From: Candidatus Electrothrix rattekaaiensis
GTDB taxonomy: Bacteria > Desulfobacterota > Desulfobulbia > Desulfobulbales > Desulfobulbaceae
DNA: 64,000 nt
Assembly (NCBI GenBank): GCA_032595675.1
Contig: JAVQMD010000001.1
Location: forward strand, 2,078,640-2,142,639
Direction: 5' to 3'
Shown: piece by piece, positions 1-64,000 of the stretch
Layout: every line of letters begins with the position of its first letter
Position numbering within the stretch: the first letter of the stretch is position 1
The notes under the pieces: generated by a model
The model's input: only the letters and a program-made list of their open reading frames with translations
What the model was told of the DNA's origin: nothing
The model's database searches: none
Translations under genes and position numbers: made by a program

Positions 1-2
1 AT

Positions 3-665
3 CTTTTTTTTACAGAAGGCAAGCTCATTGATGCAAGGTATGATCATATCGTTGGCAAAGAAGCGGCTCTTGAAATGCTGTCTTGGGAAAATGTCCGGTT
101 GAGCATGACAAAATTATCACCGCCTCTACCTAAGCCTAAAATTCAGTCCGAACTCATGTCGCTTCTTTTTGAGGCCGCACATCGAAAAGATACGATCATT
201 GAAGAAAAACCTCTGGATTTGGTCAAACAGGAATTCATTCGTATACAACAACAGCAAAAAAACAGGCTGTCACAACAAAAAACACCACCTACAGGAGAGA
301 GAAAAATGGCCGGAATCAAAGACCTGCTCAAAGAAATGGCTGGCGAAATGGACGGCGTACTTGCAATTCAGGTAACAGGTATGGACGGTATCACAATCGC
401 CCTGCATAATCCAACCGGAACAGACGTTGAAGCATTTTCAGCAAAATTTGCTATGGTCATGAAACTTGTGGAAAAATCTATCGACTCCCTCAAGGGAATG
501 GGAGACTTTGAGGAAAATCTTGTCCAGTCGCAAAATGCCTGGATACTCACAAGATTCATCACACCGCAGTATTATGTCGGGATCGCGGTAAGCAGGGACG
601 GCACTTTGGGCAACGTTCGTCTGGTCGCCCAGCGTTATATTGACCAGCTCCGCAAGTCATTATAA
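3..665 (+). CDS. DUF4388 (PATAN-like) plus roadblock/LC7 protein, 5' partial
   Basis: The frame is open from the window edge, so the true start lies upstream. The first visible residues (LFFTEGKLIDARYDHIVGKE) fit the end of a DUF4388/PATAN-type domain. A Gln-rich linker follows (IQQQQKNRLSQQ), then a roadblock/LC7 domain of about 119 residues starting at MAGIKDLLKEMAGEMDGVLA. Roadblock proteins usually act as partners or regulators of small MglA-like GTPases. An ATG at 306 opens exactly at the roadblock domain and is preceded by AGGAGAG with 6-nt spacing, so a separate short roadblock product is possible. It heads a plus-strand cluster with two more roadblock proteins. The domain calls come from sequence pattern; the partner is unknown. 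Confidence 0.75.
   Translation, partial: LFFTEGKLIDARYDHIVGKEAALEMLSWENVRLSMTKLSPPLPKPKIQSELMSLLFEAAHRKDTIIEEKPLDLVKQEFIRIQQQQKNRLSQQKTPPTGERKMAGIKDLLKEMAGEMDGVLAIQVTGMDGITIALHNPTGTDVEAFSAKFAMVMKLVEKSIDSLKGMGDFEENLVQSQNAWILTRFITPQYYVGIAVSRDGTLGNVRLVAQRYIDQLRKSL
293..308 (+). promoter_or_regulatory. internal ribosome binding site and start inside the DUF4388-roadblock gene
   Basis: AGGAGAG at 293-299 sits 6 nt before an in-frame ATG at 306, at the boundary between the Gln-rich linker and the roadblock domain. It could direct synthesis of the roadblock domain alone from the same gene. Confidence 0.45.
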
Positions 666-828
666 TTTTTCTCTTGTCATCAGTTTTTTTGTCATCGGTT
701 TTATTCTGCGCAGAGACTGAAGAACGGCAAAATCAACAAATCTCGACAAGACAACGAGATCAAAAACAGCAAGGCCACCGGCCCGAGTCGGCGACCTGTA
801 CCAGTAATAAAGAAGGGAGGGAACTTAT

Positions 829-1305
829 ATGGCTACCGAAGAGCAGAAAAAAAAGAACATGATGCGCCTGATGACCTTAATGATCGCAGGCATGGCCAAG
901 GCACTCTACGATTTATTCGGCGAAACAGCTTTCGCCACCATGAGCGAGGTCGGAAAATCCACACTGGAAATCATGGAACAAGAAATGGGACTTGAGATTG
1001 AGGGGGAAGATCCCAAGAATGTTATTACTGAAATCGGTCGTATCTTTGCCGACGAAATGGGTTTTATAGAATCCTTCAGTACCGAACAGGAAGGCAATAA
1101 AATCGCCCTGACCGTCAGCCACTGCCAAGGCTGGGATTTGACCCAAGCCATTTTAAAGACAGGGGTAGAAGTCCCCTTCACCTGTCCGATTATGAATGTC
1201 TGCCAAGCCGCACTCATCCGCATGGGAAAACCGGCTCAGAAGGCGATTTCTCCTATTCCAGAAACCCACGGTTCCACCATTACCTTCACTATGATAGAGC
1301 AATAG
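829..1305 (+). CDS. small alpha/beta sensor-like protein, possible methanogen-output/V4R-type domain
   Basis: This 158-residue soluble protein has a well-placed ribosome site (GGGAGGG before ATG 829). The N-terminal half is helical and Met-rich. The second half carries C99, W102, C119 with Pro, and C125 (SHCQGWDL, FTCPIMNVC), a Cys/Trp spacing reminiscent of small ligand-binding output domains such as MetOD1 or V4R. The family name is inference from this pattern. It lies between a roadblock protein and an amidoligase in one plus-strand run and may be a sensor or scaffold for that cluster. No signal peptide or membrane segment is visible. Confidence 0.6.
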   Translation: MATEEQKKKNMMRLMTLMIAGMAKALYDLFGETAFATMSEVGKSTLEIMEQEMGLEIEGEDPKNVITEIGRIFADEMGFIESFSTEQEGNKIALTVSHCQGWDLTQAILKTGVEVPFTCPIMNVCQAALIRMGKPAQKAISPIPETHGSTITFTMIEQ

Positions 1306-1329
1306 CAGAACCACAAGAACACCGGGGAA

Positions 1330-2691
1330 GTGACAGCTCGGACCGGAAAAAATCTCTTTCCGGCTCATCTTCTTCGGTATCAACTGCCCTGCGCAGGTCT
1401 TATGCTCAATTTCCGTCCTGATTTTCTCAGTCGCCCGGACAGCCTAACCTTACCGGATGCTCGTTATTTTCAGGATCTCCTCTACAGAGCCGTTAAAATC
1501 GGCACTGAATTGGAATTCGCCCTGCCCAAGGGAGTTCTGCGTCAGGAATTTCAACCGCGTATCGAAGAGGCCCTGCAACCCTCCGGAGATATGAATCAAC
1601 TGGGCGAGTTGGGGGTCTATGATGTCATCAGCGAGCATTGCGGTATTGAGATTCTGGTGATCGGTCGGCATCCCCACTGGGATGCTCTGCTCAATCAGTA
1701 CAACCGGATCATCCTCCCTTTGCTGGCGGAAAAAATCAGAATGCGGCCCACCTGCGGTCTCCATTTCCATATCCTCGGAACAGGTCTGGCCGAAGAGGTT
1801 CCTGAAATCATCCTAGCAAACCTCTGGAATATGGCTCGGCTTTTTGCTCCCGGCCTCAAATTTATCACCTCAGCCGGTAAAAACCGGCAGGCACTTTGTC
1901 GACGGCGGCAGCATAATGCCCATCAGGAGTTTATGGGCCTGTCGCCGGAACAACAATCCATGGCGGAAATTCAGGATGTACTAAAAAAAAGCATGGATGT
2001 ACCAGAACATCAAAATTTCTTCAATATCGAGCATGTTCGCTTTAGTGCATCCGGCAATATTTTAAATTTTCACTTGGAATTTCGTTTTCCAGACGGTGAC
2101 CTCTGTCCGGTATCCATCACGGCCAAGACCTTTCTGTTCATGACCATGATACTCAAGGCGGTTGAGGTCTCCAAGTTCGGCCTTCTCAAGGTTGACAACA
2201 GTTCTCTTCTGGAGACCAACAACCGACTGATGGATATGATCAGTAATAACAACGGCAAACTGGCCACCAGCGACACCACTGCTGTTGACGATACGACCCT
2301 GGAGAAATATCGCAACAATGCCAACGGATTGTTATTTTTCCTCAAATCCATTTTTCTCCTTCTTGATAATCCCGCTGAGCCGGTGCTGCAACAACTGGCC
2401 TTTGAGCCGATTTCCCTGCGAAGAAGCCACGGGAAAAGCTGGGAGGAGATCGAGGATGACCTTCTCAGCCATATACATCCCCAGCCAGCTTTGGACAGCT
2501 CGGATTATGAGCTGATCAAAATTATTGAATTGGGACTTTTGCCAAGCATCGGCAATAAGAACTGCTGGCTTGAGGCGGCAGCGCAATTTCTGCATCTTCC
2601 GAAAAAAGAAATCAGCAAACGCTTACAGGGGTATAAAAATCGGTCTCCGGTCTGGCAGGAAGAACTGGGCAGCATAGTTTTTCTTCGTTGA
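1330..2691 (+). CDS. putative amidoligase (COOH-NH2 ligase fold)
   Basis: Residues 60-63 (ELEF) and 142-148 (CGLHFHI), with a later HLEFRFPDGD segment, match the conserved Glu and His-x-His motifs of the amidoligase family (glutamine synthetase-like COOH-NH2 ligases, DUF4418/amidoligase_2 type). Such enzymes form ATP-dependent amide bonds, often on peptides or small metabolites, and are frequently paired with class II glutamine amidotransferases; the next gene is a remnant of one. The GTG at 1330 gives 453 residues. An ATG at 1402 (MLNFRPDF) is an equally reasonable start because neither has a strong ribosome site. The substrate is unknown. The roadblock neighbours suggest a role in a local regulatory or modification system. 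Confidence 0.65.
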   Translation: MTARTGKNLFPAHLLRYQLPCAGLMLNFRPDFLSRPDSLTLPDARYFQDLLYRAVKIGTELEFALPKGVLRQEFQPRIEEALQPSGDMNQLGELGVYDVISEHCGIEILVIGRHPHWDALLNQYNRIILPLLAEKIRMRPTCGLHFHILGTGLAEEVPEIILANLWNMARLFAPGLKFITSAGKNRQALCRRRQHNAHQEFMGLSPEQQSMAEIQDVLKKSMDVPEHQNFFNIEHVRFSASGNILNFHLEFRFPDGDLCPVSITAKTFLFMTMILKAVEVSKFGLLKVDNSSLLETNNRLMDMISNNNGKLATSDTTAVDDTTLEKYRNNANGLLFFLKSIFLLLDNPAEPVLQQLAFEPISLRRSHGKSWEEIEDDLLSHIHPQPALDSSDYELIKIIELGLLPSIGNKNCWLEAAAQFLHLPKKEISKRLQGYKNRSPVWQEELGSIVFLR

Positions 2692-2712
2692 CCATAGAAA
2701 CGATATCGTCCA

Positions 2713-3006
2713 ATGTGCGGAATTAACGGCACCTCATACGGCAACAAACTCTACCGGGTTTCCAAGGCAGTTATCGGTTCCTACGTCATTCTTTATGTGA
2801 ATCCTGCTTTGCCGCATGCTATTTTTCTGTTAAAATACAAAAATCCTGTTTCCGTGCATTGGGACAATGAACTGGGTGCCCTATTTTTTTCGTCGCGCTA
2901 CATCTTCCTGCGTAAAACCTTTGGAAGGTTTGATGCCAGCATGCTCAATAAACACAAAGAACACCCTGTCCGCCAGTTCTCCCTGTTCAGCAATGCTGAA
3001 AAATAA
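2713..3006 (+). pseudogene. collapsed class II glutamine amidotransferase remnant
   Basis: The reading frame begins MCGINGTSYG, the hallmark Cys2 N-terminus of Ntn-type class II amidotransferases. It then jumps to a segment (IFLLKYKNPVSVHWD, ALFFSSRYIFLRKTFG) resembling the end of the same domain (LAR..NPL and FASR motifs). An intact domain needs about 200-250 residues and only 97 are present, so the middle appears deleted in frame. It lies 21 nt after the amidoligase gene, where an amidotransferase partner is expected. A genuinely short family cannot be excluded. Confidence 0.45.
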
Positions 3007-3125
3007 ATCCCCCCGCACCACACAGGATAAGATCGACATGCGAAGAAAAGCGGAACAATTTATTACTACAGTACCGCACTGACAACAGAGCCGTATAGCC
3101 TTCAATTTCTCACTGGATCTATCCG

Positions 3126-3527
3126 ATGATAAGACAACTTCCTCCCTTACTTGAGCGACTGAAAGAGGAACTACCCGGTTTCTTAACAGCTGCTGTTGTT
3201 AACTGCGATGACGGCCTTTCGTTGGCCGAGCTCAGTGTAAAGCCCGAGATTGAAGCGGGTGTGGCTGCGGCCTACCTCTCTTCCATCGTAAAATCAAACC
3301 GCAAGGCGATCAAACTGCTTGCCAACAATGAGGTGACTGACGACATCATCATCAGTACTGGCCAATATCATTTTATTATCAGGGATCTCAACAACTTCTC
3401 CTTTTTTCTCTTTGTCATGACCGACCGTAACGAGTGGCTCGGTAGGACCAAGATGGTTATGCAATCCTTTGAAACAGAGCTTCTTGAAGTTATGATAAAA
3501 CTTTATCCGGCTGAAGCAACTGCCTAA
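3126..3527 (+). CDS. roadblock/LC7 domain protein
   Basis: This is a 133-residue single-domain protein. The order LLERLKEELPGFLTAAVVNCDDGLSLA, a central helix, then FIIRDLNNFSFFLFVMTDR fits the alpha-beta-beta-alpha-beta-beta-beta-alpha roadblock/LC7 fold used for homo- or heterodimerisation with MglA/Ras-like GTPases. The helix-strand-strand start (ELPGFLTAAVVNCDDGLSL) is typical. No GTPase gene lies in the window, so its partner may be elsewhere. It lies about 100 nt before a second roadblock-like gene, suggesting a heterodimer or a shared operon. Confidence 0.75.
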   Translation: MIRQLPPLLERLKEELPGFLTAAVVNCDDGLSLAELSVKPEIEAGVAAAYLSSIVKSNRKAIKLLANNEVTDDIIISTGQYHFIIRDLNNFSFFLFVMTDRNEWLGRTKMVMQSFETELLEVMIKLYPAEATA

Positions 3528-3617
3528 CTCTCAAAGCTGCATTCAGCTTTCAACCCCTTTCGTTATTACGAGCTCTAAGGAGGAGTGGGTGACATATGCG
3601 AAAACAGGAGTACCTTC

Positions 3618-4169
3618 ATGAAACCTCAGAAAAAACTATCCAGACTCGCAAAAATCGACGGTTTTGCCGGTGCAGCCCTGTTGACACCAGATGGTCGCGT
3701 CCTGCTGAAATGCAAGCCCACAGGTATCAATATCGAGCTCATCAGTGCCTTGGCCAATAACGTGCTGCGAACGGCGGAAAAGGCCTCCCGCGACATGGGA
3801 TTCGGACGCAGTCATTTCACCTTCATGCATACAGAAAAAATATTGATCCTTGCTCGTTGCCTGAATGAGGGGAAAAACCCGCTTGGTACCGAACCCGGTA
3901 AATGCCATATTCATCTTATCCTTCTCATTGAGAATCCGAGCAGTTTCGGCATAGCAAAGCTTGAAATAAGCAAGGTCATAGAATCACTTGCTGAAGATTT
4001 CCGAACACCGCCAGCAGAATCAGATCTGTCAGGCAGAGCAGGCAGGAGCCGTCGTCATAATGATAAAATCAACACAGAAGACGCAGGAAAGGCGCAACAT
4101 CTGACGGAACTCAATGAGTCTTTGGATAATGAAAATATAGACAATGCGTTTGACAATCTGCTCGACTGA
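3618..4169 (+). CDS. roadblock/LC7-like protein with charged C-terminal tail
   Basis: The first ~120 residues (KLSRLAKIDGFAGAALLTPDGRVLL onwards) fit a roadblock/LC7 domain. The last ~60 residues form a polar, probably disordered tail rich in Asp, Asn and Arg (SGRAGRSRRHNDKIN). The ATG at 3618 is chosen because ACAGGAG lies just upstream. A GTG at 3585 would add 11 residues behind AAGGAGG, so translation from there is also possible. The protein is probably a partner of the preceding roadblock gene. The role of the tail is unknown. Confidence 0.65.
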   Translation: MKPQKKLSRLAKIDGFAGAALLTPDGRVLLKCKPTGINIELISALANNVLRTAEKASRDMGFGRSHFTFMHTEKILILARCLNEGKNPLGTEPGKCHIHLILLIENPSSFGIAKLEISKVIESLAEDFRTPPAESDLSGRAGRSRRHNDKINTEDAGKAQHLTELNESLDNENIDNAFDNLLD

Positions 4170-4204
4170 GTTGAACAATACGTCAGCACAACAGAGAGGG
4201 CTGG

Positions 4205-4546
4205 ATGCGAAAAAAAAATTGCTGGGAAGTGAAAAAATGCGGTCGGCAACCCGGCGGCAATCAGGTGCATAAGCTGGGAATCTGTCCCGCATCCACAATC
4301 ATGGCGGTTACCGGTATGAATAACGGGATAAACGGAGGGCGAGCTTGTTGGGCATTGACCGGAAGCATGTCCGGCCCTGCTGAAAAAGTACAGGGAACCT
4401 TTGCCCGCATCCTAAACACCAGCTGTTATGACTGCAAGTTTTATGAACAGGTTATGATTGAGGAGCAGGACGATTTTGAGGGAACAGTACAGATTGTCCA
4501 GAAACTCAAAGATCTCATTGCTGCTGTCACAGGACAGCCGGATTGA
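4205..4546 (+). CDS. two-CW domain protein
   Basis: The protein opens with NCWEVKKCGRQPGG, and GICPAS, GRACWALTG and SCYDCKFYEQV follow. These are the paired Cys-Trp and later Cys motifs of the two-CW domain family, thought to bind metal or a cofactor. At 113 residues it is full length for the family. Such proteins are common beside roadblock and sensory genes in Desulfobacterota-type genomes. No signal peptide is visible, so it is predicted cytoplasmic. It closes the roadblock-amidoligase cluster, 35 nt after the second roadblock protein. Biochemical function is unknown. Confidence 0.8.
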   Translation: MRKKNCWEVKKCGRQPGGNQVHKLGICPASTIMAVTGMNNGINGGRACWALTGSMSGPAEKVQGTFARILNTSCYDCKFYEQVMIEEQDDFEGTVQIVQKLKDLIAAVTGQPD

Positions 4547-4659
4547 AAAAGGCATATTGCACAAAATTTTTCCCGGTCAACTCACCTATACTGATAACAG
4601 ACAAGAAGCTGTTGAAATACTGGAGTTCATCGTTAAATTAAAAGTTAAGGAGGTTTAAT

Positions 4660-5349
4660 GTGGCGGAAAGAAATTGGGGAAGCACTGGAGAACGCATGGT
4701 CAACTCGTCTGCGGATTTTGTCAGCGGGGTAGGTTCAGCGTTTAAAGGGATAGGCAATCGTTTTAAACGCAGAAAGTTTGAACCGTTCGCCGAAGCACTC
4801 TGCGCCGTGGTCGGTGATGTTGCCTCGCAGAACGGTCGGTTATACAAGGATGAGCTTGAAGCATTCCGCAAGTTTCTGTTGCATAATTGTCGTAACACTC
4901 CTATCTTGGAGATGTTTAAGATAGATGAACTAGTTAAAAAGATGGAGCGTTACGCTGTCTCGGCCTTTCTCTGCGACGAAGAAACTGTTCTTTTGGCTGT
5001 CAAAAAAGTCGAGGAGCCGGAGTTGGCCGACCTAGTTATTCTCTGCGCCTTGGCGGTTGCTTTAGCTGACGGGGATTGTGATGCCAAGGAGCAGGACTGC
5101 ATTGAACACCATGCCCGGAACATGCGGGTTGATGTGCGTTCATTGGCCGGGCAGTTTAATTTAAATTTTGGATCTGATTCCAAGCCGCAGATTGTACCCC
5201 CGGCTGTACCTCCGCCGCAACAGGTCGCACCGCCTCCGAAACCGCATCCTGCTCCTGCCGGAGGTGCTACGGCTACAGACACTCCCTGCCCTATGTGCAA
5301 GGGTGCGGGCGGAAGCTGTGTGTTCTGCAAGGGAACAGGAAGGAAATAA
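4660..5349 (+). CDS. TerB-like protein with C-terminal zinc-knuckle
   Basis: After a basic N-terminus, residues ~40-165 form an all-helical region with an acidic loop (ALADGDCDAKEQDCIEHHA) resembling the TerB/DjlA metal-binding fold. A Pro-rich linker (~175-205) leads to a DnaJ-like zinc motif, CPMCKGAGG then CVFCKGTG (C210, C213, C220, C223). The GTG start is supported by AAGGAGG immediately upstream. An overlapping ATG two bases earlier is in another frame. It precedes a terD gene by 70 nt, and TerB and TerD products are known to associate in Ter complexes. It is probably a metal-responsive scaffold at the membrane face; no membrane segment is seen. Confidence 0.7.
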   Translation: MAERNWGSTGERMVNSSADFVSGVGSAFKGIGNRFKRRKFEPFAEALCAVVGDVASQNGRLYKDELEAFRKFLLHNCRNTPILEMFKIDELVKKMERYAVSAFLCDEETVLLAVKKVEEPELADLVILCALAVALADGDCDAKEQDCIEHHARNMRVDVRSLAGQFNLNFGSDSKPQIVPPAVPPPQQVAPPPKPHPAPAGGATATDTPCPMCKGAGGSCVFCKGTGRK

Positions 5350-5419
5350 GCACTATAACATTAATTTTTTGACGACAACGAACCGAAAAAAGATAACTTA
5401 ATTGACAAGGAGAACAGAC

Positions 5420-5998
5420 ATGGCAATATCATTAGCTAAAGGTGGAAATATTTCTTTGAGCAAGGAAGCACCCGGACTTGAGGCCATCAAAATCGGCTGC
5501 GGATGGGATGCCCAGGCTTTGGGCGGAGCTGAGTTTGATCTTGATGCCTCGGTATTTCTTTGCGGCACAGACGGCAAGGTCACCAAGGAGAGTGATTTCA
5601 TCTTTTACGGTAACTTGGAAGGCGCAGGCGGAGCTGTTGTGCATACCGGGGATAATCTGACTGGTGAGGGTGAAGGCGATGACGAAGTCATTATGATGTC
5701 GCTGAAGAATATGCCACCGGAGCTGGTCAAGGCGGCTGTGGTGGTCACCATTCATGAAGCCGTCGCTCGCAGCCAGAATTTCGGCATGGTGGAGAACGCC
5801 TTCATCCGCATCGTCAATGCGGCCACTGACGTGGAGATCGCACGGTATGACCTGAGCGAAGATTACGCCGTTGAAACCGCAGTGGTCTTTGGTGAAGTCT
5901 ATTTCAAAAACAATGAATGGAAATTCAAAGCGGTCGGTCAGGGTTCAGCTGAGGGGCTGGGACAAGTCTGCACCAAGTATGGCGTAAGTGCTTCCTGA
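5420..5998 (+). CDS. terD: TerD family stress protein
   Basis: This 192-residue protein opens MAISLAKGGNISLSKEAPGL, followed by GCGWDAQALGGAEFDLDASVF and HTGDNLTGEGEGDDE. These are the core TerD/TerE/CABP1 motifs, with Asp residues that bind calcium in known family members. The ATG at 5420 follows AAGGAG and starts the domain precisely; a longer frame start at 5402 lacks a ribosome site. It is the plus-strand member of the Ter region and converges on the minus-strand biosynthetic operon, sharing a terminator hairpin. It is expected to act in a Ca2+-dependent complex conferring tolerance to tellurite, phage or colicin-type stress. Confidence 0.93.
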   Translation: MAISLAKGGNISLSKEAPGLEAIKIGCGWDAQALGGAEFDLDASVFLCGTDGKVTKESDFIFYGNLEGAGGAVVHTGDNLTGEGEGDDEVIMMSLKNMPPELVKAAVVVTIHEAVARSQNFGMVENAFIRIVNAATDVEIARYDLSEDYAVETAVVFGEVYFKNNEWKFKAVGQGSAEGLGQVCTKYGVSAS

Positions 5999-6028
5999 TT
6001 TGCAGGACTGATCGTTTAAGCGTCATAC

Positions 6029-6057
6029 GGGGGAATTCATAATTATGAGTTCCCCCT
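6029..6057. terminator. bidirectional hairpin between convergent terD and HAD-glycosyltransferase genes
   Basis: GGGGGAATTCAT pairs with ATGAGTTCCCCC around an AATT loop, a 12-bp stem with one G-T pair. It overlaps the stop codon of the minus-strand gene and follows terD by about 30 nt. The T tract is poor on both sides, so termination efficiency is uncertain. Confidence 0.6.
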
Positions 6058-8055
6058 TGTTACAAGATCACCCAGCAGTTCATCCGCTACACGCAGAGAA
6101 TCCAAGGCCCTTTTTTGCAGCACTTCCTGTAACTCGTGGACAGGCGGTTTTTGTTTCAGTAACCCTTCAGCAAGGCGGACAAAATTCTCCACCGCCCTCC
6201 CCTCCCGCTCAAGGATATGCACCCATCCTGTATTATCTTTCAGCAAATCCACCGCTATTCGGTTAAAATCATATATCGGCCCCAAGATAACCGGGACACC
6301 GGCTGCCAAGGATTCCATCGGATCGAATCCTCGCTTTCTCGTATCAAAACCGCCGCCGAGATAGGTTATACAGCAATGATCGTACAGTTGTGCCAGATCA
6401 CCGTAGGTATCGACAAAGAGGATCTGAGGTCGATCTGTCAAGGTGAGTTGAGAAAGAGAAGACAGCTCTTTACCGATATGTGCGGCAGCCTCTTTGATTT
6501 TCTTGTTCCGTTGTGGATTCGTCACCACCCTGGGAGCGATAATGAGTGCGTCTATACTTTTTGACAACCGCTCAAATCCCTGCACGGCAACCTGGATATC
6601 CGTGTCATCCACTATATTCGCGGCCATCATTACCTTGGGGCCTGCGAATCGGATATCTGCAACAACGGACGGGTTATTTTTATTCGGTACATTATCGGCA
6701 CTGGAAATTTTTAAAAACATCGGATTAACCAACCAGGTTCCGTCTTTTTCCGGATGCCTGATTAGAGGATGGGTTATGGCATAATCGTACCAAGGTGCCA
6801 TATCCTCTGGATGCTCATACAGCAAGACGGTTATTGAGGATGGCCTTCTTTCTTCCGGGGACTGCGGCACACCGGGAGCGGAAAAACGGCTTCGCCCGTC
6901 GGGGAGGATATGGAAGTCATGCAGCCTCGACGTAATCGCTCTGAAATTTTTCAGATTTTCCTTCCCAAGCCGTTCCTGCCGAAAAACTAGCCGCCAGTGC
7001 GCATAAGGAATAAACAGCACCATAGCCTTGAACAGGTTGCGTAATGATTTTGCTTCTCCTCCCCAATCCCGCATGCGTACTTCAATAACAATATTTCTGC
7101 CCCCATCAAGCTGCTGGCCAGCCTGCTCAAGTAAGGCTCTATCCGGTTTCTGTTCTGAAAAATGGGCCTCATGAAACAGACGATCCAGGAGCCTGCGCCG
7201 GGAGGGTCGAAAACACTCTATCTCTTCCACAGGCAAACGCGGACCGGGCACAGGCAGCACAGATAGCATGAGTTGCTTGTTCTTGACGTTTCTGAACTGT
7301 TCCAAAGCCGCCCTGAGCACGGCCACCGTGCCTTCATGCCCTCCTCTGTCGGCAACAAGGCCGCTTCGTTGCTGTACATATTGTTGCACAAGAGGGGATG
7401 CGCTTTTCAGCGTCAACGGAAATGCCGCATGACGCAACAGGGTCAGATCATCAGGCATATCACCCGCTGCACAGCCAATGAAATGGGTATCCCCGAAGAC
7501 AGCCTGAAACGCCGCATACTTATCCCCCAGCTTGGGGATAATAACAATTTTACGAGATCCGGTAATAGTTCTGAATTTATTGTTCAGTGTGCCGGAAAGT
7601 TGCGAGAGAAAATCCTCTGACTCATCTTGATTCCTGCCCGAGTACAGTAAAATAGACTGATGCGCTTCCCGATAATATTCCGTATCAATGCCATACCCTT
7701 TTTCCTGAATAATGCGCCCAGCCTGTGCGTGAACAGTCTCAAGATCAATCCCGGCTAGCACTTTTTCATTCCAAGCAGGAGATTCTATAACCCTTGTCCC
7801 ATGTTCGAGGATCCACCCGGCAATCCGTAAACCAGCTGTTTTGAAATGTGCTCTGAAATCCTGAACCGTGGTCTCTGATCTGCCGGTTGCCACATATAAA
7901 TCCGTCAGGTCAGCCAATTCAAGCAACAGCTCAATGACTTGGCAATCTATGACGGAATTACTGGTTCGGCCTCGGATGGGCAACCCTTCAGGAAGAGGGG
8001 CCGCGTGATTGATCGTACCGTCAAGATCGAAAACAAAGGCTGATTTTTTATTCAT
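6043..8055 (-). CDS. HAD phosphatase fused to KdtA/WaaA-like glycosyltransferase
   Basis: Residues 1-~265 form a Cof-type HAD domain: motif I FDLDGT (9-14), motif II VATGR, motif III KLGDK, motif IV AGDMPDD. The rest resembles the GT-B fold of Kdo transferases, with ILFVDTYGDLAQLYDHCCI and FDPMESLAAGVPVILGP matching the nucleotide-sugar-binding half of KdtA. I chose ATG 8055 because it overlaps the upstream stop as ATGA and opens on the HAD domain; ATG 8085 is also possible. It is the last gene of a Ter biosynthetic operon predicted to make a nucleoside-like metabolite. The fusion suggests that this product is glycosylated. The donor and acceptor are unknown. Confidence 0.75.
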   Translation of the reverse strand: MNKKSAFVFDLDGTINHAAPLPEGLPIRGRTSNSVIDCQVIELLLELADLTDLYVATGRSETTVQDFRAHFKTAGLRIAGWILEHGTRVIESPAWNEKVLAGIDLETVHAQAGRIIQEKGYGIDTEYYREAHQSILLYSGRNQDESEDFLSQLSGTLNNKFRTITGSRKIVIIPKLGDKYAAFQAVFGDTHFIGCAAGDMPDDLTLLRHAAFPLTLKSASPLVQQYVQQRSGLVADRGGHEGTVAVLRAALEQFRNVKNKQLMLSVLPVPGPRLPVEEIECFRPSRRRLLDRLFHEAHFSEQKPDRALLEQAGQQLDGGRNIVIEVRMRDWGGEAKSLRNLFKAMVLFIPYAHWRLVFRQERLGKENLKNFRAITSRLHDFHILPDGRSRFSAPGVPQSPEERRPSSITVLLYEHPEDMAPWYDYAITHPLIRHPEKDGTWLVNPMFLKISSADNVPNKNNPSVVADIRFAGPKVMMAANIVDDTDIQVAVQGFERLSKSIDALIIAPRVVTNPQRNKKIKEAAAHIGKELSSLSQLTLTDRPQILFVDTYGDLAQLYDHCCITYLGGGFDTRKRGFDPMESLAAGVPVILGPIYDFNRIAVDLLKDNTGWVHILEREGRAVENFVRLAEGLLKQKPPVHELQEVLQKRALDSLRVADELLGDLVTRGNS

Positions 8056-9383
8056 CTTTCTGTCGAGCTGGGGTTTGTCCAGCATATATTCGTCGCCGGA
8101 TCTGTATTTCGCAGGAGTCGAGACATGCGGCTTTTGAACAGATTATGCGCCCGCATCCAGCCGCCCAGAACAGGCAGTACCCAGCTCTCCGCAGCGGGTC
8201 GGTACTGACCGTTTTTATCAAGTTCCATTTCATTTCTTGCCCCGATACGATCATCCTGCCATGGTTTTGTCTGCGGGGCTTTGACAAACTTATTTTTGAT
8301 ATTCTCAGGTAAATCAGGAACGATCCGGGCATCGGATATCGGCCAAGGATCAAACAGAAACAGCTCTGGATGGCCGGTCAACACAGGAAAACCGGACCAA
8401 GATTTTGCCTGCGGGATAGACCTTGCTGAGGAGTCGGATAATTTGCCTAATGGTCGGATGCCCCATTTTTTGATCTGTGCAAATCGAACCACCCGCAAAA
8501 AAGAACGGGGAAAACGACGGCGCGACAGATCGCACAGGACAGGAATGCGTTGTGCGGCCAAGGCAAAACCAACGGCCTGCTCAAACGCATCGCCTTCACA
8601 AGTTCCCTGAAGAGGCTCCCGATGTTCGGATGAGGCTATCTTCACCTGCGTAGAGACAAGGATTCGCTGGTCGCTTTGGTCGCAATCCTTTCGAAAAAAA
8701 GAAACTCCTTGGGGCAAGGCACTGCAAAAATAATCCGTAGGCGTTGTTTGGTTGAGGATGAGGAATAATCCTTTTTTATTGGACAACCGAAGCAGTTCTT
8801 CCCAAGCAGTATGAATAATTCGGGCCTCTCTGCGCAGCTGCTCCTGCAATGACCAGGCATCCGACCTGAAGGTCCAGTCGTAGCGGTTTGGTAAATCCAT
8901 CATGGCATCCAAAGGAAAGCTGTCCGCCTCCCATAAGGAGACCTTGTTGGTTAAAAAATCAAGCAGGCTTTCCCCATCATGAACAAGGTCACCGGAAAGA
9001 GAAAAGCTGTATCTTTGGGCCGTCCGTTGCAAGGCATGCTGAAGCCAGCTTCTATTTTCCAGATTGTTTTGTAAGGCCTCGGCAACAGCCTCAGCAGTCA
9101 GTCGAGGCATCCCCGCATCAAAATCTACAGGTTCGCCCGGATTAACGGATGCCAGCCCTTCTGCAACGATAAAGGCTTGATCCATTTTTTCTTTTTCATA
9201 CCTGCCGTCTTGAGAGGTTTGGGAGATTTTGCGGAAGGTGGCAATACGTTCAGGAACAGGACGAATGCCGTTCGCCACAAGCGTATCAATATCTTGTTTG
9301 TGCCGAGCGATAAAATCTGCGGAATAATCTGGAATAAACGATGCCTTGGGAAATTCTGTCGTATTGTCGGTGATGCTGTGCAT
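8052..9383 (-). CDS. unrecognised Ter-operon protein
   Basis: I do not recognise this 443-residue soluble protein. It has an N-terminal ~110-residue helical region, a central part with Trp/Asp-rich segments (DLPNRYDWTFRSDAWSL), a segment VEAKAT-like only in composition (VSTQVKIASSEHRE), and a conserved-looking C-terminal stretch FPVLTGHPELFLFDPWPISDAR. No nucleotide-binding loop, signal peptide or membrane helix is visible. It is translationally coupled to the HAD-glycosyltransferase gene through an ATGA overlap and follows the other HAD gene by 34 nt. A role in the same metabolite pathway is therefore likely. It may be an enzyme of an undescribed family or a carrier/scaffold. Confidence 0.7.
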   Translation of the reverse strand: MHSITDNTTEFPKASFIPDYSADFIARHKQDIDTLVANGIRPVPERIATFRKISQTSQDGRYEKEKMDQAFIVAEGLASVNPGEPVDFDAGMPRLTAEAVAEALQNNLENRSWLQHALQRTAQRYSFSLSGDLVHDGESLLDFLTNKVSLWEADSFPLDAMMDLPNRYDWTFRSDAWSLQEQLRREARIIHTAWEELLRLSNKKGLFLILNQTTPTDYFCSALPQGVSFFRKDCDQSDQRILVSTQVKIASSEHREPLQGTCEGDAFEQAVGFALAAQRIPVLCDLSRRRFPRSFLRVVRFAQIKKWGIRPLGKLSDSSARSIPQAKSWSGFPVLTGHPELFLFDPWPISDARIVPDLPENIKNKFVKAPQTKPWQDDRIGARNEMELDKNGQYRPAAESWVLPVLGGWMRAHNLFKSRMSRLLRNTDPATNICWTNPSSTER

Positions 9384-9417
9384 GGGCTTTGCGGATCAAC
9401 TGTGATGGCAAAAAAAA

Positions 9418-10176
9418 TTAGGAAAGGGCGTCGAATATTTTGGAGCTGGCCCAGCGCAACATATCCTCGGCCCCGGCATGGTGGGTAAAGGGTGAACAGT
9501 ATCCGTTCTTTTTTTGGACAATTTCCCTGATTGTCCGGTGTGCTGTTTGCAGGGTGACCGGATGCGTGCTCTGTTCAAGTAATTGAATATCGTTGAGATC
9601 ATTACCCAAGGCAATATAAGGATACATATTGAAGCTGGAAAGACCTAACATCTTATCAGGTTCTCCGGGGTATACAAAAATCTTGGGATGCTGAAAACAG
9701 ACATATCCCTCCTCCCCTGTATCTTTTAATAATTGCTGAACAACATGTTCCGGTTTTTTCACTCCCTTTGGCAAAATAAAACCGACAGAACGTTCATATC
9801 CCGGAATAATTTCCCAGTCCGGCGGCACCTTGTCCGCAAATTTCCAGTTCTTTTTTTGCGGATCAGGGCTGTTGATATCCTTCTTAACCACAAAACCGTT
9901 TTCCAGGACAAAACCGGCAAACGCCACTTCCGGGATCTGGTGAGTGAGCTTGCGCACGCTGGGCGCATTCCTGCCTGTGGTAATAAAGGTGGGTATCTGC
10001 TGACTCATCTTGGCTAGCAGAGCAATCGTCTTTTGGGAAACATAACAGTCTCTGGATCTTCCGGGCATTGTGTATTCTCCCGGCACCGTATGCACTAAAG
10101 TTCCATCCAAATCAACGGCCACGGCCCTGCTTATTATCTGTAAATTATTTTTCCGTATGCAAAGAACAGGCGGCAC
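9418..10176 (-). CDS. HAD-superfamily (Cof-like) phosphatase of the Ter biosynthetic module
   Basis: The four HAD motifs are visible: VAVDLDGTLVH (motif I, nucleophile Asp), FITTGRNAP (II), a Lys in PGEPDKMLGL (III) and ALGNDLNDIQLL (IV). The cap between motifs II and III fits the C2 Cof/sucrose-phosphatase type, and 252 residues is normal. The GTG at 10176 overlaps the end of the PRTase gene by 32 nt and lacks a clear ribosome site; a GTG at 10122 just before DLDGT is an alternative. HAD enzymes accompany the StiP and TRSP phosphoribosyltransferases in Ter operons, presumably dephosphorylating a ribosyl-phosphate intermediate. Confidence 0.85.
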   Translation of the reverse strand: MPPVLCIRKNNLQIISRAVAVDLDGTLVHTVPGEYTMPGRSRDCYVSQKTIALLAKMSQQIPTFITTGRNAPSVRKLTHQIPEVAFAGFVLENGFVVKKDINSPDPQKKNWKFADKVPPDWEIIPGYERSVGFILPKGVKKPEHVVQQLLKDTGEEGYVCFQHPKIFVYPGEPDKMLGLSSFNMYPYIALGNDLNDIQLLEQSTHPVTLQTAHRTIREIVQKKNGYCSPFTHHAGAEDMLRWASSKIFDALS

Positions 10177-11137
10177 GGGTACGATATTTTTCTAAAAACG
10201 TCTGGTTGTATTTCACCGGTACGCCCCGCTGTACAGCCAAAAGCAGCAACAACGGGAAATGCTCCTGCGCATATTGAGCGTCATCAGTAAAAAAGAGGGT
10301 GTCAGGGGAAGCATTGATCAAGGCACGACAGACTTCGTTGCTGTGGATGCGTAGCTCGGTTTCTTCATGAAATTTTCTGATTGTGCCTCTACAGGGGGCT
10401 GAAGGCTCAGCAGGGCCTGCCGCACACCAGGCATCAACCAGTTCCTTGCGAGCATAGGCTTTCGGGAATCTGTACGCTGCAAAAAAATGTTGTTCATTTT
10501 TCACAAAGGTTCTGGAAAAACCGAGTGTTGTCAAACCGGTAAAGCAGGCCGAAGGGCAGAAAATATCCTCTTGGATTCCTGAAAAATCAGCCCAGCCCCA
10601 AGGGTCATTGAGCACAGCCAAAGGCCCTATGTTGAGGCTTGCAAGCTCTCTGGCAACCCCGCCGCGTCCTGTCCAGCCGTCAACAAAGACAATCTTTCGA
10701 TCCGGGAAATCAGCCTGAAGCTGGAACAAGGCCTGTCGGTCGATCCCAATGCCGACAAAAAGAGAAAGTGCCGCTGTTACTGATCCAGGCAGCATCTGAC
10801 AGAGCCAGTTGGCAATCGGAACCCCGGCCCGAAGAACAGCTACAAAAATAAGTCGCTCCGGGTTTTCCTCCCATTGCATAATTGCAGCGGCCAAGCTTTG
10901 GGCGGCAGCACGAATTTTTTCGTCATCAAGCTGTGCGGATACGTCCTGCCAAAAAGCATCATCAAGGTCAGGTTCAGGAGAAGGTATTGACCAGAAGGTG
11001 TTTTCTCCGGTGTAAGCCTGTTCTAATTTACGAAAACGATCCATCTCGTTAAACGGATGCACTTCTTCAAGCAGGTTAACGTAGATATGCTGTCGCCAAA
11101 AATTATTTTCCGCATCTGGAAGGATTGCCTGTGCCAT
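10145..11137 (-). CDS. StiP-family phosphoribosyltransferase with PELOTA domain
   Basis: Residues ~90-200 carry a PRTase-like core with FVAVLRAGVPIANW and the PRPP-type loop FVDGWTGRGGVAREL. The last ~70 residues (SNEVCRALINASPDTLFF, LAVQRGVPVKYN) match the PELOTA RNA-binding-like domain at the end of StiP-type proteins (also annotated as cysteine protease StiP). At 330 residues it is close to family length. In Ter stress operons this protein pairs with a TRSP-domain PRTase, which is the gene 30 nt upstream here. It is predicted to build or transfer a ribosyl group during synthesis of a nucleoside-like compound. Confidence 0.85.
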   Translation of the reverse strand: MAQAILPDAENNFWRQHIYVNLLEEVHPFNEMDRFRKLEQAYTGENTFWSIPSPEPDLDDAFWQDVSAQLDDEKIRAAAQSLAAAIMQWEENPERLIFVAVLRAGVPIANWLCQMLPGSVTAALSLFVGIGIDRQALFQLQADFPDRKIVFVDGWTGRGGVARELASLNIGPLAVLNDPWGWADFSGIQEDIFCPSACFTGLTTLGFSRTFVKNEQHFFAAYRFPKAYARKELVDAWCAAGPAEPSAPCRGTIRKFHEETELRIHSNEVCRALINASPDTLFFTDDAQYAQEHFPLLLLLAVQRGVPVKYNQTFLEKYRTRAACSLHTEK

Positions 11138-11167
11138 ATTGTCCGATGTTGTAACGAATCGTATTTT

Positions 11168-12100
11168 TTATGAAACATTCAGCTGCTGAACAGGTATGCC
11201 CTGTTTCCGCAGCTGTCTTTGTATTATATCGCCAAGCGCATAATCCGTCGGATCATGCAGTAAATAAACAGGGCCTTGACTCTCCTGCTCATTATATAAA
11301 TAATGGTCTTTATGTAAAGATATTCTGCTCTTTATGCTGACATCATCCACCAGCCACGGACTGAGCGTAATATGCTGAAACGACCTGCATGTTCCGGCGG
11401 CGACAAGATGTGCTGCTGTGCGCACGGCCTCTCCGATCACAAGAAGCGTGCTGTCAGCACAGCCGTTAACAGGTATTCGGTGTGAACGGAGACCGCATTC
11501 CGCAGCTGATTTTTGCAGAACAGCATCAGGATAACAAACCGCCTGGGTATTCTGAGGCGCAAAATTATTTACATGTTCCGGCGCATCGCCCTCTATCTCC
11601 GAAAAAGAAACCGCCGTATGAAAGAGGTGTGCTTTTTTATTCTCATTCGGCGGATGAAAAAATTCCTTCTGCTGTTGTTCAGAACGAAAATCCACTAAAG
11701 AGAAAATTCGAAATATTTCAGCGGGAACATGGTCTTTTATCTGACCCAGCAGATTTTTAACCGTGGAGCCGGTGGTGATTTCATCTTCGACAATCCATAT
11801 TTCAGCAAATTCAGCAAAACGGCATTGCGGTACGGGCAAGGTATGGTTCGGGCTGTGAGAATGTGTTTCCTGAAAAACGATACCAGAAGCGCAGGAACGA
11901 CGGGTTGAGCATATCCACCTACACGGAACCGCCAGCCGACATGCCTCCATATACATCAGAAACGAGGGGACAAGGCCGGATTCTGTCAAACCTATCAGCA
12001 GAACTTCCCCTGCAACCGGCTGGAAAGTAATGGATTCGTTGAGTAATCTGGCTAAATAGTTGCTCCCCTGATGGAGATGTGAGAGCCCGGCGGGATGCAA
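11168..12100 (-). CDS. TRSP-domain phosphoribosyltransferase of the Ter module, N-terminus out of frame
   Basis: A PRTase core is seen at IWIVEDEITTGSTVKNLL (PRPP-binding loop) and LLIGLTESGLVPSF. The C-terminal YLLHDPTDYALGDIIQRQ region is the TRSP domain. The only start in the open frame is a TTG at 12100. However, the frame upstream still encodes family-like sequence (NNPLRKEAFTASFLGKL, matching the usual NPKR..FLFVSKVLGK). That part joins an ATG at 12177 only if one T is added to an 11-T tract. The gene is therefore a frameshift (or sequencing indel) or slippage-dependent. It works with the StiP protein next door. Confidence 0.8.
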   Translation of the reverse strand: MHPAGLSHLHQGSNYLARLLNESITFQPVAGEVLLIGLTESGLVPSFLMYMEACRLAVPCRWICSTRRSCASGIVFQETHSHSPNHTLPVPQCRFAEFAEIWIVEDEITTGSTVKNLLGQIKDHVPAEIFRIFSLVDFRSEQQQKEFFHPPNENKKAHLFHTAVSFSEIEGDAPEHVNNFAPQNTQAVCYPDAVLQKSAAECGLRSHRIPVNGCADSTLLVIGEAVRTAAHLVAAGTCRSFQHITLSPWLVDDVSIKSRISLHKDHYLYNEQESQGPVYLLHDPTDYALGDIIQRQLRKQGIPVQQLNVS

Positions 12101-12158
12101 TTTGCCAAGGAAAGAGGCGGTAAAGGCCTCTTTCCTTAATGGATTATTGTCCCGTTGT

Positions 12159-12169
12159 AAAAAAAAAAA
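12159..12169 (-). repeat. 11-nt homopolymer (poly-T on coding strand) at the TRSP PRTase start
   Basis: Eleven consecutive A on the plus strand (T on the coding strand) lie 2 codons after an ATG at 12177. With 12 T the ATG would read directly into the conserved N-terminus. With 11 it does not. Confidence 0.85.
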
Positions 12170-12231
12170 TCACGCATGGTTGATCTTGGCAGGCTGTTTT
12201 TGAATTTCACGTTTTATTTTTATCAACAATT

Positions 12232-13413
12232 TTACCAGTTGCCGGTGATACTGTTGGCCATACTGCGAAGTGTGTCGCTGACACCGCCGTCCTGATGGAG
12301 AAATTCGATAAAGGTTCCAGATATTGAACCCAGCAATGAACTTTCCCCGGCATAATAAGAGGCTGCTCCGATAGCATATACTATAAAAAAGCCATACAGC
12401 ACGCCTAAACCAGCGACATGCTTCCATGCCATTTTTTTGCTGAAATAGTATATGGCGATAGTGACGCTTGTTATAATGAGCAGCATAATCCGAACATCAA
12501 TCAACATGCGACCTGCTTCAACAAAATGAATCTTCTGATGTGTCAGGACAAGGAAGACAGCAAGGGGCAGGCCCATGCTGATAGTGATATCAAATATATT
12601 TGACCCTAGCACATTGGATAACGCATCATCATAATTTCCTTTTCTGGCATCTTTAACGGAAATTATCGTGTCCGGCACACTGCTGGCCGCCGCCACTAAG
12701 ATCAGTGCGACAAAAAGAGGATGAATCTGCAATGAATCTGCAATTCCTTTACATCCCTCAACCAAACCGGCGCAGGCCAAGGCGATAAAAAAGACAGACA
12801 CGAAAAATAACAGCAGACTCCGGCCTGTACGACCGTCTTCCGCTTTAAAGAGAAATTTTTCATACCAGCTTTCCCTTTCTTCGTCATCGTCTTCTTCTGC
12901 CTCTCCTTCACTCTTGCTCATAAAGAAGAGCGTATAGGACAGATATATTAAATAATAGATTGTAAAAACCCAGCCATGCCAATGGGTGATGTAATCGCTG
13001 GAAAGAAGGATCAACAGAAGGATTTCCGCACCGATCAGAAACAGTCCGTCTCGAAGGATGACCTTTTTTGATATGGCGATACCGGTTATGCCGCTGGCAA
13101 GGACAAACCAGATAACCAGCATGGGAATAACAATGCTGTTGAAGATAGCCGACCCGGTATCACCGCCGATACTTGCGGCCAGATCACGACCAAGCTCAGC
13201 TTGCACAGCAAAGGCGAGAAAGAATACAGTGGTGAGCAACTCTGGCAGAGAGGAACCTATCGCATTGAGGGTTGCTCCTTTCACCCCTTCATTGAGGTTA
13301 CGTCCCAAATAATTGGTTGATGCCTCAAAAACATCACATGCCTTGGCAATGACGTAGGAACAAAATATCATCACAAACAAGCCGCCGTACCACGTATGCA
13401 TCATTTCCATCAA
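12232..13413 (-). CDS. Na+/Ca2+ exchanger family cation antiporter
   Basis: This 393-residue integral membrane protein has two alpha-repeat motifs typical of CaCA antiporters: NAIGSSLPELLTTVFF near residue 50 and VAAASSVPDTIISVKDAR near residue 245, followed by NVLGSNIFD. About ten hydrophobic segments surround an acidic cytoplasmic loop (EGEAEEDDDEERE, ~170). The catalytic acidic residues of GSSLPE and SSVPD are present. It probably extrudes calcium or a similar cation across the inner membrane. It lies upstream of the Ter biosynthetic genes in the same direction; TerD proteins bind calcium, so a functional link is plausible. A loss of register with YrbG-type proteins was not noticed. Confidence 0.88.
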   Translation of the reverse strand: MMEMMHTWYGGLFVMIFCSYVIAKACDVFEASTNYLGRNLNEGVKGATLNAIGSSLPELLTTVFFLAFAVQAELGRDLAASIGGDTGSAIFNSIVIPMLVIWFVLASGITGIAISKKVILRDGLFLIGAEILLLILLSSDYITHWHGWVFTIYYLIYLSYTLFFMSKSEGEAEEDDDEERESWYEKFLFKAEDGRTGRSLLLFFVSVFFIALACAGLVEGCKGIADSLQIHPLFVALILVAAASSVPDTIISVKDARKGNYDDALSNVLGSNIFDITISMGLPLAVFLVLTHQKIHFVEAGRMLIDVRIMLLIITSVTIAIYYFSKKMAWKHVAGLGVLYGFFIVYAIGAASYYAGESSLLGSISGTFIEFLHQDGGVSDTLRSMANSITGNW

Positions 13414-13469
13414 TTTCTCCAGTTAATACTGTTTAATCAATCAGAACAGGGTGATGTTAAAGTATCACG

Positions 13470-13949
13470 TTAAAGTATTATATTAAAGTATGCCATAGCA
13501 TACAAAACCAATGCAGCGTATCCAGCTGAAATGACATCATCAAAAATTATTCCAAACCACCCTTTAATTTTTTTGTCCACGATATTTGCTGGGGGAACTT
13601 TGATCATATCAAGAACCCGAAACAAAATGAATCCGAAAATCGCTGTCTGTAAAAAATCGTGGTACGGGAAAAAAACAGGGACACATAAAAAACCGATCAC
13701 TTCATCCAAAACAAACTGAGAAGGATCTTCCGACTCCCAATATCGGACAGCCCAAGGGGTCAACAGATAGGTCAATAATATCAACAGGGCGATAACGACA
13801 AGCAAACCGGGCAGCACATATGATTCTGACAGGAACTTCCAAAGCAGAAAATAAAAGACAAGACCGGGTAATGCTCCGAAGGTTCCCGGTATCAAGGGCA
13901 GATACCCCAAGCCGAAAGAAGAACCTGCAATAACTTTAATTTTATTCAT
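13470..13949 (-). CDS. pgpA: phosphatidylglycerophosphatase A
   Basis: This 159-residue membrane protein matches PgpA, which dephosphorylates phosphatidylglycerol phosphate at the inner membrane. Recognisable parts are GLGYLPLIPGTFGAL near the N-terminus, FVLDEVIGF around residue 80, and FRVLDMIKVPPANIVDKK followed by GIIFDDVISAGYA, the conserved acidic and Lys-rich catalytic segments. Three to four membrane helices are visible and length is normal. It sits between the kinase and the antiporter genes on the same strand. It is a housekeeping gene that appears embedded in the Ter locus rather than part of it. Confidence 0.92.
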   Translation of the reverse strand: MNKIKVIAGSSFGLGYLPLIPGTFGALPGLVFYFLLWKFLSESYVLPGLLVVIALLILLTYLLTPWAVRYWESEDPSQFVLDEVIGFLCVPVFFPYHDFLQTAIFGFILFRVLDMIKVPPANIVDKKIKGWFGIIFDDVISAGYAALVLYAMAYFNIIL

Positions 13950-13969
13950 AGGATGAGAGAAATCTGATG

Positions 13970-15472
13970 TTAGGCATCAACAAGTTGGACAAGGGCGACT
14001 CTGCCGCCACTTTCTTTTGAAAACAAAATTTGGCTGTTATCCTTGAGGATAATTCGACCACCGATTGGAACTGGCTGATTATTACTCAAATTAATTAATC
14101 CCGGCAACCTTTCATTGACCAGTAGCCAGTTGTTGTTATGAAAAATAAAATAGCCGACCCGCTGCCGGTCCTGCGGCCCCAGTCGTTCATTGGGAATGAT
14201 ATTGCGATTCACATGCCATGAAAAAAGCGATTGGCCGGTATAGACCATCAAACGATGATTATCCGGTAGGAATTTACCGCCGTGTCTGCTGGAATACAGG
14301 TTCAGCACAGGCAGTTTGCCCGTATACTTGGTTCCGCAAAACGGGCATTTGGGGGATTTTGTATTATCGAACACATACCATTGTTGATCACACTGGGCAT
14401 TTGCGCAGGGCTGGAGCAGGTCAACGGTCTTGACCAGTCCCTGTTCCCACTCATCCGCTGTTGGTCTTTTCTCCGGTGTATGCAGTCCTTCAATAAATGC
14501 CCGACGAAACAGTTTATTCAGATACGGCCCTGTGACCTGACAGGGCAGAGCCGCTGTATCCTTCCAAGGTATTTCCAAGGGTTTGAGATAGTCCAGATTG
14601 ATCCTGTTGGACTGATCCGCAGGATGTTCGACAAACAGGGCGCATTCGCCCATGGACAGGTCTTCATCGCGCTGAGGATCATCAACATCATGCACCTTGT
14701 CCCCACGCAACGGATGACGCAGCAGCAGATACATGTAAATCAATACGGCCAAGGCGTGCCGATCCGTATAAATGGACGGCAGTTTTTTGTTCGGATCTTG
14801 TCGTTCCAAACGGCAGGTTTTGATCACCTCCGGAGCGATAAAATCAGGCGTGCCCACCACATCCGGGGGGAATTTTCCCGGCACCACCAGCCCGTCAATA
14901 TCAATAATGCAGGCATGGCCGCCTGCCGGATCAATCAGCACATTTTTATACGATAAATCGGAATGGGCCAAGCCAGCCGCATGCATCCGCCGCACCGCCC
15001 GACTGAGCAGGATGGATATGCGCAGATAATCAAGCCAGTTGCCGCGTTCAGACGGATCAAGAAATTTATTGCGGTTGCTCGGCGAGGCAAACCACTTGCC
15101 TTCCTTTTCCCGGCCTTTAATATTCAGGAAATCATTATTAATGGAACCTGTGGCGAAAAAGAAATGATCCTGATAGATGGGCACCACCACCCCGATCTTG
15201 CCCTCGTCATTTTCAACCATGTCAGTGGGCCAACGAAACAGCTTTTCCCAATAGGCACCGCCTTCCTGATTGAAGATCCGCTCGCGATAGGTACCGGTAA
15301 TCATCTCAAGACGCTCTTGGGCCTGCCTGTCTTGCTTTTCCCGGAAAAAAGCAACCACATGATTGCGATCCGGGGTGAAGTAGACATCCTTCATGCCGCC
15401 GGAACCGATGATCTCGTCAACATATTCGACGACGGTTCCGCTTTTGGTTTTGGCCTTACGTACTTGAGCCAT
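13970..15472 (-). CDS. Ter-associated protein kinase with zinc ribbon and FHA-like tail
   Basis: ATG 15472 is preferred because AGGAGGAGG lies 9 nt before it; an upstream start would add an Arg-rich extension. The kinase domain shows a Gly-rich loop (IGSGGMKDVY, 22-31), catalytic loop HSDLSYKN (170-177) and a DFG-equivalent DIDG (191-194). A zinc ribbon follows (CANAQC then CPFC), then a C-terminal beta region with WLLVNE and PIGGRIILKDNSQILF that resembles an FHA domain. Kinase, PP2C and vWA proteins form the TerY phospho-signalling triad, and all are present nearby. The AT-rich cassette separates this gene from its phosphatase partner. Confidence 0.85.
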   Translation of the reverse strand: MAQVRKAKTKSGTVVEYVDEIIGSGGMKDVYFTPDRNHVVAFFREKQDRQAQERLEMITGTYRERIFNQEGGAYWEKLFRWPTDMVENDEGKIGVVVPIYQDHFFFATGSINNDFLNIKGREKEGKWFASPSNRNKFLDPSERGNWLDYLRISILLSRAVRRMHAAGLAHSDLSYKNVLIDPAGGHACIIDIDGLVVPGKFPPDVVGTPDFIAPEVIKTCRLERQDPNKKLPSIYTDRHALAVLIYMYLLLRHPLRGDKVHDVDDPQRDEDLSMGECALFVEHPADQSNRINLDYLKPLEIPWKDTAALPCQVTGPYLNKLFRRAFIEGLHTPEKRPTADEWEQGLVKTVDLLQPCANAQCDQQWYVFDNTKSPKCPFCGTKYTGKLPVLNLYSSRHGGKFLPDNHRLMVYTGQSLFSWHVNRNIIPNERLGPQDRQRVGYFIFHNNNWLLVNERLPGLINLSNNQPVPIGGRIILKDNSQILFSKESGGRVALVQLVDA

Positions 15473-15781
15473 GCTGTGTCGCCTCCTCCTCTTGAGTCTC
15501 CTGCTTTTATCACCCGGACGCAGCGGAGCATAAATATAGAACACATACTGTTCTTTCCTGCTTACAATACAGTGCCGTAGCTACGAATGCAAGAGCCAGA
15601 TGGAGGTGAGCGATAACAGCGATGGGACGCGCACCTGCATTTAGAGCTTCAGAGTATATCTTCCCTCCAGAACCTCCGCTGGCTTCTGCACTGCTTGCCG
15701 GAGGTCTCTGAGATCTCCCGGTTCTCGAACATAGAGCGTCCACGCATGCACAGGTTTTCTGACTCCGCAGGGCCGGGGAGT

Positions 15782-15899
15782 AGCTAGTACACTCAGGCGC
15801 AAATTATCCTATTCTTTTTGAGAGCCGCTTTTCTACTCTTTGCAAAGAATTTTGCTCTAAAAAGCAGCGTAAAACTTACGCCGCAGTGTACTAGCTGAT
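15782..15899. repeat. MITE-like imperfect palindrome with 12-bp perfect terminal inverted repeats
   Basis: AGCTAGTACACT at 15782 is repeated in inverted form (AGTGTACTAGCT) ending near 15899. Inside these ends the two arms continue to match imperfectly (GGCGCAAATTAT against GGCGTAAGTTTT, then CTTTTTGAGAG against CTTTTTAGAGC), so the whole ~118 bp can fold into one long hairpin. This is the form of a non-autonomous miniature inverted-repeat element. No transposase is nearby. Confidence 0.65.
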
Positions 15900-16336
15900 T
15901 TACGCCGCTTCCCGTGTTGCCTTCCCAAACAGACCACGCGGTCGACACCCTGATTGTGGTGATTTCGGAGCTCAATGGCCGACCTACGCTTCCCCTGTCA
16001 ACGCTTCGCCGCATCTTCTTGTTATGTAGGGATCTTTCATCTCCTACTCTATGCTGGTTTATCCCGGCACTTTTACTCTTTCCCCTTTTGCCACCTTTTG
16101 CCAATTAGGTCAATATCACTTGCTCCGAAATCGGCGGACTGTATATCGTTTGTACGAGGCCGGGATGGTCTGCCGCAAAAAAATGACTAATACGGGATTC
16201 GAGCCTGCGATACCGGCCTGTAACCCGTATCACTGCGTCCTTTGCTTTTGCTCTGTGATACATTGATGTGTACATGTTTATCGATAAACATCATAATTTT
16301 TAATTAAATTTTTGTTTATTCATTTCAATAAATTAC

Positions 16337-16365
16337 TTGACTTTTATTGAAAAATAAAGTAAGCT
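16337..16365 (+). promoter_or_regulatory. candidate sigma70-type promoter of the AT-rich cassette
   Basis: TTGACT at 16337-16342 and TAAGCT at 16360-16365 are separated by 17 nt, about 40 nt before the first ATG of the cassette. The -35 box is good and the -10 box is poor. The AT-rich context raises the chance of coincidence. Confidence 0.35.
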
Positions 16366-16407
16366 GTTTTTATTGTCCTTTTAAGAAAAGAAAGCTATGG
16401 AGGAAAA

Positions 16408-16620
16408 ATGAATGAAATATTTAAATTTAATATGATGTCGTATTTTATTACAAATAATTACAATAAAGGAGGTATGCAGTATGGAGAAAAAGATTTTGAA
16501 AAAAATAAATATCCATTAAAGAGTTTTCCTGATTTTGACAAATCTTTTTTGATATCAGATGAATTCGTCAATAAAGATGCTGAGTTTAAATCATCTATTG
16601 AAATTATGAAAAATATTTAA
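16408..16620 (+). CDS. small AT-rich hypothetical protein
   Basis: This 70-residue, Asn/Lys/Phe-rich polypeptide has a strong ribosome site (GGAGG four bases before ATG 16408). No domain is recognised. It contains NNYNKGGMQYGEKDFEKN and a mixed-charge C-terminus, with no signal peptide or membrane helix. It is the first gene of a three-gene plus-strand cassette whose base composition is far more AT-rich than the flanking Ter genes. Acquisition by transfer is inferred. Function is unknown. Confidence 0.6.
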   Translation: MNEIFKFNMMSYFITNNYNKGGMQYGEKDFEKNKYPLKSFPDFDKSFLISDEFVNKDAEFKSSIEIMKNI

Positions 16621-16638
16621 AAAATTATAAGGAGAAAA

Positions 16639-17202
16639 ATGAACAAATACAATACCAACACATATAAATTATTCCAAGAGAAATTTACTCGTCTTGAATC
16701 TTCAACACTAATATCTTTTTTAAGAGATAAATCGGTTAATATATCATTCGATTTAGCAAAAAATAAGCTAAACTCAGATTCAGTTATTCCTGAATGGGAA
16801 ATGCTTGAAAGTTATGTTCTGAATTTGAGATTTTTTATTCAAAATAACGAGAGTATATCTTTGAATAATATGAGCAAATTATATAATAAATCTTTTAAAG
16901 AGACAAAAAACAAGTTTGAAGATATACTCACAATAGTGAACAATAATCTAGAAAGTAAATGTCCCTTTTCTATTAATGGAGAGAATCTAACTTATAGAGA
17001 TTTTTTCAATGGTATGATTTATACGCAATTGGCACACGCCAAGAAAGAGGAAAATGTTTTTTGTAGAAGATATAAAACAGAATTTTTCAAGTACTTGGCT
17101 CTTGACACTTTCTTGAGGTGTATAAAGATGATCCATTCTAATCTTGGCAAAATCAACAGTCTTAACGAAGAAACATTTTCAATAAAACATCAAAAAGGAT
17201 AA
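16639..17202 (+). CDS. AT-rich hypothetical helical protein
   Basis: This 187-residue, mostly helical soluble protein follows AAGGAG before ATG 16639, 18 nt after the previous gene. I do not recognise a family. Visible features are amphipathic helices (KLFQEKFTRLESSTLISFLR, ILTIVNNNLESKCPF) and a His/Cys-containing stretch (GMIYTQLAHAKKEENVFCRR). It could be a HEPN-like or antitoxin-like helical fold, but no catalytic RNxxxH motif is present. It lies in the middle of the AT-rich cassette and is likely co-transcribed with its neighbours. Confidence 0.6.
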   Translation: MNKYNTNTYKLFQEKFTRLESSTLISFLRDKSVNISFDLAKNKLNSDSVIPEWEMLESYVLNLRFFIQNNESISLNNMSKLYNKSFKETKNKFEDILTIVNNNLESKCPFSINGENLTYRDFFNGMIYTQLAHAKKEENVFCRRYKTEFFKYLALDTFLRCIKMIHSNLGKINSLNEETFSIKHQKG

Positions 17203-17206
17203 ATTA

Positions 17207-17518
17207 ATGATAAAACAATTTTTTATTTCTAGAGTACGTTATAATGGTACTCATATTGAACAAGTAACGGTGTCTGATTATAATTCTACTTTTTCAGGCA
17301 TTGATGATGGCGAGCCTCGTCTCCTTGATGATATTGTGGACAAAATCCAGAATAAAAAAGAAGAGTTTGTTACTGTTTATTTTAATGAATCTCAGCAAAA
17401 ATATGAATTGGGGAAAATAGTTCGAGTTTTTCCTTTTGCAGGAAATTACTATTTAAGGACAGATGACGACAAAATTAAAGAAAATAATTTAGGAAATTTG
17501 CCATCTAATGCCGCATAA
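17207..17518 (+). CDS. DUF3892-like protein
   Basis: The 103 residues resemble DUF3892. The protein starts with a strand (FISRVRYNGTHIEQVTV), has a helix DIVDKIQNKKEEFVTVYF, and ends with the characteristic KIVRVFPFAGNYYLRTDDD and NLGNLPS pattern (the usual kYLRT..D....L..LP). The function of DUF3892 is unknown, though it is often found in mobile or defence-rich loci. A ribosome site (AAGGA) lies within the end of the preceding gene, which stops 4 nt upstream. It is the last gene of the AT-rich cassette and converges on the PP2C gene. Confidence 0.7.
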   Translation: MIKQFFISRVRYNGTHIEQVTVSDYNSTFSGIDDGEPRLLDDIVDKIQNKKEEFVTVYFNESQQKYELGKIVRVFPFAGNYYLRTDDDKIKENNLGNLPSNAA

Positions 17519-17568
17519 GCGTCATCTTATGCAAAGTCGTTTTGCTGTCATCTCACCGGGCGTGTATT

Positions 17569-19491
17569 TTATACGTGACCCGGTTTTTTCTTTCCTGCTG
17601 CCAGCTCCGATGATTTTATCAACATACATAACCACTTCTTATTATATAACAAAGCAATAGTCCGATCATCATGATTACCGGGCGACCAGAAGGACAGCCA
17701 GTCCAGAAGATTCTTTTCTGTTTCTCCCGGCGTGTTTGATAATTTTTGACGAATATCCTCGACCCAAAATTTATCCCAGCACGCAGGCTGTTGTAAATTA
17801 TGATCCGTCTCAAAGATAGGATCAGTAATTCCGTCGGTCAGCAAAAACAAGGCGGTCATGGAATCCACGCATGTAAAAGAGATCCGCCGCATAATATCTT
17901 CACCGTCATTGGCTTCCGGGTCCAGAAAACGAGTCTGACCCGCATACTCGCCGCTATCCGGTTCTCCCAGCAGCTTGATATACCCATCCTCTCCCTCTTT
18001 ATACACCCCCATTCCGCCATCGCCGATCCAATACCCGGCAATAAAATGTCGCCCCTGAATCTCCTTATGGGCAGCCAGAAGCAGGGTAGCATAAAAATCG
18101 CGGAACTTGACCTGTTCTTTCTTGCTTGCCAGATGGACAGTATTAATTGCCTGATAAATCGCCTGACTGAAGATCGAGTAAAGCACTTTGCGCAGATCCG
18201 CGTCGGTTTTCTCTGATTGTTCCGTGTCCCAGGCCGAAACAGCCTCAACAAGGGCCTCATTATGTTCGGTTAATTTTTCCGCAAGGACTGTTGCCGAGGT
18301 GTTGACGGCTATTCGGGCCCCCTCTCTGGCATATTGACTGCTGCCCGCCCCGTCGGAAACCGCCAGAATATGCCATTGTTCAGGATGGTCATTGATCAGC
18401 ATGAAATCATCGTCCCGACATTTGCCTTCATGAGCATGGGACCGTCCCCGTTGACTGGCGGCAATCAGTTTCCAGCTGTCGTACCCCTCCTTTTCCTCGG
18501 CAGCTTGATCAGGTTTCCAGAATTTTACATGTTCATCCGAGGGCATGTTTTTCCACAAGGATTTGGGATCATGATTCACGACAAAGTTAAGCTGCCCTAA
18601 ACCACTGCCGCCGGATTTCATGATATAAGTAACTGTCAGCGTAAATTCTCCGGGCTTGGACGGTGTCCCTTCCACAGACGCTGTTTCGTTGTTATAGCGG
18701 ATACCCGTTGCTTCCAGCCCATCAATTGTAGTGATTTTCATAACCTCACCGTTCTCAACCGCTAGCGGCTCAGAATACGGGGTACTCACCATTGCGTTAG
18801 GAAGCCTAAACAGCACGGTCGATGAAGACGGATCTCGTTTCATTGTATTGGCCTGCGGGGGTAAATGATGGTGATGGACAGCGGAATCAGGAGCAGGGGA
18901 AGATGCTTCCTGCTCCTGATTCTCCTGACAATCCTGATCAACAGGAGCATCCACCGGGACCGGGGGCGGTGATGTAGATATTCCGCTGTGTTGACTGTGA
19001 TCAGTAAGCAGGCGGGGAGCCTCTGTCGTCGCCGGATCAGGGGATTCTTCGGACGTATCGGTATGGGCATAATCTGTGGTGGTGTCACATGCAGGTGCTA
19101 TAGACTCTATAGACTCCTCAACAGGCTCAGGAGGTTTTTCTTCTTTCTGCTCCGGCGAGGCCTGTTTTTGAGCATCATCCGTATCCGTGCCCTTCGAAGC
19201 CACCTCGACAGTATCCTGAAACGATGCGTCATCGTCTCCTCCATCCTGAAAGTCCGCCAGTATCTCCTCATTTTCCCTCTGTTCCTGATCCACCGCTGAG
19301 AGAACATCATCCTGCGGTGCATTCCGCCCTTTTTTCCACGTATGCCAATGCTGAATAAGTTCATCTGAGAAAGAATGCAGCGTCTCAATAACGGCAGCAC
19401 TTTTCAGGAACTGCTCAAGTTCTTCCTCTGTCGGTATTTGTTCGTTCAGAATGTCTCGACAGGCGGCCCGTAACGCGATGTGCTCTTTCAT
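17569..19491 (-). CDS. TerY-associated PP2C phosphatase with acidic linker and Ig-like domain
   Basis: Domain order: an N-terminal ~60-residue helical module; a ~160-residue low-complexity Glu/Asp/Pro/Ser linker ending in a His run; a ~75-residue Ig-like (putative He_PIG) domain with FRLPNAMVSTPYSEPL and SVEGTPSKPGEFTLTV; then a PP2C domain. PP2C motifs visible are AVSDGAGSSQYAREGA, WIGDGGMGV, FLLTDGITDP and NHDDRTIAL, so the metal-binding Asp residues are present. It dephosphorylates targets of the partner kinase in TerY-type signalling. It overlaps the upstream vWA-zinc gene by ATGA, so the two are coupled. The Ig-like insert is unusual for a cytoplasmic phosphatase. Confidence 0.85.
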   Translation of the reverse strand: MKEHIALRAACRDILNEQIPTEEELEQFLKSAAVIETLHSFSDELIQHWHTWKKGRNAPQDDVLSAVDQEQRENEEILADFQDGGDDDASFQDTVEVASKGTDTDDAQKQASPEQKEEKPPEPVEESIESIAPACDTTTDYAHTDTSEESPDPATTEAPRLLTDHSQHSGISTSPPPVPVDAPVDQDCQENQEQEASSPAPDSAVHHHHLPPQANTMKRDPSSSTVLFRLPNAMVSTPYSEPLAVENGEVMKITTIDGLEATGIRYNNETASVEGTPSKPGEFTLTVTYIMKSGGSGLGQLNFVVNHDPKSLWKNMPSDEHVKFWKPDQAAEEKEGYDSWKLIAASQRGRSHAHEGKCRDDDFMLINDHPEQWHILAVSDGAGSSQYAREGARIAVNTSATVLAEKLTEHNEALVEAVSAWDTEQSEKTDADLRKVLYSIFSQAIYQAINTVHLASKKEQVKFRDFYATLLLAAHKEIQGRHFIAGYWIGDGGMGVYKEGEDGYIKLLGEPDSGEYAGQTRFLDPEANDGEDIMRRISFTCVDSMTALFLLTDGITDPIFETDHNLQQPACWDKFWVEDIRQKLSNTPGETEKNLLDWLSFWSPGNHDDRTIALLYNKKWLCMLIKSSELAAGKKKPGHV

Positions 19492-20564
19492 CCTAAAGAC
19501 CTCACAATGTCAAATCGTTCATTCGTTTCCATCGGCACCATAGTCAGCTGCTGTTTGCACCAAGGGCATGACGCTGTTGTCGATATCCCGTCAACACAGA
19601 ACAGTCTGCCGCAGGAACACAGGCCCAGAGCGGAAGCATTACCGCAATGCGGACAGCTCGCCTGCCCGATCAGTCCTTGAAAATCTACCTGGGACTCGAC
19701 CTCATTCACAGCGACTGACCAGTCAAAATATGTCTCGTCAATGGGATAACAGCCCGTCATCCGATAACAGTACTGACTTTCTCCGGTATCGGGAATTCCA
19801 GAACGGCCCTCTGGAAAAACAGGCGACGCAAGCAGAAGCCGCTCATATTTCAGCAGATAGGGTGTTTGTCGCTGCTGACAACGACCAGCAAATATCGCGA
19901 AATCCTCATCCGAACCAGGACGATCCGTGGCAGGGGCCAGCACAGTTTCTGCCTTTTCAAGGGAAATAGGCTGATTCTCTTCGCCGTGCTGCTGCACCCG
20001 GATGCTCCGCGAGCGTACCGACATGGTCATCCATTCAATAAAACGATAAAAATCCTCTGCATTTTCTCCGTTATAGCTCAGGACATGATCAGCGAATTGT
20101 GCCAGGGTGCCTGTGGCAGCATGTTTTCCGAGACCGACAGCGATCAGCTGCGCCCGCTTGGCATATTTTTGTTTCCAAAGAGCAACAGCCTTTCTGCAAT
20201 CATCTGTGGGCTTACCGTCGGTCATCAGATAAACCAGAGGTTTCCAGTCCCCTTTACGCTCCGGGGTGGTCGGCTGGACCTGCGTGTCTATTTCATCCAT
20301 GAGGTGGATCAGGGCCTTTCCCAAGGCAGTGCCCGAACCCAGCGGCAGTCTTGGCAGGTAGAAGGTTGGCAGATCCATCAGAGGAACCAGGGTTTTTACT
20401 TTTCCGGCAAAGGCGATGATAGACAGGAAAACCGTTTCCAAGGCGTTCGGGTCTTGCCGTAGCTTGCTGATAAGCTGCTCAAGCCCCTGTTCAAGATGCT
20501 GCAACGGCTCTCCTGCCATAGAATCAGAAACATCAAGTACGAGAAAGATGGGTAAGCGACGCAT
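19488..20564 (-). CDS. TerY-type vWA protein with C-terminal zinc ribbon
   Basis: Residues 1-~215 form a von Willebrand A domain with the MIDAS motif LVLDVSDSMAG, a conserved Thr region and LMTDGKPTDD. The C-terminus carries a TerY-C-type zinc domain: CPHCGNASALGLCSCG, then CVDGISTTASCPWC. vWA-MIDAS proteins bind metal-dependent partners and are thought to organise the kinase/phosphatase pair. The ATGA overlap with the PP2C gene downstream supports a stable signalling pair. Length 358 is typical for TerY with its zinc tail, and no membrane segment is seen. Confidence 0.88.
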   Translation of the reverse strand: MRRLPIFLVLDVSDSMAGEPLQHLEQGLEQLISKLRQDPNALETVFLSIIAFAGKVKTLVPLMDLPTFYLPRLPLGSGTALGKALIHLMDEIDTQVQPTTPERKGDWKPLVYLMTDGKPTDDCRKAVALWKQKYAKRAQLIAVGLGKHAATGTLAQFADHVLSYNGENAEDFYRFIEWMTMSVRSRSIRVQQHGEENQPISLEKAETVLAPATDRPGSDEDFAIFAGRCQQRQTPYLLKYERLLLASPVFPEGRSGIPDTGESQYCYRMTGCYPIDETYFDWSVAVNEVESQVDFQGLIGQASCPHCGNASALGLCSCGRLFCVDGISTTASCPWCKQQLTMVPMETNERFDIVRSLG

Positions 20565-20633
20565 TGTATCCTCCGGAAACGATGTGAAATGTAAAATTTC
20601 AAGAAAAGATCAAGGGGAGATCGCTAGCTCAGA

Positions 20634-21272
20634 TTAAAGGACAATCTGTATTTCAGCCGGAGGTGGCGGTAGAATATCTGCGGAACCGGCCCCGATACTG
20701 GAGCTTCGCATCTCCACGCTGGCGGAAACCCATTTGAAGAAGCTGGCAAAGGCGGCACTGTCCGTGGTATCAAGACTGACAACGGTATCTGTCAGCTTCC
20801 GCAACTGCTCCACCTTTGCCTTGGGACCAGCGGCACAGGCGATAATTTTACCGAAATGACTTTTTTTAATCTGCGGAACAATTTCATCATACCGGGCCAC
20901 ATCCGAAGGACTGCCGTCGGTCATGAGAAACAGCATGGGCCGCCAGTCTCCTTTTCGCTCGTTGGTGCTGTGGATAATATCCTTTTTCACCCGCTTGAGG
21001 ATCAGGGCCAGGGCTTCGCCGGTATAGGTCGGTCCTGATCTGGGACAGGTGATTTCTGTAACTTGAACCTGCGACAGCGGCGTCAGAGGAAAAACCTCTT
21101 TTACCTCAAGATCAAAGGTGATAATGGACAGATAGACCGAGTCCAAGGCATGCGGATCCTGCCGCAGGGCAGTCAGCATTGCCTGCACGCCGACATTGAC
21201 GGACTGAATCGCTTCGCCGTACATGGAACCTGAGGTGTCAATGGCAATATAAATCGGCAATCTTCTGGACAT
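20634..21272 (-). CDS. TerY-like vWA protein
   Basis: This is a 212-residue single vWA domain with MIDAS motif IAIDTSGSMYGEAI, the strand LSIITFDLEVKEVFPLTPL, the second metal-coordination Thr region and FLMTDGSPSDVARYD. The C-terminal ~20 residues are polar and end PPPPAEIQIVL. It lacks the zinc ribbon of the longer TerY gene. It is one of three vWA paralogues in this operon and is about as similar to the one at 21800 as expected for tandem duplication. It probably forms a metal-dependent complex with TerD or AIM24 partners. Confidence 0.85.
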   Translation of the reverse strand: MSRRLPIYIAIDTSGSMYGEAIQSVNVGVQAMLTALRQDPHALDSVYLSIITFDLEVKEVFPLTPLSQVQVTEITCPRSGPTYTGEALALILKRVKKDIIHSTNERKGDWRPMLFLMTDGSPSDVARYDEIVPQIKKSHFGKIIACAAGPKAKVEQLRKLTDTVVSLDTTDSAAFASFFKWVSASVEMRSSSIGAGSADILPPPPAEIQIVL

Positions 21273-21299
21273 GTTTTCTCCTCTGATAATTCTTTATGA

Positions 21300-21695
21300 T
21301 CAGGTCAGTCTGGAGCCTAACATTGCCAGACGCTTATACACATCTTCAGTCGGCGCGATCCATACCACACCGGGTCCGGTGAACGTTTGCAACAGGCCCT
21401 CACCGCTGGTTGCGGATTGAAGCAAACTTTTCCCTGATTTTTCAGCACGAAACTCGACACCAGAAGTCCTGGCAAAGGCGAAACTGCCATCAACGGACAG
21501 CTTTTCTCCTGAAGCCAGCTCGTACATAAGCAATTCATCGGTCGGCACGGGTGAGGCCAGAACGACAACCCCGGAGCCTTTTACCTGCGTCTGGAAAAGC
21601 CCCTCACCGCCAAACAAGGCGCTGGATACGTTGCCCTGCAATTTTGCACTGACACCCAGCCCTGCTGAAGCGCAGTAGAACGCACCCTTATCCAC
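21300..21695 (-). CDS. AIM24-family protein, apparently lacking its N-terminal third
   Basis: The pattern DKGAFYCASAGLGVSAKLQG, then LFGGEGLFQTQVKGSGVV, and later SGEGLLQTFTGPGVVWIAPT corresponds to the second and third beta repeats of AIM24/TIGR00266 proteins, which usually have ~220-260 residues. Only 131 residues follow the GTG at 21695. The frame is open upstream to 21813 and still looks family-like (FGHYSLFNINDDALIVDKG), but contains no ATG, GTG or TTG. A CTG overlapping the vWA stop (CTGA) is the only coupled candidate. Truncation, a rare start or a short subfamily are all possible. AIM24 proteins recur in Ter loci. Confidence 0.7.
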   Translation of the reverse strand: MDKGAFYCASAGLGVSAKLQGNVSSALFGGEGLFQTQVKGSGVVVLASPVPTDELLMYELASGEKLSVDGSFAFARTSGVEFRAEKSGKSLLQSATSGEGLLQTFTGPGVVWIAPTEDVYKRLAMLGSRLT

Positions 21696-21799
21696 AATCA
21701 GTGCATCATCATTAATATTAAACAGGGAATAATGGCCGAAATATCTCGGATGACAGCAGTAACGGAAACTCTCATAGCATTCGGAATTGCTGCGGAAAA

Positions 21800-22438
21800 T
21801 CAGGTAACGATATTAATTTCCGGCGGCGGAGGCGGCAGTTCATCCAGACTGGACACATCTTTTTTACTGAGATCAATCTTTTGACTGCCGGAGCTGACGC
21901 TTGCGGAAATCCATTGAAAAAACTTTTTAATGGTGCCGGAATCAGCCGTATCCAGCTGGACAACAACCTCTGATATTTCTTTTAAGACACTAACATCCGC
22001 ATCCATACCCGCAGCGCAGGCGATTATCATGCCCGGTTTGGCCTTTCTCAGTTTCTCCAGACCAAGCCGCCATTCATCGGTCGGTCCGCCGTCGGTCATT
22101 AAAAAAATTAGAGGTTTCCAGTCACCTCGACGATCAGGCGTGGTTTTGACAACCTCATCGTTAATTTTTTCAGCGGTCAGCGTTAACGCCCTCCCCAAGG
22201 AGGTGATACCTTGAGCTCGAATATCAGGAGGTTGGAAACTGACTAAATCTGTCAACGGAACCAGCTGTTTCGCATCCGTGTTAAAGGTGATCACACTGAT
22301 AAATGCGGTTTCCAGAGCATACGGATCCTGCCGCAGGGTTGAGGCCAGCACCTGAACCCCGTTTTTCACCGCTTCAATGGCCTCGCCATGCATTGACCCT
22401 GAGTTATCTAGCACAAGGTACACAGGAAGTCGTCTCAT
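21800..22438 (-). CDS. TerY-like vWA protein
   Basis: This 212-residue vWA domain has MIDAS motif LVLDNSGSMHGEAIEAV, ISVITFNTDAKQLVPLTDL and FLMTDGGPTDEWRLG. The tail ends PPPPPEINIVT, nearly the same Pro-rich terminus as the paralogue at 20634, which points to gene duplication. The start ATG 22438 lies in AT-rich sequence after GGGGAAT. It is downstream of two terD genes and upstream of the AIM24 gene on the same strand. The poly-Pro tail may bind a common partner. Confidence 0.85.
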   Translation of the reverse strand: MRRLPVYLVLDNSGSMHGEAIEAVKNGVQVLASTLRQDPYALETAFISVITFNTDAKQLVPLTDLVSFQPPDIRAQGITSLGRALTLTAEKINDEVVKTTPDRRGDWKPLIFLMTDGGPTDEWRLGLEKLRKAKPGMIIACAAGMDADVSVLKEISEVVVQLDTADSGTIKKFFQWISASVSSGSQKIDLSKKDVSSLDELPPPPPEINIVT

Positions 22439-22574
22439 TGAATATTCCCCTTAAAAATCATAATCTTAATCAAAACGATCTCTCCGTATCCGGAATGCCG
22501 CAACAAAAAACACCGCCGACTCATGCCGACGGTGTTTTACCTCAATCGGCATCCTGAATTATTGTACAACAGTT

Positions 22575-23162
22575 TTATTCAGCATTTAGGCCATAGGTGG
22601 AGCAGGCCGCACCAAGCCCGCCTGCGTACCCCTGTCCGACAGCGGTAAATCTCCACTCTCCGCCTTTTTTGTATACCTCACCGAAAACCATGGCTGTTTC
22701 CATAGAATAATCTTCAGTAAGGTCAAAGCGGACGATTTCTTGATTATTTTCATCATTTACAACGCAGATAAAGGCGTTGCTCACCTGACCGAAATTCTGG
22801 GATCGAGAATCAGCCTCATGAATTGTACAGACAACCGCTATCCTCGTCACATCCGGGGCATTGCGCTCCAGTGCATCGAAATCAACCTTGATAATCTCAT
22901 CAGCCCCGTCACCGCCGCCTGTCAGGTTGTCACCCATGTGCTCGACAGCACCGTTCGCCCCTTTGAGATTATTATAAAAAACAAAATCATAATCACCGCG
23001 AGCCTTACCCGCCTCATTCAACAAAAAAGCTGAGGCATCTAGGTCAAACTCAGCTCCGTCCGTTGCCCGCTCATCCCATCCCAAGCCGATAAAAATCTTC
23101 GACAGTCCAGGAGCTTCTTTTGATAAGGATATTCTTCCGCCTTTTTCCAGTGAAATGCCCAT
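22575..23162 (-). CDS. terD: TerD family stress protein
   Basis: This 195-residue protein starts MGISLEKGGRISLSKEAPGL, with GLGWDERATDGAEFDLDASAF and HMGDNLTGGGDGADE, the calcium-binding TerD core, then TVLVFGEVYKKGGEWRF-like terminal strands. ATG 23162 is chosen because GAGGAGGT lies 9 nt upstream; a start six codons earlier lacks one. It is close in sequence to the plus-strand terD at 5420, so they are probably a dispersed duplication at the two ends of the Ter region. Confidence 0.93.
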   Translation of the reverse strand: MGISLEKGGRISLSKEAPGLSKIFIGLGWDERATDGAEFDLDASAFLLNEAGKARGDYDFVFYNNLKGANGAVEHMGDNLTGGGDGADEIIKVDFDALERNAPDVTRIAVVCTIHEADSRSQNFGQVSNAFICVVNDENNQEIVRFDLTEDYSMETAMVFGEVYKKGGEWRFTAVGQGYAGGLGAACSTYGLNAE

Positions 23163-23257
23163 TTTTTTCGACCTCCTCAATCCTTAGTGAGAAATAATTC
23201 GTCTTGCTTCAACTTACCCTTATGTCATGATCAAAAACTAATATTGTTATCATGCTG

Positions 23258-23842
23258 TTACAATGAAGGTGTAATAATCGGCAACAATTTATCAAAAGTT
23301 CTTCCTGCTCCCCATTCTCCAAGTGCCTTGAACTTCCATTCATTGTTATGGCGATAAAGTTTTGCTATAACGAGCCCTGTATGCCCTCCCCCCTGCACGC
23401 TGAGATCATATTTCGCAATAATATTTTGCGTTTTATTATCTTTTAAAACACAAAACGCATTGGGAATACCGTCAAAAGAATCACTGGTGAAGCTGTTCAC
23501 TGTAAAAACAAGCGAAAGGATATTGCTCGGAACAGCGTTCAGCTGAACAACAATTTCCTCATTCGGAGTTCCCTCTTTTCCTCCTCCTGTCCGGTCGTCA
23601 CCAGTGTGCTTTATCGAACCGTCCTTACTTTTAAGCTGCTGAAACCAAACAGCGTCCTTCAAGTTCTTTTGTTCGTCAAACATAAGACAAGAGGCATCCA
23701 GATCAACATCCACCAGTTTGGTGCGACCCAAAAATCCTTTTGTTTTTTGCTGGCCCCAGCCGAGTCCGAGGACAGCATCCGTTAAACCAGGGGCCTCTTT
23801 TGCGAGAGAAATATTGGCACCTTTTGTCAGTTTGATGGCCAT
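23258..23842 (-). CDS. TerD family protein, divergent paralogue
   Basis: The 194-residue protein begins MAIKLTKGANISLAKEAPGL. It then has an insert relative to the other TerDs (GWGQQKTKGFLGRTKLVDVDLDASCLMFD) and HTGDDRTGGGKEGTPNEE. Acidic calcium-site residues are kept. The variant GLGWGQ...DVDLDAS pattern resembles TerZ/TerA-like members. ATG 23842 follows AAAGGAG, and the longer frame upstream is not supported by homology. It is the first gene of the minus-strand terD-vWA-AIM24-vWA-TerY-PP2C run, so a promoter should lie in the following 350 bp. Confidence 0.9.
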   Translation of the reverse strand: MAIKLTKGANISLAKEAPGLTDAVLGLGWGQQKTKGFLGRTKLVDVDLDASCLMFDEQKNLKDAVWFQQLKSKDGSIKHTGDDRTGGGKEGTPNEEIVVQLNAVPSNILSLVFTVNSFTSDSFDGIPNAFCVLKDNKTQNIIAKYDLSVQGGGHTGLVIAKLYRHNNEWKFKALGEWGAGRTFDKLLPIITPSL

Positions 23843-24193
23843 AACAGCACTCCTTTTTTTAATTGAATTATCTTGAAGGATGTTGAAAAGTATGTATGTA
23901 ACTGATTCCAACAACATCCCGTCTTCAATGATCTCGACCGCAACGATCAAGTCCCTGCCGATCGTGTAGTATTGATAAGAATATTAAAACTATTGAAAAA
24001 TATCCTGGAACCAAGCAACTTCAGTTATCCGTAATACCGAATATTTTCCGAATGGAATTCAGCTTGTTAAAGCTCTAAAAAAGTTATCTAACCATTGATT
24101 GATCAAGATGTCTTGTAAAAAAGATCCGGGAGTCAAATAACTACATTCCGACTTTCTGAGAATGCTCCCCATCCGTGTGCTTTCGCGATTTCA
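23843..24193. other. intergenic region between terD-type gene and GT4 gene
   Basis: No gene is supported in these 350 bases. It should contain the promoter of the minus-strand Ter signalling operon and the end of the glycosyltransferase transcript. I see no confident -35/-10 pair or strong terminator hairpin. Confidence 0.5.
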
Positions 24194-25468
24194 TTATGGT
24201 CGATTCAGCTCTGTATAAAGTGAGGCATAGGCTCGGGCTGACTCGGGCCAACTCAAATTTAAGGAGGCAAGGTAATCCCTTGCCCCTCTTCCCATTTTTT
24301 GTCGCTCAGCCGGATGATTCAGCAAAAAAAGCATATGTTCTGCCAATGCATTGACATCGCTTGGCGGAAAGAGGAGGCCCTGTTGTCCATGTTCAATGAG
24401 ATCCGATACAGCGGGAATTTCTCCAGCAATGACCGGTAGGCCAATCGCCATAGCCTCAAGCACGACATTTGGTCTTCCCTCGGCAAAACTGGCAAAGACA
24501 AAGATGTCAGCCTGGGCCATTAACAGCGGTATCTCTTCCGGTGGGACTGAACCGTGAAAGGAGACGTTGGCCTTCAGGTGCTGCTCTCGACAATATCCCT
24601 CTAATGCTTCTCGTTCCGGCCCATCACCGACAATATCAAGCGACCATTTTTGGGCCAACATCTCAGGCGGCATCTCAGGCAGCATATCATGCGACAATAA
24701 GGCTGCTGCTTTCAGGATAACATCAACTCCTTTACCAGCTGTTAAATTGCCCACATACAGGAAGCGAACCGGAGCTGGAGCGGTCGCCGTCTCCTCCGGG
24801 GAAGCAGCATATTTACCATGACCGGCATCAAAAAATGCCTGATCAATACCGTTGCAAATCACCCGGACCTTTGTGCTGTATTGAGGAAAATGCTCAGCGA
24901 GTTTTTCTTGCAAAGATGGGCTGACAGTAATAATCACATCACTGAAACGGAGACAAAAATGCACCAACCGGCGCATCAAGGCTAATTTTTCTATCAAGTT
25001 GACATCACTGCCCCGCAAGGTCGTCATGACCGGTTTACCGAAAAGCAGTCCGGCAACTCCGGCAATAGCACCGTTGATTGACCAATTGGCGTGAAGAACA
25101 TCCACCTTGCGGGTAAAATAACAGCAGATGAGCAGGTTGGAGCAGAGAAATGGAGGGAGTAAGAAAAAAAGGAGTTTATTGCGCGAAAGAGCAGCCATGA
25201 TTCCGCCGGAGCCATGAGCCAACTGCTGCCAATGTTTCGGTGCATAGCGAAACGGAAGAACAAAGTAATCAGCAGAGGCTTGGTTGACAGCTTCAGAGCT
25301 GTCCGGGGTCAGCACCGTCACCTGCACATTCTCCGGCAGGTGATTGACCATTTTTTGGATAAAGATACCGCTCCTGGATTCCTTTGTTAAAGGAAAGGAG
25401 GTCGTAAGCAGAAGCACTCTCAGTAAACCCTGAGCATTCTGAGCATTCTGATCATGAGTGCTCTTCAT
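24194..25468 (-). CDS. glycosyltransferase family 4
   Basis: This is a GT-B enzyme of 424 residues. The N-terminal domain begins VLLLTTSFPLTKESRSGIF. The acceptor half ends with a phospho-binding segment TTLRGSDVNLIEK. The C-terminal donor half has FLYVGNLTAGKGVDVILKA and the EX7E signature in SFAEGRPNVVLEAMAIGLPVI. It is predicted to transfer a sugar from a nucleotide sugar to a lipid or polysaccharide on the cytoplasmic face of the inner membrane. A hydrophobic patch (KLLFFLLPPFLCSNLLICCY) may touch the membrane. It is the last gene after fabZ-lpxA-lpxI, fitting LPS or exopolysaccharide assembly. Confidence 0.88.
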   Translation of the reverse strand: MKSTHDQNAQNAQGLLRVLLLTTSFPLTKESRSGIFIQKMVNHLPENVQVTVLTPDSSEAVNQASADYFVLPFRYAPKHWQQLAHGSGGIMAALSRNKLLFFLLPPFLCSNLLICCYFTRKVDVLHANWSINGAIAGVAGLLFGKPVMTTLRGSDVNLIEKLALMRRLVHFCLRFSDVIITVSPSLQEKLAEHFPQYSTKVRVICNGIDQAFFDAGHGKYAASPEETATAPAPVRFLYVGNLTAGKGVDVILKAAALLSHDMLPEMPPEMLAQKWSLDIVGDGPEREALEGYCREQHLKANVSFHGSVPPEEIPLLMAQADIFVFASFAEGRPNVVLEAMAIGLPVIAGEIPAVSDLIEHGQQGLLFPPSDVNALAEHMLFLLNHPAERQKMGRGARDYLASLNLSWPESARAYASLYTELNRP

Positions 25469-25501
25469 CGCGTCCCCCTTCAGATGACCTTCAGATGACC
25501 G

Positions 25502-26335
25502 TCAGAAAATCAATTCTCCGGCCTCATCCTCCTGTACCCCGACCACCACGATACCAGCTTGATCAGCAGCAGCAATCATGGTGTCGCGGTCAAAAAGAAG
25601 AGACTGACCAGCCTCAACAGCCAAAACTGAACCCTTTACCGATGCCAGTGTCTCAATGGTCTTAGTCCCGGTGGCAGGCAAATCAAAACGAAAATCCTGG
25701 CCAGGCTTCTTCATTTTTACAACAACAGCCCCTGAACCTGAAAGTTGCCCGCCTCGTCGAATTGCTGCATCCGTGCCCTCTATGGCCTCAACAGCCAGCA
25801 CTGCCCCCTCGCGGACCACAACGCATTGCCCTATATCCAATCGCCCTATCTCACGGGCAATCCGCCAACCAAAGCGAATATCCGCCAGCTGTTCTCGGGA
25901 GGGCTTTCTTTTTCCTAAAATTCCTTTTGGGAAAAAAAGATGGTCAAGATAACACGTTGAGGCCAGTACCTTGATTCCCTCTTTCTCAAGTGCTCCAGAA
26001 ACTGCTCGTAAAATGGCATCATCCAGACGCTTATCAATCTTATTCCAAAGAGTTAACCCTTTAAAATCCGGAAAAATATCCCTGAACATCCGGGTTTTGG
26101 TGATGGTGCCGCAGAAGACAGCCTCACGAACACCCTGCTCATGAAAAAAACGAATGATCTTACCTAACTGACCCAGCTTTACCCAACAGGAAACATCAGC
26201 GCGGTGCTCAAGCTCCGCCTGAGTCTCATTCTGATGGCAAACCGCAACAACCCTGCGTTTACGTTCTTGGGCCGCCTCAGTAAAAAGCAGAGGAAACTGC
26301 CCTCCTCCAGCAATAATTCCGATCGGTGTTGACAT
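25502..26335 (-). CDS. lpxI: UDP-2,3-diacylglucosamine pyrophosphatase LpxI
   Basis: The 277-residue protein shows the LpxI landmarks: N-terminal IGIIAGGGQFPLLF, the central AVFCGTITKTRMFRD and DKRLDDAILRAVSGALEKEGI, and the C-terminal VVVREGAVLAVEAIEGTDAAI with DFRFDLPATGTKTIE. LpxI hydrolyses UDP-2,3-diacylglucosamine to lipid X in lipid A synthesis, replacing LpxH in many non-enteric Gram-negatives. It starts 12 nt after lpxA, which makes its substrate precursor, so the two are co-transcribed with fabZ. Confidence 0.93.
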   Translation of the reverse strand: MSTPIGIIAGGGQFPLLFTEAAQERKRRVVAVCHQNETQAELEHRADVSCWVKLGQLGKIIRFFHEQGVREAVFCGTITKTRMFRDIFPDFKGLTLWNKIDKRLDDAILRAVSGALEKEGIKVLASTCYLDHLFFPKGILGKRKPSREQLADIRFGWRIAREIGRLDIGQCVVVREGAVLAVEAIEGTDAAIRRGGQLSGSGAVVVKMKKPGQDFRFDLPATGTKTIETLASVKGSVLAVEAGQSLLFDRDTMIAAADQAGIVVVGVQEDEAGELIF

Positions 26336-26347
26336 GCGTAGTGCGTT

Positions 26348-27148
26348 TTAGCTGTCTTCAGTGCGTTTTACCACACCGCGTTTGCTTTCTCGGAAAAAAT
26401 CCACCAAAACACGAACCTCTTTGGAATCAGGGAACTCATGGGTTGCCTGGGCCAAAGCCTCCTTCACTAAAACCTGCGGTGAGGAGCGAAAAATTATTTT
26501 AAACGCCTGATCAATATCGTTGATCGCCTCTCGGGTCATGCCATTACGCCGCATCCCGATCTTATTAACCCCGGCAATACGCATCCTATTCCTGGTACCT
26601 GTTAAGATAACATAGGGCGGAACATCAAGAGAAATCCCTGACATGCCGCCAACATAGGAATAAGACCCTATTCGACAAAACTGATGCACAGCCACTAAGC
26701 CGCCGAGATTTGCATAACTGCCCACGTCCACATGTCCACCCAACGTTGCCACATTGGACATAATCACATGGTCATGGAGAACACAATCATGGGCTACATG
26801 GCAATAGGCCATCAGCATATTCTTATTTCCGATAACCGTCTTGCCTCCTCCAGAGGCCGTCCCACGGTGAATAGAAACATATTCCCGTATCCTGTTCCCA
26901 TCTCCGATAATCAGTTCTGTCGGTTCATCTTGATAATGGCTATCCTGTGGCGGCGTACCAAGAGAAGAAAAGGAACCAATATAATTATCAGCTCCGATAC
27001 TTGTATACCCAGAGATCACTGCATGTGCGTCGATAACCGTGTTTGGGCCGATGGAGACATTAGGACCGATAACACTGTATGCACCAACTGAAACGGTTTC
27101 ATGAACTTCCGCCTGCGGGTCAACCACGGCAGTAGCATGTATAGTCAT
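26348..27148 (-). CDS. lpxA: UDP-N-acetylglucosamine O-acyltransferase LpxA
   Basis: Hexapeptide repeats ([LIV]GxxxN pattern) build a left-handed beta-helix from residues ~5 to 180 (AVVDPQAEVHETVSVGAYSV onwards). The catalytic His region MAYCHVAHDC lies about residue 120. A helical C-terminal trimer domain ends the 266-residue protein. The GGKTVIGNKN and ILTGTRNRMRIAGVNKIGMR segments are typical of LpxA. It catalyses the first step of lipid A synthesis. It sits between fabZ and lpxI, a standard order. Confidence 0.95.
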   Translation of the reverse strand: MTIHATAVVDPQAEVHETVSVGAYSVIGPNVSIGPNTVIDAHAVISGYTSIGADNYIGSFSSLGTPPQDSHYQDEPTELIIGDGNRIREYVSIHRGTASGGGKTVIGNKNMLMAYCHVAHDCVLHDHVIMSNVATLGGHVDVGSYANLGGLVAVHQFCRIGSYSYVGGMSGISLDVPPYVILTGTRNRMRIAGVNKIGMRRNGMTREAINDIDQAFKIIFRSSPQVLVKEALAQATHEFPDSKEVRVLVDFFRESKRGVVKRTEDS

Positions 27149-27240
27149 TTATACTGTTCCTTTGTTAGCCTCTGTGCAGGCCAACAGTCTAATAAGCAGC
27201 ATTTGCCGCATCCTTGTCCAACATGACAACGAAAAAAATA

Positions 27241-27693
27241 TCAAGAAAAGGTGGCCAGCTGCTCAGCTTCGGTCACCAGCGCGTCATCAACATAGGCGCG
27301 GCACTGCACCTTGATCAGTTTGCTTTTTCGACGAACCATTTCCACCTTATAGATGAGCTGATCACCAGGTCGCACCACCTTGCGAAAACGTACCTTATCC
27401 ATCCCGGCAAAATAAACCAGTTTCCCGGCAATGTCTTCTGTAGAAAGATAGGCCAGCACGGCTCCGGCCTGAGCCATGCCCTCAAGAATCAGGACTCCGG
27501 GCATAACAGGTTCGCCGGGAAAATGTCCCTGAAAAAAAGGCTCTCCCATGGACACATTTTTCACGCCGGTTATTGTTTTATCCGGCTCAAACTCCAAGAC
27601 CCGATCCAGCATAATAAAAGGATATCGATGCGGCAACAGGTCAAGAATTTCCTTAATCCCCATAGGCAGCTGCACCTTATTGTCCTCACTCAT
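27241..27693 (-). CDS. fabZ: 3-hydroxyacyl-ACP dehydratase FabZ
   Basis: This 150-residue hot-dog fold dehydratase has the family's IKEILDLLPHRYPFIMLDRV start, with the catalytic His in HFPGEPVMPG and the Glu in ILEGMAQAG. It provides hydroxyacyl-ACP and trans-enoyl-ACP chemistry for fatty acid and lipid A synthesis. It is the first gene of the fabZ-lpxA-lpxI unit, preceded by a 240-bp gap with no strong gene that probably carries its promoter. Confidence 0.95.
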   Translation of the reverse strand: MSEDNKVQLPMGIKEILDLLPHRYPFIMLDRVLEFEPDKTITGVKNVSMGEPFFQGHFPGEPVMPGVLILEGMAQAGAVLAYLSTEDIAGKLVYFAGMDKVRFRKVVRPGDQLIYKVEMVRRKSKLIKVQCRAYVDDALVTEAEQLATFS

Positions 27694-27936
27694 TCAGCTC
27701 TTCTCCTTTTCTCATTATCATTGCATTTTATTCAACTCTGCTTCATCCGGCAACGCTCGGGATGCCATAGAGAATCACCTGTGGATTCATCTGCAAAAAA
27801 CAGCCGTAATTCCCTCAAGCACGCTTGAGCATAGCCCATTTATCCATCAGGGTAAAGGAAAACAGGTCAATAAAGTTGTTTCAACTCTCTAGAGATAATT
27901 TTAAAAAGTTGCAACCAACACGGCCTCATGAGAAAT

Positions 27937-28977
27937 TTACCCCTGTCTCTTTTTTGCAAAAAACTTTTTTCCAGCAGTTAGTAATAATTGAATAATTCCC
28001 CAGAGAGCACCACTTCCGATGGCTGCGGCCCGCAGGGCCAGCAACAGGGGAGAAAGAAAAGTTACCGCCCAATCATGCTTTAAAGCAAGCACGATAAAAG
28101 GGGTCGTTTGTAAGAAGAAAAAGATACAAGAGCAGGACAAGGAAATAAGAGCAAAAAAAGAAAAAGGGCTTGGCCAACTTGTTGAGCTAAGCAGAAAAAA
28201 CGAACTGAGTCCTATCAAAAAAAGACCAACAATCTGAGATCCTAATGTCCTCGGGGTATAGGAATCTTTTCCAATCTTTTCCGGGTACAGACGATAGACC
28301 TTCACCCTCCAAAAACCCCTGCCGAATTTAAGTCGAAAATAACGAAAAACAGAATCTGGGTGATTGAGATGACGTACCAATGCACGTGGGGTGAAAACCA
28401 TTGTGTATCCCCAAATGGCCATCCGATAGGAAAACTCTGTGTCCTCGTTATCGGCATTAGGAAAATGAGTATCAAATCCTCCTAAAGTAAGAAATATTTC
28501 TTTTCTGAAGCCAGCTGAATAGGTATCCACCATATCAATGGACTCCCTTTGCTCCAGCATACTGAAACGCTCCTCAAACTCAACCTGAGCAAAACGGGCA
28601 ATAAGACCCTTTTGCTCCGTACGATAGGCTCCTTTAACAGCTGAGACATCAGGTCGTGCAAAAGGGGCCGCCATCTCCTCCAGCCAGTTAGGATCAGGTA
28701 CGCAATCCGCATCAGTGAAGAAAATCAAATCCCCTTTTGCCAGGAAGACCCCGGCATTGCGTGCTGCTGCTGGACCTTGGTTTTCCTGATAATGATACGT
28801 CACCGGGAATCGGCGGGCGATCTCAGCAGTCTGATCTGTTGAGCCGTCATCCACCAGGATAACCTCATAACTGTCTTTGGAAATTTTGGAAAGAGTCTGT
28901 TGCGTGAGGCTCTGGAGACAGAGGGCAAGAGTCTTTTCTGCATTCCAGGCCGGGACAATAACCGAGAGATAGGGCAT
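27937..28977 (-). CDS. glycosyltransferase family 2
   Basis: This GT-A enzyme of 346 residues opens with LSVIVPAWNAEKTLALCLQSL, has EVILVDDGSTDQTAE (~40), GPAAARNAGVFLAKGDLIFFTDADC (DXD-type motif, ~90) and, in the C-terminal quarter, two membrane helices (IVGLFLIGLSSFFLLSS and FFALISLSCSCIFFFLQ). It is a processive or membrane-anchored sugar transferase. It lies 2 nt downstream of the radical SAM gene, suggesting they modify the same lipid or glycolipid. Substrate is unknown. Confidence 0.88.
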   Translation of the reverse strand: MPYLSVIVPAWNAEKTLALCLQSLTQQTLSKISKDSYEVILVDDGSTDQTAEIARRFPVTYHYQENQGPAAARNAGVFLAKGDLIFFTDADCVPDPNWLEEMAAPFARPDVSAVKGAYRTEQKGLIARFAQVEFEERFSMLEQRESIDMVDTYSAGFRKEIFLTLGGFDTHFPNADNEDTEFSYRMAIWGYTMVFTPRALVRHLNHPDSVFRYFRLKFGRGFWRVKVYRLYPEKIGKDSYTPRTLGSQIVGLFLIGLSSFFLLSSTSWPSPFSFFALISLSCSCIFFFLQTTPFIVLALKHDWAVTFLSPLLLALRAAAIGSGALWGIIQLLLTAGKKFFAKKRQG

Positions 28978-28979
28978 AC

Positions 28980-30479
28980 TCAGGAGTTCTGTACAACAGA
29001 CTCTTTGTGAACATCAGAGCCGAAAAAAAGATATTTTGCAAAGGTACGAACGGATTTCAGTGTCCGCCGGATTTCAGTGGGGTGGCGAAACATTTGAACG
29101 AGTTTATACAGGATATATCCGGGACGCAAGTAAAACTTTTTCCGGGCCTGATCGCAAAACCGAACCAGCTCTTCAGCACTGAGATCTTCCCCGTGAATGA
29201 CCGTATTATGGAGCCCGGACGGAGTCAGCCATTGAGAAAAATCCTTTGAGATGATCAGGTTCTTCTGCTTGTACCAGGCATAGGCCTCTGTACCCGGATA
29301 GACCATAACCGGATACATCTGGATCGCGTCAGGCTGAAGGCTGATGGCAAGGTCCAGGGTTTCCTGCATAGTTTCTCGGGTTTCTCCGGGCAAGCCCACC
29401 ATAAAACAACCGTGAATAAGGATACCTGTCTTTCTTGCCGCCTCCATAAAGGTACGGGACTGCTCAAGAGTGATGCCTTTCTTCATGGTGTTCAAAAGCT
29501 GCTGATTGCCACTTTCAAAACCGACACAGAGACAGCGGCAACCAGCCTTTTTCATAATCTGCATGGTTTCCTGATCCAAGTCAACCCGAGCATTGGCGGT
29601 CCAAGATATTTTGATATTCCTGCGGATCATCTCTTCGCAGATAGCGATACAACGCTTCTTATTGGCCGGAAAGGTATCGTCCTCAAAAAAGATCGCCTTG
29701 ACCTCTGGAAAATTGGCAATAATGTATTCCAACTCATCCACGACATTATCCACACTGCGATTGCGCAGTTTATGTCCCATCATGGTCTGTGGGTAGACGC
29801 AAAAAAAACAGCGGTGCGGGCAGCCCCTGCTCGTGGTAATCGTCACCATAGGAAACAGGGCATTGGGATTAAAATAATGATGCGGATCAAAAAATTTCTT
29901 ATACACAGAACTGACAAAGGGGAGCTGATCAATATCGGTAAGGGGAGCCCGTTCACCGGTATGAAGTATCTCCTCCCCCTTCTCCCCTTTCCGGAGCCAG
30001 AGTCCGGCAACGCTTTCGAGCACCTGCCCTGCTTCCAGCGCATCAGCCAGCTCCCTGACCGTGACATCAAACTCTCCCTGGGCAACCGCGTCCACAGCTG
30101 TGTTGAGGCGCAGGCTCTCCTCAGGCAGGGCTGAAACATGGGTGCCGACTAAGACGATAAAGACCTCCTGCCCTTCCCTGCCCAGCGTTTCCTTAAGCTT
30201 TCCAGAAAAGTTCACGTCATTATAAATGCTCGGCGTACTGGTTTCTACAACCACTAATGGACTGCCAAAGTTTTTGATACGATCAATGACGGCATCCTCG
30301 GACACATCAGCTGCTGGAGCATCAATAAGATCAATTGCATGCCCACCCGCTTGAGTATAGCCTGCAGCGTAGGCCAGCCACATGGGATAGTAGAGGGTGC
30401 CACTTTTGGTAACAGCCGGGCTCCGTTGAGGGCGAGAAAAATTCTTTAAAAAAGGTGGGTTGAGAAAGGTAACGCGCAT
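28980..30479 (-). CDS. B12-binding radical SAM protein
   Basis: The N-terminal ~190 residues form a B12-binding-like domain (MRVTFLNPPFLKNFSRP, VVVETSTPSIYNDV). C220, C224 and C227 of SRGCPHRCFFCVYP form the CxxxCxxC cluster motif of radical SAM enzymes. Downstream GFESGNQQLLNTMKKG and CFMVGLPGETRETMQET are typical SAM/SPASM-less segments. The 499-residue length matches HpnP/HpnR-like, or other B12-radical SAM, methylases and coupling enzymes. The neighbouring GT2, DUF362 and lipid genes suggest modification of a membrane lipid, but the substrate cannot be read from sequence. Confidence 0.88.
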   Translation of the reverse strand: MRVTFLNPPFLKNFSRPQRSPAVTKSGTLYYPMWLAYAAGYTQAGGHAIDLIDAPAADVSEDAVIDRIKNFGSPLVVVETSTPSIYNDVNFSGKLKETLGREGQEVFIVLVGTHVSALPEESLRLNTAVDAVAQGEFDVTVRELADALEAGQVLESVAGLWLRKGEKGEEILHTGERAPLTDIDQLPFVSSVYKKFFDPHHYFNPNALFPMVTITTSRGCPHRCFFCVYPQTMMGHKLRNRSVDNVVDELEYIIANFPEVKAIFFEDDTFPANKKRCIAICEEMIRRNIKISWTANARVDLDQETMQIMKKAGCRCLCVGFESGNQQLLNTMKKGITLEQSRTFMEAARKTGILIHGCFMVGLPGETRETMQETLDLAISLQPDAIQMYPVMVYPGTEAYAWYKQKNLIISKDFSQWLTPSGLHNTVIHGEDLSAEELVRFCDQARKKFYLRPGYILYKLVQMFRHPTEIRRTLKSVRTFAKYLFFGSDVHKESVVQNS

Positions 30480-30527
30480 ATATATGCTCCGGTTATTCTT
30501 ATCTATGGATCTTAGCCTATTAGGGTC

Positions 30528-31775
30528 TTAGGCAATACTGCGGATCATTGTGTCGTACTGCTTCATCTGTTCTTCCATAAATCCCAACTTCCCGTGGAAT
30601 TGAATAGCATCCTGCGGGCAGACACAAAAGCAATAAAGACAATGAATACATTGTTGCATATCCTGCTCAGACAAAGCACGGGGTAAGGCAAGATCAACCG
30701 GACAATACTCGCCGCATTTCCCGCAATTATTGCATTGCTCCTCTGCAAGGCTAAGTCCTTCCCATTCCATCTCTGTTTCCAGGAAGACATCCTGTCGCAG
30801 ATCCGTGAAAAACAAAAGCTTGGCAAACAAGTCTGTATTACAGAGATAATTAAAAAACGCCGTGTTCCGGACAGCAAGAAAGTATTTCTGTCGTTTGGGA
30901 TGATGGATAAAAGTAGCGATAGGCCCGGCTTCTGGGGGAGCAAAGGGACGATCATACGGAGTGAGCGAAAAATCTTGTGCTGCCGCGAACAGCTCTTGAT
31001 CGATAATGCCTCGTTGGCGGGCAATCCGCAAGGGGGTTATCTTGTCAGGATCACAGGAGGCAAATCGGGCAGCCAGAAGATCAATAAAATAGGGGTCTGT
31101 GCCGATAAAGACTGTGTCAGTTTTCACCGGGGTGCCCTTGGTCGGCCCCAGCCCTTCCATTGCAAAAAGCGCATCCACAATATGGAGATGAGGGCGACAA
31201 TTTTCCGTGATATTAACAATATTCGCTGCAAGGGAAAGATGGGTCTTTTTCTTGTTTTCCTGCCCCACCAAGCAACCGATTAGATTTTTTAGACAAACGG
31301 TCATGCCAGCTTCAAAATGGGTTTTGAGCTTGGGCATGTTGACCAGCAGATCAGCCTCCTTGCATTCCCTGGCGATACCCGCCTGCACCCCGTCTTCAAA
31401 GGGGATCAGGAAGGGCTCAGAGTAGTTCAGATCAATGCAATTGACCCCGTAATATTTTGCCAACTCGTCCACCCGGAGCCGGGTAATGACGCTGATATTA
31501 GTCCGGTAGAAACCACTATTTGTGCCTTCCCCAATTGTGATGTCTCGGTATCCCTCCTCTTTCAAAAAAAGGATCACAGCGGCCAGCAAACGCAGGTCGG
31601 TGGTGTTACCGGTCAGTGCATTCATATTGCTGTTCAAGTTCGGCTTGATCAGGATTTGTGCATCCCGATCAGCCGGAAAGACATCCCCGTATCGCGTCAG
31701 CACCTCAGCAAGGCGGGTTTTTACCTCCTGAAATGATCTGCACTGAATAATGTCTGCGTGATATTTTTTTATCAT
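30528..31775 (-). CDS. DUF362 protein with C-terminal 4Fe-4S ferredoxin domain
   Basis: The 415-residue protein has a DUF362 core (residues ~30-260: LIKPNLNSNMNALTGNTTD, NMPKLKTHFEAGMTVCLKNL, GLGPTKGTPVKTD). A C-terminal double CxxCxxCxxxCP cluster region (CNNCGKCGEYCP, then CIHCLYCFCVCP) should bind two 4Fe-4S centres. DUF362 is related to ferredoxin-linked redox enzymes of unknown reaction. It overlaps the GT9 gene upstream by ATGA and precedes the radical SAM gene, to which it might supply electrons. Confidence 0.85.
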   Translation of the reverse strand: MIKKYHADIIQCRSFQEVKTRLAEVLTRYGDVFPADRDAQILIKPNLNSNMNALTGNTTDLRLLAAVILFLKEEGYRDITIGEGTNSGFYRTNISVITRLRVDELAKYYGVNCIDLNYSEPFLIPFEDGVQAGIARECKEADLLVNMPKLKTHFEAGMTVCLKNLIGCLVGQENKKKTHLSLAANIVNITENCRPHLHIVDALFAMEGLGPTKGTPVKTDTVFIGTDPYFIDLLAARFASCDPDKITPLRIARQRGIIDQELFAAAQDFSLTPYDRPFAPPEAGPIATFIHHPKRQKYFLAVRNTAFFNYLCNTDLFAKLLFFTDLRQDVFLETEMEWEGLSLAEEQCNNCGKCGEYCPVDLALPRALSEQDMQQCIHCLYCFCVCPQDAIQFHGKLGFMEEQMKQYDTMIRSIA

Positions 31776-32959
31776 GATGGAATGGGCTGATATGAACGGT
31801 TAAGAATTTCTTCGGCGGCCTGCTGCACATCCTGCACCGTGATTTCCTGCAGGCAGGCATGGTATTCAGAGCCGTGTTCGGGAGAGCAACATCGACTCTC
31901 ATCACAGGTAACACGGCAGGAAAAGTCTTTTTCCACCACCTGACCCACCGGACTGTACGGGGCCGTTTCCACGGATTTCGAAGGGCCGAAAATGGCAATC
32001 GTCGGTGTTTTCATTGCCGCAGCAATATGCATAGGCGCGCTGTCATTGCAGAGAAAAAGGGCAGCCCGCCCCAGCAGAGCAGCCAACTGTCGAATATTCA
32101 ACTTTCCTGCCAGAGAAACCGCCTGACATTGCTGTTCTTGAAGAGTGGCCTGAATATCTTTCGTCAATATAGACTCATCCGCTCCCCCTACAAGCACGAC
32201 CGGCAAGTTATATTGCTGAAAGAGATTTTCGCAAACCTGGGCAAAACGCTCCGGGAACCAACGTTTCAGGATCAGACGAGAACCGGGATGAACAGCGATA
32301 AAAGGGCCTGTTATCCCTTGGGCTTGCAATATGGAGACGATATCCTGTTCTTCTTCAGCTGTCAAAAAAAGCTCAGCCTCTCCACCCTCAGTGGGGCAGC
32401 CCAGGTACCGGGCCAAGTGCAAATGATAATCCACCTTATGGCAGAGTCCAGGGTACGGGACTCTGTGGGTCAGCAGGTACCCTCCGCCACCCACATCATA
32501 GCTGACCTTAAACCGGGCTGGAATCCAGAAAGCCAGCAGGGCGAGCTCCCGTATATCAGCCCTGGTTTCAATCAGGAGATCAAAACGGAGTGAGCGCAGC
32601 TTCCTGATAAATACCAACCAGTCCCTGATGCCGCCGGAATAGAACCAAAACGGATTAAAGGTTAAAATCTTATCAATATATTTATTATGCTGTAATACTG
32701 CTGCCGAGGCTGTTGAAGTCAGAAAGGTAATCGTAGCCTCGGGATATTTTTCATGCAGCGCAGGCAAGATCGGCAGGGTCATGATAACATCGCCGATATA
32801 GGCCGTCCGTATAATACAGATCGTTTTCACCCGCTCCGGGGTGATGGCTTCCTGTTTCCGAATGAGGCGCAGCGGAAAAAAGAGAAGATTGCCAAAGATA
32901 TCCGCAATAATCGTGGCAATGCGTTTTTTTCGATTGATAATCTTATACATGCAGACCAA
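31772..32959 (-). CDS. glycosyltransferase family 9 (heptosyltransferase-like)
   Basis: This GT9 enzyme has 395 residues. The N-terminal IRTAYIGDVIMTLPILPAL is the characteristic ADP-heptose-type acceptor domain. The donor domain shows AVHPGSRLILKRWFPERFA and FLCNDSAPMHIAAAMKTPTIAIFGPS, the core GT9 signature. The C-terminal segment has Cys-rich CRVTCDESRCCSPEHG, typical of this family. It transfers a heptose-like sugar to LPS core or another lipid. It starts 4 nt after the acyltransferase gene and overlaps DUF362 by ATGA. Confidence 0.9.
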   Translation of the reverse strand: MVCMYKIINRKKRIATIIADIFGNLLFFPLRLIRKQEAITPERVKTICIIRTAYIGDVIMTLPILPALHEKYPEATITFLTSTASAAVLQHNKYIDKILTFNPFWFYSGGIRDWLVFIRKLRSLRFDLLIETRADIRELALLAFWIPARFKVSYDVGGGGYLLTHRVPYPGLCHKVDYHLHLARYLGCPTEGGEAELFLTAEEEQDIVSILQAQGITGPFIAVHPGSRLILKRWFPERFAQVCENLFQQYNLPVVLVGGADESILTKDIQATLQEQQCQAVSLAGKLNIRQLAALLGRAALFLCNDSAPMHIAAAMKTPTIAIFGPSKSVETAPYSPVGQVVEKDFSCRVTCDESRCCSPEHGSEYHACLQEITVQDVQQAAEEILNRSYQPIPS

Positions 32960-32963
32960 TTAC

Positions 32964-33911
32964 CTATTTATTTCTTTTCCTCGCCTGTTCTACGCAAATA
33001 AATTGCCCAGGAACAAAACGATCAAGGAAATGCATGTACCCTGGAGAAGTACGGATATACTCTTCCAGACGGGCAAGAAATTGCTTTGAGCAGTCAAAAA
33101 TCCCCTGCTCTCCGGGTAAACCAGAGGTAATTTCCGGTTCAATGATCACGGTAAATAAGGCTTGGTCACCGGGCAGGATAAAAAGGGGGAGTAGCGAGGC
33201 ACCGGTCTTTTGGGAAAGAATCGCCGGACCAAGAGGCAGCACGACCTGTTGGCCGAGAAATGGAAAGCATGCCTGCTTGCCAAAAAACTCCTCTGTTCCA
33301 GAGCCGTCGCCGGTTGTCATGATGACCTGATTACAGCGGAGTGCCTTGAAAATCGGGCGAAGAAAAGACCCGGCCTGAATAATATCAGCAGGAATGCGGC
33401 TCTCATACTGCATGCGCAGGCGGAAGGCCACATGACGACCTATCCAACTCAGGCCCTTATCAGAAGGATTGCCGATCTGTTTCATCGGATATCCCAGCAG
33501 AGCAAGGGACACCAAGGGGAGATGAACCGGGCCGAAATGACCATGCACCAGCACAACACCCTTCTTTTTTTCTAAAGCCTTATCCAGATGGTTCAGCCCC
33601 TGAAAACTGACATAATCAGCAATATTTTCCTTGTTGAACTTGGGAAAGATAAGAGGGAAAAGCTGATCCTGATAATGGTTACGAAAATAGAGGCGGATAT
33701 TCTCAGCATGATGGGTTTCACTGATGCCCATCCGTTGCAGATTCTCTGCCAGCATTCGACGCTTTCCCTTGGCAGCTCCATAATGCAGATCACCCATAAA
33801 CCGTAATGTTGCCAAGGCGACCTTAGGGGGCACAGCAAGCAGGAACCAACGCAGAGGATACCAGACGATCAGGCGCAGGATATCCCGCACCCGGCTTTCA
33901 CCGGTTTGCAT
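32964..33911 (-). CDS. LpxL/HtrB-like lysophospholipid or lipid A acyltransferase, variant active site
   Basis: The protein resembles the LPLAT/LpxL family: a basic amphipathic N-terminus (LRWFLLAVPPKVALATLR), then LVHGHFGPVHLPLVSLALLG at the usual HX4(D/E) position. The acidic fifth residue (E or D) appears replaced by His in HFGPVH, a divergent subfamily pattern. Later MTTGDGSGTEEFFG and SLLPLFILPG are further family segments. ATG 33911 is used; a TTG at 33956 would add a hydrophobic 15-residue extension and lacks a ribosome site. Together with GT9 it may modify lipid A or a related glycolipid. Confidence 0.8.
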   Translation of the reverse strand: MQTGESRVRDILRLIVWYPLRWFLLAVPPKVALATLRFMGDLHYGAAKGKRRMLAENLQRMGISETHHAENIRLYFRNHYQDQLFPLIFPKFNKENIADYVSFQGLNHLDKALEKKKGVVLVHGHFGPVHLPLVSLALLGYPMKQIGNPSDKGLSWIGRHVAFRLRMQYESRIPADIIQAGSFLRPIFKALRCNQVIMTTGDGSGTEEFFGKQACFPFLGQQVVLPLGPAILSQKTGASLLPLFILPGDQALFTVIIEPEITSGLPGEQGIFDCSKQFLARLEEYIRTSPGYMHFLDRFVPGQFICVEQARKRNK

Positions 33912-34010
33912 AGAATTATCAGGAAGAAAGGTTATGTAAAAATAAATTGCGAGCAATAATATTGCTGCGAGAACGGCAAGTCAAACCTGTACAGCTGTCC
34001 ACAATCACCC

Positions 34011-34397
34011 TCAAAGTAACCCCGCAAAAATCCGCCCTAACCACACCAGAAATACCCCCATAAGCACCTGCCCTCCTGCATTAAGCAAAGCCAGTTCTAT
34101 TCGGCTTTCCCGAATCAGATGCAGGGTTTCGTTGCCAAAGGTAGAAAAAGTGGTGAAAGCACCCAACAGACCGATGAGAAGAAAACTTCGGGTCTCCGGT
34201 GAAAACATGGCTCTGATTTCAACCAAAGCACTCAAAAAACCGATGAGCAGACAGCCGATCATATTCACGGTCAAGGTGCCAAAGGGAAACACAAGAGAGC
34301 CGGACCGGCCCTGCACCCAGGAGCTGACCAGAAAACGGAGGACAGCCCCGGTGAAACCGCCAGCACCGATCAGTGAAAGTCTAAGCAGGGCGTCCAT
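34011..34397 (-). CDS. fluC: fluoride ion channel FluC/CrcB
   Basis: This 128-residue, four-helix membrane protein shows CrcB motifs: GAGGFTGAVLRFLVSSW near the N-terminus, FPFGTLTVNMIGCLLIGFL, and GLLGAFTTFSTFGNET near the middle. The dimer exports fluoride through two pores. It lies 29 nt after the AsmA-like gene in the same orientation, so no separate riboswitch could fit upstream; none was seen. Confidence 0.93.
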   Translation of the reverse strand: MDALLRLSLIGAGGFTGAVLRFLVSSWVQGRSGSLVFPFGTLTVNMIGCLLIGFLSALVEIRAMFSPETRSFLLIGLLGAFTTFSTFGNETLHLIRESRIELALLNAGGQVLMGVFLVWLGRIFAGLL

Positions 34398-34426
34398 ATC
34401 TCTCCAGCGTAAAGATAAAGAACCTC

Positions 34427-37400
34427 TTACTTGCCGAATAGACCATCCAGGAGATCAGGCACAACCTTATCAACCTGCTCTCTAAGGATATTTTTAGTTG
34501 CCTGACCGGCTGCTTGTTTTAGCAGGTCCGATGATGCCTGCATCAAGGCATCGCGACTGTATACCGGTTTATCCCTGGTGCCCTTAATGGGGATCTTCAG
34601 GGTGGTTCCTTTAAGCAGTTCATAGCCTTTTTTCCCCAGCAACCTTCGAGTCACTGGAACCTCGACAACATAATCCAGACTGCCGTCCATTCCGGCTGAA
34701 CCACTGATAATCATTTCTGAATCAGCAATGGTCATCTTGATAGGTGTACAGCTGACCTGCCCCAGCACACCCTCGCAGGTCATGCTTTTATCCTTCATGC
34801 GCAAAGTCCTGTCCGCATAGCCTGCTACATCCAAAATACTGCTCAAAACACCCTTGGGCTCCAAAGCAACTCCGCTCAGATCAAGAAAGACTTTAAAATC
34901 GATTTTTTCCATTCCCTTCTCAGCAAGGGGCAGAGAAAAACGATCCAAACGAATATTGATGACGCCCACAGGATTAGCCAACGAACCAAAAATCGGGTGT
35001 ATTGCTTTCAGAACCCCCTCGGCCAAGGCCTCATCAAGATGCACATTTGTCAGCACCTGCTCTCCCTCAGCCACAGTCAGGAGAGGCGGAGTTTTCGTAT
35101 AATCAATGCGGGGGGAAAACTGCAACCAGCCTTCATTCAAGGTCCCTTTGAGCACGTTCGCCATCACCCCTTCCTTCATATCCGTGTCTAGGGTAAGCCT
35201 GCTGACATCAATGCCTGATTTAGAAAAGGAATCCGCGTAGACCGTTGTAGCGAAACGAAGATTAATCTTAGCGTTTTCTTTTTCTTCCGGTGAGAGCGGA
35301 TAATAAAGAGTAAATTTTTCTTTCTTTTTCCCAGTTGCTTCAATACCAAGAGGGTACATCCCGTTAATAACAGCGACCAAGGAGGCTAGGTCAGGCGTTG
35401 CCTGTCCATCCAAAGAAAAATGCGGTTTTTTCCCGCTCAGCTGAAATTCGCCATCAGCCTGAAGACTCAGCGGGGCAGATTCAATATCAAAGGTGGTAAA
35501 TTGAACATCACCGGCCATAAGATCACCATGCAGACGGCTCCTAAAGACCAATTTCTGGCGCTCTATAAGGAGCTCTTCCTTGGCCTTTTTTCCTCGAACT
35601 TTTTCCCCGATTTTACGGTAGGTGAACTGGTCGATATCAAGCTTGACCGTGCCGGAATTGCCCTTGTTCGTTGTACCGGCTATCTTTATGTCTTCTTTTT
35701 TCTCTGCCAAATCAAGAGAGAAAACAGCATCACCACCGAACTTCTGTTCAGGCTTCATCGCGCCCAGCTGCTGCAAGAAGATGGTCAGTTTGCCAAGATC
35801 CGACCTGCCGTTAACTTGCAGTGCCTTGATTGCCGGAGCCGGTTTCTGCTGCCAGTCATCAAGAAAGATTTTTTCAACTCTGATATCAGCAAAGCCAGAA
35901 TTAAGGGATAAATTGCGAAGAACAAGCCGATGATTCTTGGTATCAATCAGGTTATACCCCCCGCCCTGGGCAAAAAAAGCATCCTTACTGTCCGCCTTTT
36001 CAAGCGGTCGCACAGCCTCTTCCACATTAGGGGTAGGCTCAGGTTTTGTGGTAAAGAGGGCCAGATCGGCATCCTGAAGAATTTTCCCTTGGCGATAGAG
36101 GATAAAATCCTTGATTCGACTGTCCAAGGTGCTGACCACTAACTTGTCTTTCTCGGTATAACCGGAGGTCCGCAACTTCATCCCTCCGGCAATGCTGGTT
36201 TCCTGCTCCAAGGCGTTAAAACGGTGGAGCAGCTCTGTCACCCGAGCCAGAAGTACATCCGAATCCAGTTGATAATGAGCCATGATCTGCCCCTGATCCC
36301 GGTACACACCGGTCAGGCCACCCTTGATCTCGCCAGCCCAAGACGACAGATCAAAGGAGAAATCCGCTGCCTCGGCCTTTGTTTCAGGAAGATGTCCGGG
36401 CGCGACCAACTTGCCCTTAAAACGGAGCTGATGAACCGGTAGAACGTCCTTATTCTTGATAGAAAGCCGATAATCGGCAATATCAACCTTTGCTGTTACC
36501 GTATACCGTTCCTCGCTGTCTTTTGTTGTTTCTTTGGTCGTTTCCAAATCCAAATTTAAACGCCCGCCCGCATCCCAGTCAAAGCGGATGATCCGACCGA
36601 TCTCTTTCACGGCCTTATCAAGATCTGCCGAACCTTTCAGCGTAAAATGTTGCAGATTCCCCTGCCCTTCTATATCCAGGAAGTCGGCCTTAAGGGCAAG
36701 TTTCTCAACCTCGGGATCCTTACCCGCCATGCTGCCGTTTAAGCTCAGGCTCAACGGGCTCTTCCAGACAAAGGGCTGCTTGTTTTGTCGGCCTGCGAGA
36801 TCCTCAACAGTGGCGTCAGCATCAATATGCACCACCTTGTCCTGCTCTGTTACCTCAAAAACGAGTGAGGCTGTTCCGTTCTCCAGCCGGAGATTCTCCT
36901 GAACCTTGAACAGGCCGGGCAACTGGGTGAGCAGGACCGGCAGGTCAAACGTGCCTTTGCCTGCGGCTTGTAATCCCTGTTTGCCGTAGCTTGATTGAAG
37001 ATCCATACTGCCAAAATCGGAAAGCATCTTCAGTTCTGGCAACCGCCATTCCTTCTGTTCATCACGCTGGAGATGCAGTTCAAAGGCAAGCTGATCAAGC
37101 TGGGGATGATCCTCGGCCAAAAACCCGCCGGTCAGGTCTACTTCCTTCAGAGTGATGGGGCCGCGCAGTACCAAATTACCGCCCTCGGTATTCTTGACTG
37201 TCAGCTCAGAGGTCAGAATTGCCTGCCCTTGGGGAACACTGCCCTCAGCAGGGGCCAAGGCCAGAAAGGGCGCAACCTGTACATCCGTAAAAGTCGCCTG
37301 CATATCAGCGGTCATGAGATCAAGCAGAGCACCTTTGACTGAGGGCAGATGAGCTGAACCGACCGCCTTTATTTGTCCTTCTGCCTGCTCCGAACCGGTT

Positions 37401-38026
37401 GCCAGCGAAAGATTAAGATTGAGAGTGTCAGAGGCAAGAGTGAGGTCCAAGGCCCCTTGCCGTAACAATATTTGCGGTTCCTGCTCTCCCTGTTTTAGCT
37501 TGACAATAGCTCGGTTGAACAGCACCTTCCCGCTCATCTTATGCCAGAACCAAGTCTCGGGTTTGCCCGCTTTGTCCTCGGAGTTCGACGTTTTCTTGCC
37601 GCTGTCCTCGTTTTTTGCAGAAGCACTGGAATCGGTTTGCGAAGCAACGGTATCGCCTTGGGCATCAGACTGCGCCTGAACTTGAGGCTGCGTGATAACC
37701 ACCACAGGATCATCCACAGTGATGGTCCCTAGATTTTTGGGTGCCATAAACAAGGAGAACAAACCTTGCGTTCCGGCCAGACGGGCTGCATCAACCTGAT
37801 AGCCCTGATCATGATAGGAAACTTCGGTACATTTGAGGCCCTCATTCCAACCGATTTCGCAATCACCGAGGGTGAGCTCTGCTGAAGAGCTGCTGTTCAC
37901 CTTTTGAACAATACTGTTTTTGACCCAGTCTGAAGAAAGAAGAAAGGGGATTATTGCGACTGTGATGCCGAACAGCACAACAATAAAGAGCAGGGTTGCC
38001 CCCGCAAAAAGTTTTATATTTTTCAC
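34427..38026 (-). CDS. large AsmA-like / DUF748 envelope protein
   Basis: This 1199-residue protein has one N-terminal transmembrane anchor (LFAGATLLFIVVLFGITVAI) followed by AsmA N-terminal-like sequence (VKNSIVQKVNSSSSAELTLG, ADVQVAPFLAL). Long stretches of beta-rich repeats make up the body, and the C-terminus ends in DUF748/AsmA_2-type motifs (VTRRLLGKKGYELLKGTTLKIPIKG). A Ser/Asp/Lys-rich disordered insert lies around residues 125-155. AsmA-like proteins form bridge-like periplasmic conduits for lipid transport between inner and outer membranes. It precedes fluC and the lipid genes on the same strand. Confidence 0.85.
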   Translation of the reverse strand: MKNIKLFAGATLLFIVVLFGITVAIIPFLLSSDWVKNSIVQKVNSSSSAELTLGDCEIGWNEGLKCTEVSYHDQGYQVDAARLAGTQGLFSLFMAPKNLGTITVDDPVVVITQPQVQAQSDAQGDTVASQTDSSASAKNEDSGKKTSNSEDKAGKPETWFWHKMSGKVLFNRAIVKLKQGEQEPQILLRQGALDLTLASDTLNLNLSLATGSEQAEGQIKAVGSAHLPSVKGALLDLMTADMQATFTDVQVAPFLALAPAEGSVPQGQAILTSELTVKNTEGGNLVLRGPITLKEVDLTGGFLAEDHPQLDQLAFELHLQRDEQKEWRLPELKMLSDFGSMDLQSSYGKQGLQAAGKGTFDLPVLLTQLPGLFKVQENLRLENGTASLVFEVTEQDKVVHIDADATVEDLAGRQNKQPFVWKSPLSLSLNGSMAGKDPEVEKLALKADFLDIEGQGNLQHFTLKGSADLDKAVKEIGRIIRFDWDAGGRLNLDLETTKETTKDSEERYTVTAKVDIADYRLSIKNKDVLPVHQLRFKGKLVAPGHLPETKAEAADFSFDLSSWAGEIKGGLTGVYRDQGQIMAHYQLDSDVLLARVTELLHRFNALEQETSIAGGMKLRTSGYTEKDKLVVSTLDSRIKDFILYRQGKILQDADLALFTTKPEPTPNVEEAVRPLEKADSKDAFFAQGGGYNLIDTKNHRLVLRNLSLNSGFADIRVEKIFLDDWQQKPAPAIKALQVNGRSDLGKLTIFLQQLGAMKPEQKFGGDAVFSLDLAEKKEDIKIAGTTNKGNSGTVKLDIDQFTYRKIGEKVRGKKAKEELLIERQKLVFRSRLHGDLMAGDVQFTTFDIESAPLSLQADGEFQLSGKKPHFSLDGQATPDLASLVAVINGMYPLGIEATGKKKEKFTLYYPLSPEEKENAKINLRFATTVYADSFSKSGIDVSRLTLDTDMKEGVMANVLKGTLNEGWLQFSPRIDYTKTPPLLTVAEGEQVLTNVHLDEALAEGVLKAIHPIFGSLANPVGVINIRLDRFSLPLAEKGMEKIDFKVFLDLSGVALEPKGVLSSILDVAGYADRTLRMKDKSMTCEGVLGQVSCTPIKMTIADSEMIISGSAGMDGSLDYVVEVPVTRRLLGKKGYELLKGTTLKIPIKGTRDKPVYSRDALMQASSDLLKQAAGQATKNILREQVDKVVPDLLDGLFGK

Positions 38027-38338
38027 CTGATGAACTCCAAGTTACTCTTTTTTTATCTGAAGAATATCGCCAGAATTGAAACGGACTTTACCACTTTGAT
38101 ATCAAAAAGTAAACACTGCCTCAACGAGCTGTGCCCGCAAAATTCTCACCCATGAGACAGAGCAGCTCATTTCAGGTAATTTCAAGTACACGGTGGAAAC
38201 GGATAATTGTGCAGCCAATAAAAAAGGTGGGCGAACTTAGAAGAGGTGCGGACGTTGTCCGGTCGGGGAGAACTATCTGCTGGAATATTAGTACATTGCC
38301 GGGTTTCCCGAAAATAGAAACCCGACTCCGGTCTTTTT
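38027..38338. other. intergenic region upstream of AsmA-like gene
   Basis: No gene is supported. It should carry the AsmA-like promoter. A hairpin CGGGTTTC/GAAACCCG at about 38300-38325 is followed by a T run only on the plus strand, where no gene ends, so I do not call it a terminator for the minus-strand gene. Confidence 0.5.
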
Positions 38339-38455
38339 TTACTTTTCTACTTTTTTCGGCGCATTAGACTTCGTTTTCCTGACCTTCTGATCATGCTTGT
38401 CAGTTGCCTGCTTTTTACTTTTTTCCTTATCTTTTCTGCCGCCCTTATCGCCCAT
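38339..38455 (-). CDS. small Lys-rich basic protein
   Basis: This 38-residue peptide begins MGDKGGRKDKEKSKKQA and ends KSNAPKKVEK. An ideal ribosome site (AAAGGAG, 6-nt spacing) precedes the ATG at 38455. It is almost entirely Lys, Asp, Glu, Gln and Asn, so it is disordered and positively charged. Comparable short Lys-rich proteins of unknown function occur in many bacteria. A role in nucleic acid binding is only a guess. Confidence 0.65.
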   Translation of the reverse strand: MGDKGGRKDKEKSKKQATDKHDQKVRKTKSNAPKKVEK

Positions 38456-38693
38456 TGTCAACTCCTTTGTAGTGACAATTTTTATCAGACAAGATTACCT
38501 GACAATCTAAAAGATAACATAATAATTTATTTTTCTGTAATTTTTCTTCAATACCATCATGTTCATCCTTTTTCCAGCCCGGACGAAAAGCCTTCATGGA
38601 ATTGAAAAGGGACTCATCGTTTGGGATCAAGGGGCGAGGGAATTCCACGCCCAAGAGTTGGGCGATTTGTTCGGGGAGGTTGTTTAGCGACAT
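38445..38693 (-). CDS. small ORF family copy 1 (EQIAQLLGVEFP motif)
   Basis: The 82-residue frame starts MSLNNLPEQIAQLLGVEFPRP and then diverges. It shares the EQIAQLLGVEFP start with two other small ORFs at 39712-39851 and 41368-41484. No ribosome site is obvious. Its end overlaps the start of the Lys-rich small gene. It may be a decayed gene or a short conserved peptide that precedes toxin-antitoxin modules. No function is known. Confidence 0.45.
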   Translation of the reverse strand: MSLNNLPEQIAQLLGVEFPRPLIPNDESLFNSMKAFRPGWKKDEHDGIEEKLQKNKLLCYLLDCQVILSDKNCHYKGVDNGR

Positions 38694-38708
38694 GGCGGGA
38701 AAAATAAG

Positions 38709-38924
38709 TTACGGCGATGTCCAATTCTCAATCGCAAGATTCTCAACGCGAGCAAACTCACGTACATTATTGGTGACCAAAATCAGATTTGAGGCAAGAA
38801 CGTGGGCTGCTATCCATAAATCATTATTGCCGATAATCAGCCCTTTCTTCTCCAATACAGCCCGAATTTTACCGTAACAAACCCCGGCATCAACAGGAAG
38901 TTCCAGAATTTGGATTGCCGCTGT
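38709..38924 (-). pseudogene. C-terminal remnant of a VapC PIN toxin
   Basis: The frame reads VDAGVCYGKIRAVLEKKGLI, then IGNNDLWIAAHVLASNLILV and TNNVREFARVENLAIENW, which is the C-terminal half of a VapC PIN domain with its conserved NDxWIAA and TNNxREF motifs. No N-terminal half with the first Asp residues is present. The frame opens after a TAG stop. It follows the VapB gene directly, so the toxin was truncated by deletion joining the end of vapB to the middle of vapC. Confidence 0.8.
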
Positions 38925-39153
38925 CTAAAGATTCTCTTTCCTGCGGCGGCATGTCAACACGGCCTTCTGCCATGAAATCATCAGGGAACGTTGTTAAAAT
39001 ATCGAAAATCTCCGCAGCACTTGCTTTTCGTTTCCGCAGGACAATTTCATCTCCACGCTGAAAAATTTCCACCTCATCACCAATGAGGCAAAATTCTTTC
39101 GGCAGACGGACAGCTTGGCTGTCACCGGATTGAAATACTTCTGCGATAGGCAT
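38890..39153 (-). CDS. VapB-type antitoxin (AbrB-like fold)
   Basis: The 87-residue protein shows the AbrB/MazE-like swapped-hairpin region QSGDSQAVRLPKEFCLIGDE followed by GDEIVLRKRK, and the PPQERE C-terminal motif typical of VapB antitoxins paired with PIN toxins. The tail DSGNPNSGTSC runs past the normal end into fused VapC remnant sequence, so the C-terminus is abnormal. The adjacent toxin gene is a remnant, so this is an orphan antitoxin. Its DNA-binding part may still autoregulate. Confidence 0.75.
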   Translation of the reverse strand: MPIAEVFQSGDSQAVRLPKEFCLIGDEVEIFQRGDEIVLRKRKASAAEIFDILTTFPDDFMAEGRVDMPPQERESLDSGNPNSGTSC

Positions 39154-39276
39154 AGTGCAATTCTCTCAAGAAAATATTCAGAACAACTTTTTTCAAATGC
39201 GTATGACTGATTTTATCAGAACGGCGAAGATTTTGCAAAATGCAATCCATCACTCTCCGCCTTCCTCATGCGAAAG

Positions 39277-39402
39277 TCAAATCATTTTGATGCCTGTTTG
39301 TACTATTTCCTTCACAAAGGGGTCATCAAAGGTAAAGTCTTCGGGACGATACGGCAGGACTTCCAGGTCACAGCTTATACAGATAAGGTGATGTCCCTGA
39401 TT
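39277..39402 (-). pseudogene. possible remnant of an MNT-type nucleotidyltransferase
   Basis: The short frame ends CDLEVLPYRPEDFTFDDPFV then KEIVQTGIKMI, which resembles the C-terminal part of minimal nucleotidyltransferase antitoxins (DL.VLP..pedf..npFv.ei...Gi.i). The upstream SD...D catalytic half is missing and the frame is interrupted by a TAA at 39403-39405. It lies between the orphan vapB and an RHH antitoxin in a degraded region. Confidence 0.4.
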
Positions 39403-39420
39403 TTATCCTTATCATCCATT

Positions 39421-39696
39421 CTATTGCCGACAAACAGGTTGGAAATCAGAGCAGTCCGACTCGTCTGTTCTGTTCAGCTCTTTGATTCTATCTTCAAAGT
39501 CCTCTTTTTCAGCTTTTGTCCACTTGCCGAACAGATCGGCAAACATCTCGTGCCGTGCAGTCTTGCGATCAGAGAGCAGTGTTTTTTGCAGGATAAATTT
39601 CACAACATGGTTTCGGCTCAGGCCGGACTGTTGCGATCTTTCAACCAGCTTTTTTTCAAGTTCGCTGTCTATACCGTGAATGGTGATTGATTTCAT
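39421..39696 (-). CDS. ribbon-helix-helix antitoxin
   Basis: The 91-residue protein starts MKSITIHGIDSELEKKLVERSQQSGLSRNHVVKFIL, in which the short strand plus two helices form a ribbon-helix-helix DNA-binding domain. The middle part FADLFGKWTKAEKEDFEDRI is typical of antitoxins paired with PIN toxins. The C-terminus ends DESDCSDFQPVCRQ rather than the usual DESDW, and only decayed sequence follows, so the toxin gene appears lost. Confidence 0.65.
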   Translation of the reverse strand: MKSITIHGIDSELEKKLVERSQQSGLSRNHVVKFILQKTLLSDRKTARHEMFADLFGKWTKAEKEDFEDRIKELNRTDESDCSDFQPVCRQ

Positions 39697-39711
39697 AAAA
39701 ACCTTCTCTAT

Positions 39712-39851
39712 TCATTTTTGGCAGAAGCGGGCGGCATTATCGGCAACGACCTCATAGCCGGGCAGAGATTTTATTGCAGAGGGATCAAGGGGTGTGGGAA
39801 TTCCACGCCCAGGAGTTGGGCGATTTGTTCGATGATGTTGTTTTGCGGCAT
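39712..39851 (-). pseudogene. small ORF family copy 2, frameshifted
   Basis: From ATG 39851 it reads MPQNNIIEQIAQLLGVEFPH, with the shared EQIAQLLGVEFP motif. A one-base loss then moves the reading frame to a TAA after 26 residues. In the other frame the expected continuation LDPSAIKSLPGYEVVADNAA and RFCQK, ending at 39712, is still readable. It sits just after the VapC gene at 39891. Confidence 0.55.
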
Positions 39852-39890
39852 GGCTATTTTCGGGGTAGAAATCTGATACTCATCTCAAAT

Positions 39891-40259
39891 TTACACATCA
39901 GTCAATGGATTCATCAAGTTGATATTATCAATCCAGCGAAAATCAGCAATGTTGGCCGTCACCAAAGTTAAACCATTCAGGAGCGCAGTTGCCGCAATGA
40001 TTGAATCTCCCAAAGACATCTTGCGCTGCTGTCGTAACGCTACCGCCTGCTCCAGCACTGCCTGAGAAACAGAAATAATTCGCGCTGTCTCAAAAAATTC
40101 AATAAAGTCTTCTCTATCCGATACCGTCAATTGATGATACCCCAGCACCTCCACATAACTGACAGCCGATACCGAAGGATTATGTTCCGCTATCAGTTGA
40201 CGCAATGCATCAGATTCAGGTTTGATGGAATAGATGATCGCATTGCTGTCTAGAAGCAT
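39891..40259 (-). CDS. VapC-type PIN-domain toxin
   Basis: The 122-residue PIN protein has conserved acidic residues in the expected places: N-terminal LLDSNAIIYSIKPES, central VSYVEVLGYHQL, and SLGDSIIAATALLNGLTLVTANIADFR in the second half (the usual D/N.T.D..f motif). PIN toxins are sequence-specific RNases that cleave tRNA or rRNA. It starts 3 nt after the antitoxin gene at 40263, so the two form a working vapBC-type module. A small ORF precedes the module. Confidence 0.85.
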   Translation of the reverse strand: MLLDSNAIIYSIKPESDALRQLIAEHNPSVSAVSYVEVLGYHQLTVSDREDFIEFFETARIISVSQAVLEQAVALRQQRKMSLGDSIIAATALLNGLTLVTANIADFRWIDNINLMNPLTDV

Positions 40260-40262
40260 AAC

Positions 40263-40553
40263 TTACTCCCTGCCCGGCAATGGCCGGTCTTTTCGAATTT
40301 CCCGCTGCCAAGCTGCCGGATCATCAATATGCGACAAAGCTCGTCTGTCTGCCATCCGTTGAAGAACAGCCGCCATGCGCTTCCCCTGACTGCTTTTTGC
40401 TTTGCTCTGATTTTGCAAAAAAAGCCCCTGCTCCCACGCAAGCTGAGTGAGCAACGACTGCATCAGCTGGAATTTATCCGCCTGCGGTAATGATTCAACA
40501 AGCGGGAGAATCTTTGCCAGTGATGTTGTATGGTGTTGCTTGCTTTTTTTCAT
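40263..40553 (-). CDS. antitoxin of the adjacent PIN toxin
   Basis: This 96-residue helical, basic protein (MKKSKQHHTTSLAKILPLVE, SLPQADKFQLMQSLL) has a toxin-binding tail DDPAAWQREIRKDRPLPGRE. It precedes the PIN toxin by 3 nt in the usual antitoxin-toxin order. I do not recognise a DNA-binding fold with certainty; its position and length make the antitoxin assignment likely. The TAA of the upstream small ORF abuts its ATG (TAAATG), indicating translational coupling. Confidence 0.7.
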   Translation of the reverse strand: MKKSKQHHTTSLAKILPLVESLPQADKFQLMQSLLTQLAWEQGLFLQNQSKAKSSQGKRMAAVLQRMADRRALSHIDDPAAWQREIRKDRPLPGRE

Positions 40554-40661
40554 TTATTTCATTCTCTTTTGTCCAAATCCGGCGGCATCGTCGGTAACGG
40601 TCTGATAGCCGGGCAGGGCCTTTTGCAGGGATTTTATGGCGGAGAGTTCAAGGGGCGACAT
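40554..40661 (-). CDS. small ORF family copy 4, N-terminally short
   Basis: This is a 35-residue frame from ATG 40661: MSPLELSAIKSLQKALPGYQ, then TVTDDAAGFGQKRMK. It matches the C-terminal half of the family (PLDPSAIK, LPGYE.VAD.AA.F.QK) but lacks the EQIAQLLGVEFP start. Its stop is immediately followed by the ATG of the antitoxin (TAAATG), suggesting coupling. The function is unknown. Confidence 0.45.
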   Translation of the reverse strand: MSPLELSAIKSLQKALPGYQTVTDDAAGFGQKRMK

Positions 40662-40836
40662 GAATTGCCTTTGCGTCAGTCGGTATTCCATATCTGAGTT
40701 TCAAACCATAACGATCTGCAATTTCTTGAATATTTCTATGCGTTATCTCTACATATCTTTTGAGATCATGCTGTGCTTCCTGATCCTGTTTTTTCTGCGT
40801 TTCATACTTAACTTTTAATAATTCATTCGTAATCAT
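40648..40836 (-). CDS. small protein downstream of disrupted PIN toxin
   Basis: ATG 40836 begins MITNELLKVKYETQKKQDQE and the frame ends GIPTDAKAIHVAP; 62 residues, helical and charged. It overlaps the end of the PIN pseudogene by 14 nt, an arrangement seen in toxin-first modules, so it may be an antitoxin or a conserved partner. It also overlaps the next small ORF slightly. No domain is recognised. Confidence 0.5.
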   Translation of the reverse strand: MITNELLKVKYETQKKQDQEAQHDLKRYVEITHRNIQEIADRYGLKLRYGIPTDAKAIHVAP

Positions 40837-41305
40837 AATTTGTCTCCGAAAACAGTTCAAGAGGGGGTGTAATTTCCGGTGTCGGCAGATTGAGACGGGC
40901 ATTGATGATTCTTATATGCTGCCGCTTATTGGCATTGGCGAGATGGTTGCAGTTCCACGTCAGCAGGAAGTCAATCTTGTAATATGAAGCATAGGCCAGA
41001 TGGAGTGCGTCTCCTTTTAATACCTGCGGCATCAGATAGTTGTCTTAATAGACCTGCACTATCTGTTCGATTTCATTGTTTGGAGGAAGAAGGGCACTCT
41101 CTACTGCGCATCTCAGGATTTCCTTTTTTCTTGGATAATCGCCTTCAGACAGCTCGTTGAAGGTTTCTTCTGAAATCCACAGGTCAAAGTTGCTTCGTTC
41201 TTCATTCCACCATTTTCCGGTTACATCAATATACATTCTGATGCTTTCCCGATCATCGAATAAATAGCTGGGGATAGTGGTATCCAAATAGACAGACTTT
41301 TTCAT
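40823..41305 (-). pseudogene. PIN-domain toxin with in-frame nonsense codon
   Basis: The frame starts MKKSVYLDTTIPSYLFDDRE (PIN first-Asp strand) and reads LWISEETFNELSEGDYPRKK up to NEIEQIVQVY. A TAA at 41045-41047 then interrupts it, and the same frame continues DNYLMPQVLKGDALHLAYAS with the C-terminal motif DALHLAYASYYKIDFLLTWN. The parts join without any shift, so one substitution created the stop. The two halves together make a normal VapC of about 160 residues. The toxin is probably dead. Confidence 0.85.
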
Positions 41306-41367
41306 CTTGATCTGCTCAAATCTTATTTAAGTTTAGCAGGGCTGGCAAAATTCTGCAAAGCGCATCC

Positions 41368-41484
41368 TCAATCGGCAACGGCCTCATAGCCGGGCAGGAA
41401 TTTTATTGCAGAGGGATCAAGGGGCGGCGGGAATTCCACGCCCAGGAGTTGGGCGATTTGCTCGGTAGCGTTGTTATCCGGCAT
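41368..41484 (-). CDS. small ORF family copy 3, best-preserved
   Basis: This is a 38-residue frame (MPDNNATEQIAQLLGVEFPP, then DPSAIKFLPGYEAVAD). It is the most complete version of the family seen here and ends at a TGA. It lies just before the disrupted PIN toxin gene. Its ribosome site is weak. Function and expression are unknown; the same sequence is repeated before other toxin-antitoxin modules. Confidence 0.5.
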   Translation of the reverse strand: MPDNNATEQIAQLLGVEFPPPLDPSAIKFLPGYEAVAD

Positions 41485-41581
41485 GGCGGTTCTCGCTGTT
41501 TAGATTTGTGGAAACTATACTGAATCAGTTTGAAACAGGCATTTTACTGAAAGAAGAACAAAAGAAATAATTCTCATAACA

Positions 41582-42370
41582 TTAACCTTTATCTTCATGA
41601 TATTTTTGCAATCGTATGCTATCATCAATAATAGCATCTGTTAGTCTTTCACATGTTACTGTTGATATATCTTTAAGATCTTGCACTAAATCTCCTAGTT
41701 TATTGAAAACAGTCTCTCCTTCCCTAAAGCTATATTTAACGTTCTCTTTGAGAAATTTTTTTATCTGTTCTATATGGATGCGATTCACAACTCCATTATT
41801 ATGGATAACGAGATTTCTTACGAGTGAAAGTTCACACAAAATATTTTTTTCATTGTCAGAGATACAGTCGTCTATAGTTTTAATTGAAAATCCTTTTTTA
41901 AATTCGCTGAGAATTGTTATTATGTTATTTGACTGAATAAGATTTTTGACCTTTAGCTCGATAATATTCTTTTTGCAAAGCAAAACATTTTCATCTATAA
42001 AAAGATCGTAGATATTGACACTTACTTTGTCTCCTAAAAATTTCGGGAAACAATCGTATATGGAATAAAAGCAGTCAAATAAAAACTTTTCAAAAGCACT
42101 ATATGTATCTATTAAATTTTTTTCTTCAACAATATTTTCATATGTTCTTCCACTTTCAGATAATTTTCTATAAAAATCTTCGTACTCTAAAGAAAGTTCC
42201 CTAATTTCTTTAGAGTTGCAATATCCAATTATCTTTACCTCTTCATGCAATTTTTTCAACAGTTTGTTTTGAACTTGAAAAAAACGCTGTTGTTCCAATC
42301 TTTGCTTGAAATCATTTGCTGCTCTTCTGATTTCATTTTCAAATTTTGAAATAATATATTTATTAGTCAT
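41582..42370 (-). CDS. HEPN-like protein with RNxxxH motif
   Basis: This 262-residue helical protein carries RNLVIH at residues 185-190, the RNxxxH catalytic motif of HEPN ribonucleases, inside SLVRNLVIHNNGVVN. The N-terminal half is coiled and charged. A segment AFEKFLFDCFYSIYDCFPKF resembles the RiboL-PSP or MAE-type HEPN families. ATG 42370 overlaps the ParA-like stop as ATGACTAA, so the genes are coupled. HEPN RNases often act as toxins or abortive-infection effectors. With the ParA-like gene it forms a possible defence pair. The region is strongly AT-rich compared with its flanks. Confidence 0.6.
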   Translation of the reverse strand: MTNKYIISKFENEIRRAANDFKQRLEQQRFFQVQNKLLKKLHEEVKIIGYCNSKEIRELSLEYEDFYRKLSESGRTYENIVEEKNLIDTYSAFEKFLFDCFYSIYDCFPKFLGDKVSVNIYDLFIDENVLLCKKNIIELKVKNLIQSNNIITILSEFKKGFSIKTIDDCISDNEKNILCELSLVRNLVIHNNGVVNRIHIEQIKKFLKENVKYSFREGETVFNKLGDLVQDLKDISTVTCERLTDAIIDDSIRLQKYHEDKG

Positions 42371-43472
42371 CGATGCTCTCAACTCTTTTTATAAAGTCAG
42401 TAGCAAAATTTCTATAACTTTCTTTTGATGCTTCATATTTCTTACGATTAGCAATTATTGTTCCCCTATCTTCGGCATCAAGTCCTTCATAGCTTGGTAG
42501 CTCCCAAATAGGTTTTTTATATTTTTGTGCCATAGCCGGGAATGTATTATGACTATGCATAATAGCATCCCCTCCTATAGGTATTGCTACTGTCTCATCA
42601 GGGAGTTGTTTTCTCACATCTTTATCAATATATTCTCTGATTGCATCGGGAATTTCCTTAGCATGATTATAATGAGCTTTTGCCAAATCCCAGTCGTTAG
42701 TACTATCACTTCTTTTTTTTGCATTATAGATAGTATATCCAAGAAATCTGACAAATTTATTGGGAAATTCCTTGAGTTTTGCTTCTGAAACAATTGAACG
42801 AGATGTATTAAATTCTCTTTGCCATTGAGTTAAGGATTTTCCTATATTCTTTATTCCATACAAAGAAAACATATCAGGAAGACATGGAATAATGAATCCA
42901 TCTGCGGTAGAAATAATTATTTTGTTTAACATCCCTAAACTTGGAGAAGTGTCCGTAATAACAAAATCATATTTATTCTTTTCAGAATATATTTCAGATA
43001 TCTTCCTGATTTTTGTAATAGTTCTTATAGATAGCGGTTCGCCAAGAAACATGCCACTCCATCGCTCAGAAATTTTGTTTTCATACATGAAGAGAGTTAA
43101 TCTTCCTGGAATTAAATCCAAATTATCATTTATTTTAAAAGGAGGAGTTAATTTTTCAAAATCAGAGATACCTTCCTCTACAGACTTCAAAAGAAAATGG
43201 ATTGATCTTACTTCATTAAAGAGATTATCAAAATCGTCAGACTCCATTTGCCTTTTGGCAGATTCAAAACCATTATCAATAATTTTATCTTCATCATGCC
43301 AAATTTTTTCTAGTTCTGTTTCAGACATACCATACAAACTGATGTTACATTGTGGATCTAAGTCTAATATAAGAACTCTCTTACCCATTTCAGCCAAGAT
43401 ATGGGCAAGATGATACGTTAGAGTTGTCTTTCCAACTCCACCTTTATTGTTAAAAATAGAAATTATTTTCAT
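42363..43472 (-). CDS. ParA-family ATPase
   Basis: This 369-residue P-loop ATPase begins MKIISIFNNKGGVGKTTLTY (deviant Walker A KGGVGKTT, residues 10-17). ILDLDPQCNISLYG is a ParA-type switch motif, FVITDTSPSLGMLNK contains Walker B, and VRFLGYTIYNAKK follows in the C-terminal region. It has no partner ParB or centromere, so plasmid partition is unlikely; it is coupled to a HEPN gene. Membership in a mobile defence or partition-like system is inferred. It is AT-rich compared with the chromosomal flanks. Confidence 0.85.
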   Translation of the reverse strand: MKIISIFNNKGGVGKTTLTYHLAHILAEMGKRVLILDLDPQCNISLYGMSETELEKIWHDEDKIIDNGFESAKRQMESDDFDNLFNEVRSIHFLLKSVEEGISDFEKLTPPFKINDNLDLIPGRLTLFMYENKISERWSGMFLGEPLSIRTITKIRKISEIYSEKNKYDFVITDTSPSLGMLNKIIISTADGFIIPCLPDMFSLYGIKNIGKSLTQWQREFNTSRSIVSEAKLKEFPNKFVRFLGYTIYNAKKRSDSTNDWDLAKAHYNHAKEIPDAIREYIDKDVRKQLPDETVAIPIGGDAIMHSHNTFPAMAQKYKKPIWELPSYEGLDAEDRGTIIANRKKYEASKESYRNFATDFIKRVESIDD

Positions 43473-43945
43473 GAAATTTTCCGTTTAATTTTGAATAAAT
43501 CCATCTATTCATTAAGAATGAACATTTTTTACTATAGTTTACTATGATTAATAGAAGGGAAGTTAAGTTTTTCTGTTATCTCTTTAGTGTTAGAGACACT
43601 AACGTAGTGTTGAGAATATAAATTTATTTTTCCTCGTTGTCTCTGTCAAGAAGAAAAAACGGAGAAGATATGTCAATAATTAATAAACGGGGTCACAGAG
43701 TTCCAGGCAGGTCGCTCAGCTCCGTCCTTATTAATTTTTCTAATTTACTTATCCAAAAATTAGATGAGCTTATCTAAATTTTAGATAAAAAGATCAAAAA
43801 ATTTGATCTGCTCATCCAGCAATTTGATCTGCTCATCAAATATTTAGATAAACAAACAGAACGGTTTGATAACGAAATCAAATCATTTGTTATCGAAAAC
43901 CAGAAAGAAGACAATCACAACCCAAAGGCGGAGAAACACTGCCCA
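43473..43945. other. intergenic region with coiled-coil-coding relic
   Basis: The first ~200 bases look promoter-like and AT-rich for the divergently read ParA-HEPN unit. From about 43750 a plus-strand frame with no start and one TAA encodes a short repeated coiled-coil pattern (FDLLIQQFDLLIKYLDKQ) before running into the neighbouring gene. No intact gene is seen. Confidence 0.5.
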
Positions 43946-45475
43946 TCATACCCTTTCCCAAGAAAACGACGCAATATTCTTCTTTGTACTACTGAAGAGA
44001 ATACCAACCAAATATACTGTCCCCTGACCTGCATACTTCTGCGCATACTTTCGTTCTTTAATCTGCTCAAGGGGATCAGTATTGCCATCAACTTTAAATT
44101 CGACAATATAGATGTTATCACCCAGAAAAAGCGTTAAGTCAATACGCCCGATATTGGTCACATCCTCTGCAATGATGCGGATACCCAGGCTTGCGAGATA
44201 GGCATAAATCACACTGGCATAGTAGCCCTCATACTCGGCAAGGATGTTTTTGACATAATTATTATAGGGAATCGAGGCGAACAGGGAAACAAGCACATCT
44301 TTCAATGCTTCGACATCCCCGGATTTTAAAGCGGAAAACAGGCCGGTCTTGGTGGGCGTGTATGTTGTCGCGTCCGTCAGAAAGCGGATAAGCGCGTCAT
44401 TAAAAGAAAGAGCGACCTCCCGGTTCGGGTAATGCAGGGTATATTCAAACCCTCCGAACTCCAATTCATGAACTTCTTTGATCGTCAGATAACCGGCCTG
44501 AAACAGGACAGGTTCCAGCCTGATGTGATCGATATCAAAACCGTCGAGCAGAGAGCTGTCAACCCGCAGGTCGGAAAGACGGGGGAGGAAATAATTGTTC
44601 TGCCGGATAAGCTTCAGTAAAAAGGTCGGCGTGCCGGTCTCGAACCAATAATTATTAAAAATGAGTCCCTTATCGATGAAGAGCAGGATATCAAAGGGAT
44701 TATAAACTTTTTCCCCGAGAAAATTATAGCCGTTGTACCAGTCCCGCACCCGTTCCATATCAGCGTCTCGCAGGAGGTCGGCAAAAACGGTTACCAGATC
44801 ATCCTGGGTATAGCCGCAGATCGTGGCGTAACGGCTGTCAAGGGAGATATCGGAAAGGTTGTTCAGGCCGCTGAACACAGAGACCTTGGCAAATTTACTG
44901 ACGCCGGTAAAAAAGGCGAACTTGATATACTCGTCGCAGTCCTTGATGGTTGCGTACAGGTCTTTGAGGATTTCCCTTGCCTCTTGAGCGACCTCCAGCT
45001 GATCCAGATTATCAAGGATCAGCTTGTCGTACTCATCCACAAGGATAACAACTTTCTGCTGATATTTCTCAAATGACTTCCTGATCAACTCCCGTAAGCA
45101 CCCACCTGTATCTTCTTCGTGCAGACAGTCAATGTTCAGGCGCTCTTGGTTATCCTTGAGGATATTCCTGATATCCTGCTGCATGGCAGCAACATTGCGG
45201 GCCACTCCAGCAAAACTGATTTTGACGACCGGATAGGTTATCTGCCAATCCCAGATGTCATAGATATACAGGCCGTGAAACAGCTCTTTCCGGCCCTCGA
45301 ACACAGCCTGTAAGGTGGAGAGAAAAAGGCTCTTGCCGAAGCGGCGTGGTCTGGAGAGAAAATAGTAGTTACCGTTGTTGATCAGCTCAAAGGCAATTTT
45401 TGTTTTATCGACGTAGTGGTATTCTTCTTCACGGATTTTGGTGAAGGTTTGAATACCTATGGGTAGCTTTCGCAT
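43946..45475 (-). CDS. AAA-ATPase with PD-(D/E)XK nuclease domain
   Basis: This 509-residue protein of the AAA-ATPase-like plus PDDEXK_9 type starts MRKLPIGIQTFTKIREEEYH. It has the ATPase Walker A FLSRPRRFGKSLFLSTLQ and Walker B VVILVDEYDKLILDN. The C-terminal nuclease-like part contains GRIDLTLFLGDNIYIVEFKV with the D...ExK pattern. Members occur in many bacteria in variable copy number and are usually of unknown function, possibly mobile or defence-linked. A truncated copy of the N-terminus occurs at 46167, so the gene has been duplicated in this region. Confidence 0.85.
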   Translation of the reverse strand: MRKLPIGIQTFTKIREEEYHYVDKTKIAFELINNGNYYFLSRPRRFGKSLFLSTLQAVFEGRKELFHGLYIYDIWDWQITYPVVKISFAGVARNVAAMQQDIRNILKDNQERLNIDCLHEEDTGGCLRELIRKSFEKYQQKVVILVDEYDKLILDNLDQLEVAQEAREILKDLYATIKDCDEYIKFAFFTGVSKFAKVSVFSGLNNLSDISLDSRYATICGYTQDDLVTVFADLLRDADMERVRDWYNGYNFLGEKVYNPFDILLFIDKGLIFNNYWFETGTPTFLLKLIRQNNYFLPRLSDLRVDSSLLDGFDIDHIRLEPVLFQAGYLTIKEVHELEFGGFEYTLHYPNREVALSFNDALIRFLTDATTYTPTKTGLFSALKSGDVEALKDVLVSLFASIPYNNYVKNILAEYEGYYASVIYAYLASLGIRIIAEDVTNIGRIDLTLFLGDNIYIVEFKVDGNTDPLEQIKERKYAQKYAGQGTVYLVGILFSSTKKNIASFSWERV

Positions 45476-45486
45476 GATCTTCCGCT

Positions 45487-45765
45487 TTATTTTTTCATCT
45501 GCCTGATCAGCTTGTTATACTCTTCATGCAAGCCGATCCAGAACCAAATAATCGTATCTTTGCTTTCCCGGATACCGAGCGCACGCCAATTCAGTGTGAT
45601 CCGAACGGAATACACCGGTTTAGTCGGATGAATCTGTTTGAAGCGGAGCTGCCTGTCAAAAGGATTCTGTTTCCATATCCGATAGACTTTTTTGGCCTGA
45701 CGCTGAACTTCCTTGGGCAACCGCCGAAAATCTTTCCTGAAACTCGGCAGAATACGAGAAATCAC
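45487..45765 (-). CDS. RelE/ParE-type toxin
   Basis: The small basic protein reads ISRILPSFRKDFRRLPKEVQ and KQIHPTKPVYSVRITLNWRALGIRESKD, with the RelE-like beta-sheet surface and Arg residues. GTG 45765 is chosen because it overlaps the antitoxin stop as GTGA; a TTG at 45777 extends it by four residues. Length ~92 residues matches the family. RelE/ParE toxins cleave mRNA on the ribosome or inhibit gyrase. Its antitoxin gene lies upstream and overlaps it. Confidence 0.8.
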   Translation of the reverse strand: MISRILPSFRKDFRRLPKEVQRQAKKVYRIWKQNPFDRQLRFKQIHPTKPVYSVRITLNWRALGIRESKDTIIWFWIGLHEEYNKLIRQMKK

Positions 45766-46007
45766 AATTCGTCCCAACCCATTTTTTCCGCCCGGCCTTG
45801 CCCGGCTTCTTGCAAAGCCTTGTCCGCCATCGCCTCAAGAAGATCATGGGATTCGGAAAAAGATTTTTCCCACTTGAGTTCATCCTTAATTTTTTCTATA
45901 AAGTTCGGCGTAGTCAGCTCCTGCAGCCAGTACCGTGCCACGACTTCCTGCTCTTCTTCAGGAAATTTTTTTGCCATTTCAAAGAGTTTTTCCATAACAG
46001 CAATCAT
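45762..46007 (-). CDS. antitoxin partner of the RelE/ParE-type toxin
   Basis: This 81-residue acidic helical protein (LFEMAKKFPEEEQEVVARYW) ends QAGQGRAEKMGWDEL. The ATG at 46007 follows GAGGAGGAG, giving strong translation. Overlap with the toxin (GTGA) indicates coupling. The family is not recognised beyond the operon position. No DNA-binding region was identified, so autoregulation is uncertain. Confidence 0.7.
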   Translation of the reverse strand: MIAVMEKLFEMAKKFPEEEQEVVARYWLQELTTPNFIEKIKDELKWEKSFSESHDLLEAMADKALQEAGQGRAEKMGWDEL

Positions 46008-46166
46008 GCTTCTCCTCCTCTGTACAGTTCGAATATAAGGAAAAGGCTCTGCTGGCCCGACGAAAAAGATTTTTCGACAAAAAGGTGCTATCTCAACGAT
46101 ATATTCAGTTTATCCTCTTTCGGTTATAAAATCTAACGTTTTAGAATAAAGAGGGGCAGAGTAAAA

Positions 46167-46532
46167 TTAATATTTAATTTTGCCCTGAACCCTTTTACTC
46201 TTCCTTTTAGTCTTGAGGATATTTCTGATATCCTGCTGCATAGCAGCAACATTTCGGGCCACTCCGGCAAAGCTGATTTTGACGACCGGATAGGTTGTCT
46301 GCCAATCCCCTGCATCATAGATATACAGGCCGTGAAACAGGTCTTTTCGGCCTTCAAAGATAGCCTGTAAGGTGGAAAGAAAAAGGCTTTTGCCGAAACG
46401 GCGGGGGCGGGAGAGAAAATAGTATTTGCCGTTATTGATCAGGTCAAAAGCGATTTTTGTTTTATCAACGTAGCGGTATTCTTCTTCACGGATTTCACTG
46501 AAGGTTTGAATACCTATGGGTAGCTTTTGCAT
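46167..46532 (-). pseudogene. truncated N-terminus of the AAA-ATPase/PD-(D/E)XK family
   Basis: From ATG 46532 the frame reads MQKLPIGIQTFSEIREEEYR and is nearly identical through residue ~107 to the intact gene at 43946. It then turns to a short basic tail (NILKTKRKSKRVQGKIKY) and stops. The Walker A RRFGKS is intact but the nuclease and Walker B parts are missing. It is a second, truncated copy. Confidence 0.85.
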
Positions 46533-46692
46533 GATCTTCTCGCACCGACTCAGCAGTTAATATAACACCCAATCCTTCCCCTTTGGGGAAAGTCACCGGT
46601 CACTTTCATATAAAAATATAACGGGCGATCAGGAGTATAAATCGCCCGGTCCGATTTCTTCATATTTTTTTATACCTATTTTTATGTTACAA

Positions 46693-47457
46693 TTACAATC
46701 TACCACTATCTTTTAAAATTGATTGATCTGTTCGTTGTTTAACTTCAGAGGTAATCTCATTTTTATTTTGTTCCACTAATGACATTTTCTTATATATTAG
46801 TTGATAAGAAGTCATTGCTTGATAATTTTTCTTGTATGATAAGGTTACAATATTATCAGTTTTTGTCCCCCATGCTAAAAGAGTACCTATTAAGATATCC
46901 CCTATCCCACGGGTAAAAAAGCCAGACAAAGATTTTCGTGCTGTATTTTTGACTAAATCTGTCCTGATGTTCTTAGATTTTCCGTATTTATTAGATAATT
47001 GAGAATATAAAGACTCGTAAAAATATTTCCTTTCTTCTGGTTTAAGCTGCAAAACATGAAATGTTGCTTTTATTTGATAAAGTACTTTTGTAGTTTTTGT
47101 GAAAAAGAGAGTAACAGTTGTCATTTTGTCCATTAAGGTTGTTCTATATGTGTACACTCTTTGTTTTGGCTGACTCTCTATTATTTTTCCATTAAACTTA
47201 CTGATAAGAGTAGAATTACCTGGACTCATGGATAACTGTTCATTTTTTGCTCTTTGTTTCATAGCAAGAATGCTCATTCCAAATATCCAACCATCAAAGA
47301 CCGATGGTTCATTCTTTTCTTGCAAGGTTTCAACCAAACAAGGTCTATTTTGATATATCGTTTTTCCTTCGGTGGTACATTTGAAAATTTTTGCATTTAC
47401 CACAAAAGGTGTTGTTAACACGAAAGATAATATATAAACAATAATCTTATTTTTCAT
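46693..47457 (-). CDS. secreted DUF4124-like protein
   Basis: A signal peptide (MKNKIIVYILSFVLTTPFVV, cut after NA) is followed by KIFKCTTEGKTIYQNRPC, a pattern like the DUF4124 start (YkC...G..yqn.pC). The body is 254 residues long, with a hydrophobic stretch (GFFTRGIGDILIGTLLAW) that could be a membrane segment. It is rich in Asn and Lys and more AT-rich than neighbouring genes. Probable periplasmic function is unknown. Confidence 0.6.
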   Translation of the reverse strand: MKNKIIVYILSFVLTTPFVVNAKIFKCTTEGKTIYQNRPCLVETLQEKNEPSVFDGWIFGMSILAMKQRAKNEQLSMSPGNSTLISKFNGKIIESQPKQRVYTYRTTLMDKMTTVTLFFTKTTKVLYQIKATFHVLQLKPEERKYFYESLYSQLSNKYGKSKNIRTDLVKNTARKSLSGFFTRGIGDILIGTLLAWGTKTDNIVTLSYKKNYQAMTSYQLIYKKMSLVEQNKNEITSEVKQRTDQSILKDSGRL

Positions 47458-47586
47458 TTTACTTTAGCAAGATAAACGTGTTGAAAGGCCGGATTGATAA
47501 ACAGGCGACGGTGTATACCCCGCTGCCATTCCTTTGCCCCCATATGCTCATAAATGGTGTCAATAATGGGCAATGTAGGAAATTAT

Positions 47587-47820
47587 ACCAAGTACTTACT
47601 ATATAAATAGAAAATAGTAACAAAAAAAGCAAAAAAATCCCAGCTCAAGGAGTGCTGGGAACCGGGATTGGCAGGCGAGATCGGTAGAGCCAGGCCACTC
47701 TTTCTTCTCCTCTTTCCAATCAGGCCGCAAAAGCAGCTCAGTAAGAATCAGCAGCAGGCGATCCACACCAAAAGCAATACCGCCGTGGGGCGGTGCCCTG
47801 GAATATAATGCTGCGAATAA
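47587..47820 (-). pseudogene. aspS: diverged fragment duplicating the aspS 3' end and terminator
   Basis: The sequence repeats the end of aspS and its terminator (the intact copy lies at 49946-50275) with ~80-90% identity. It reads APPHGGIAFGVDRLLLILTE, then joins LLLRPDWKEEKKE after an internal loss of about 105 bp that removes the conserved TGSSSIRDV region. The bases before it also match the 49946 flank (ACCAAGTACTTACT). It is a non-coding duplicate abutting the GNAT gene stop. Confidence 0.85.
47638..47660 (-). terminator. terminator hairpin in the aspS fragment
   Basis: On the minus strand TCCCAGC pairs with GCTGGGA around a 9-nt loop and is followed by a run of T. Its sequence differs from the intact aspS terminator but its position relative to the fragment is the same, so it is a duplicate that kept function by compensating changes. 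Confidence 0.65.
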
Positions 47821-47821
47821 C

Positions 47822-48298
47822 TCATTTATAAAACTCAGATTCATATCCAACAGTGAACTGGTTATTTGAGTTATTGCGTATACCCAGAAAATGGGTATTG
47901 TTTTTATCAAATGGGCAAATTGGTGCTGCACAAAGTTCAAACCCAAATTTCTTATAAAAATTCGGCTCACCCAAGACAAAAATGGTTTTATCCTTTATTT
48001 CAGGCTGCCTCAAGGCAAAACAAAGCAACTCTGAGCCTACCCCTTGCTTTTGAAAATCCGATTTTACAGCCATCGGCCCCAAATGCAAGCCGCAGATGTC
48101 AGAGCCGTTATAGGCATGAGAAAAAGCAATATAGGCAATTACTGTATTGCAGTGAATACACACCCATTCATGAACGCCCCTTCCATTCTTGTGGAATTTT
48201 TCAGCTAACTGTCTTTCATATGTGCTACGAGGAAACGCCTGACGCAATAATGCATAGGCTTTGCCAAAATTTTCTGGAGTAAGCTTACGTATTTTCAT
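47822..48298 (-). CDS. GNAT-family N-acetyltransferase
   Basis: This is a 158-residue GNAT protein. KIRKLTPENFGKAYALLRQAF opens the fold, and the acetyl-CoA motif is found in AVKSDFQKQGVGSELLCFAL (Q-x-x-G-V-G). Additional segments GLHLGPMAV, GEPNFYKKFGFEL and FTVGYESEF are typical of YhbS-like GNATs. The substrate is unknown. It abuts the aspS fragment downstream and follows the FAD oxidoreductase by 18 nt on the same strand, so the two entered together as a pair. Confidence 0.85.
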   Translation of the reverse strand: MKIRKLTPENFGKAYALLRQAFPRSTYERQLAEKFHKNGRGVHEWVCIHCNTVIAYIAFSHAYNGSDICGLHLGPMAVKSDFQKQGVGSELLCFALRQPEIKDKTIFVLGEPNFYKKFGFELCAAPICPFDKNNTHFLGIRNNSNNQFTVGYESEFYK

Positions 48299-48316
48299 TT
48301 TTCTCTCTTCAATTTC

Positions 48317-49864
48317 TTACAATTCGTGGAGTTCGACAGCCCTTATAGCATCAGCGGCAGAACTCGTTATTCCGCTTGTATAACCTGAACCTTCGCCTAT
48401 TGGATACAAATTTTTTATATTTACTGATTCAAAGTTGTCATTGCGTTTCATCCGTACAGGAGATGACGTTCTTGTTTCCGCACCTAATAATATCGCCTGA
48501 TTTGAAATAAATAAGGGTACTTCTTCTTTCCATTTATTAAATGCCGCCAACAGTTGATCAATCACAAATCCAGGAAAGATGTCCTTCATATCAGCAGGAA
48601 CGGCTCCCATCTTATACGAGTTTTCATGTAAGTCAGCAGAGCTCTTCTCTCCTAAAAAATTCACCAAATTTTGGGCAGGGACTTTCCAGTTTTTCCCTCC
48701 TTGGTTAAAGGCCTTTCGCTCAATGTCTTTTTGGAACTTTATGCCAGCCAATGGACTGGTTGATGTATAATCGTCGGTATGACATCTTACAACCAGTGCT
48801 GCATTTGAAAATGGTGATGATCGTCGTGAGTAGCTCATGCCGTTTAAAACCAACATGCCTTGCTCGGATGAAGCATTAACGACCTCACCTCCAGGGCACA
48901 TGCAGAATGTATAAACCCCTCTTTTAATTTTTCGGTTCGTATAATTCAAAGAATAGGTGGCAGCACCTAATCCTTTAAAGTTATGATATTTTGCACCATA
49001 TCGCATAAGGTTTACAGTCTCGACAGGATGCTCAATTCTCACACCAACAGAAAGTGGCCTCTGCTCAAGAGCAACACCTTTTTCATGCATCATCTCAACG
49101 GTATCGCGTGCAGAATGTCCCAAAGCAATATAGATGCGAGATGAATGATATTCCTTCTCGCCATTTATTATAATACCTGAGGCCTTACCCTCTGATATCA
49201 AGATGTCCGTCATTTTTGAGCCGTAATGTATTTCACCTCCTCTATCAACAATATAGCGTCTCATATTACGAACTATTTTGCACAACACATCCGTTCCCAA
49301 ATGTGGCTTGCTGATGTACTCGATTTCATCGGGCGCACCAAATTGAACAAAGGTCTTCAGCACCCTATTTGTAGAGCTTTTATTATTATTTCTCCGGGAG
49401 AACAATTTGCCGTCTGAGTATGAACCGGCACCGCCTTCGCCAAATTGGATATTTGATTCAGGATGTAACACCCTTTCTTGTATAAATTTTTTAACATCAA
49501 TCGAGCGTTTCTCTAACTTTTCACCTCGTTCGAAGATTAAAGGTTTGTGCCCACAAGCTATAAGTTCAAGTGCCGCAAATATTCCAGCAGGGCCAAAACC
49601 AACAATGATAGGGTTAGCCTTAATGCGTGCTGCCTTCCTGGTTTCTTGTATTTGTTCTCTATATTTGGGGAAGTTTTGCTTGTTTTCATAGCTGTCACTG
49701 ACGCTGACAACAAGTGAGACTATGTAATAGAATTGATCTTGATTTCTTAAATCCAGAGATTTACTTAAAAATTTCGAGATAACTAGCCCTTCGCCTATGC
49801 CCATCTTTTTGGAAGCAGCATGTACATATTCATCCATCCCATCTTTTTCAATGGGAATGTGCAA
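48317..49864 (-). CDS. FAD/NAD(P)-dependent dehydrogenase (COG2509 type)
   Basis: This 515-residue flavoprotein has a Rossmann Gly motif PIIVGFGPAGIFAALEL (~85), the family-typical NIQFGEGGAGSYSDGKL, a second IYIALGHSARDTV, GGEVVNASSEQGMLVLNG, and the C-terminal FAD site YPIGEGSGYTSGITSSAADA. It is related to proteins annotated as FAD-dependent dehydrogenases of unknown substrate. It lies in the aspS 3'-end insertion region with a GNAT gene. Base composition is slightly AT-richer than aspS. Confidence 0.88.
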   Translation of the reverse strand: MHIPIEKDGMDEYVHAASKKMGIGEGLVISKFLSKSLDLRNQDQFYYIVSLVVSVSDSYENKQNFPKYREQIQETRKAARIKANPIIVGFGPAGIFAALELIACGHKPLIFERGEKLEKRSIDVKKFIQERVLHPESNIQFGEGGAGSYSDGKLFSRRNNNKSSTNRVLKTFVQFGAPDEIEYISKPHLGTDVLCKIVRNMRRYIVDRGGEIHYGSKMTDILISEGKASGIIINGEKEYHSSRIYIALGHSARDTVEMMHEKGVALEQRPLSVGVRIEHPVETVNLMRYGAKYHNFKGLGAATYSLNYTNRKIKRGVYTFCMCPGGEVVNASSEQGMLVLNGMSYSRRSSPFSNAALVVRCHTDDYTSTSPLAGIKFQKDIERKAFNQGGKNWKVPAQNLVNFLGEKSSADLHENSYKMGAVPADMKDIFPGFVIDQLLAAFNKWKEEVPLFISNQAILLGAETRTSSPVRMKRNDNFESVNIKNLYPIGEGSGYTSGITSSAADAIRAVELHEL

Positions 49865-49995
49865 ATTATTAATTATTAGATTCAGGGGAATGCTCCTCGT
49901 TGTTTAAAAAAATGGTTTTAATATAAGGGCGTTGGAGGATCTTGTACCAAGTACTTACTCTGTAAAGAGAAAAGAGTAACAAGAAAAGCAAAAAA

Positions 49996-50027
49996 ATCCC
50001 GGCCCAAGCAGTGTTGGAAACCGGGAT
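49996..50027 (-). terminator. aspS transcription terminator
   Basis: On the minus strand ATCCCGG pairs with CCGGGAT, with inner pairs CCAA/TTGG, followed by TTTTTT. It lies just after the aspS stop. A diverged copy is present at 47638. Confidence 0.75.
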
Positions 50028-50053
50028 CGGCAGGCGAGATTGGTAGAGTCAGA

Positions 50054-51847
50054 CTACTCTGTCTTCTCCTCTTTCCAATCAGGACGCAAATGCAGCTCAG
50101 TAAGCTGCTTCCGGGCCACCGAAGAAGGTGCTTCGGTGAGCGGACAGGTAGCCTTCTGGGTCTTAGGGAAGGCAATAACGTCCCGAATAGAGCTGGAACC
50201 GGTCAGGATCATCAACAGGCGATCCACACCAAAGGCAATACCGCCGTGGGGCGGTGCGCCGTACTCCAGAGCATTGAGCAGGAAGCCGAATTTATCCTCA
50301 GCCTCTTCCTTATCAATACCCAGCACCTTGAGCACTCTTGCCTGGACATCCGGCTGATGGATACGGATAGAACCACCACCAATCTCATTCCCGTTCAGGA
50401 CCAGGTCGTAGGCCCGACTCTTGACCTTGGCTGGCTCACTTTCCAGCATATCAAGATGCTCTTCAAAAGGAGCAGTAAAAGGATGATGTACTGAGGAATA
50501 CCGTTTTCGGTCGGCATCATACTCTACTAAAGGAAAGTCGGTGATCCAAAGAAAATCAAAGGTGTTCTCATCCAGGAGATTAAGCCGACGAGCCAGCTCC
50601 AGGCGCAACTCGGACAGCACCTGATTCACCGTGGCTGCGTCGTCCGCACCAAAGAGGATCAGGTCGCCCGGTTCAGCATCCAGGGCCTTGCCCATGGCGG
50701 CCAGTTCGTCCTCGTTAAAAAACTTGGTAATGGGCGACTGCCACTCTCCCTCTTTTATCTTGATCCACGCCATGCCCTTGGCCCCGAAGGTGCCGGCAAA
50801 GTTGGTCAGGTCGTCCAGATCCTTACGGGAGAAGGTCGCGCAACCCTTGGCATTAATCGCCTTAACCGCCCCGCCCTTTTCAATGATGGAGTTGAACACC
50901 TTGAAGCCGCAACCGCGCAGGGTCTCGGTCAGGTCGGTTAGCTCCAGGCCGAAGCGGGTATCCGGGCGATCCGTGCCAAAGCGGGCCACAGCCTCGTCGT
51001 ATTTCATCCGACGGAAAGGCGGTTCCAGCTCTATATCCCGAGTCGCCTTGAACACGGCCTTGACCATGCCCTCACTGATGCCGATGATATCATCCTCACC
51101 GACAAAACTCAGCTCCATATCAATCTGGGTGAATTCCGGCTGGCGATCAGCCCGCAGGTCTTCGTCGCGGAAGCATTTGACGATCTGGAAATAACGCTCC
51201 ATACCTGCGATCATCAGCATCTGCTTAAAAAGCTGCGGCGACTGAGGCAGCGCATAAAACTTACCCGCATTCACCCGGCTGGGCACCAGATAATCCCGTG
51301 CCCCTTCCGGGGTGGAGCGAGTGAGCATAGGGGTCTCGATCTCCAGAAATTCGCTTTCCGTGAGATAATTACGCACCGTCTGGACGGCCTTATGGCGCAT
51401 GATCAGGTTATTGGCTATTTCCGGTCGCCGCAGATCAAGATAGCGGTACTGGAGGCGGATATTATCCGAGACCTCGCTGTCCTCGTCCAACGGAAAGGGC
51501 GGGGTTTTGCTGGTATTCAGGATACGCAGCTCGCTGACCAGCACCTCAATCTCGCCGGTTTGCAGCTTGGGATTGGCCATGTCGCCGGGCCGGGCTTCAA
51601 CCTTGCCTTTGATCGCCAACACCCACTCAGAGCGCAGCTGGTGCGCCTTGGCATGGACATCAGGATTGATCTCAGGATTAAAAACAACCTGGGTGATGCC
51701 GTAGCGGTCGCGCAGGTCGATAAAAATAACGCCACCGTGGTCACGGCGACGAAGAACCCAGCCCATGAGGACGACTTCCTGATCCAGATTGTCCAGGCCG
51801 AGGGTATTACAGTCATGTGTGCGCCGCAGCGCTCCCATTGATTCCAT
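50054..51847 (-). CDS. aspS: aspartyl-tRNA synthetase
   Basis: This is a 597-residue class II synthetase. The OB-fold anticodon domain is at the start (CNTLGLDNLDQEVVLMGWVL). Motif 2 is in FQIVKCFRDEDLRADRQPEF. The bacterial-type GAD insertion domain follows (DRPDTRFGLELTDL, GAVKAINAKG). Motif 3 is APPHGGIAFGVDRLLMIL near the C-terminus. It aminoacylates tRNA-Asp and, in organisms without AsnRS, sometimes tRNA-Asn. A diverged copy of its 3' end is at 47587. A hisS gene lies about 1.5 kb away on the same strand, a common pairing, here separated by two unrelated genes. Confidence 0.97.
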   Translation of the reverse strand: MESMGALRRTHDCNTLGLDNLDQEVVLMGWVLRRRDHGGVIFIDLRDRYGITQVVFNPEINPDVHAKAHQLRSEWVLAIKGKVEARPGDMANPKLQTGEIEVLVSELRILNTSKTPPFPLDEDSEVSDNIRLQYRYLDLRRPEIANNLIMRHKAVQTVRNYLTESEFLEIETPMLTRSTPEGARDYLVPSRVNAGKFYALPQSPQLFKQMLMIAGMERYFQIVKCFRDEDLRADRQPEFTQIDMELSFVGEDDIIGISEGMVKAVFKATRDIELEPPFRRMKYDEAVARFGTDRPDTRFGLELTDLTETLRGCGFKVFNSIIEKGGAVKAINAKGCATFSRKDLDDLTNFAGTFGAKGMAWIKIKEGEWQSPITKFFNEDELAAMGKALDAEPGDLILFGADDAATVNQVLSELRLELARRLNLLDENTFDFLWITDFPLVEYDADRKRYSSVHHPFTAPFEEHLDMLESEPAKVKSRAYDLVLNGNEIGGGSIRIHQPDVQARVLKVLGIDKEEAEDKFGFLLNALEYGAPPHGGIAFGVDRLLMILTGSSSIRDVIAFPKTQKATCPLTEAPSSVARKQLTELHLRPDWKEEKTE

Positions 51848-51929
51848 GTGTTTCTCTTTTTTTATAAAAAATTCAAAAAACGTAGGGGCGGTTCGCGAAC
51901 CGCCCTTACCGATATCAGTTTCTATTCAT

Positions 51930-52733
51930 TTATTTACTAAAATAAGCAACAGTTGCCTGAATAATACCAACAATAATTAAGGCAAATGTGAGCCATTTCA
52001 TATGTCGCGACTGTGAAATCATCTGTTCGTGACGAATGGCCTCGCGTTCATAAGTTTCAAGAGTAGCCAATGCCTTGCCTGTTAGTTTATAAGCAAAAAA
52101 ATTCCCTTCTTTAACCCTCTGAAGTTCACCAGATTCTTCGAGCGAATCAAGTATAATACGTGTATGATTTGGTATAAGACGGCGATTCTGTATTAGAGTT
52201 TCGTAAAACTCAGGATGCTTTCCCCATCTTGAACCATGAAGAATCTCCATCAATCTATATTCAAAAAAAATAATATCAGGGTCTTCATAATATTTTTCGA
52301 CCAGTTTCCTGAGTACATCGGTTCTTTTTTCCAGTGCAAGATCTCTACGATTAAAGAAAAACTGCTCTACAGTATCTCCAACAATAGGAAGACGGTTTAA
52401 ATATGTCCAATCATAAAAAACACATTTCAAAATGCTTGGATATGTAAAACGCCAAGAACCGATAACTCGTCCTATCTTAAAAGATGCATCACCCGTAAGG
52501 TTGAAGGGCACACTTGCGGGGTAATTCTGTTGATCGTGATCATTCCAGTACTTTCCAGAAAAACCTTTATCATTTATCTCTTCGATATACAGTAAATATT
52601 CATTTAGTTCGCTTATCAGGCGAATAGTGTAACATTTGACACGTTTTTCTTCCTCGCTCCCCCTTGTGATGCGGTCAGGACACGGTTGGAGGAGTAGTCG
52701 TTTTAATACAAATCGTTCAAAGCGACTAATCAT
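51930..52733 (-). CDS. hypothetical protein with C-terminal membrane anchor
   Basis: This 267-residue protein is mostly helical and soluble, with a single transmembrane helix at the end (KWLTFALIIVGIIQATVAYF). The region FFEYRLMEILHGSRWGKHPE and the winged-helix-like DSLEESGELQRVKEGNFFAY resemble DNA- or protein-binding helices. No family is recognised. It starts about 25 nt after the PD-(D/E)XK gene stop and is co-directional with it. The tail-anchored topology suggests it acts at the inner membrane. Confidence 0.6.
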   Translation of the reverse strand: MISRFERFVLKRLLLQPCPDRITRGSEEEKRVKCYTIRLISELNEYLLYIEEINDKGFSGKYWNDHDQQNYPASVPFNLTGDASFKIGRVIGSWRFTYPSILKCVFYDWTYLNRLPIVGDTVEQFFFNRRDLALEKRTDVLRKLVEKYYEDPDIIFFEYRLMEILHGSRWGKHPEFYETLIQNRRLIPNHTRIILDSLEESGELQRVKEGNFFAYKLTGKALATLETYEREAIRHEQMISQSRHMKWLTFALIIVGIIQATVAYFSK

Positions 52734-52757
52734 GAAAGAAACCTATTGTTACTGTCA

Positions 52758-53366
52758 TCACGCCTCCTGATTAACCATAGCCACCAAAATCCCGATAATC
52801 TTCCCCGGATCGGTGATATGATATTCCGGCACATCAATGTATGCGATTCCGTCCTCATACTTCAAAAATTTCCAGGCATTTCCTGTTGTCACAGCACCGT
52901 AAACCTTTGCAAGATCCACTACCCCCTCCTGCTCATTAAACAGACGGGAAGCATACATTTCAGCAATACACTGACCCAAGCCCCTGCCAATGTTTTCATT
53001 CTTCGCTTCAACAATAGCGACAACCGGTGCGTTCAAATAATACTGTTCCGGCGATTTACTGATAACAAAATCGCAGAATCCGCTCAGATCCCGCTGTTTA
53101 TCAATATCCATACGCACCCCGGAAAAAAAGCTGACCTGATCATGCAAAATACGCCGTACTTCCAGCAACATATTCGCAATAATCAATTCGGAACGAACCT
53201 TTTCCGTTCCAACGGCTAAGGCCAAGGGTACATTATATTTCAGCGTCTCTGTCAGATACGCGCTTATACCGACAGCGGCAATGGAAGAATATAATTCCTG
53301 ATCTTCCACAACCCTGATGTCAAATGTCTCTTTGACCTTTTTTAGGGTAAAATCACTGTACGGCAT
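52758..53366 (-). CDS. PD-(D/E)XK nuclease-like protein
   Basis: This 202-residue protein has an ordered PD-(D/E)XK core: E60 in VRSELIIANML, D99 in GFCDFVISKS, and E120-x-K122 in VVAIVEAKNENIGRGLGQC. The segment IVEAKNENI resembles restriction endonuclease-type subunits. It is short and lacks other domains. It is positioned between aspS and hisS with the tail-anchored protein. A role in DNA restriction or recombination is plausible, but the small size could mean a regulatory or inactive paralogue. Confidence 0.75.
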   Translation of the reverse strand: MPYSDFTLKKVKETFDIRVVEDQELYSSIAAVGISAYLTETLKYNVPLALAVGTEKVRSELIIANMLLEVRRILHDQVSFFSGVRMDIDKQRDLSGFCDFVISKSPEQYYLNAPVVAIVEAKNENIGRGLGQCIAEMYASRLFNEQEGVVDLAKVYGAVTTGNAWKFLKYEDGIAYIDVPEYHITDPGKIIGILVAMVNQEA

Positions 53367-53379
53367 TGCATCCTCTCTC

Positions 53380-54636
53380 TTAACTTGTAATGACGCTTAC
53401 CAGCTCATCAGCTCCAGCCTGCAAAGAAAACTCTGTCTGCTCTTGATTCTTCATATTCCGCAGAATCCCTTTGCCCTGTTCCAGCTCCTGCTCACCAATA
53501 ATCAGGGTAAAGCCTGCGTTGATACGCCCGGCCTGTTTCATCTGGGCCTTAAGGCTGCGATTACTGTAATCCATTGCTGCCTGTAGACCAAGTTTACGGA
53601 GTTGGTGGACAAGGGGAGAGGCAAACTGGATTGCCTGCTCGCCAAGGGCAGCAACAAAAATATTAGCACCGCTCTGCTCTTCCTGTTCTCCTTTCTGTTG
53701 CTGCATCAACAGAACCATTCGTTCCATCCCCATTGCAAAACCAATACCAGGGGTCTTTTTGGGGCCGCCGAGCTGTTGGATCAGCCCGTCATAGCGGCCA
53801 CCCGCAGCCACGGCAGCCTGGGCACCGAGATCAGTGGTCAAAAACTCAAAGGCGGTACGATTATAATAATCCAGCCCGCGTACCATGAAACGGTTCAAGG
53901 TGTAGGTAACACTAAGTCGATCCAGCTGCTCCTGCACCCCAGTAAAATGCTCTTCACAGGCCGAACAAAGATTATCAAGGATAGACGGGGCCTCCAGCAC
54001 CGTGGCCCGACACCCCTTTTGCTTACAATCCAAAACGCGGAGGGGATTTTTCTCCGTGCGCCGTTTACAATCATCGCACAGCGTCTCACTACGTTCATGG
54101 AGATAAGCAATCAATTTTTTACGAAAATCAGGTCGGCACTCCGGGCAGCCAAGGGAGTTGATCTCAAGGCTGACTTCCATGTTCAGCTCATTGAGCAGCA
54201 TCTGCCCCATAGCCATCAGCTCGGCATCAACCTGCGGCTCCTGGGCCCCGATGATTTCCACATCAACCTGATGAAACTGACGCTGCCGCCCCATCTGTGG
54301 GCGTTCATGACGAAACACCGGCCCGATACTAAAAAGTCGCTGTACCGGCTGCTGCACATGAAGACCGTGCTCAACATAGGCACGCAGCAACGAGGCCGTG
54401 ATCTCCGGTCGCAGAGTGATCCCTTTGTCGACAAAGGTATACATCTCCTTTTCGACAATATCCGTGGCCTCGCCAATGGAGCGGGCAAAGAGCTCGGTTT
54501 TTTCCAGAATAGGCAGACGAATCTCCTGCATACCGAAACAACGAAAAATATCGCGAGCTGTTTTCTCGATTTTTTGCCAGCAGATGATTTCATCCGGCAG
54601 AATATCTTTTACTCCGTTAATGGCCTTGATTTTCAA
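53380..54636 (-). CDS. hisS: histidyl-tRNA synthetase
   Basis: The 418-residue class II synthetase shows QEIRLPILEKTELFARSIGEAT, TLRPEITASLLRAYVEHGL (motif 2 region), YRHERPQMGRQRQFHQVDVE, GLDYYNRTAFEF and GGRYDGLIQQLGG (His-binding and catalytic motifs). A TTG start at 54636 follows GAGGAGT at good spacing. The C-terminal anticodon-binding domain is present. It is the end of a co-directional set with the PD-(D/E)XK gene 13 nt downstream. Confidence 0.97.
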   Translation of the reverse strand: MKIKAINGVKDILPDEIICWQKIEKTARDIFRCFGMQEIRLPILEKTELFARSIGEATDIVEKEMYTFVDKGITLRPEITASLLRAYVEHGLHVQQPVQRLFSIGPVFRHERPQMGRQRQFHQVDVEIIGAQEPQVDAELMAMGQMLLNELNMEVSLEINSLGCPECRPDFRKKLIAYLHERSETLCDDCKRRTEKNPLRVLDCKQKGCRATVLEAPSILDNLCSACEEHFTGVQEQLDRLSVTYTLNRFMVRGLDYYNRTAFEFLTTDLGAQAAVAAGGRYDGLIQQLGGPKKTPGIGFAMGMERMVLLMQQQKGEQEEQSGANIFVAALGEQAIQFASPLVHQLRKLGLQAAMDYSNRSLKAQMKQAGRINAGFTLIIGEQELEQGKGILRNMKNQEQTEFSLQAGADELVSVITS

Positions 54637-54913
54637 CGTGTACTCCTCAATTTATCCGTTTCAGGGTGCAATCGGCGCAATCTTTCCTCCCAACTAAAGA
54701 AGGAAAGAAAAATTTCAAACTTAATGCATTTACCCTGGAAAAGTCAAGCCGATCTCGTAGGAATATGGTACCCTAGGAAAAATTTTGAATACGGCTTGAC
54801 GGGGGATACTTGACAAAGCTATCATGGCGTAGCATTATGGATATAATTGCAAACTCTTCCGGCGTCCCTGTCATTTGTATACGGAGAGAATATAATGAAA
54901 CAAAGAGAATATA
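54637..54913. other. divergent promoter region between hisS and the NMO-like gene
   Basis: The 277-base region contains the minus-strand promoter of hisS, not confidently placed, and a plus-strand promoter candidate at 54810-54838. It ends with a tandem 16-bp repeat of the NMO start region (AGAGAATATAATGAAA, twice). Confidence 0.5.
54810..54838 (+). promoter_or_regulatory. candidate promoter of the NMO-like gene
   Basis: TTGACA at 54810-54815 and CATTAT at 54833-54838 are 17 nt apart, a good sigma70-type arrangement about 75 nt before the start codon. A second TTGACG lies 14 bases upstream of the first box. Inference only. Confidence 0.45.
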
Positions 54914-55915
54914 ATGAAATTACCTGAACTTAAAATCGGTTCTTTCACCGCTCGGATCCCTCTTATCCAGGGGGGAATGTCCATACGGGTATCAACCTCG
55001 ACACTGGCAATTCCTGTAGCAGCCTGCGGCGGCATAGGCACCATTGGTGGCTCTGGAATTCCGGTTACCGAACTGAAAGAAGATATCCGTAAGGCCAAAT
55101 CTGCCACTGACGGCATTATTGCGGTAAACATCATGTATGCTATGAAGAATTTTCATGATCTTGTCATGGCATCCATTGAGGCCGGAGTAGATATGATTAT
55201 AACCGGGGCTGGATTTTCCCGGGATATTTTTAAAATCGGCAAACAATATAATACCCCTATCATCTCAATAGTTTCCTCACCGTCCTTTGCCCGACTGGCT
55301 GAAAAACTCGGAGCTGCTGCCATTATTGTCGAGGCAGCTGAAGCTGGCGGGCATCTAGGCACGGACAAGCCTTTGCGGGAAATCTTCCCTACGATCCGTA
55401 AAGTGGTTTCCAAGGTTCCCCTCATAGCAGCGGGCGGTGTCACTGACGGCTTTGAAATGGCCGAGATGATGGACGAATACGGTGCAGACGGCATACAAAT
55501 TGCTTCCCGCTTTGTCCTGAGCGAGGAATGCTCTGTTTCTCAAGAATTTAAAGAAACCTATCTCAAGGCACAAAAAGAAGATATTATCAATGTGACGTCA
55601 CCGGTGGGCATGACAGGGCGGGCCATCAAAACTGATTTCATCACGCGCATGGAAAAAGGAGAAGATGTTTCTCCGGAAAAATGCAAATTCAAATGCCTGA
55701 AAAAATGCAGTTACAAGTACTGCATTAATGATCGCCTTGTTGCTTCTTGCACGGGTGATGTTGATAACGGACTGGTTTTCTGTGGTGCTAATGCCTATAA
55801 AATGGAGAAAATCCTGCCGGTCAAGGAAATCTTCAGAGAATTTGTTCGTGATGCGGAATCCGTGTACAAGGAAAACAAAATGCAGCACAAAGAAGGAAAC
55901 ACTGAGAACACCTGA
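54914..55915 (+). CDS. nitronate monooxygenase-like / enoyl-ACP reductase-like flavoprotein with Cys-rich tail
   Basis: A TIM-barrel FMN protein of the NMO/FabK family has RIPLIQGGMSIRVSTSTLA, ACGGIGTIGGSG, VEAAEAGGHLGTDKPL (the phosphate/FMN loop) and VPLIAAGGVTDGFEMAEMM. The last 70 residues carry a Cys cluster (CKFKCLKKCSYKYCIND, SCTGDVDNGLVFCGAN) that could bind an iron-sulfur cluster. It is translated from a duplicated start region (an 11-codon leader frame precedes it). It may oxidise nitroalkanes or reduce an enoyl substrate. The Cys tail suggests a redox-linked subfamily. Confidence 0.85.
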   Translation: MKLPELKIGSFTARIPLIQGGMSIRVSTSTLAIPVAACGGIGTIGGSGIPVTELKEDIRKAKSATDGIIAVNIMYAMKNFHDLVMASIEAGVDMIITGAGFSRDIFKIGKQYNTPIISIVSSPSFARLAEKLGAAAIIVEAAEAGGHLGTDKPLREIFPTIRKVVSKVPLIAAGGVTDGFEMAEMMDEYGADGIQIASRFVLSEECSVSQEFKETYLKAQKEDIINVTSPVGMTGRAIKTDFITRMEKGEDVSPEKCKFKCLKKCSYKYCINDRLVASCTGDVDNGLVFCGANAYKMEKILPVKEIFREFVRDAESVYKENKMQHKEGNTENT

Positions 55916-56076
55916 CCGCAACGAAACCCCATAGATAGAGCCTTCTTCAACCTCCTGAAACTGTCATTGCCGAGTATACAATCCAGTCTGGGTTGCCCAG
56001 AGCAGACTCGTAAGAAAGGCTTCTCGTATCAGAGCGTAAACTCTGTGATAAAGTTATTTGAGACCAGTATGCAACC

Positions 56077-57486
56077 ATGAATGGCACCATAGACAATGAT
56101 TCGCAACTGACTGAAGAAAAAGAAGAAAGCAGACATATCATTCTTTCACAGAAAGAACATCCCATCCTGGAGAAGGATATTGAATCTGAGGCACTCAAGG
56201 TTCTCTATCGTTTACGGGATGCAGGGTACTCGGGGTATCTGGTCGGCGGCGGAGTACGCGACCTCTACCTCGGTAATGAGCCGAAAGATTTTGACATCTC
56301 CACCAATGCCCGACCAGGACAATTGCGAAAACTTTTTCGCAACTCCAGGACCATAGGAAGGCGTTTTCGTCTCGTACAGGTCTTTTTCAAGGGGAATAAA
56401 ATCATCGAAGTCTCCACCCTGCGCTCCCAAAGTGAGTATGACTGCAATGATCCAGACAAGGTACTGCCTGCGAACAATACCTTTGGCACCTTGGAAGAAG
56501 ATGCCTTCCGTCGCGACCTGACCATCAACTCTCTTTTTTATGAGATTGAAAGCAAAACGCTTATCGATTATGTCGGTGGTGTCCAGGATCTGACAGACGG
56601 TATTATCCGCATTGTCGGCGAGCCTGAGCAACGCATTATTCGGGATCCGGTGCGTATGCTCCGGGCAATTCGCCATGCTGCCCGTAATGGCTTCAGTATT
56701 GAAGAAAAAACCCTGGCAGCCATCAAAAAACATGCGGACAAACTTGACCTCTGCCCTACCTCTCGGATCAGAGATGAGCTCCTCAAGGATCTGCGCGGCG
56801 GCACCAGTAAGGCTTGGGCCGAATTGGCCCTCCGAACAGGTATTTTTGCCACCCTGTTTCCTTTTTATAACGAGCTGTTCAACGACGTAACACAGGGAGA
56901 GGCGGTTAAAGGCGAATTACTCGCCATGCTGGGTGCTTTGGACAAAATTTATTGCCAAGGCAAGGGCAAAGGACGAGTCTTCTTTGAAGATGCCATGCTC
57001 TTTGCTCTTCTGCTCTTCCCTTGGGCTTTACGCCATTTCGACCTGCTCAATCAGGAACTCAAAGGGCCGGTATATCACCGCTTATCAAAATCTATCAGAG
57101 GTGAACTTGATCAAGTTTTTGCCCGCCGACTCAATCTCAAACGTGCGATCAAGGACAACATCACTACCCTGTTTGTGAATATGTCCTCCTTACAAAAAAA
57201 TTGTAAGAATGACACTTGGCCAGCCTGGCTTCGAAAAAAGAGCTACTTCCCTGCCTGTTCCCGGTTCTACGCCCTGTACCAGGACGCAATTGCCGGGGAA
57301 ACATTGACAGATATCAAACAGTTTATTGAAGAAGCTCCAAAAAACGTTACAAAGGTTCAGGAGTCGCCTGCGATACTTGCTGGGACGAACACGCCAGAAA
57401 TACCCCATCGCGGGGGAAGAAGAGGCGGCAACAACCCGGCCTTTAGCAGTGAAAAACACGGTGTGTTTGGACTTCTCAAGGGATAA
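56077..57486 (+). CDS. pcnB: poly(A) polymerase PcnB
   Basis: This class II nucleotidyltransferase has a GG-x-VRD motif (GYLVGGGVRDLYLGNEPKDFDI), a bacterial-PAP signature SRTIGRRFRLVQVFF that separates it from CCA-adding enzymes, and FRRDLTINSLFYEIESKTLIDYVGG. A C-terminal helical part and a basic tail with HRGGRRGGN follow. Polyadenylation by PcnB stimulates RNA decay. It is 469 residues, and the EEP gene starts 3 nt after its stop. A ribosome site at its start is not obvious. Confidence 0.9.
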   Translation: MNGTIDNDSQLTEEKEESRHIILSQKEHPILEKDIESEALKVLYRLRDAGYSGYLVGGGVRDLYLGNEPKDFDISTNARPGQLRKLFRNSRTIGRRFRLVQVFFKGNKIIEVSTLRSQSEYDCNDPDKVLPANNTFGTLEEDAFRRDLTINSLFYEIESKTLIDYVGGVQDLTDGIIRIVGEPEQRIIRDPVRMLRAIRHAARNGFSIEEKTLAAIKKHADKLDLCPTSRIRDELLKDLRGGTSKAWAELALRTGIFATLFPFYNELFNDVTQGEAVKGELLAMLGALDKIYCQGKGKGRVFFEDAMLFALLLFPWALRHFDLLNQELKGPVYHRLSKSIRGELDQVFARRLNLKRAIKDNITTLFVNMSSLQKNCKNDTWPAWLRKKSYFPACSRFYALYQDAIAGETLTDIKQFIEEAPKNVTKVQESPAILAGTNTPEIPHRGGRRGGNNPAFSSEKHGVFGLLKG

Positions 57487-57488
57487 AA

Positions 57489-58226
57489 TTGCGCTTTCTC
57501 CTCTACAATATCCGTTATGGGACCGGCATAGGAACGCAATTCCATTTCCCGGTTCCCTATGCGGGATATTTGAAGCGCTCAACAGAGAATTATCGACAGA
57601 TTACTGAATTTATCAGCAGGCTGGCTCCTGACATTGTCGGACTTGTGGAAGTAGATTCCGGTTCTTTCCGAACAGGAAACTGCTGCCAAGCAGAATCGCT
57701 GGCTCGTCTCTTGGAGTATGATCATGTTGTTGAATCAAAATACCGTTGTGGCTCCCTACCACGACGAGTTCCGGTCCTTGCCAAACAGGGAAATGCCCTC
57801 CTGAGTAAGGAAAAATTTCTTGCTCATCAGTTTCATTTTTTTAAAAAAGGCATCAAACGGCTTGCCATTGAGGCCAAAACAGCAAACCTGACTGTTTTCC
57901 TCGTCCACCTCTCCCTGACCTATTACAACAGACAAAGCCAGCTCCAGCAACTGTATGAGTTGGTAAAAACAACGCAGGGGCCTGTCATCGTGGCTGGAGA
58001 CTTCAATGTCCTGTGGGGCGACCACGAACTCGAACTCTTTCTTGCTGCAACCCGTCTCCGCAATGCCAACGATCAAGGCCATCCCTCTCACCCGAGCCGC
58101 TCACCAAAACGTCAGCTGGATTTCATTCTTTATAGCCAGAACCTGACCGTGCAAAATTTCTTTATTCCTGACGTTATATTTTCCGACCACGCCCCGCTTG
58201 TCTGCGATTTTTCGTTTCAACAATGA
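57489..58226 (+). CDS. endonuclease/exonuclease/phosphatase (EEP) family protein
   Basis: This is a 245-residue EEP fold. FLLYNIRYGTGIG opens it, IVGLVEVDSGSFR holds the metal-binding Glu, AIEAKTANLTVFLVHLSLTY and VIVAGDFNVLWGD (catalytic Asp-Asn) follow, and the end is RQLDFILYSQNLT and FSDHAPLVCDF (terminal His). The TTG at 57489 overlaps nothing but follows AAGGG inside the end of pcnB, so it is translationally coupled. The substrate may be nucleic acid or phospholipid; it is probably linked to pcnB in RNA metabolism. Confidence 0.85.
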   Translation: MRFLLYNIRYGTGIGTQFHFPVPYAGYLKRSTENYRQITEFISRLAPDIVGLVEVDSGSFRTGNCCQAESLARLLEYDHVVESKYRCGSLPRRVPVLAKQGNALLSKEKFLAHQFHFFKKGIKRLAIEAKTANLTVFLVHLSLTYYNRQSQLQQLYELVKTTQGPVIVAGDFNVLWGDHELELFLAATRLRNANDQGHPSHPSRSPKRQLDFILYSQNLTVQNFFIPDVIFSDHAPLVCDFSFQQ

Positions 58227-58352
58227 ACCAGCTGCTTCGCTCCATGAAATCCCGGCTTGAGGTCAACGAGTTAAGGTCACCTCATAACACAACATCACAG
58301 TACACGGAGAGGATCACCAGTAAAATCTTCTGCACAACAAATTCACTCTTGC

Positions 58353-58646
58353 TCAACAGCAACCCAAATCAACTTGTTTTTTCATGATCCTAGAGAGCCA
58401 CCTGTTGATGATCAGGGCGGCGCAGCCGCAACCGTCGTCTGGATTGACGTAAATGGCCTTGGTTGGGCAATTGGTGGCGCAGGCCCCGCATTCCATGCAG
58501 CCGTTATAATCCGTAATAGATGCCTTGTTGTTGCGCAGGGTAAAGATGCGGTGCGGGCATACGGTTACGCACATGCCGCAGCCGATACAGGCCTGCTCGT
58601 TCAGCCTGAGAATAGCGGCACCGTCAATATAACGAAAATCACGCAT
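58353..58646 (-). CDS. hgcB: HgcB ferredoxin-like protein of mercury methylation
   Basis: This 97-residue protein has two 4Fe-4S motifs: CIGCGMCVTVCP and the HgcB-type CMECGACATNCP. The later GCGC (Cys equivalent to HgcB C73) and a C-terminal DLGCC pair are both known HgcB features. The start ATG 58646 has AGGAG overlapping the end of hgcA, 4 nt upstream of the stop. HgcB passes electrons to the corrinoid of HgcA, which methylates mercury. Co-location with hgcA makes the call firm. Confidence 0.95.
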   Translation of the reverse strand: MRDFRYIDGAAILRLNEQACIGCGMCVTVCPHRIFTLRNNKASITDYNGCMECGACATNCPTKAIYVNPDDGCGCAALIINRWLSRIMKKQVDLGCC

Positions 58647-58650
58647 AGTT

Positions 58651-59808
58651 TTATACTCCTATGAAGGGGGCAATAATCCAGAGCAGCAGAGCAAAGAGGA
58701 CGCTGCCGCACTGGATCGGCAGCCCTTTGCGCATTTCCTGTTCCACGCCGGAAAGGGAGGTGAAAGGGGTTGCTCCGGTGAAATTCATCGCCATATAGGA
58801 TGACCCGGCCATAATCCAGAGCCAAGTTCCGATCTGTTCGGCAATCCCGGTTTCCGCCATAAAAGTTAACAGGTAGGCCATGCCCCCTATTGCGCCGGTC
58901 AGGGCTCCCTTGAACCAAAACTGACGGCCCGGAATCCAGGGCAGCAGGGCGGGAACGGCCAAGGCACCGGTCAAAATGGCACAAGCTGTGGCACCGACAG
59001 CGGTCCAGCCTCTGGCCCATGCCGCTGTCGGGGAATAGATATCCGGGCCGATACCGGAAAGGATAAAGCCGACAAGGGTTGCCAGGAGAAATTGTTTCCA
59101 GATAAGCGTGATCTCCACCGGAACTAGGGTCAGTCGTTCTGCCAAGGTGAAGGTCACCGAACGCTGGGCCTCGTCCGCCTTTTGATTTTGCCGCAGAAAC
59201 TGCGGAATATCTTCGGCGCGGATCGGCCCGAAAACTCCCTTGAATCCGCATTGCTTTTTCAGCTCATGCAGGGCAACACCGATGGCCGCAAACTGGGGTA
59301 AAATTACTTCCCGGTGGGAGACAACCCGCTCCAGCCCGCTCTGTTGCACCTGCCGGGCGACCTCATCCGTGGAAAAGGTTCGCTTGCCCGCTGCACACCA
59401 GACATTGATTCCCCTGGTATCCACCACCAGGAGCCAACTATCCAGACCAGTTAATTCCCTGCGCAGCGCATCAAAACTGAGTTTATAGTTGGCAGTGACA
59501 AACACCGGTGACTCTGGGGAAGGGCTCCCCACGCCATATAAGCCCGGATTAACCTTGTAGCGGTTGCGGGTAATGCCTGTACGCACCCGTATCATTCCGA
59601 GATGATCCCGGAAGCCCAACACGGTCTTGACCCGGGGGACAGCACCAACAGCTGTTTCAATAAACCCTGCTACATAGGGCTGGAGAGCGTATCCAGGTAA
59701 ATCGTGGATCCCCGACCTGGGATCAGATTTCGGCCCTCAGCAAGGGGCATCATCAAGGCTGACAGCCGGAACCAACGGGATTGTTCCTACCGGTTTCAAT
59801 TCTTTCAT
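58651..59808 (-). CDS. hgcA: HgcA corrinoid methyltransferase, probable selenoprotein (in-frame TGA)
   Basis: The protein has the HgcA cap-helix motif GINVWCAAGKRT (ligand Cys138) preceded by VTANYKLSFDALRREL, and a C-terminal five-helix membrane domain (WKQFLLATLVGFILSG onwards). From the first usable start downstream (GTG 59622) the conserved segment YALQPYVAGFIETAVGAVPR would be lost. The frame continues upstream from there to ATG 59808 except for TGA 59737-59739, codon 24, preceded by Cys23 in DDAPC(TGA)GPKSD. Many HgcA N-termini have, as I recall, adjacent Cys here. Selenocysteine insertion is supported by the stem-loop just after the TGA. Full length would be 385 residues. Mercury methylation needs hgcB, which follows. 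Confidence 0.85.
59699..59730 (-). promoter_or_regulatory. candidate bacterial SECIS element in hgcA
   Basis: Beginning 6 nt after the TGA on the coding strand, AAATC pairs with GATTT and, past a bulge (T opposite CAC), GATCCC pairs with GGGATC. The apical loop is AGGTCG. The apical loop starts 18 nt after the TGA and contains G at position 2. These match the general rules for bacterial SECIS elements (TGA to loop 16-37 nt; a G among the first two loop bases), as I know them. Not experimentally shown. Confidence 0.65.
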
Positions 59809-59830
59809 GGGTTGTAAATCTCTTCTCTTA

Positions 59831-59875
59831 GGCTAGCGACCCCTGCTCAACGGAACAACAAACCATCCGCCACAT
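59831..59875. repeat. diverged copy of the hsdR 3' end
   Basis: Over 44 bases this matches 60973-61016 at about 84% (identical ACAACAAACCATCCGCCACA at the end). The second copy encodes the last residues of HsdR (LWRMVCC). The copies flank the RRM and lipoprotein genes. Confidence 0.7.
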
Positions 59876-59891
59876 GATCTAACCGTATTCG

Positions 59892-60140
59892 TTATGTCTT
59901 TTTATTTTCAGCCTTCTTAACCCGTATTTGATGACTACCAAGAGTTTTGTTGTTCAGGTTTTTGATTGCAGCTTTTGCCTCACCAGGCTTTGGCATCTCA
60001 ATGAAGGCAAAACCTTTGGATGTACCGTTTTCAAGGTCGAGTACCAAGTTGCAATATTGAACGGCACCGAACTCTTGAAATATTTTTTTCAGCTCATCTT
60101 CTGTGGTTGATCGATCGAGGTTACGTATGAGTAATTTCAT
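59892..60140 (-). CDS. RRM RNA-binding protein
   Basis: This is an 82-residue single RNA-recognition motif. The N-terminal RNP2 is KLLIRNLDRSTTEDELKKIF, RNP1 is SKGFAFIEM, and KAENKKT is a basic end. ATG 60140 is chosen because GGAG lies 7 nt upstream and it starts the domain; a longer frame reaches back without a ribosome site. Bacterial single-RRM proteins are common cold-shock or RNA chaperones. It lies between hgcA and a lipoprotein in a segment bordered by repeats. Confidence 0.92.
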   Translation of the reverse strand: MKLLIRNLDRSTTEDELKKIFQEFGAVQYCNLVLDLENGTSKGFAFIEMPKPGEAKAAIKNLNNKTLGSHQIRVKKAENKKT

Positions 60141-60180
60141 ATGTACTCCAGTTGCAATGTATTTATAAGGACAAACGCAT

Positions 60181-60813
60181 TCATATTTTAATCGCAGTGC
60201 CTCCTTTAACAGTCTCACGTCGATCATCCATTAATGAGAGAAGATACTCTCCAAAATCTCGAGAACAGAGTTCGATTGTATCGGTCGCTGCTAATGGATT
60301 ACCAGAAAACAAAATATTTGAGATTGTTGTCTCAGCAAATGTGATTTTAATAAGAGGTTGTACAGGACCAACCCATCCCTGATTTTCCAAAGCCGTTGTT
60401 CCCTCGCATAAATATATGCCTTTCATATACTGGCTGATTTTGTTGTACACTTCACTCTCTCTCACTTTCGTAGATGTAGTCATGGCAGAACTGTCCATTC
60501 CTGTGAAATGTTTATAGGTGTCGAGAATGGTTTTAGAATTATGATCAAAAGAAAGATTCAACTGATAATGGGGTTGAAAATCAGGAGGTAAGGCTGCAAA
60601 AACAGTTGGCACTAAGAACCTGAAAAATGATGTAAGAGCTGACGAATCATATTCATCACTCCATGCCAACTCTATGCTAATTGACTCTAATTCGTTAAAT
60701 TTATTTTGATGTACATTATTTACATTGTTTGCATCTGGGTTTGAGCCACACCCCGCAGACATTACAGCAAAGGATAACATAAAAAGGCACACTGAAAATT
60801 TGCAGAATTTCAT
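60181..60813 (-). CDS. putative lipoprotein of unknown function
   Basis: From ATG 60813 the protein has a lipoprotein signal peptide (MKFCKFSVCLFMLSFAVMSA) ending in the lipobox MSAGC, so Cys is the first mature residue. The body of about 190 residues has a hydrophobic segment (LTSFFRFLVPTVFAAL) and no recognised domain. It is predicted to be anchored at a membrane. It lies in the segment between two repeat copies of the hsdR end. Confidence 0.65.
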   Translation of the reverse strand: MKFCKFSVCLFMLSFAVMSAGCGSNPDANNVNNVHQNKFNELESISIELAWSDEYDSSALTSFFRFLVPTVFAALPPDFQPHYQLNLSFDHNSKTILDTYKHFTGMDSSAMTTSTKVRESEVYNKISQYMKGIYLCEGTTALENQGWVGPVQPLIKITFAETTISNILFSGNPLAATDTIELCSRDFGEYLLSLMDDRRETVKGGTAIKI

Positions 60814-60972
60814 TATTATTCCTTTGTTAAGTTGATATAACGTTGACATAATCGGCGTGCTTCAGCGAGTCCGTGTTTATGGACTTGTGTACCCTCGTCG
60901 TGTACCTTTGACGGGCTATCACGTTGTGAACCGTAACAAAATTACGAGCCAATGGCAAGGGCGTTACCGTGA

Positions 60973-61016
60973 GGCAAGCGGCTCCTACTCAGCTGGACAA
61001 CAAACCATCCGCCACA
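60973..61016. repeat. repeat at the hsdR 3' end
   Basis: This is the partner of the copy at 59831. It covers the last codons of HsdR and its flank. Confidence 0.7.
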
Positions 61017-64000
61017 GCGTATCAAAAAAGGCCTGTTGAAAGGCCTCATCCTTGGCATAGAGTTTATACAATTCCAGTTCCTTGCGGCGTTGGGCCGTCA
61101 TGACCTCATGGAGGATTTTTGCAAAGGCCAGGCTGCTGTTTTGCCGATCCGGGTTATCAGCCACCTTGGCCTGAAAATCAGGATGGGCAAGGATATGTTG
61201 CTGCAAAGAGATAAAACGAACTTTCTGCTCCTCCGGGGTTGCATCCCAGCCCTGGAACCAGCGTGCATTAAAGGCGTTAACAATCAGATCCAGGGGATCC
61301 TCTGCCGGTTCCTCATGCACACCCCGAGGATTGGGATTGGCTGGTTCGACCTCGCTGGCTGCCTCATCCAGTTCGATGGCCTGATTGAGCCGAGTGCGTT
61401 CTAGGCCATAGGTGGCCAGATCCACGGATTCCAGCAACTCATCCAGCAGATCATCCTCCTTGCGCAGGATAACCAGCTTAGGAATGAGGAATTTGAGAAA
61501 CCAGAAGAGTTGTTCCCAGGCCAGGATTTCAAAATGGATAATCGCCGCCATCTGGCCGTAAATCTTAACAAACTGCTTGGCCTTGATCTTGAAATCCGCC
61601 TTACTCTCCTCGTCCAGCTCCAATTCCTGCTGAAAGCGCAGGGCCGCCTGATCAAGAAGGGGGCTCAAGGCATCAGCATCCTTATTGGCAAAATAGCCTT
61701 GACTAAAGTTCTCCACCTCAGCCCATTCATAGACCCCTGGTTCATCCAAAACCGCTTTTAATTCGTGGAGGACATTGACATCCGTGGCCCTGCTCAGCGA
61801 GGTGGCAGTGTAAAAGGGAGTAAAAGCCTCCTGAATCTCCTCGACTTCGTTAAAAAAATCGAGAATAAACAGATCTTCGGTCTTTTTGCCCAGGGCATTT
61901 GCCGAGCGATTGAGCCGCGACAGGGCCTGCACCGCCAGCACCCCTTGGAGCTTTTTATCCACGTACATGGTGCAGAGTTTGGCCTGATCAAAACCGGTCA
62001 AGTACTTATTGGCCACCACCAAGAGGCGGTAGTCGTCCTGATCAAATCGCTTCCGGGTATCGCCTTCGGCAAAGCCGTTCATGCCTGCCTCTGTATAGGC
62101 AATCCCATCCACGGTTTTCTCCCCGGAAAAGGCAATGGCAATCTTGAAGGGCCGTCCTTTGTCCCCTAAAATCCTATCCAGGGCCTGATAATAGCGGATG
62201 GCCGAGGCAATACTCTGGCAGAGCACCATGCCCTTGGCCTTGCCTTTGAGTTTTTTGCTCCTGACCACCTTGTCGATGAAATGCTCCAGGATGATCTCTG
62301 CCTTGGTGGCAATAGTGCGCCGATCCTGCTCAACAAAGGACTTCAGTTTTTTCTGAGCCTTGTTGGTGTTGAACAGGGGGTTTTCAGCAATGGATTTTTC
62401 AATCTGGTAATAGCTTTTATAGGTGGTGTAATTGGCCAGCACATCAAGGATAAAGCCCTCCTCAATGGCCTGTTTCATCGAATAGAGATGACAGGGCTGA
62501 AAGCTGCCATCGCCCTGCTTGCTACCAAATTTTTCCAGGGTGCTGTTCTTGGGCGTGGCAGTAAAGGCAAAATAGGAGGCATTGCCCTTCATCTTGCGGG
62601 CTCGCATGGCCTTGAGGATGATATCCTGGGCATCCTCCTCTGCTTCCTCACTGTTCCCCATAGCCTGATTGATGGCATCGGCCCCGCTGCCGCCTTGGGA
62701 ACTGTGGGCCTCATCAATGAGCACGGCAAAGCGTTTCTGGCTCAGATCAGCAATGCTCTCCACGATCACGGGAAATTTCTGCAAGGTGGTGACGATGATC
62801 CGCTTGCCCTGTTCCAGAGCGGCCTTGAGTTCCTTGCCCGATCCCACCCGAGCAACAATATTCTTCACCTCGGAAAAGGCAGCGATATTGTCGCCCAGTT
62901 GTTTATCCAGCAACCTTCTGTCGGTGACCACAATAACCGAATCAAAGAGGGGGCAATCCCTGCCTCTGTCTTTAGTAACGTTGCCATCCGGACAAACATC
63001 CGCCTTATCAGCCGGATACGTTGCTATCAGCTGATAGGCACACCAAGTGATGGAATGGGATTTGCCTGAACCGGCAGAATGCTGGATCAGATAGGAATGG
63101 CCCACCCCGTTGTTGCTGGCATGATCCAGGAGCTGGCGCACCACATCCAACTGATGATAGCGGGGAAAAAAGAGGGTCTTCTTGCTCAGGGGATCTTTGG
63201 GCTTGCCGCTCAGGAGGACAAAATGCTGGATGATATTGGCAAGGCTGGAACGGCTGAAGATCTCCTGCCAGAGGTAGGCGGTCTTATGACCGTGGGGATT
63301 GATAGGATTGCCCTTGCCCCAGTTATTCCCCTTATTAAAGGGGAGAAAAAAGGAGTCCTTGCCTGCTAGACGGGTACACATATAGACTTCATCGGTATCC
63401 AGGGTGAAATGGACCAGACAGCGGCCAAAACTGAGCAGGGGTTGGCGGCAATCCCGCTCGTTTGTGTACTGCCTAATCCCGTTGACCGCTGCGCTTTGAC
63501 CGGTCCAGTGGTTTTTCAGCTCTAGGGTTGCCAAGGGCAGGCCGTTGCAAAAAATGGCCATGTCGATGGCTTCAGCGGGTTTATCCTGGTTATAATGGAC
63601 TTAGCGGATCACACTGAACTGGTTGCTGTTGAATTTCTCCTGCACAACTGCGCTGCTGGCCAGTTGGTAGAAGAGGGTGAAGGCGGCATCGTCCACTTCC
63701 AGGCCCTTGCGCAGGAGGTGGAGCACCCCGTATTTTTTGATCATGCGATCTAGGCGGGTGAGGATCTTCACTTGCCAATCGCCTGTGCGTTGGAGCTTGG
63801 TCAGCTCTTGGGGTTGGGTGGTTTCGAGGAAGCTCCAAAAGCGGGGTTCGTCCAGGGCGTATTTTGGGTTGAAGTCCTTGGAGGCTCCTTGGTGGAAGCC
63901 TTGGCCTGTGCGATAAGGCAGGGATTGTTCCGCGACGCTGTCGGGTTGGCTGGTGGCCAGCTCTTCTCGGCAGGTGCCAGTGAGGGCTTTTTCTATGGTG
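60985..64000 (-). pseudogene. hsdR: type I restriction enzyme HsdR (5' partial) with in-frame nonsense codon
   Basis: The frame is open to the window edge apart from TAA at 63601-63603. It contains the helicase Walker A LIQHSAGSGKSHSI, DEAH-type LIDEAHSSQGG, ASYFAFTATPKNST, LTGFDQAKLCTMYVDK and, upstream, the nuclease-type sequence ATLELKNHW, so restriction motor and cleavage regions are represented. The stop sits in VIR(stop)VHYN where HsdR usually has R-Q-V-H-Y, consistent with CAA to TAA. The gene starts just beyond the window edge. The subunit is probably non-functional unless the stop is suppressed or a sequence error. Confidence 0.85.

Follow-up and report, generated by a model that had tools for sequence, protein, structure and literature searches.

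The window analysed here is a stretch of 64,000 nucleotides from Candidatus Electrothrix rattekaaiensis (GCA_032595675.1, contig JAVQMD010000001.1). On its minus strand it carries hgcA and hgcB, whose products HgcAB make methylmercury, the toxic product of mercury methylation. The features of the locus are as follows.

58353–58646, minus strand: hgcB, a dicluster ferredoxin having a Cys in the position equivalent to Cys73, plus a Cys-Cys pair at the C terminus
58651–59808, minus strand: hgcA, which gives 385 residues when the TGA is read as Sec, among them a corrinoid domain, the cap helix NVWCAAGK (Cys138) and a membrane domain with five long predicted helices
59674–59808, minus strand: N-terminal tail of HgcA, residues 1–45, bearing the putative Cys-Sec pair; predicted confidence is low for residues 1–30
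59707–59724, minus strand: candidate SECIS-type hairpin, GATCCC-AGGTCG-GGGATC, beginning 12 nt past the TGA
59737–59739, minus strand: in-frame TGA, codon 24, here read as selenocysteine; position 2 of a Cys-Cys/Cys-Sec pair

As an earlier note on this DNA had proposed, the ATG at 59808 is in frame with the TGA at 59737–59739, and the frame then stays open to the TAA at 58651–58653; an in-frame TAG lies 27 nt upstream of the ATG. Read through, the gene gives 385 residues with residue 24 in the context DDAPC-U-GPKSDPRSG, and its identity as HgcA is supported by an NCBIfam score of 412.6 bits (equivalog cut-off 275), in a match that begins at residue 57 and places the tail outside the model. The note's statement that the frame past the TGA offers no ATG, GTG or TTG before 59622 also holds, the first being the GTG at that position (residue 63). 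The cap helix N(V/I)WCAAGK is present as NVWCAAGK, with Cys138 invariant in a 51-row alignment, and the long helices predicted by a structure model of the membrane domain (229–250, 260–291, 297–316, 322–342 and 352–383) agree with the five transmembrane helices of HgcA. Searching the PDB by sequence with HgcA returned only CFeSP subunits (four distinct sequences), and the HgcAB model 9a0b was retrieved by fold comparison only. The corrinoid-binding domain of the CFeSP large subunit (2h9a, 4c1n, 2ycl) is like that of the HgcA model (Z 17.5–17.9, rmsd 1.3–1.4 over 125–127 residues), but the match is confined to model residues 66–209 and leaves the tail and the membrane domain unmatched.

The gene next to hgcA encodes HgcB (NCBIfam 108 bits, cut-off 99). 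Directly upstream of hgcA is a gene for a small RNA-recognition-motif protein (PF00076; 59892–60227, minus strand), and further on there is a long frame (60985–63561, minus strand) that we take, by eye, to resemble the R subunit of a type I restriction enzyme. A scan of the whole window found 19 places with a TGA near a Cys in a frame, the hgcA site included.

Selenocysteine-containing HgcA has already been predicted in print, and the window gene adds one more case at the least. The earlier note knew of no such protein, which is out of date: a table in a 2026 review lists both HgcA (NF040863, CU, WP_250697417.1) and HgcB (NF040864, GVGU) as selenoproteins (PMC13188914). For Sec HgcA the same table cites Zhang and Gladyshev 2008 and Haft and Gwadz 2023, the latter also cited for it by a 2024 paper; a term search of the main text of Zhang and Gladyshev 2008 returned no CO dehydrogenase or corrinoid entry. 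The listed HgcA belongs to the same protein family as the window gene and has the same CU motif. In the listed HgcB, Sec occurs in the same two-protein system but at the Cys73 place of HgcB. What is added here is the occurrence of CU in 125 of 301 distinct HgcA and in 20 of 20 readable proteins from Pseudodesulfovibrio, to which the model methylator ND132 belongs, together with residue numbering in strain ND132 that fits a start past the TGA.

The proposed Cys-Sec site and its hairpin across relatives

In the class, 140 of 257 genomes contain HgcA at E ≤ 1e-40. The 142 class loci that were read are HgcA-length or partial HgcA matches (CdhD-type matches, L027–L030, were left out), and they divide into 89 with Cys-TGA at the site (CU), 27 with Cys-Cys (CC), 21 with no pair and 5 cut by contig ends; motif rules vary by script, and a second count gave 90 CU, 31 CC and 21 without. 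The TGA is preceded by TGC or TGT in all 89 CU loci, and both codons are TGC or TGT in the 27 CC loci. These Cys proteins, with CCG at the site, share the HgcA body and the vicinal pair with the window gene, and hgcB lies beside most of those with readable downstream DNA; they differ in having a Cys codon for the TGA and in lacking the conserved hairpin. The earlier expectation of a Cys here was thus borne out by the 27 class CC loci, and also by the 51-row alignment, in which Cys (with Sec scored as Cys) occupies position 23 in 46 rows and position 24 in 48. An in-frame UGA aligned with a Cys of homologues is what is looked for in a selenoprotein.

Beyond the class, HgcA was found in 115 of 395 genomes of the phylum, from which 107 further loci were read (the partial matches G491, G337, G389, G403 and G311 were left out), and named loci were taken as the best 80 of 579 matches. 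Under the widest motif rule these 187 further loci comprise 55 with Sec, 79 with Cys and 53 with neither. After identical 120-residue bodies had been dropped, the 301 distinct HgcA comprised 125 CU, 5 UC, 102 CC and 69 without a pair; the CU shares are biased upward, since the search started from a CU protein and only the best 80 of 579 matches were kept. The 69 proteins without a pair, some of them cut by contig ends, count against the selenocysteine reading. Named carriers of CU include Desulfoprunum benzoelyticum DSM 28570 (L197), Desulfopila aestuarii DSM 18488 (L198) and Desulfopila sp. IMCC35008 (L228), and the closest named relative of the window gene among the best 80 of 579 matches is an uncultured Desulfobulbaceae bacterium (L193, 65%). 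A FastTree tree of 296 HgcA bodies requires CU and CC to have interchanged 16 times or more, a figure from which we draw no conclusion. At L006 the CC tail is intact and a lone in-frame TGA lies further on (YSVGKP-TGA-NDSPVL), not at a Cys, which is likely a sequencing error or decay.

The earlier note had described a two-part SECIS-like stem after the TGA. Its inner part, GATCCC/GGGATC, is supported by a family-level shuffle test, whereas the outer part, AAATC/GATTT, finds no support outside the window gene: it is present here, but in the nearest relative (L002) it contains a mismatch and falls outside the predicted fold. Among distinct CU windows, a helix of 5 bp or more stands equally far from the TGA in 64 of 84 from the class, 34 of 35 from the phylum and named sets and 16 of 17 from Pseudodesulfovibrio, as against 14–18% of synonymous-codon shuffles. 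In every CU group, the mean helix of the real windows exceeded that of all 200 shuffled sets drawn under this protein-preserving null, a comparison in which kinship among the sequences remains. By contrast, CC windows are at the null level (helix in 9 of 100, against 9% in shuffles), and a first run on the class only gave the same picture, with the helix in CU and not in CC. The stems themselves vary in their letters by lineage: of the 136 CU windows, 114 have a 5-bp stem, and 40 different stems are seen in these; since stems were chosen as best helices, only the shuffle comparison is a test of them. GG at +22/+23 is found in 81 of 84 class windows, 3 of 35 in the phylum group and 0 of 17 in Pseudodesulfovibrio, and therefore the loop letters are not common to all.

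Two results count against the selenocysteine reading at this level. Folded alone, the hairpin stretch of the window gene was no better than shuffles (z 0.01), and 22 of the 136 distinct CU windows (20/84, 1/35 and 1/17) have no 5-bp helix at the tested place. In addition, an Rfam scan of 59500–59950 matched no family. Judged by these comparisons, the hairpin is kept by selection as RNA in CU genes, and the putative bacterial SECIS element is recognizable at the level of the family and not by folding a single gene.

The machinery that the earlier note had asked for is complete: the genome encodes SelA (626 bits), SelB (375.9 bits) and SelD (343.8 bits), and it has a tRNA-Sec (74.8 bits) that ARAGORN calls as tRNA-SeC (tca). 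The selD gene (L072) itself carries an in-frame TGA, and there is also a second selD-like gene without one (L073, G000:C1:1741955-1742899). The presence of selB alone is weak evidence, because most genomes of the class have the gene (213 of 257). A comparison of the lists by hand found selB at E ≤ 1e-80 in 78 of the 88 class genomes with CU; of the 10 that lack it, 8 carry tRNA-Sec. The two genomes G211 and G220, drafts that are 91% and 85% complete, have CU yet neither selB nor tRNA-Sec at the thresholds used, which counts against.

Taken together, the UGA at the place of a conserved second Cys, the hairpin kept as RNA and the SelA, SelB, SelD and tRNA-Sec of the genome give us high confidence that hgcA here encodes a selenoprotein, with Sec inserted at the UGA of codon 24. 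SelB would bind the hairpin and insert Sec at this codon.

The start of HgcA and model strain ND132

The genus of the Pseudodesulfovibrio metagenome-assembled genome L235 comprises 36 genomes, 21 of them with HgcA. CU is present in all 20 HgcA that can be read at the site, the 21st being cut by a contig end, and of these 21 genomes 20 have selB and the remaining one has tRNA-Sec. In ND132, the cap Cys of HgcA is numbered 93 (PMC11588087). Counted on the window protein, whose cap Cys is residue 138, this numbering corresponds to a start at residue 46, about 22 residues past the place of the TGA, and a GTG lies exactly at the residue-46 equivalent in 12 of the 20 Pseudodesulfovibrio genes and not in the other 8. 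The model 9a0b, which shares its title with the paper on modelling of ND132 HgcAB (PMC7305189), matches residues 55–384 of our model and leaves the first 54 without a counterpart; 9a0b alone does not fix the ND132 start, because models may omit residues. From the Cys93 numbering, the extent of 9a0b and the UGA in congeners, we infer that the published ‘full-length’ ND132 HgcA probably starts past the UGA place and lacks the Sec tail.

These observations also bear on a rival account of the window gene, in which translation does stop at the TGA and a separate start downstream of it (here the GTG at 59622) gives HgcA. It is favoured by the ND132 numbering and by the GTG that gives cap Cys93 in those 12 Pseudodesulfovibrio genes, and E. 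coli lysates containing recombinant ND132 HgcAB, which appears tail-less, do form methylmercury (PMC11588087). However, a start at GTG 59622 would delete a predicted β-hairpin at residues 46–60 (strands 46–52 and 55–60, block pLDDT 90 and 97), and codons 1–23, ahead of the TGA, are conserved at the protein level, the window gene differing there from L002 by six synonymous and two non-synonymous codon changes. Moreover, TGA swaps with TGC or TGT at the site, and the hairpin tracks TGA and not Cys codons (a TAA or TAG at the site would be invisible to our scripts, because they end the frame there). We therefore regard an internal start as very unlikely. Less likely still is that the UGA is decoded as another residue (Trp or Cys, by near-cognate read-through) or reflects an error of sequencing or assembly. 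In principle, every in-frame TGA is open to such readings, and the lone TGA of L006 indicates that errors or decay occur, but here the TGA stands at one site in 89 of 142 class loci, with Cys codons there in 27, and is accompanied by the hairpin and the Sec genes. The earlier note had named resequencing to a sense codon as a possible refutation; an error is most unlikely, because the TGA recurs in many genomes.

We consider it likely that P. mercurii ND132, too, makes HgcA as a selenoprotein, and that the form which has been annotated and cloned starts past the UGA. In that case, both the structural model and the biochemical work on mercury methylation would rest on a tail-less protein, and native formation of methylmercury in the genus may respond to the supply of selenium. 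Among the publications listed by our literature searches, none takes up, in title or abstract, a Sec tail missing from the ND132 protein. If many HgcA do carry Cys-Sec tails that annotation has clipped, the genus of the reference strain included, then neither the annotated hgcA genes nor the structural models nor the recombinant enzymes would be complete, and selenium status would become a testable variable in mercury methylation. Because the recombinant, apparently tail-less ND132 proteins are active, the chemistry itself can evidently proceed in the absence of the Cys-Sec pair.

A probably flexible tail and its possible role

An AlphaFold2 model built with 51 sequences has a mean pLDDT of 90.3. 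Confidence rises along the tail in blocks from 46 (residues 1–10) through 54 (11–20) and 64 (21–30) to 70 (31–40), and later blocks are at 90 or above except 341–350 (63), 351–360 (83) and 381–385 (82). On this model, the Cys-Sec pair probably sits on a flexible tail.

In HgcB, a flexible C-terminal pair, Cys94/95, has been proposed as a carrier that brings Hg(II) to the corrinoid and passes methylmercury on to Cys73 (PMC7305189). By analogy, the Cys-Sec tail of HgcA could use rapid thiolate/selenolate exchange to capture, hand on or release methylmercury or Hg(II); this is the role that we favour for the tail, at about even odds. The selenolate of the tail would then speed the exchange of Hg species. 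The main alternative, which we consider less probable, is that of a redox dyad, as in the tails of thioredoxin reductases, in which Cys-Sec would reduce the corrinoid or an Hg-bound disulfide rather than bind Hg. In favour of this role, vicinal Cys-Sec pairs have known redox functions, and Sec is in most cases a catalytic residue. Nevertheless, the electrons for the corrinoid have been assigned to the clusters of HgcB (PMC11588087), and the several Cys-Cys pairs in some non-Sec HgcA tails look more like metal capture. Such tails, in which Pro often comes after the pairs and which resemble metal-capture tails, are found at L178, L180, L181, L182, L183, L184 and L189.

HgcB has its own TGA in some loci. 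At the Cys73 place (PGVGU, in agreement with the Sec-HgcB motif listed by the review), it was observed in 20 of the 242 distinct loci with a readable HgcB (L125, L218, L220, L221, L232, L234, L237, L238, L239, L246, L250, L254, L256, L257, L258, L259, L262, L267, L268 and L272), in 14 of which the HgcA tail is without a Cys pair. None of the 95 CU loci with a readable HgcB combines HgcA CU with HgcB Sec. Mutual exclusion of Sec between the two proteins does not follow from this: HgcB changes between Cys and Sec only twice on the FastTree tree, which leaves one or two independent pairs and puts significance out of reach, so the 0 of 95 is no test of exclusion. In a wider tail window L221 has UC plus HgcB-Sec, whereas it is labelled CC in the set of 301.

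The order of the pair is reversed in the HgcA tails of L279, L315, L318 and L330, where TGA precedes Cys (UC), as in GGSTUCSGG of L315. L345, the fifth locus labelled UC in the set of 301, proves on closer reading to have C-L-U there. The UC and C-L-U tails are possible further forms of the selenothiol site.
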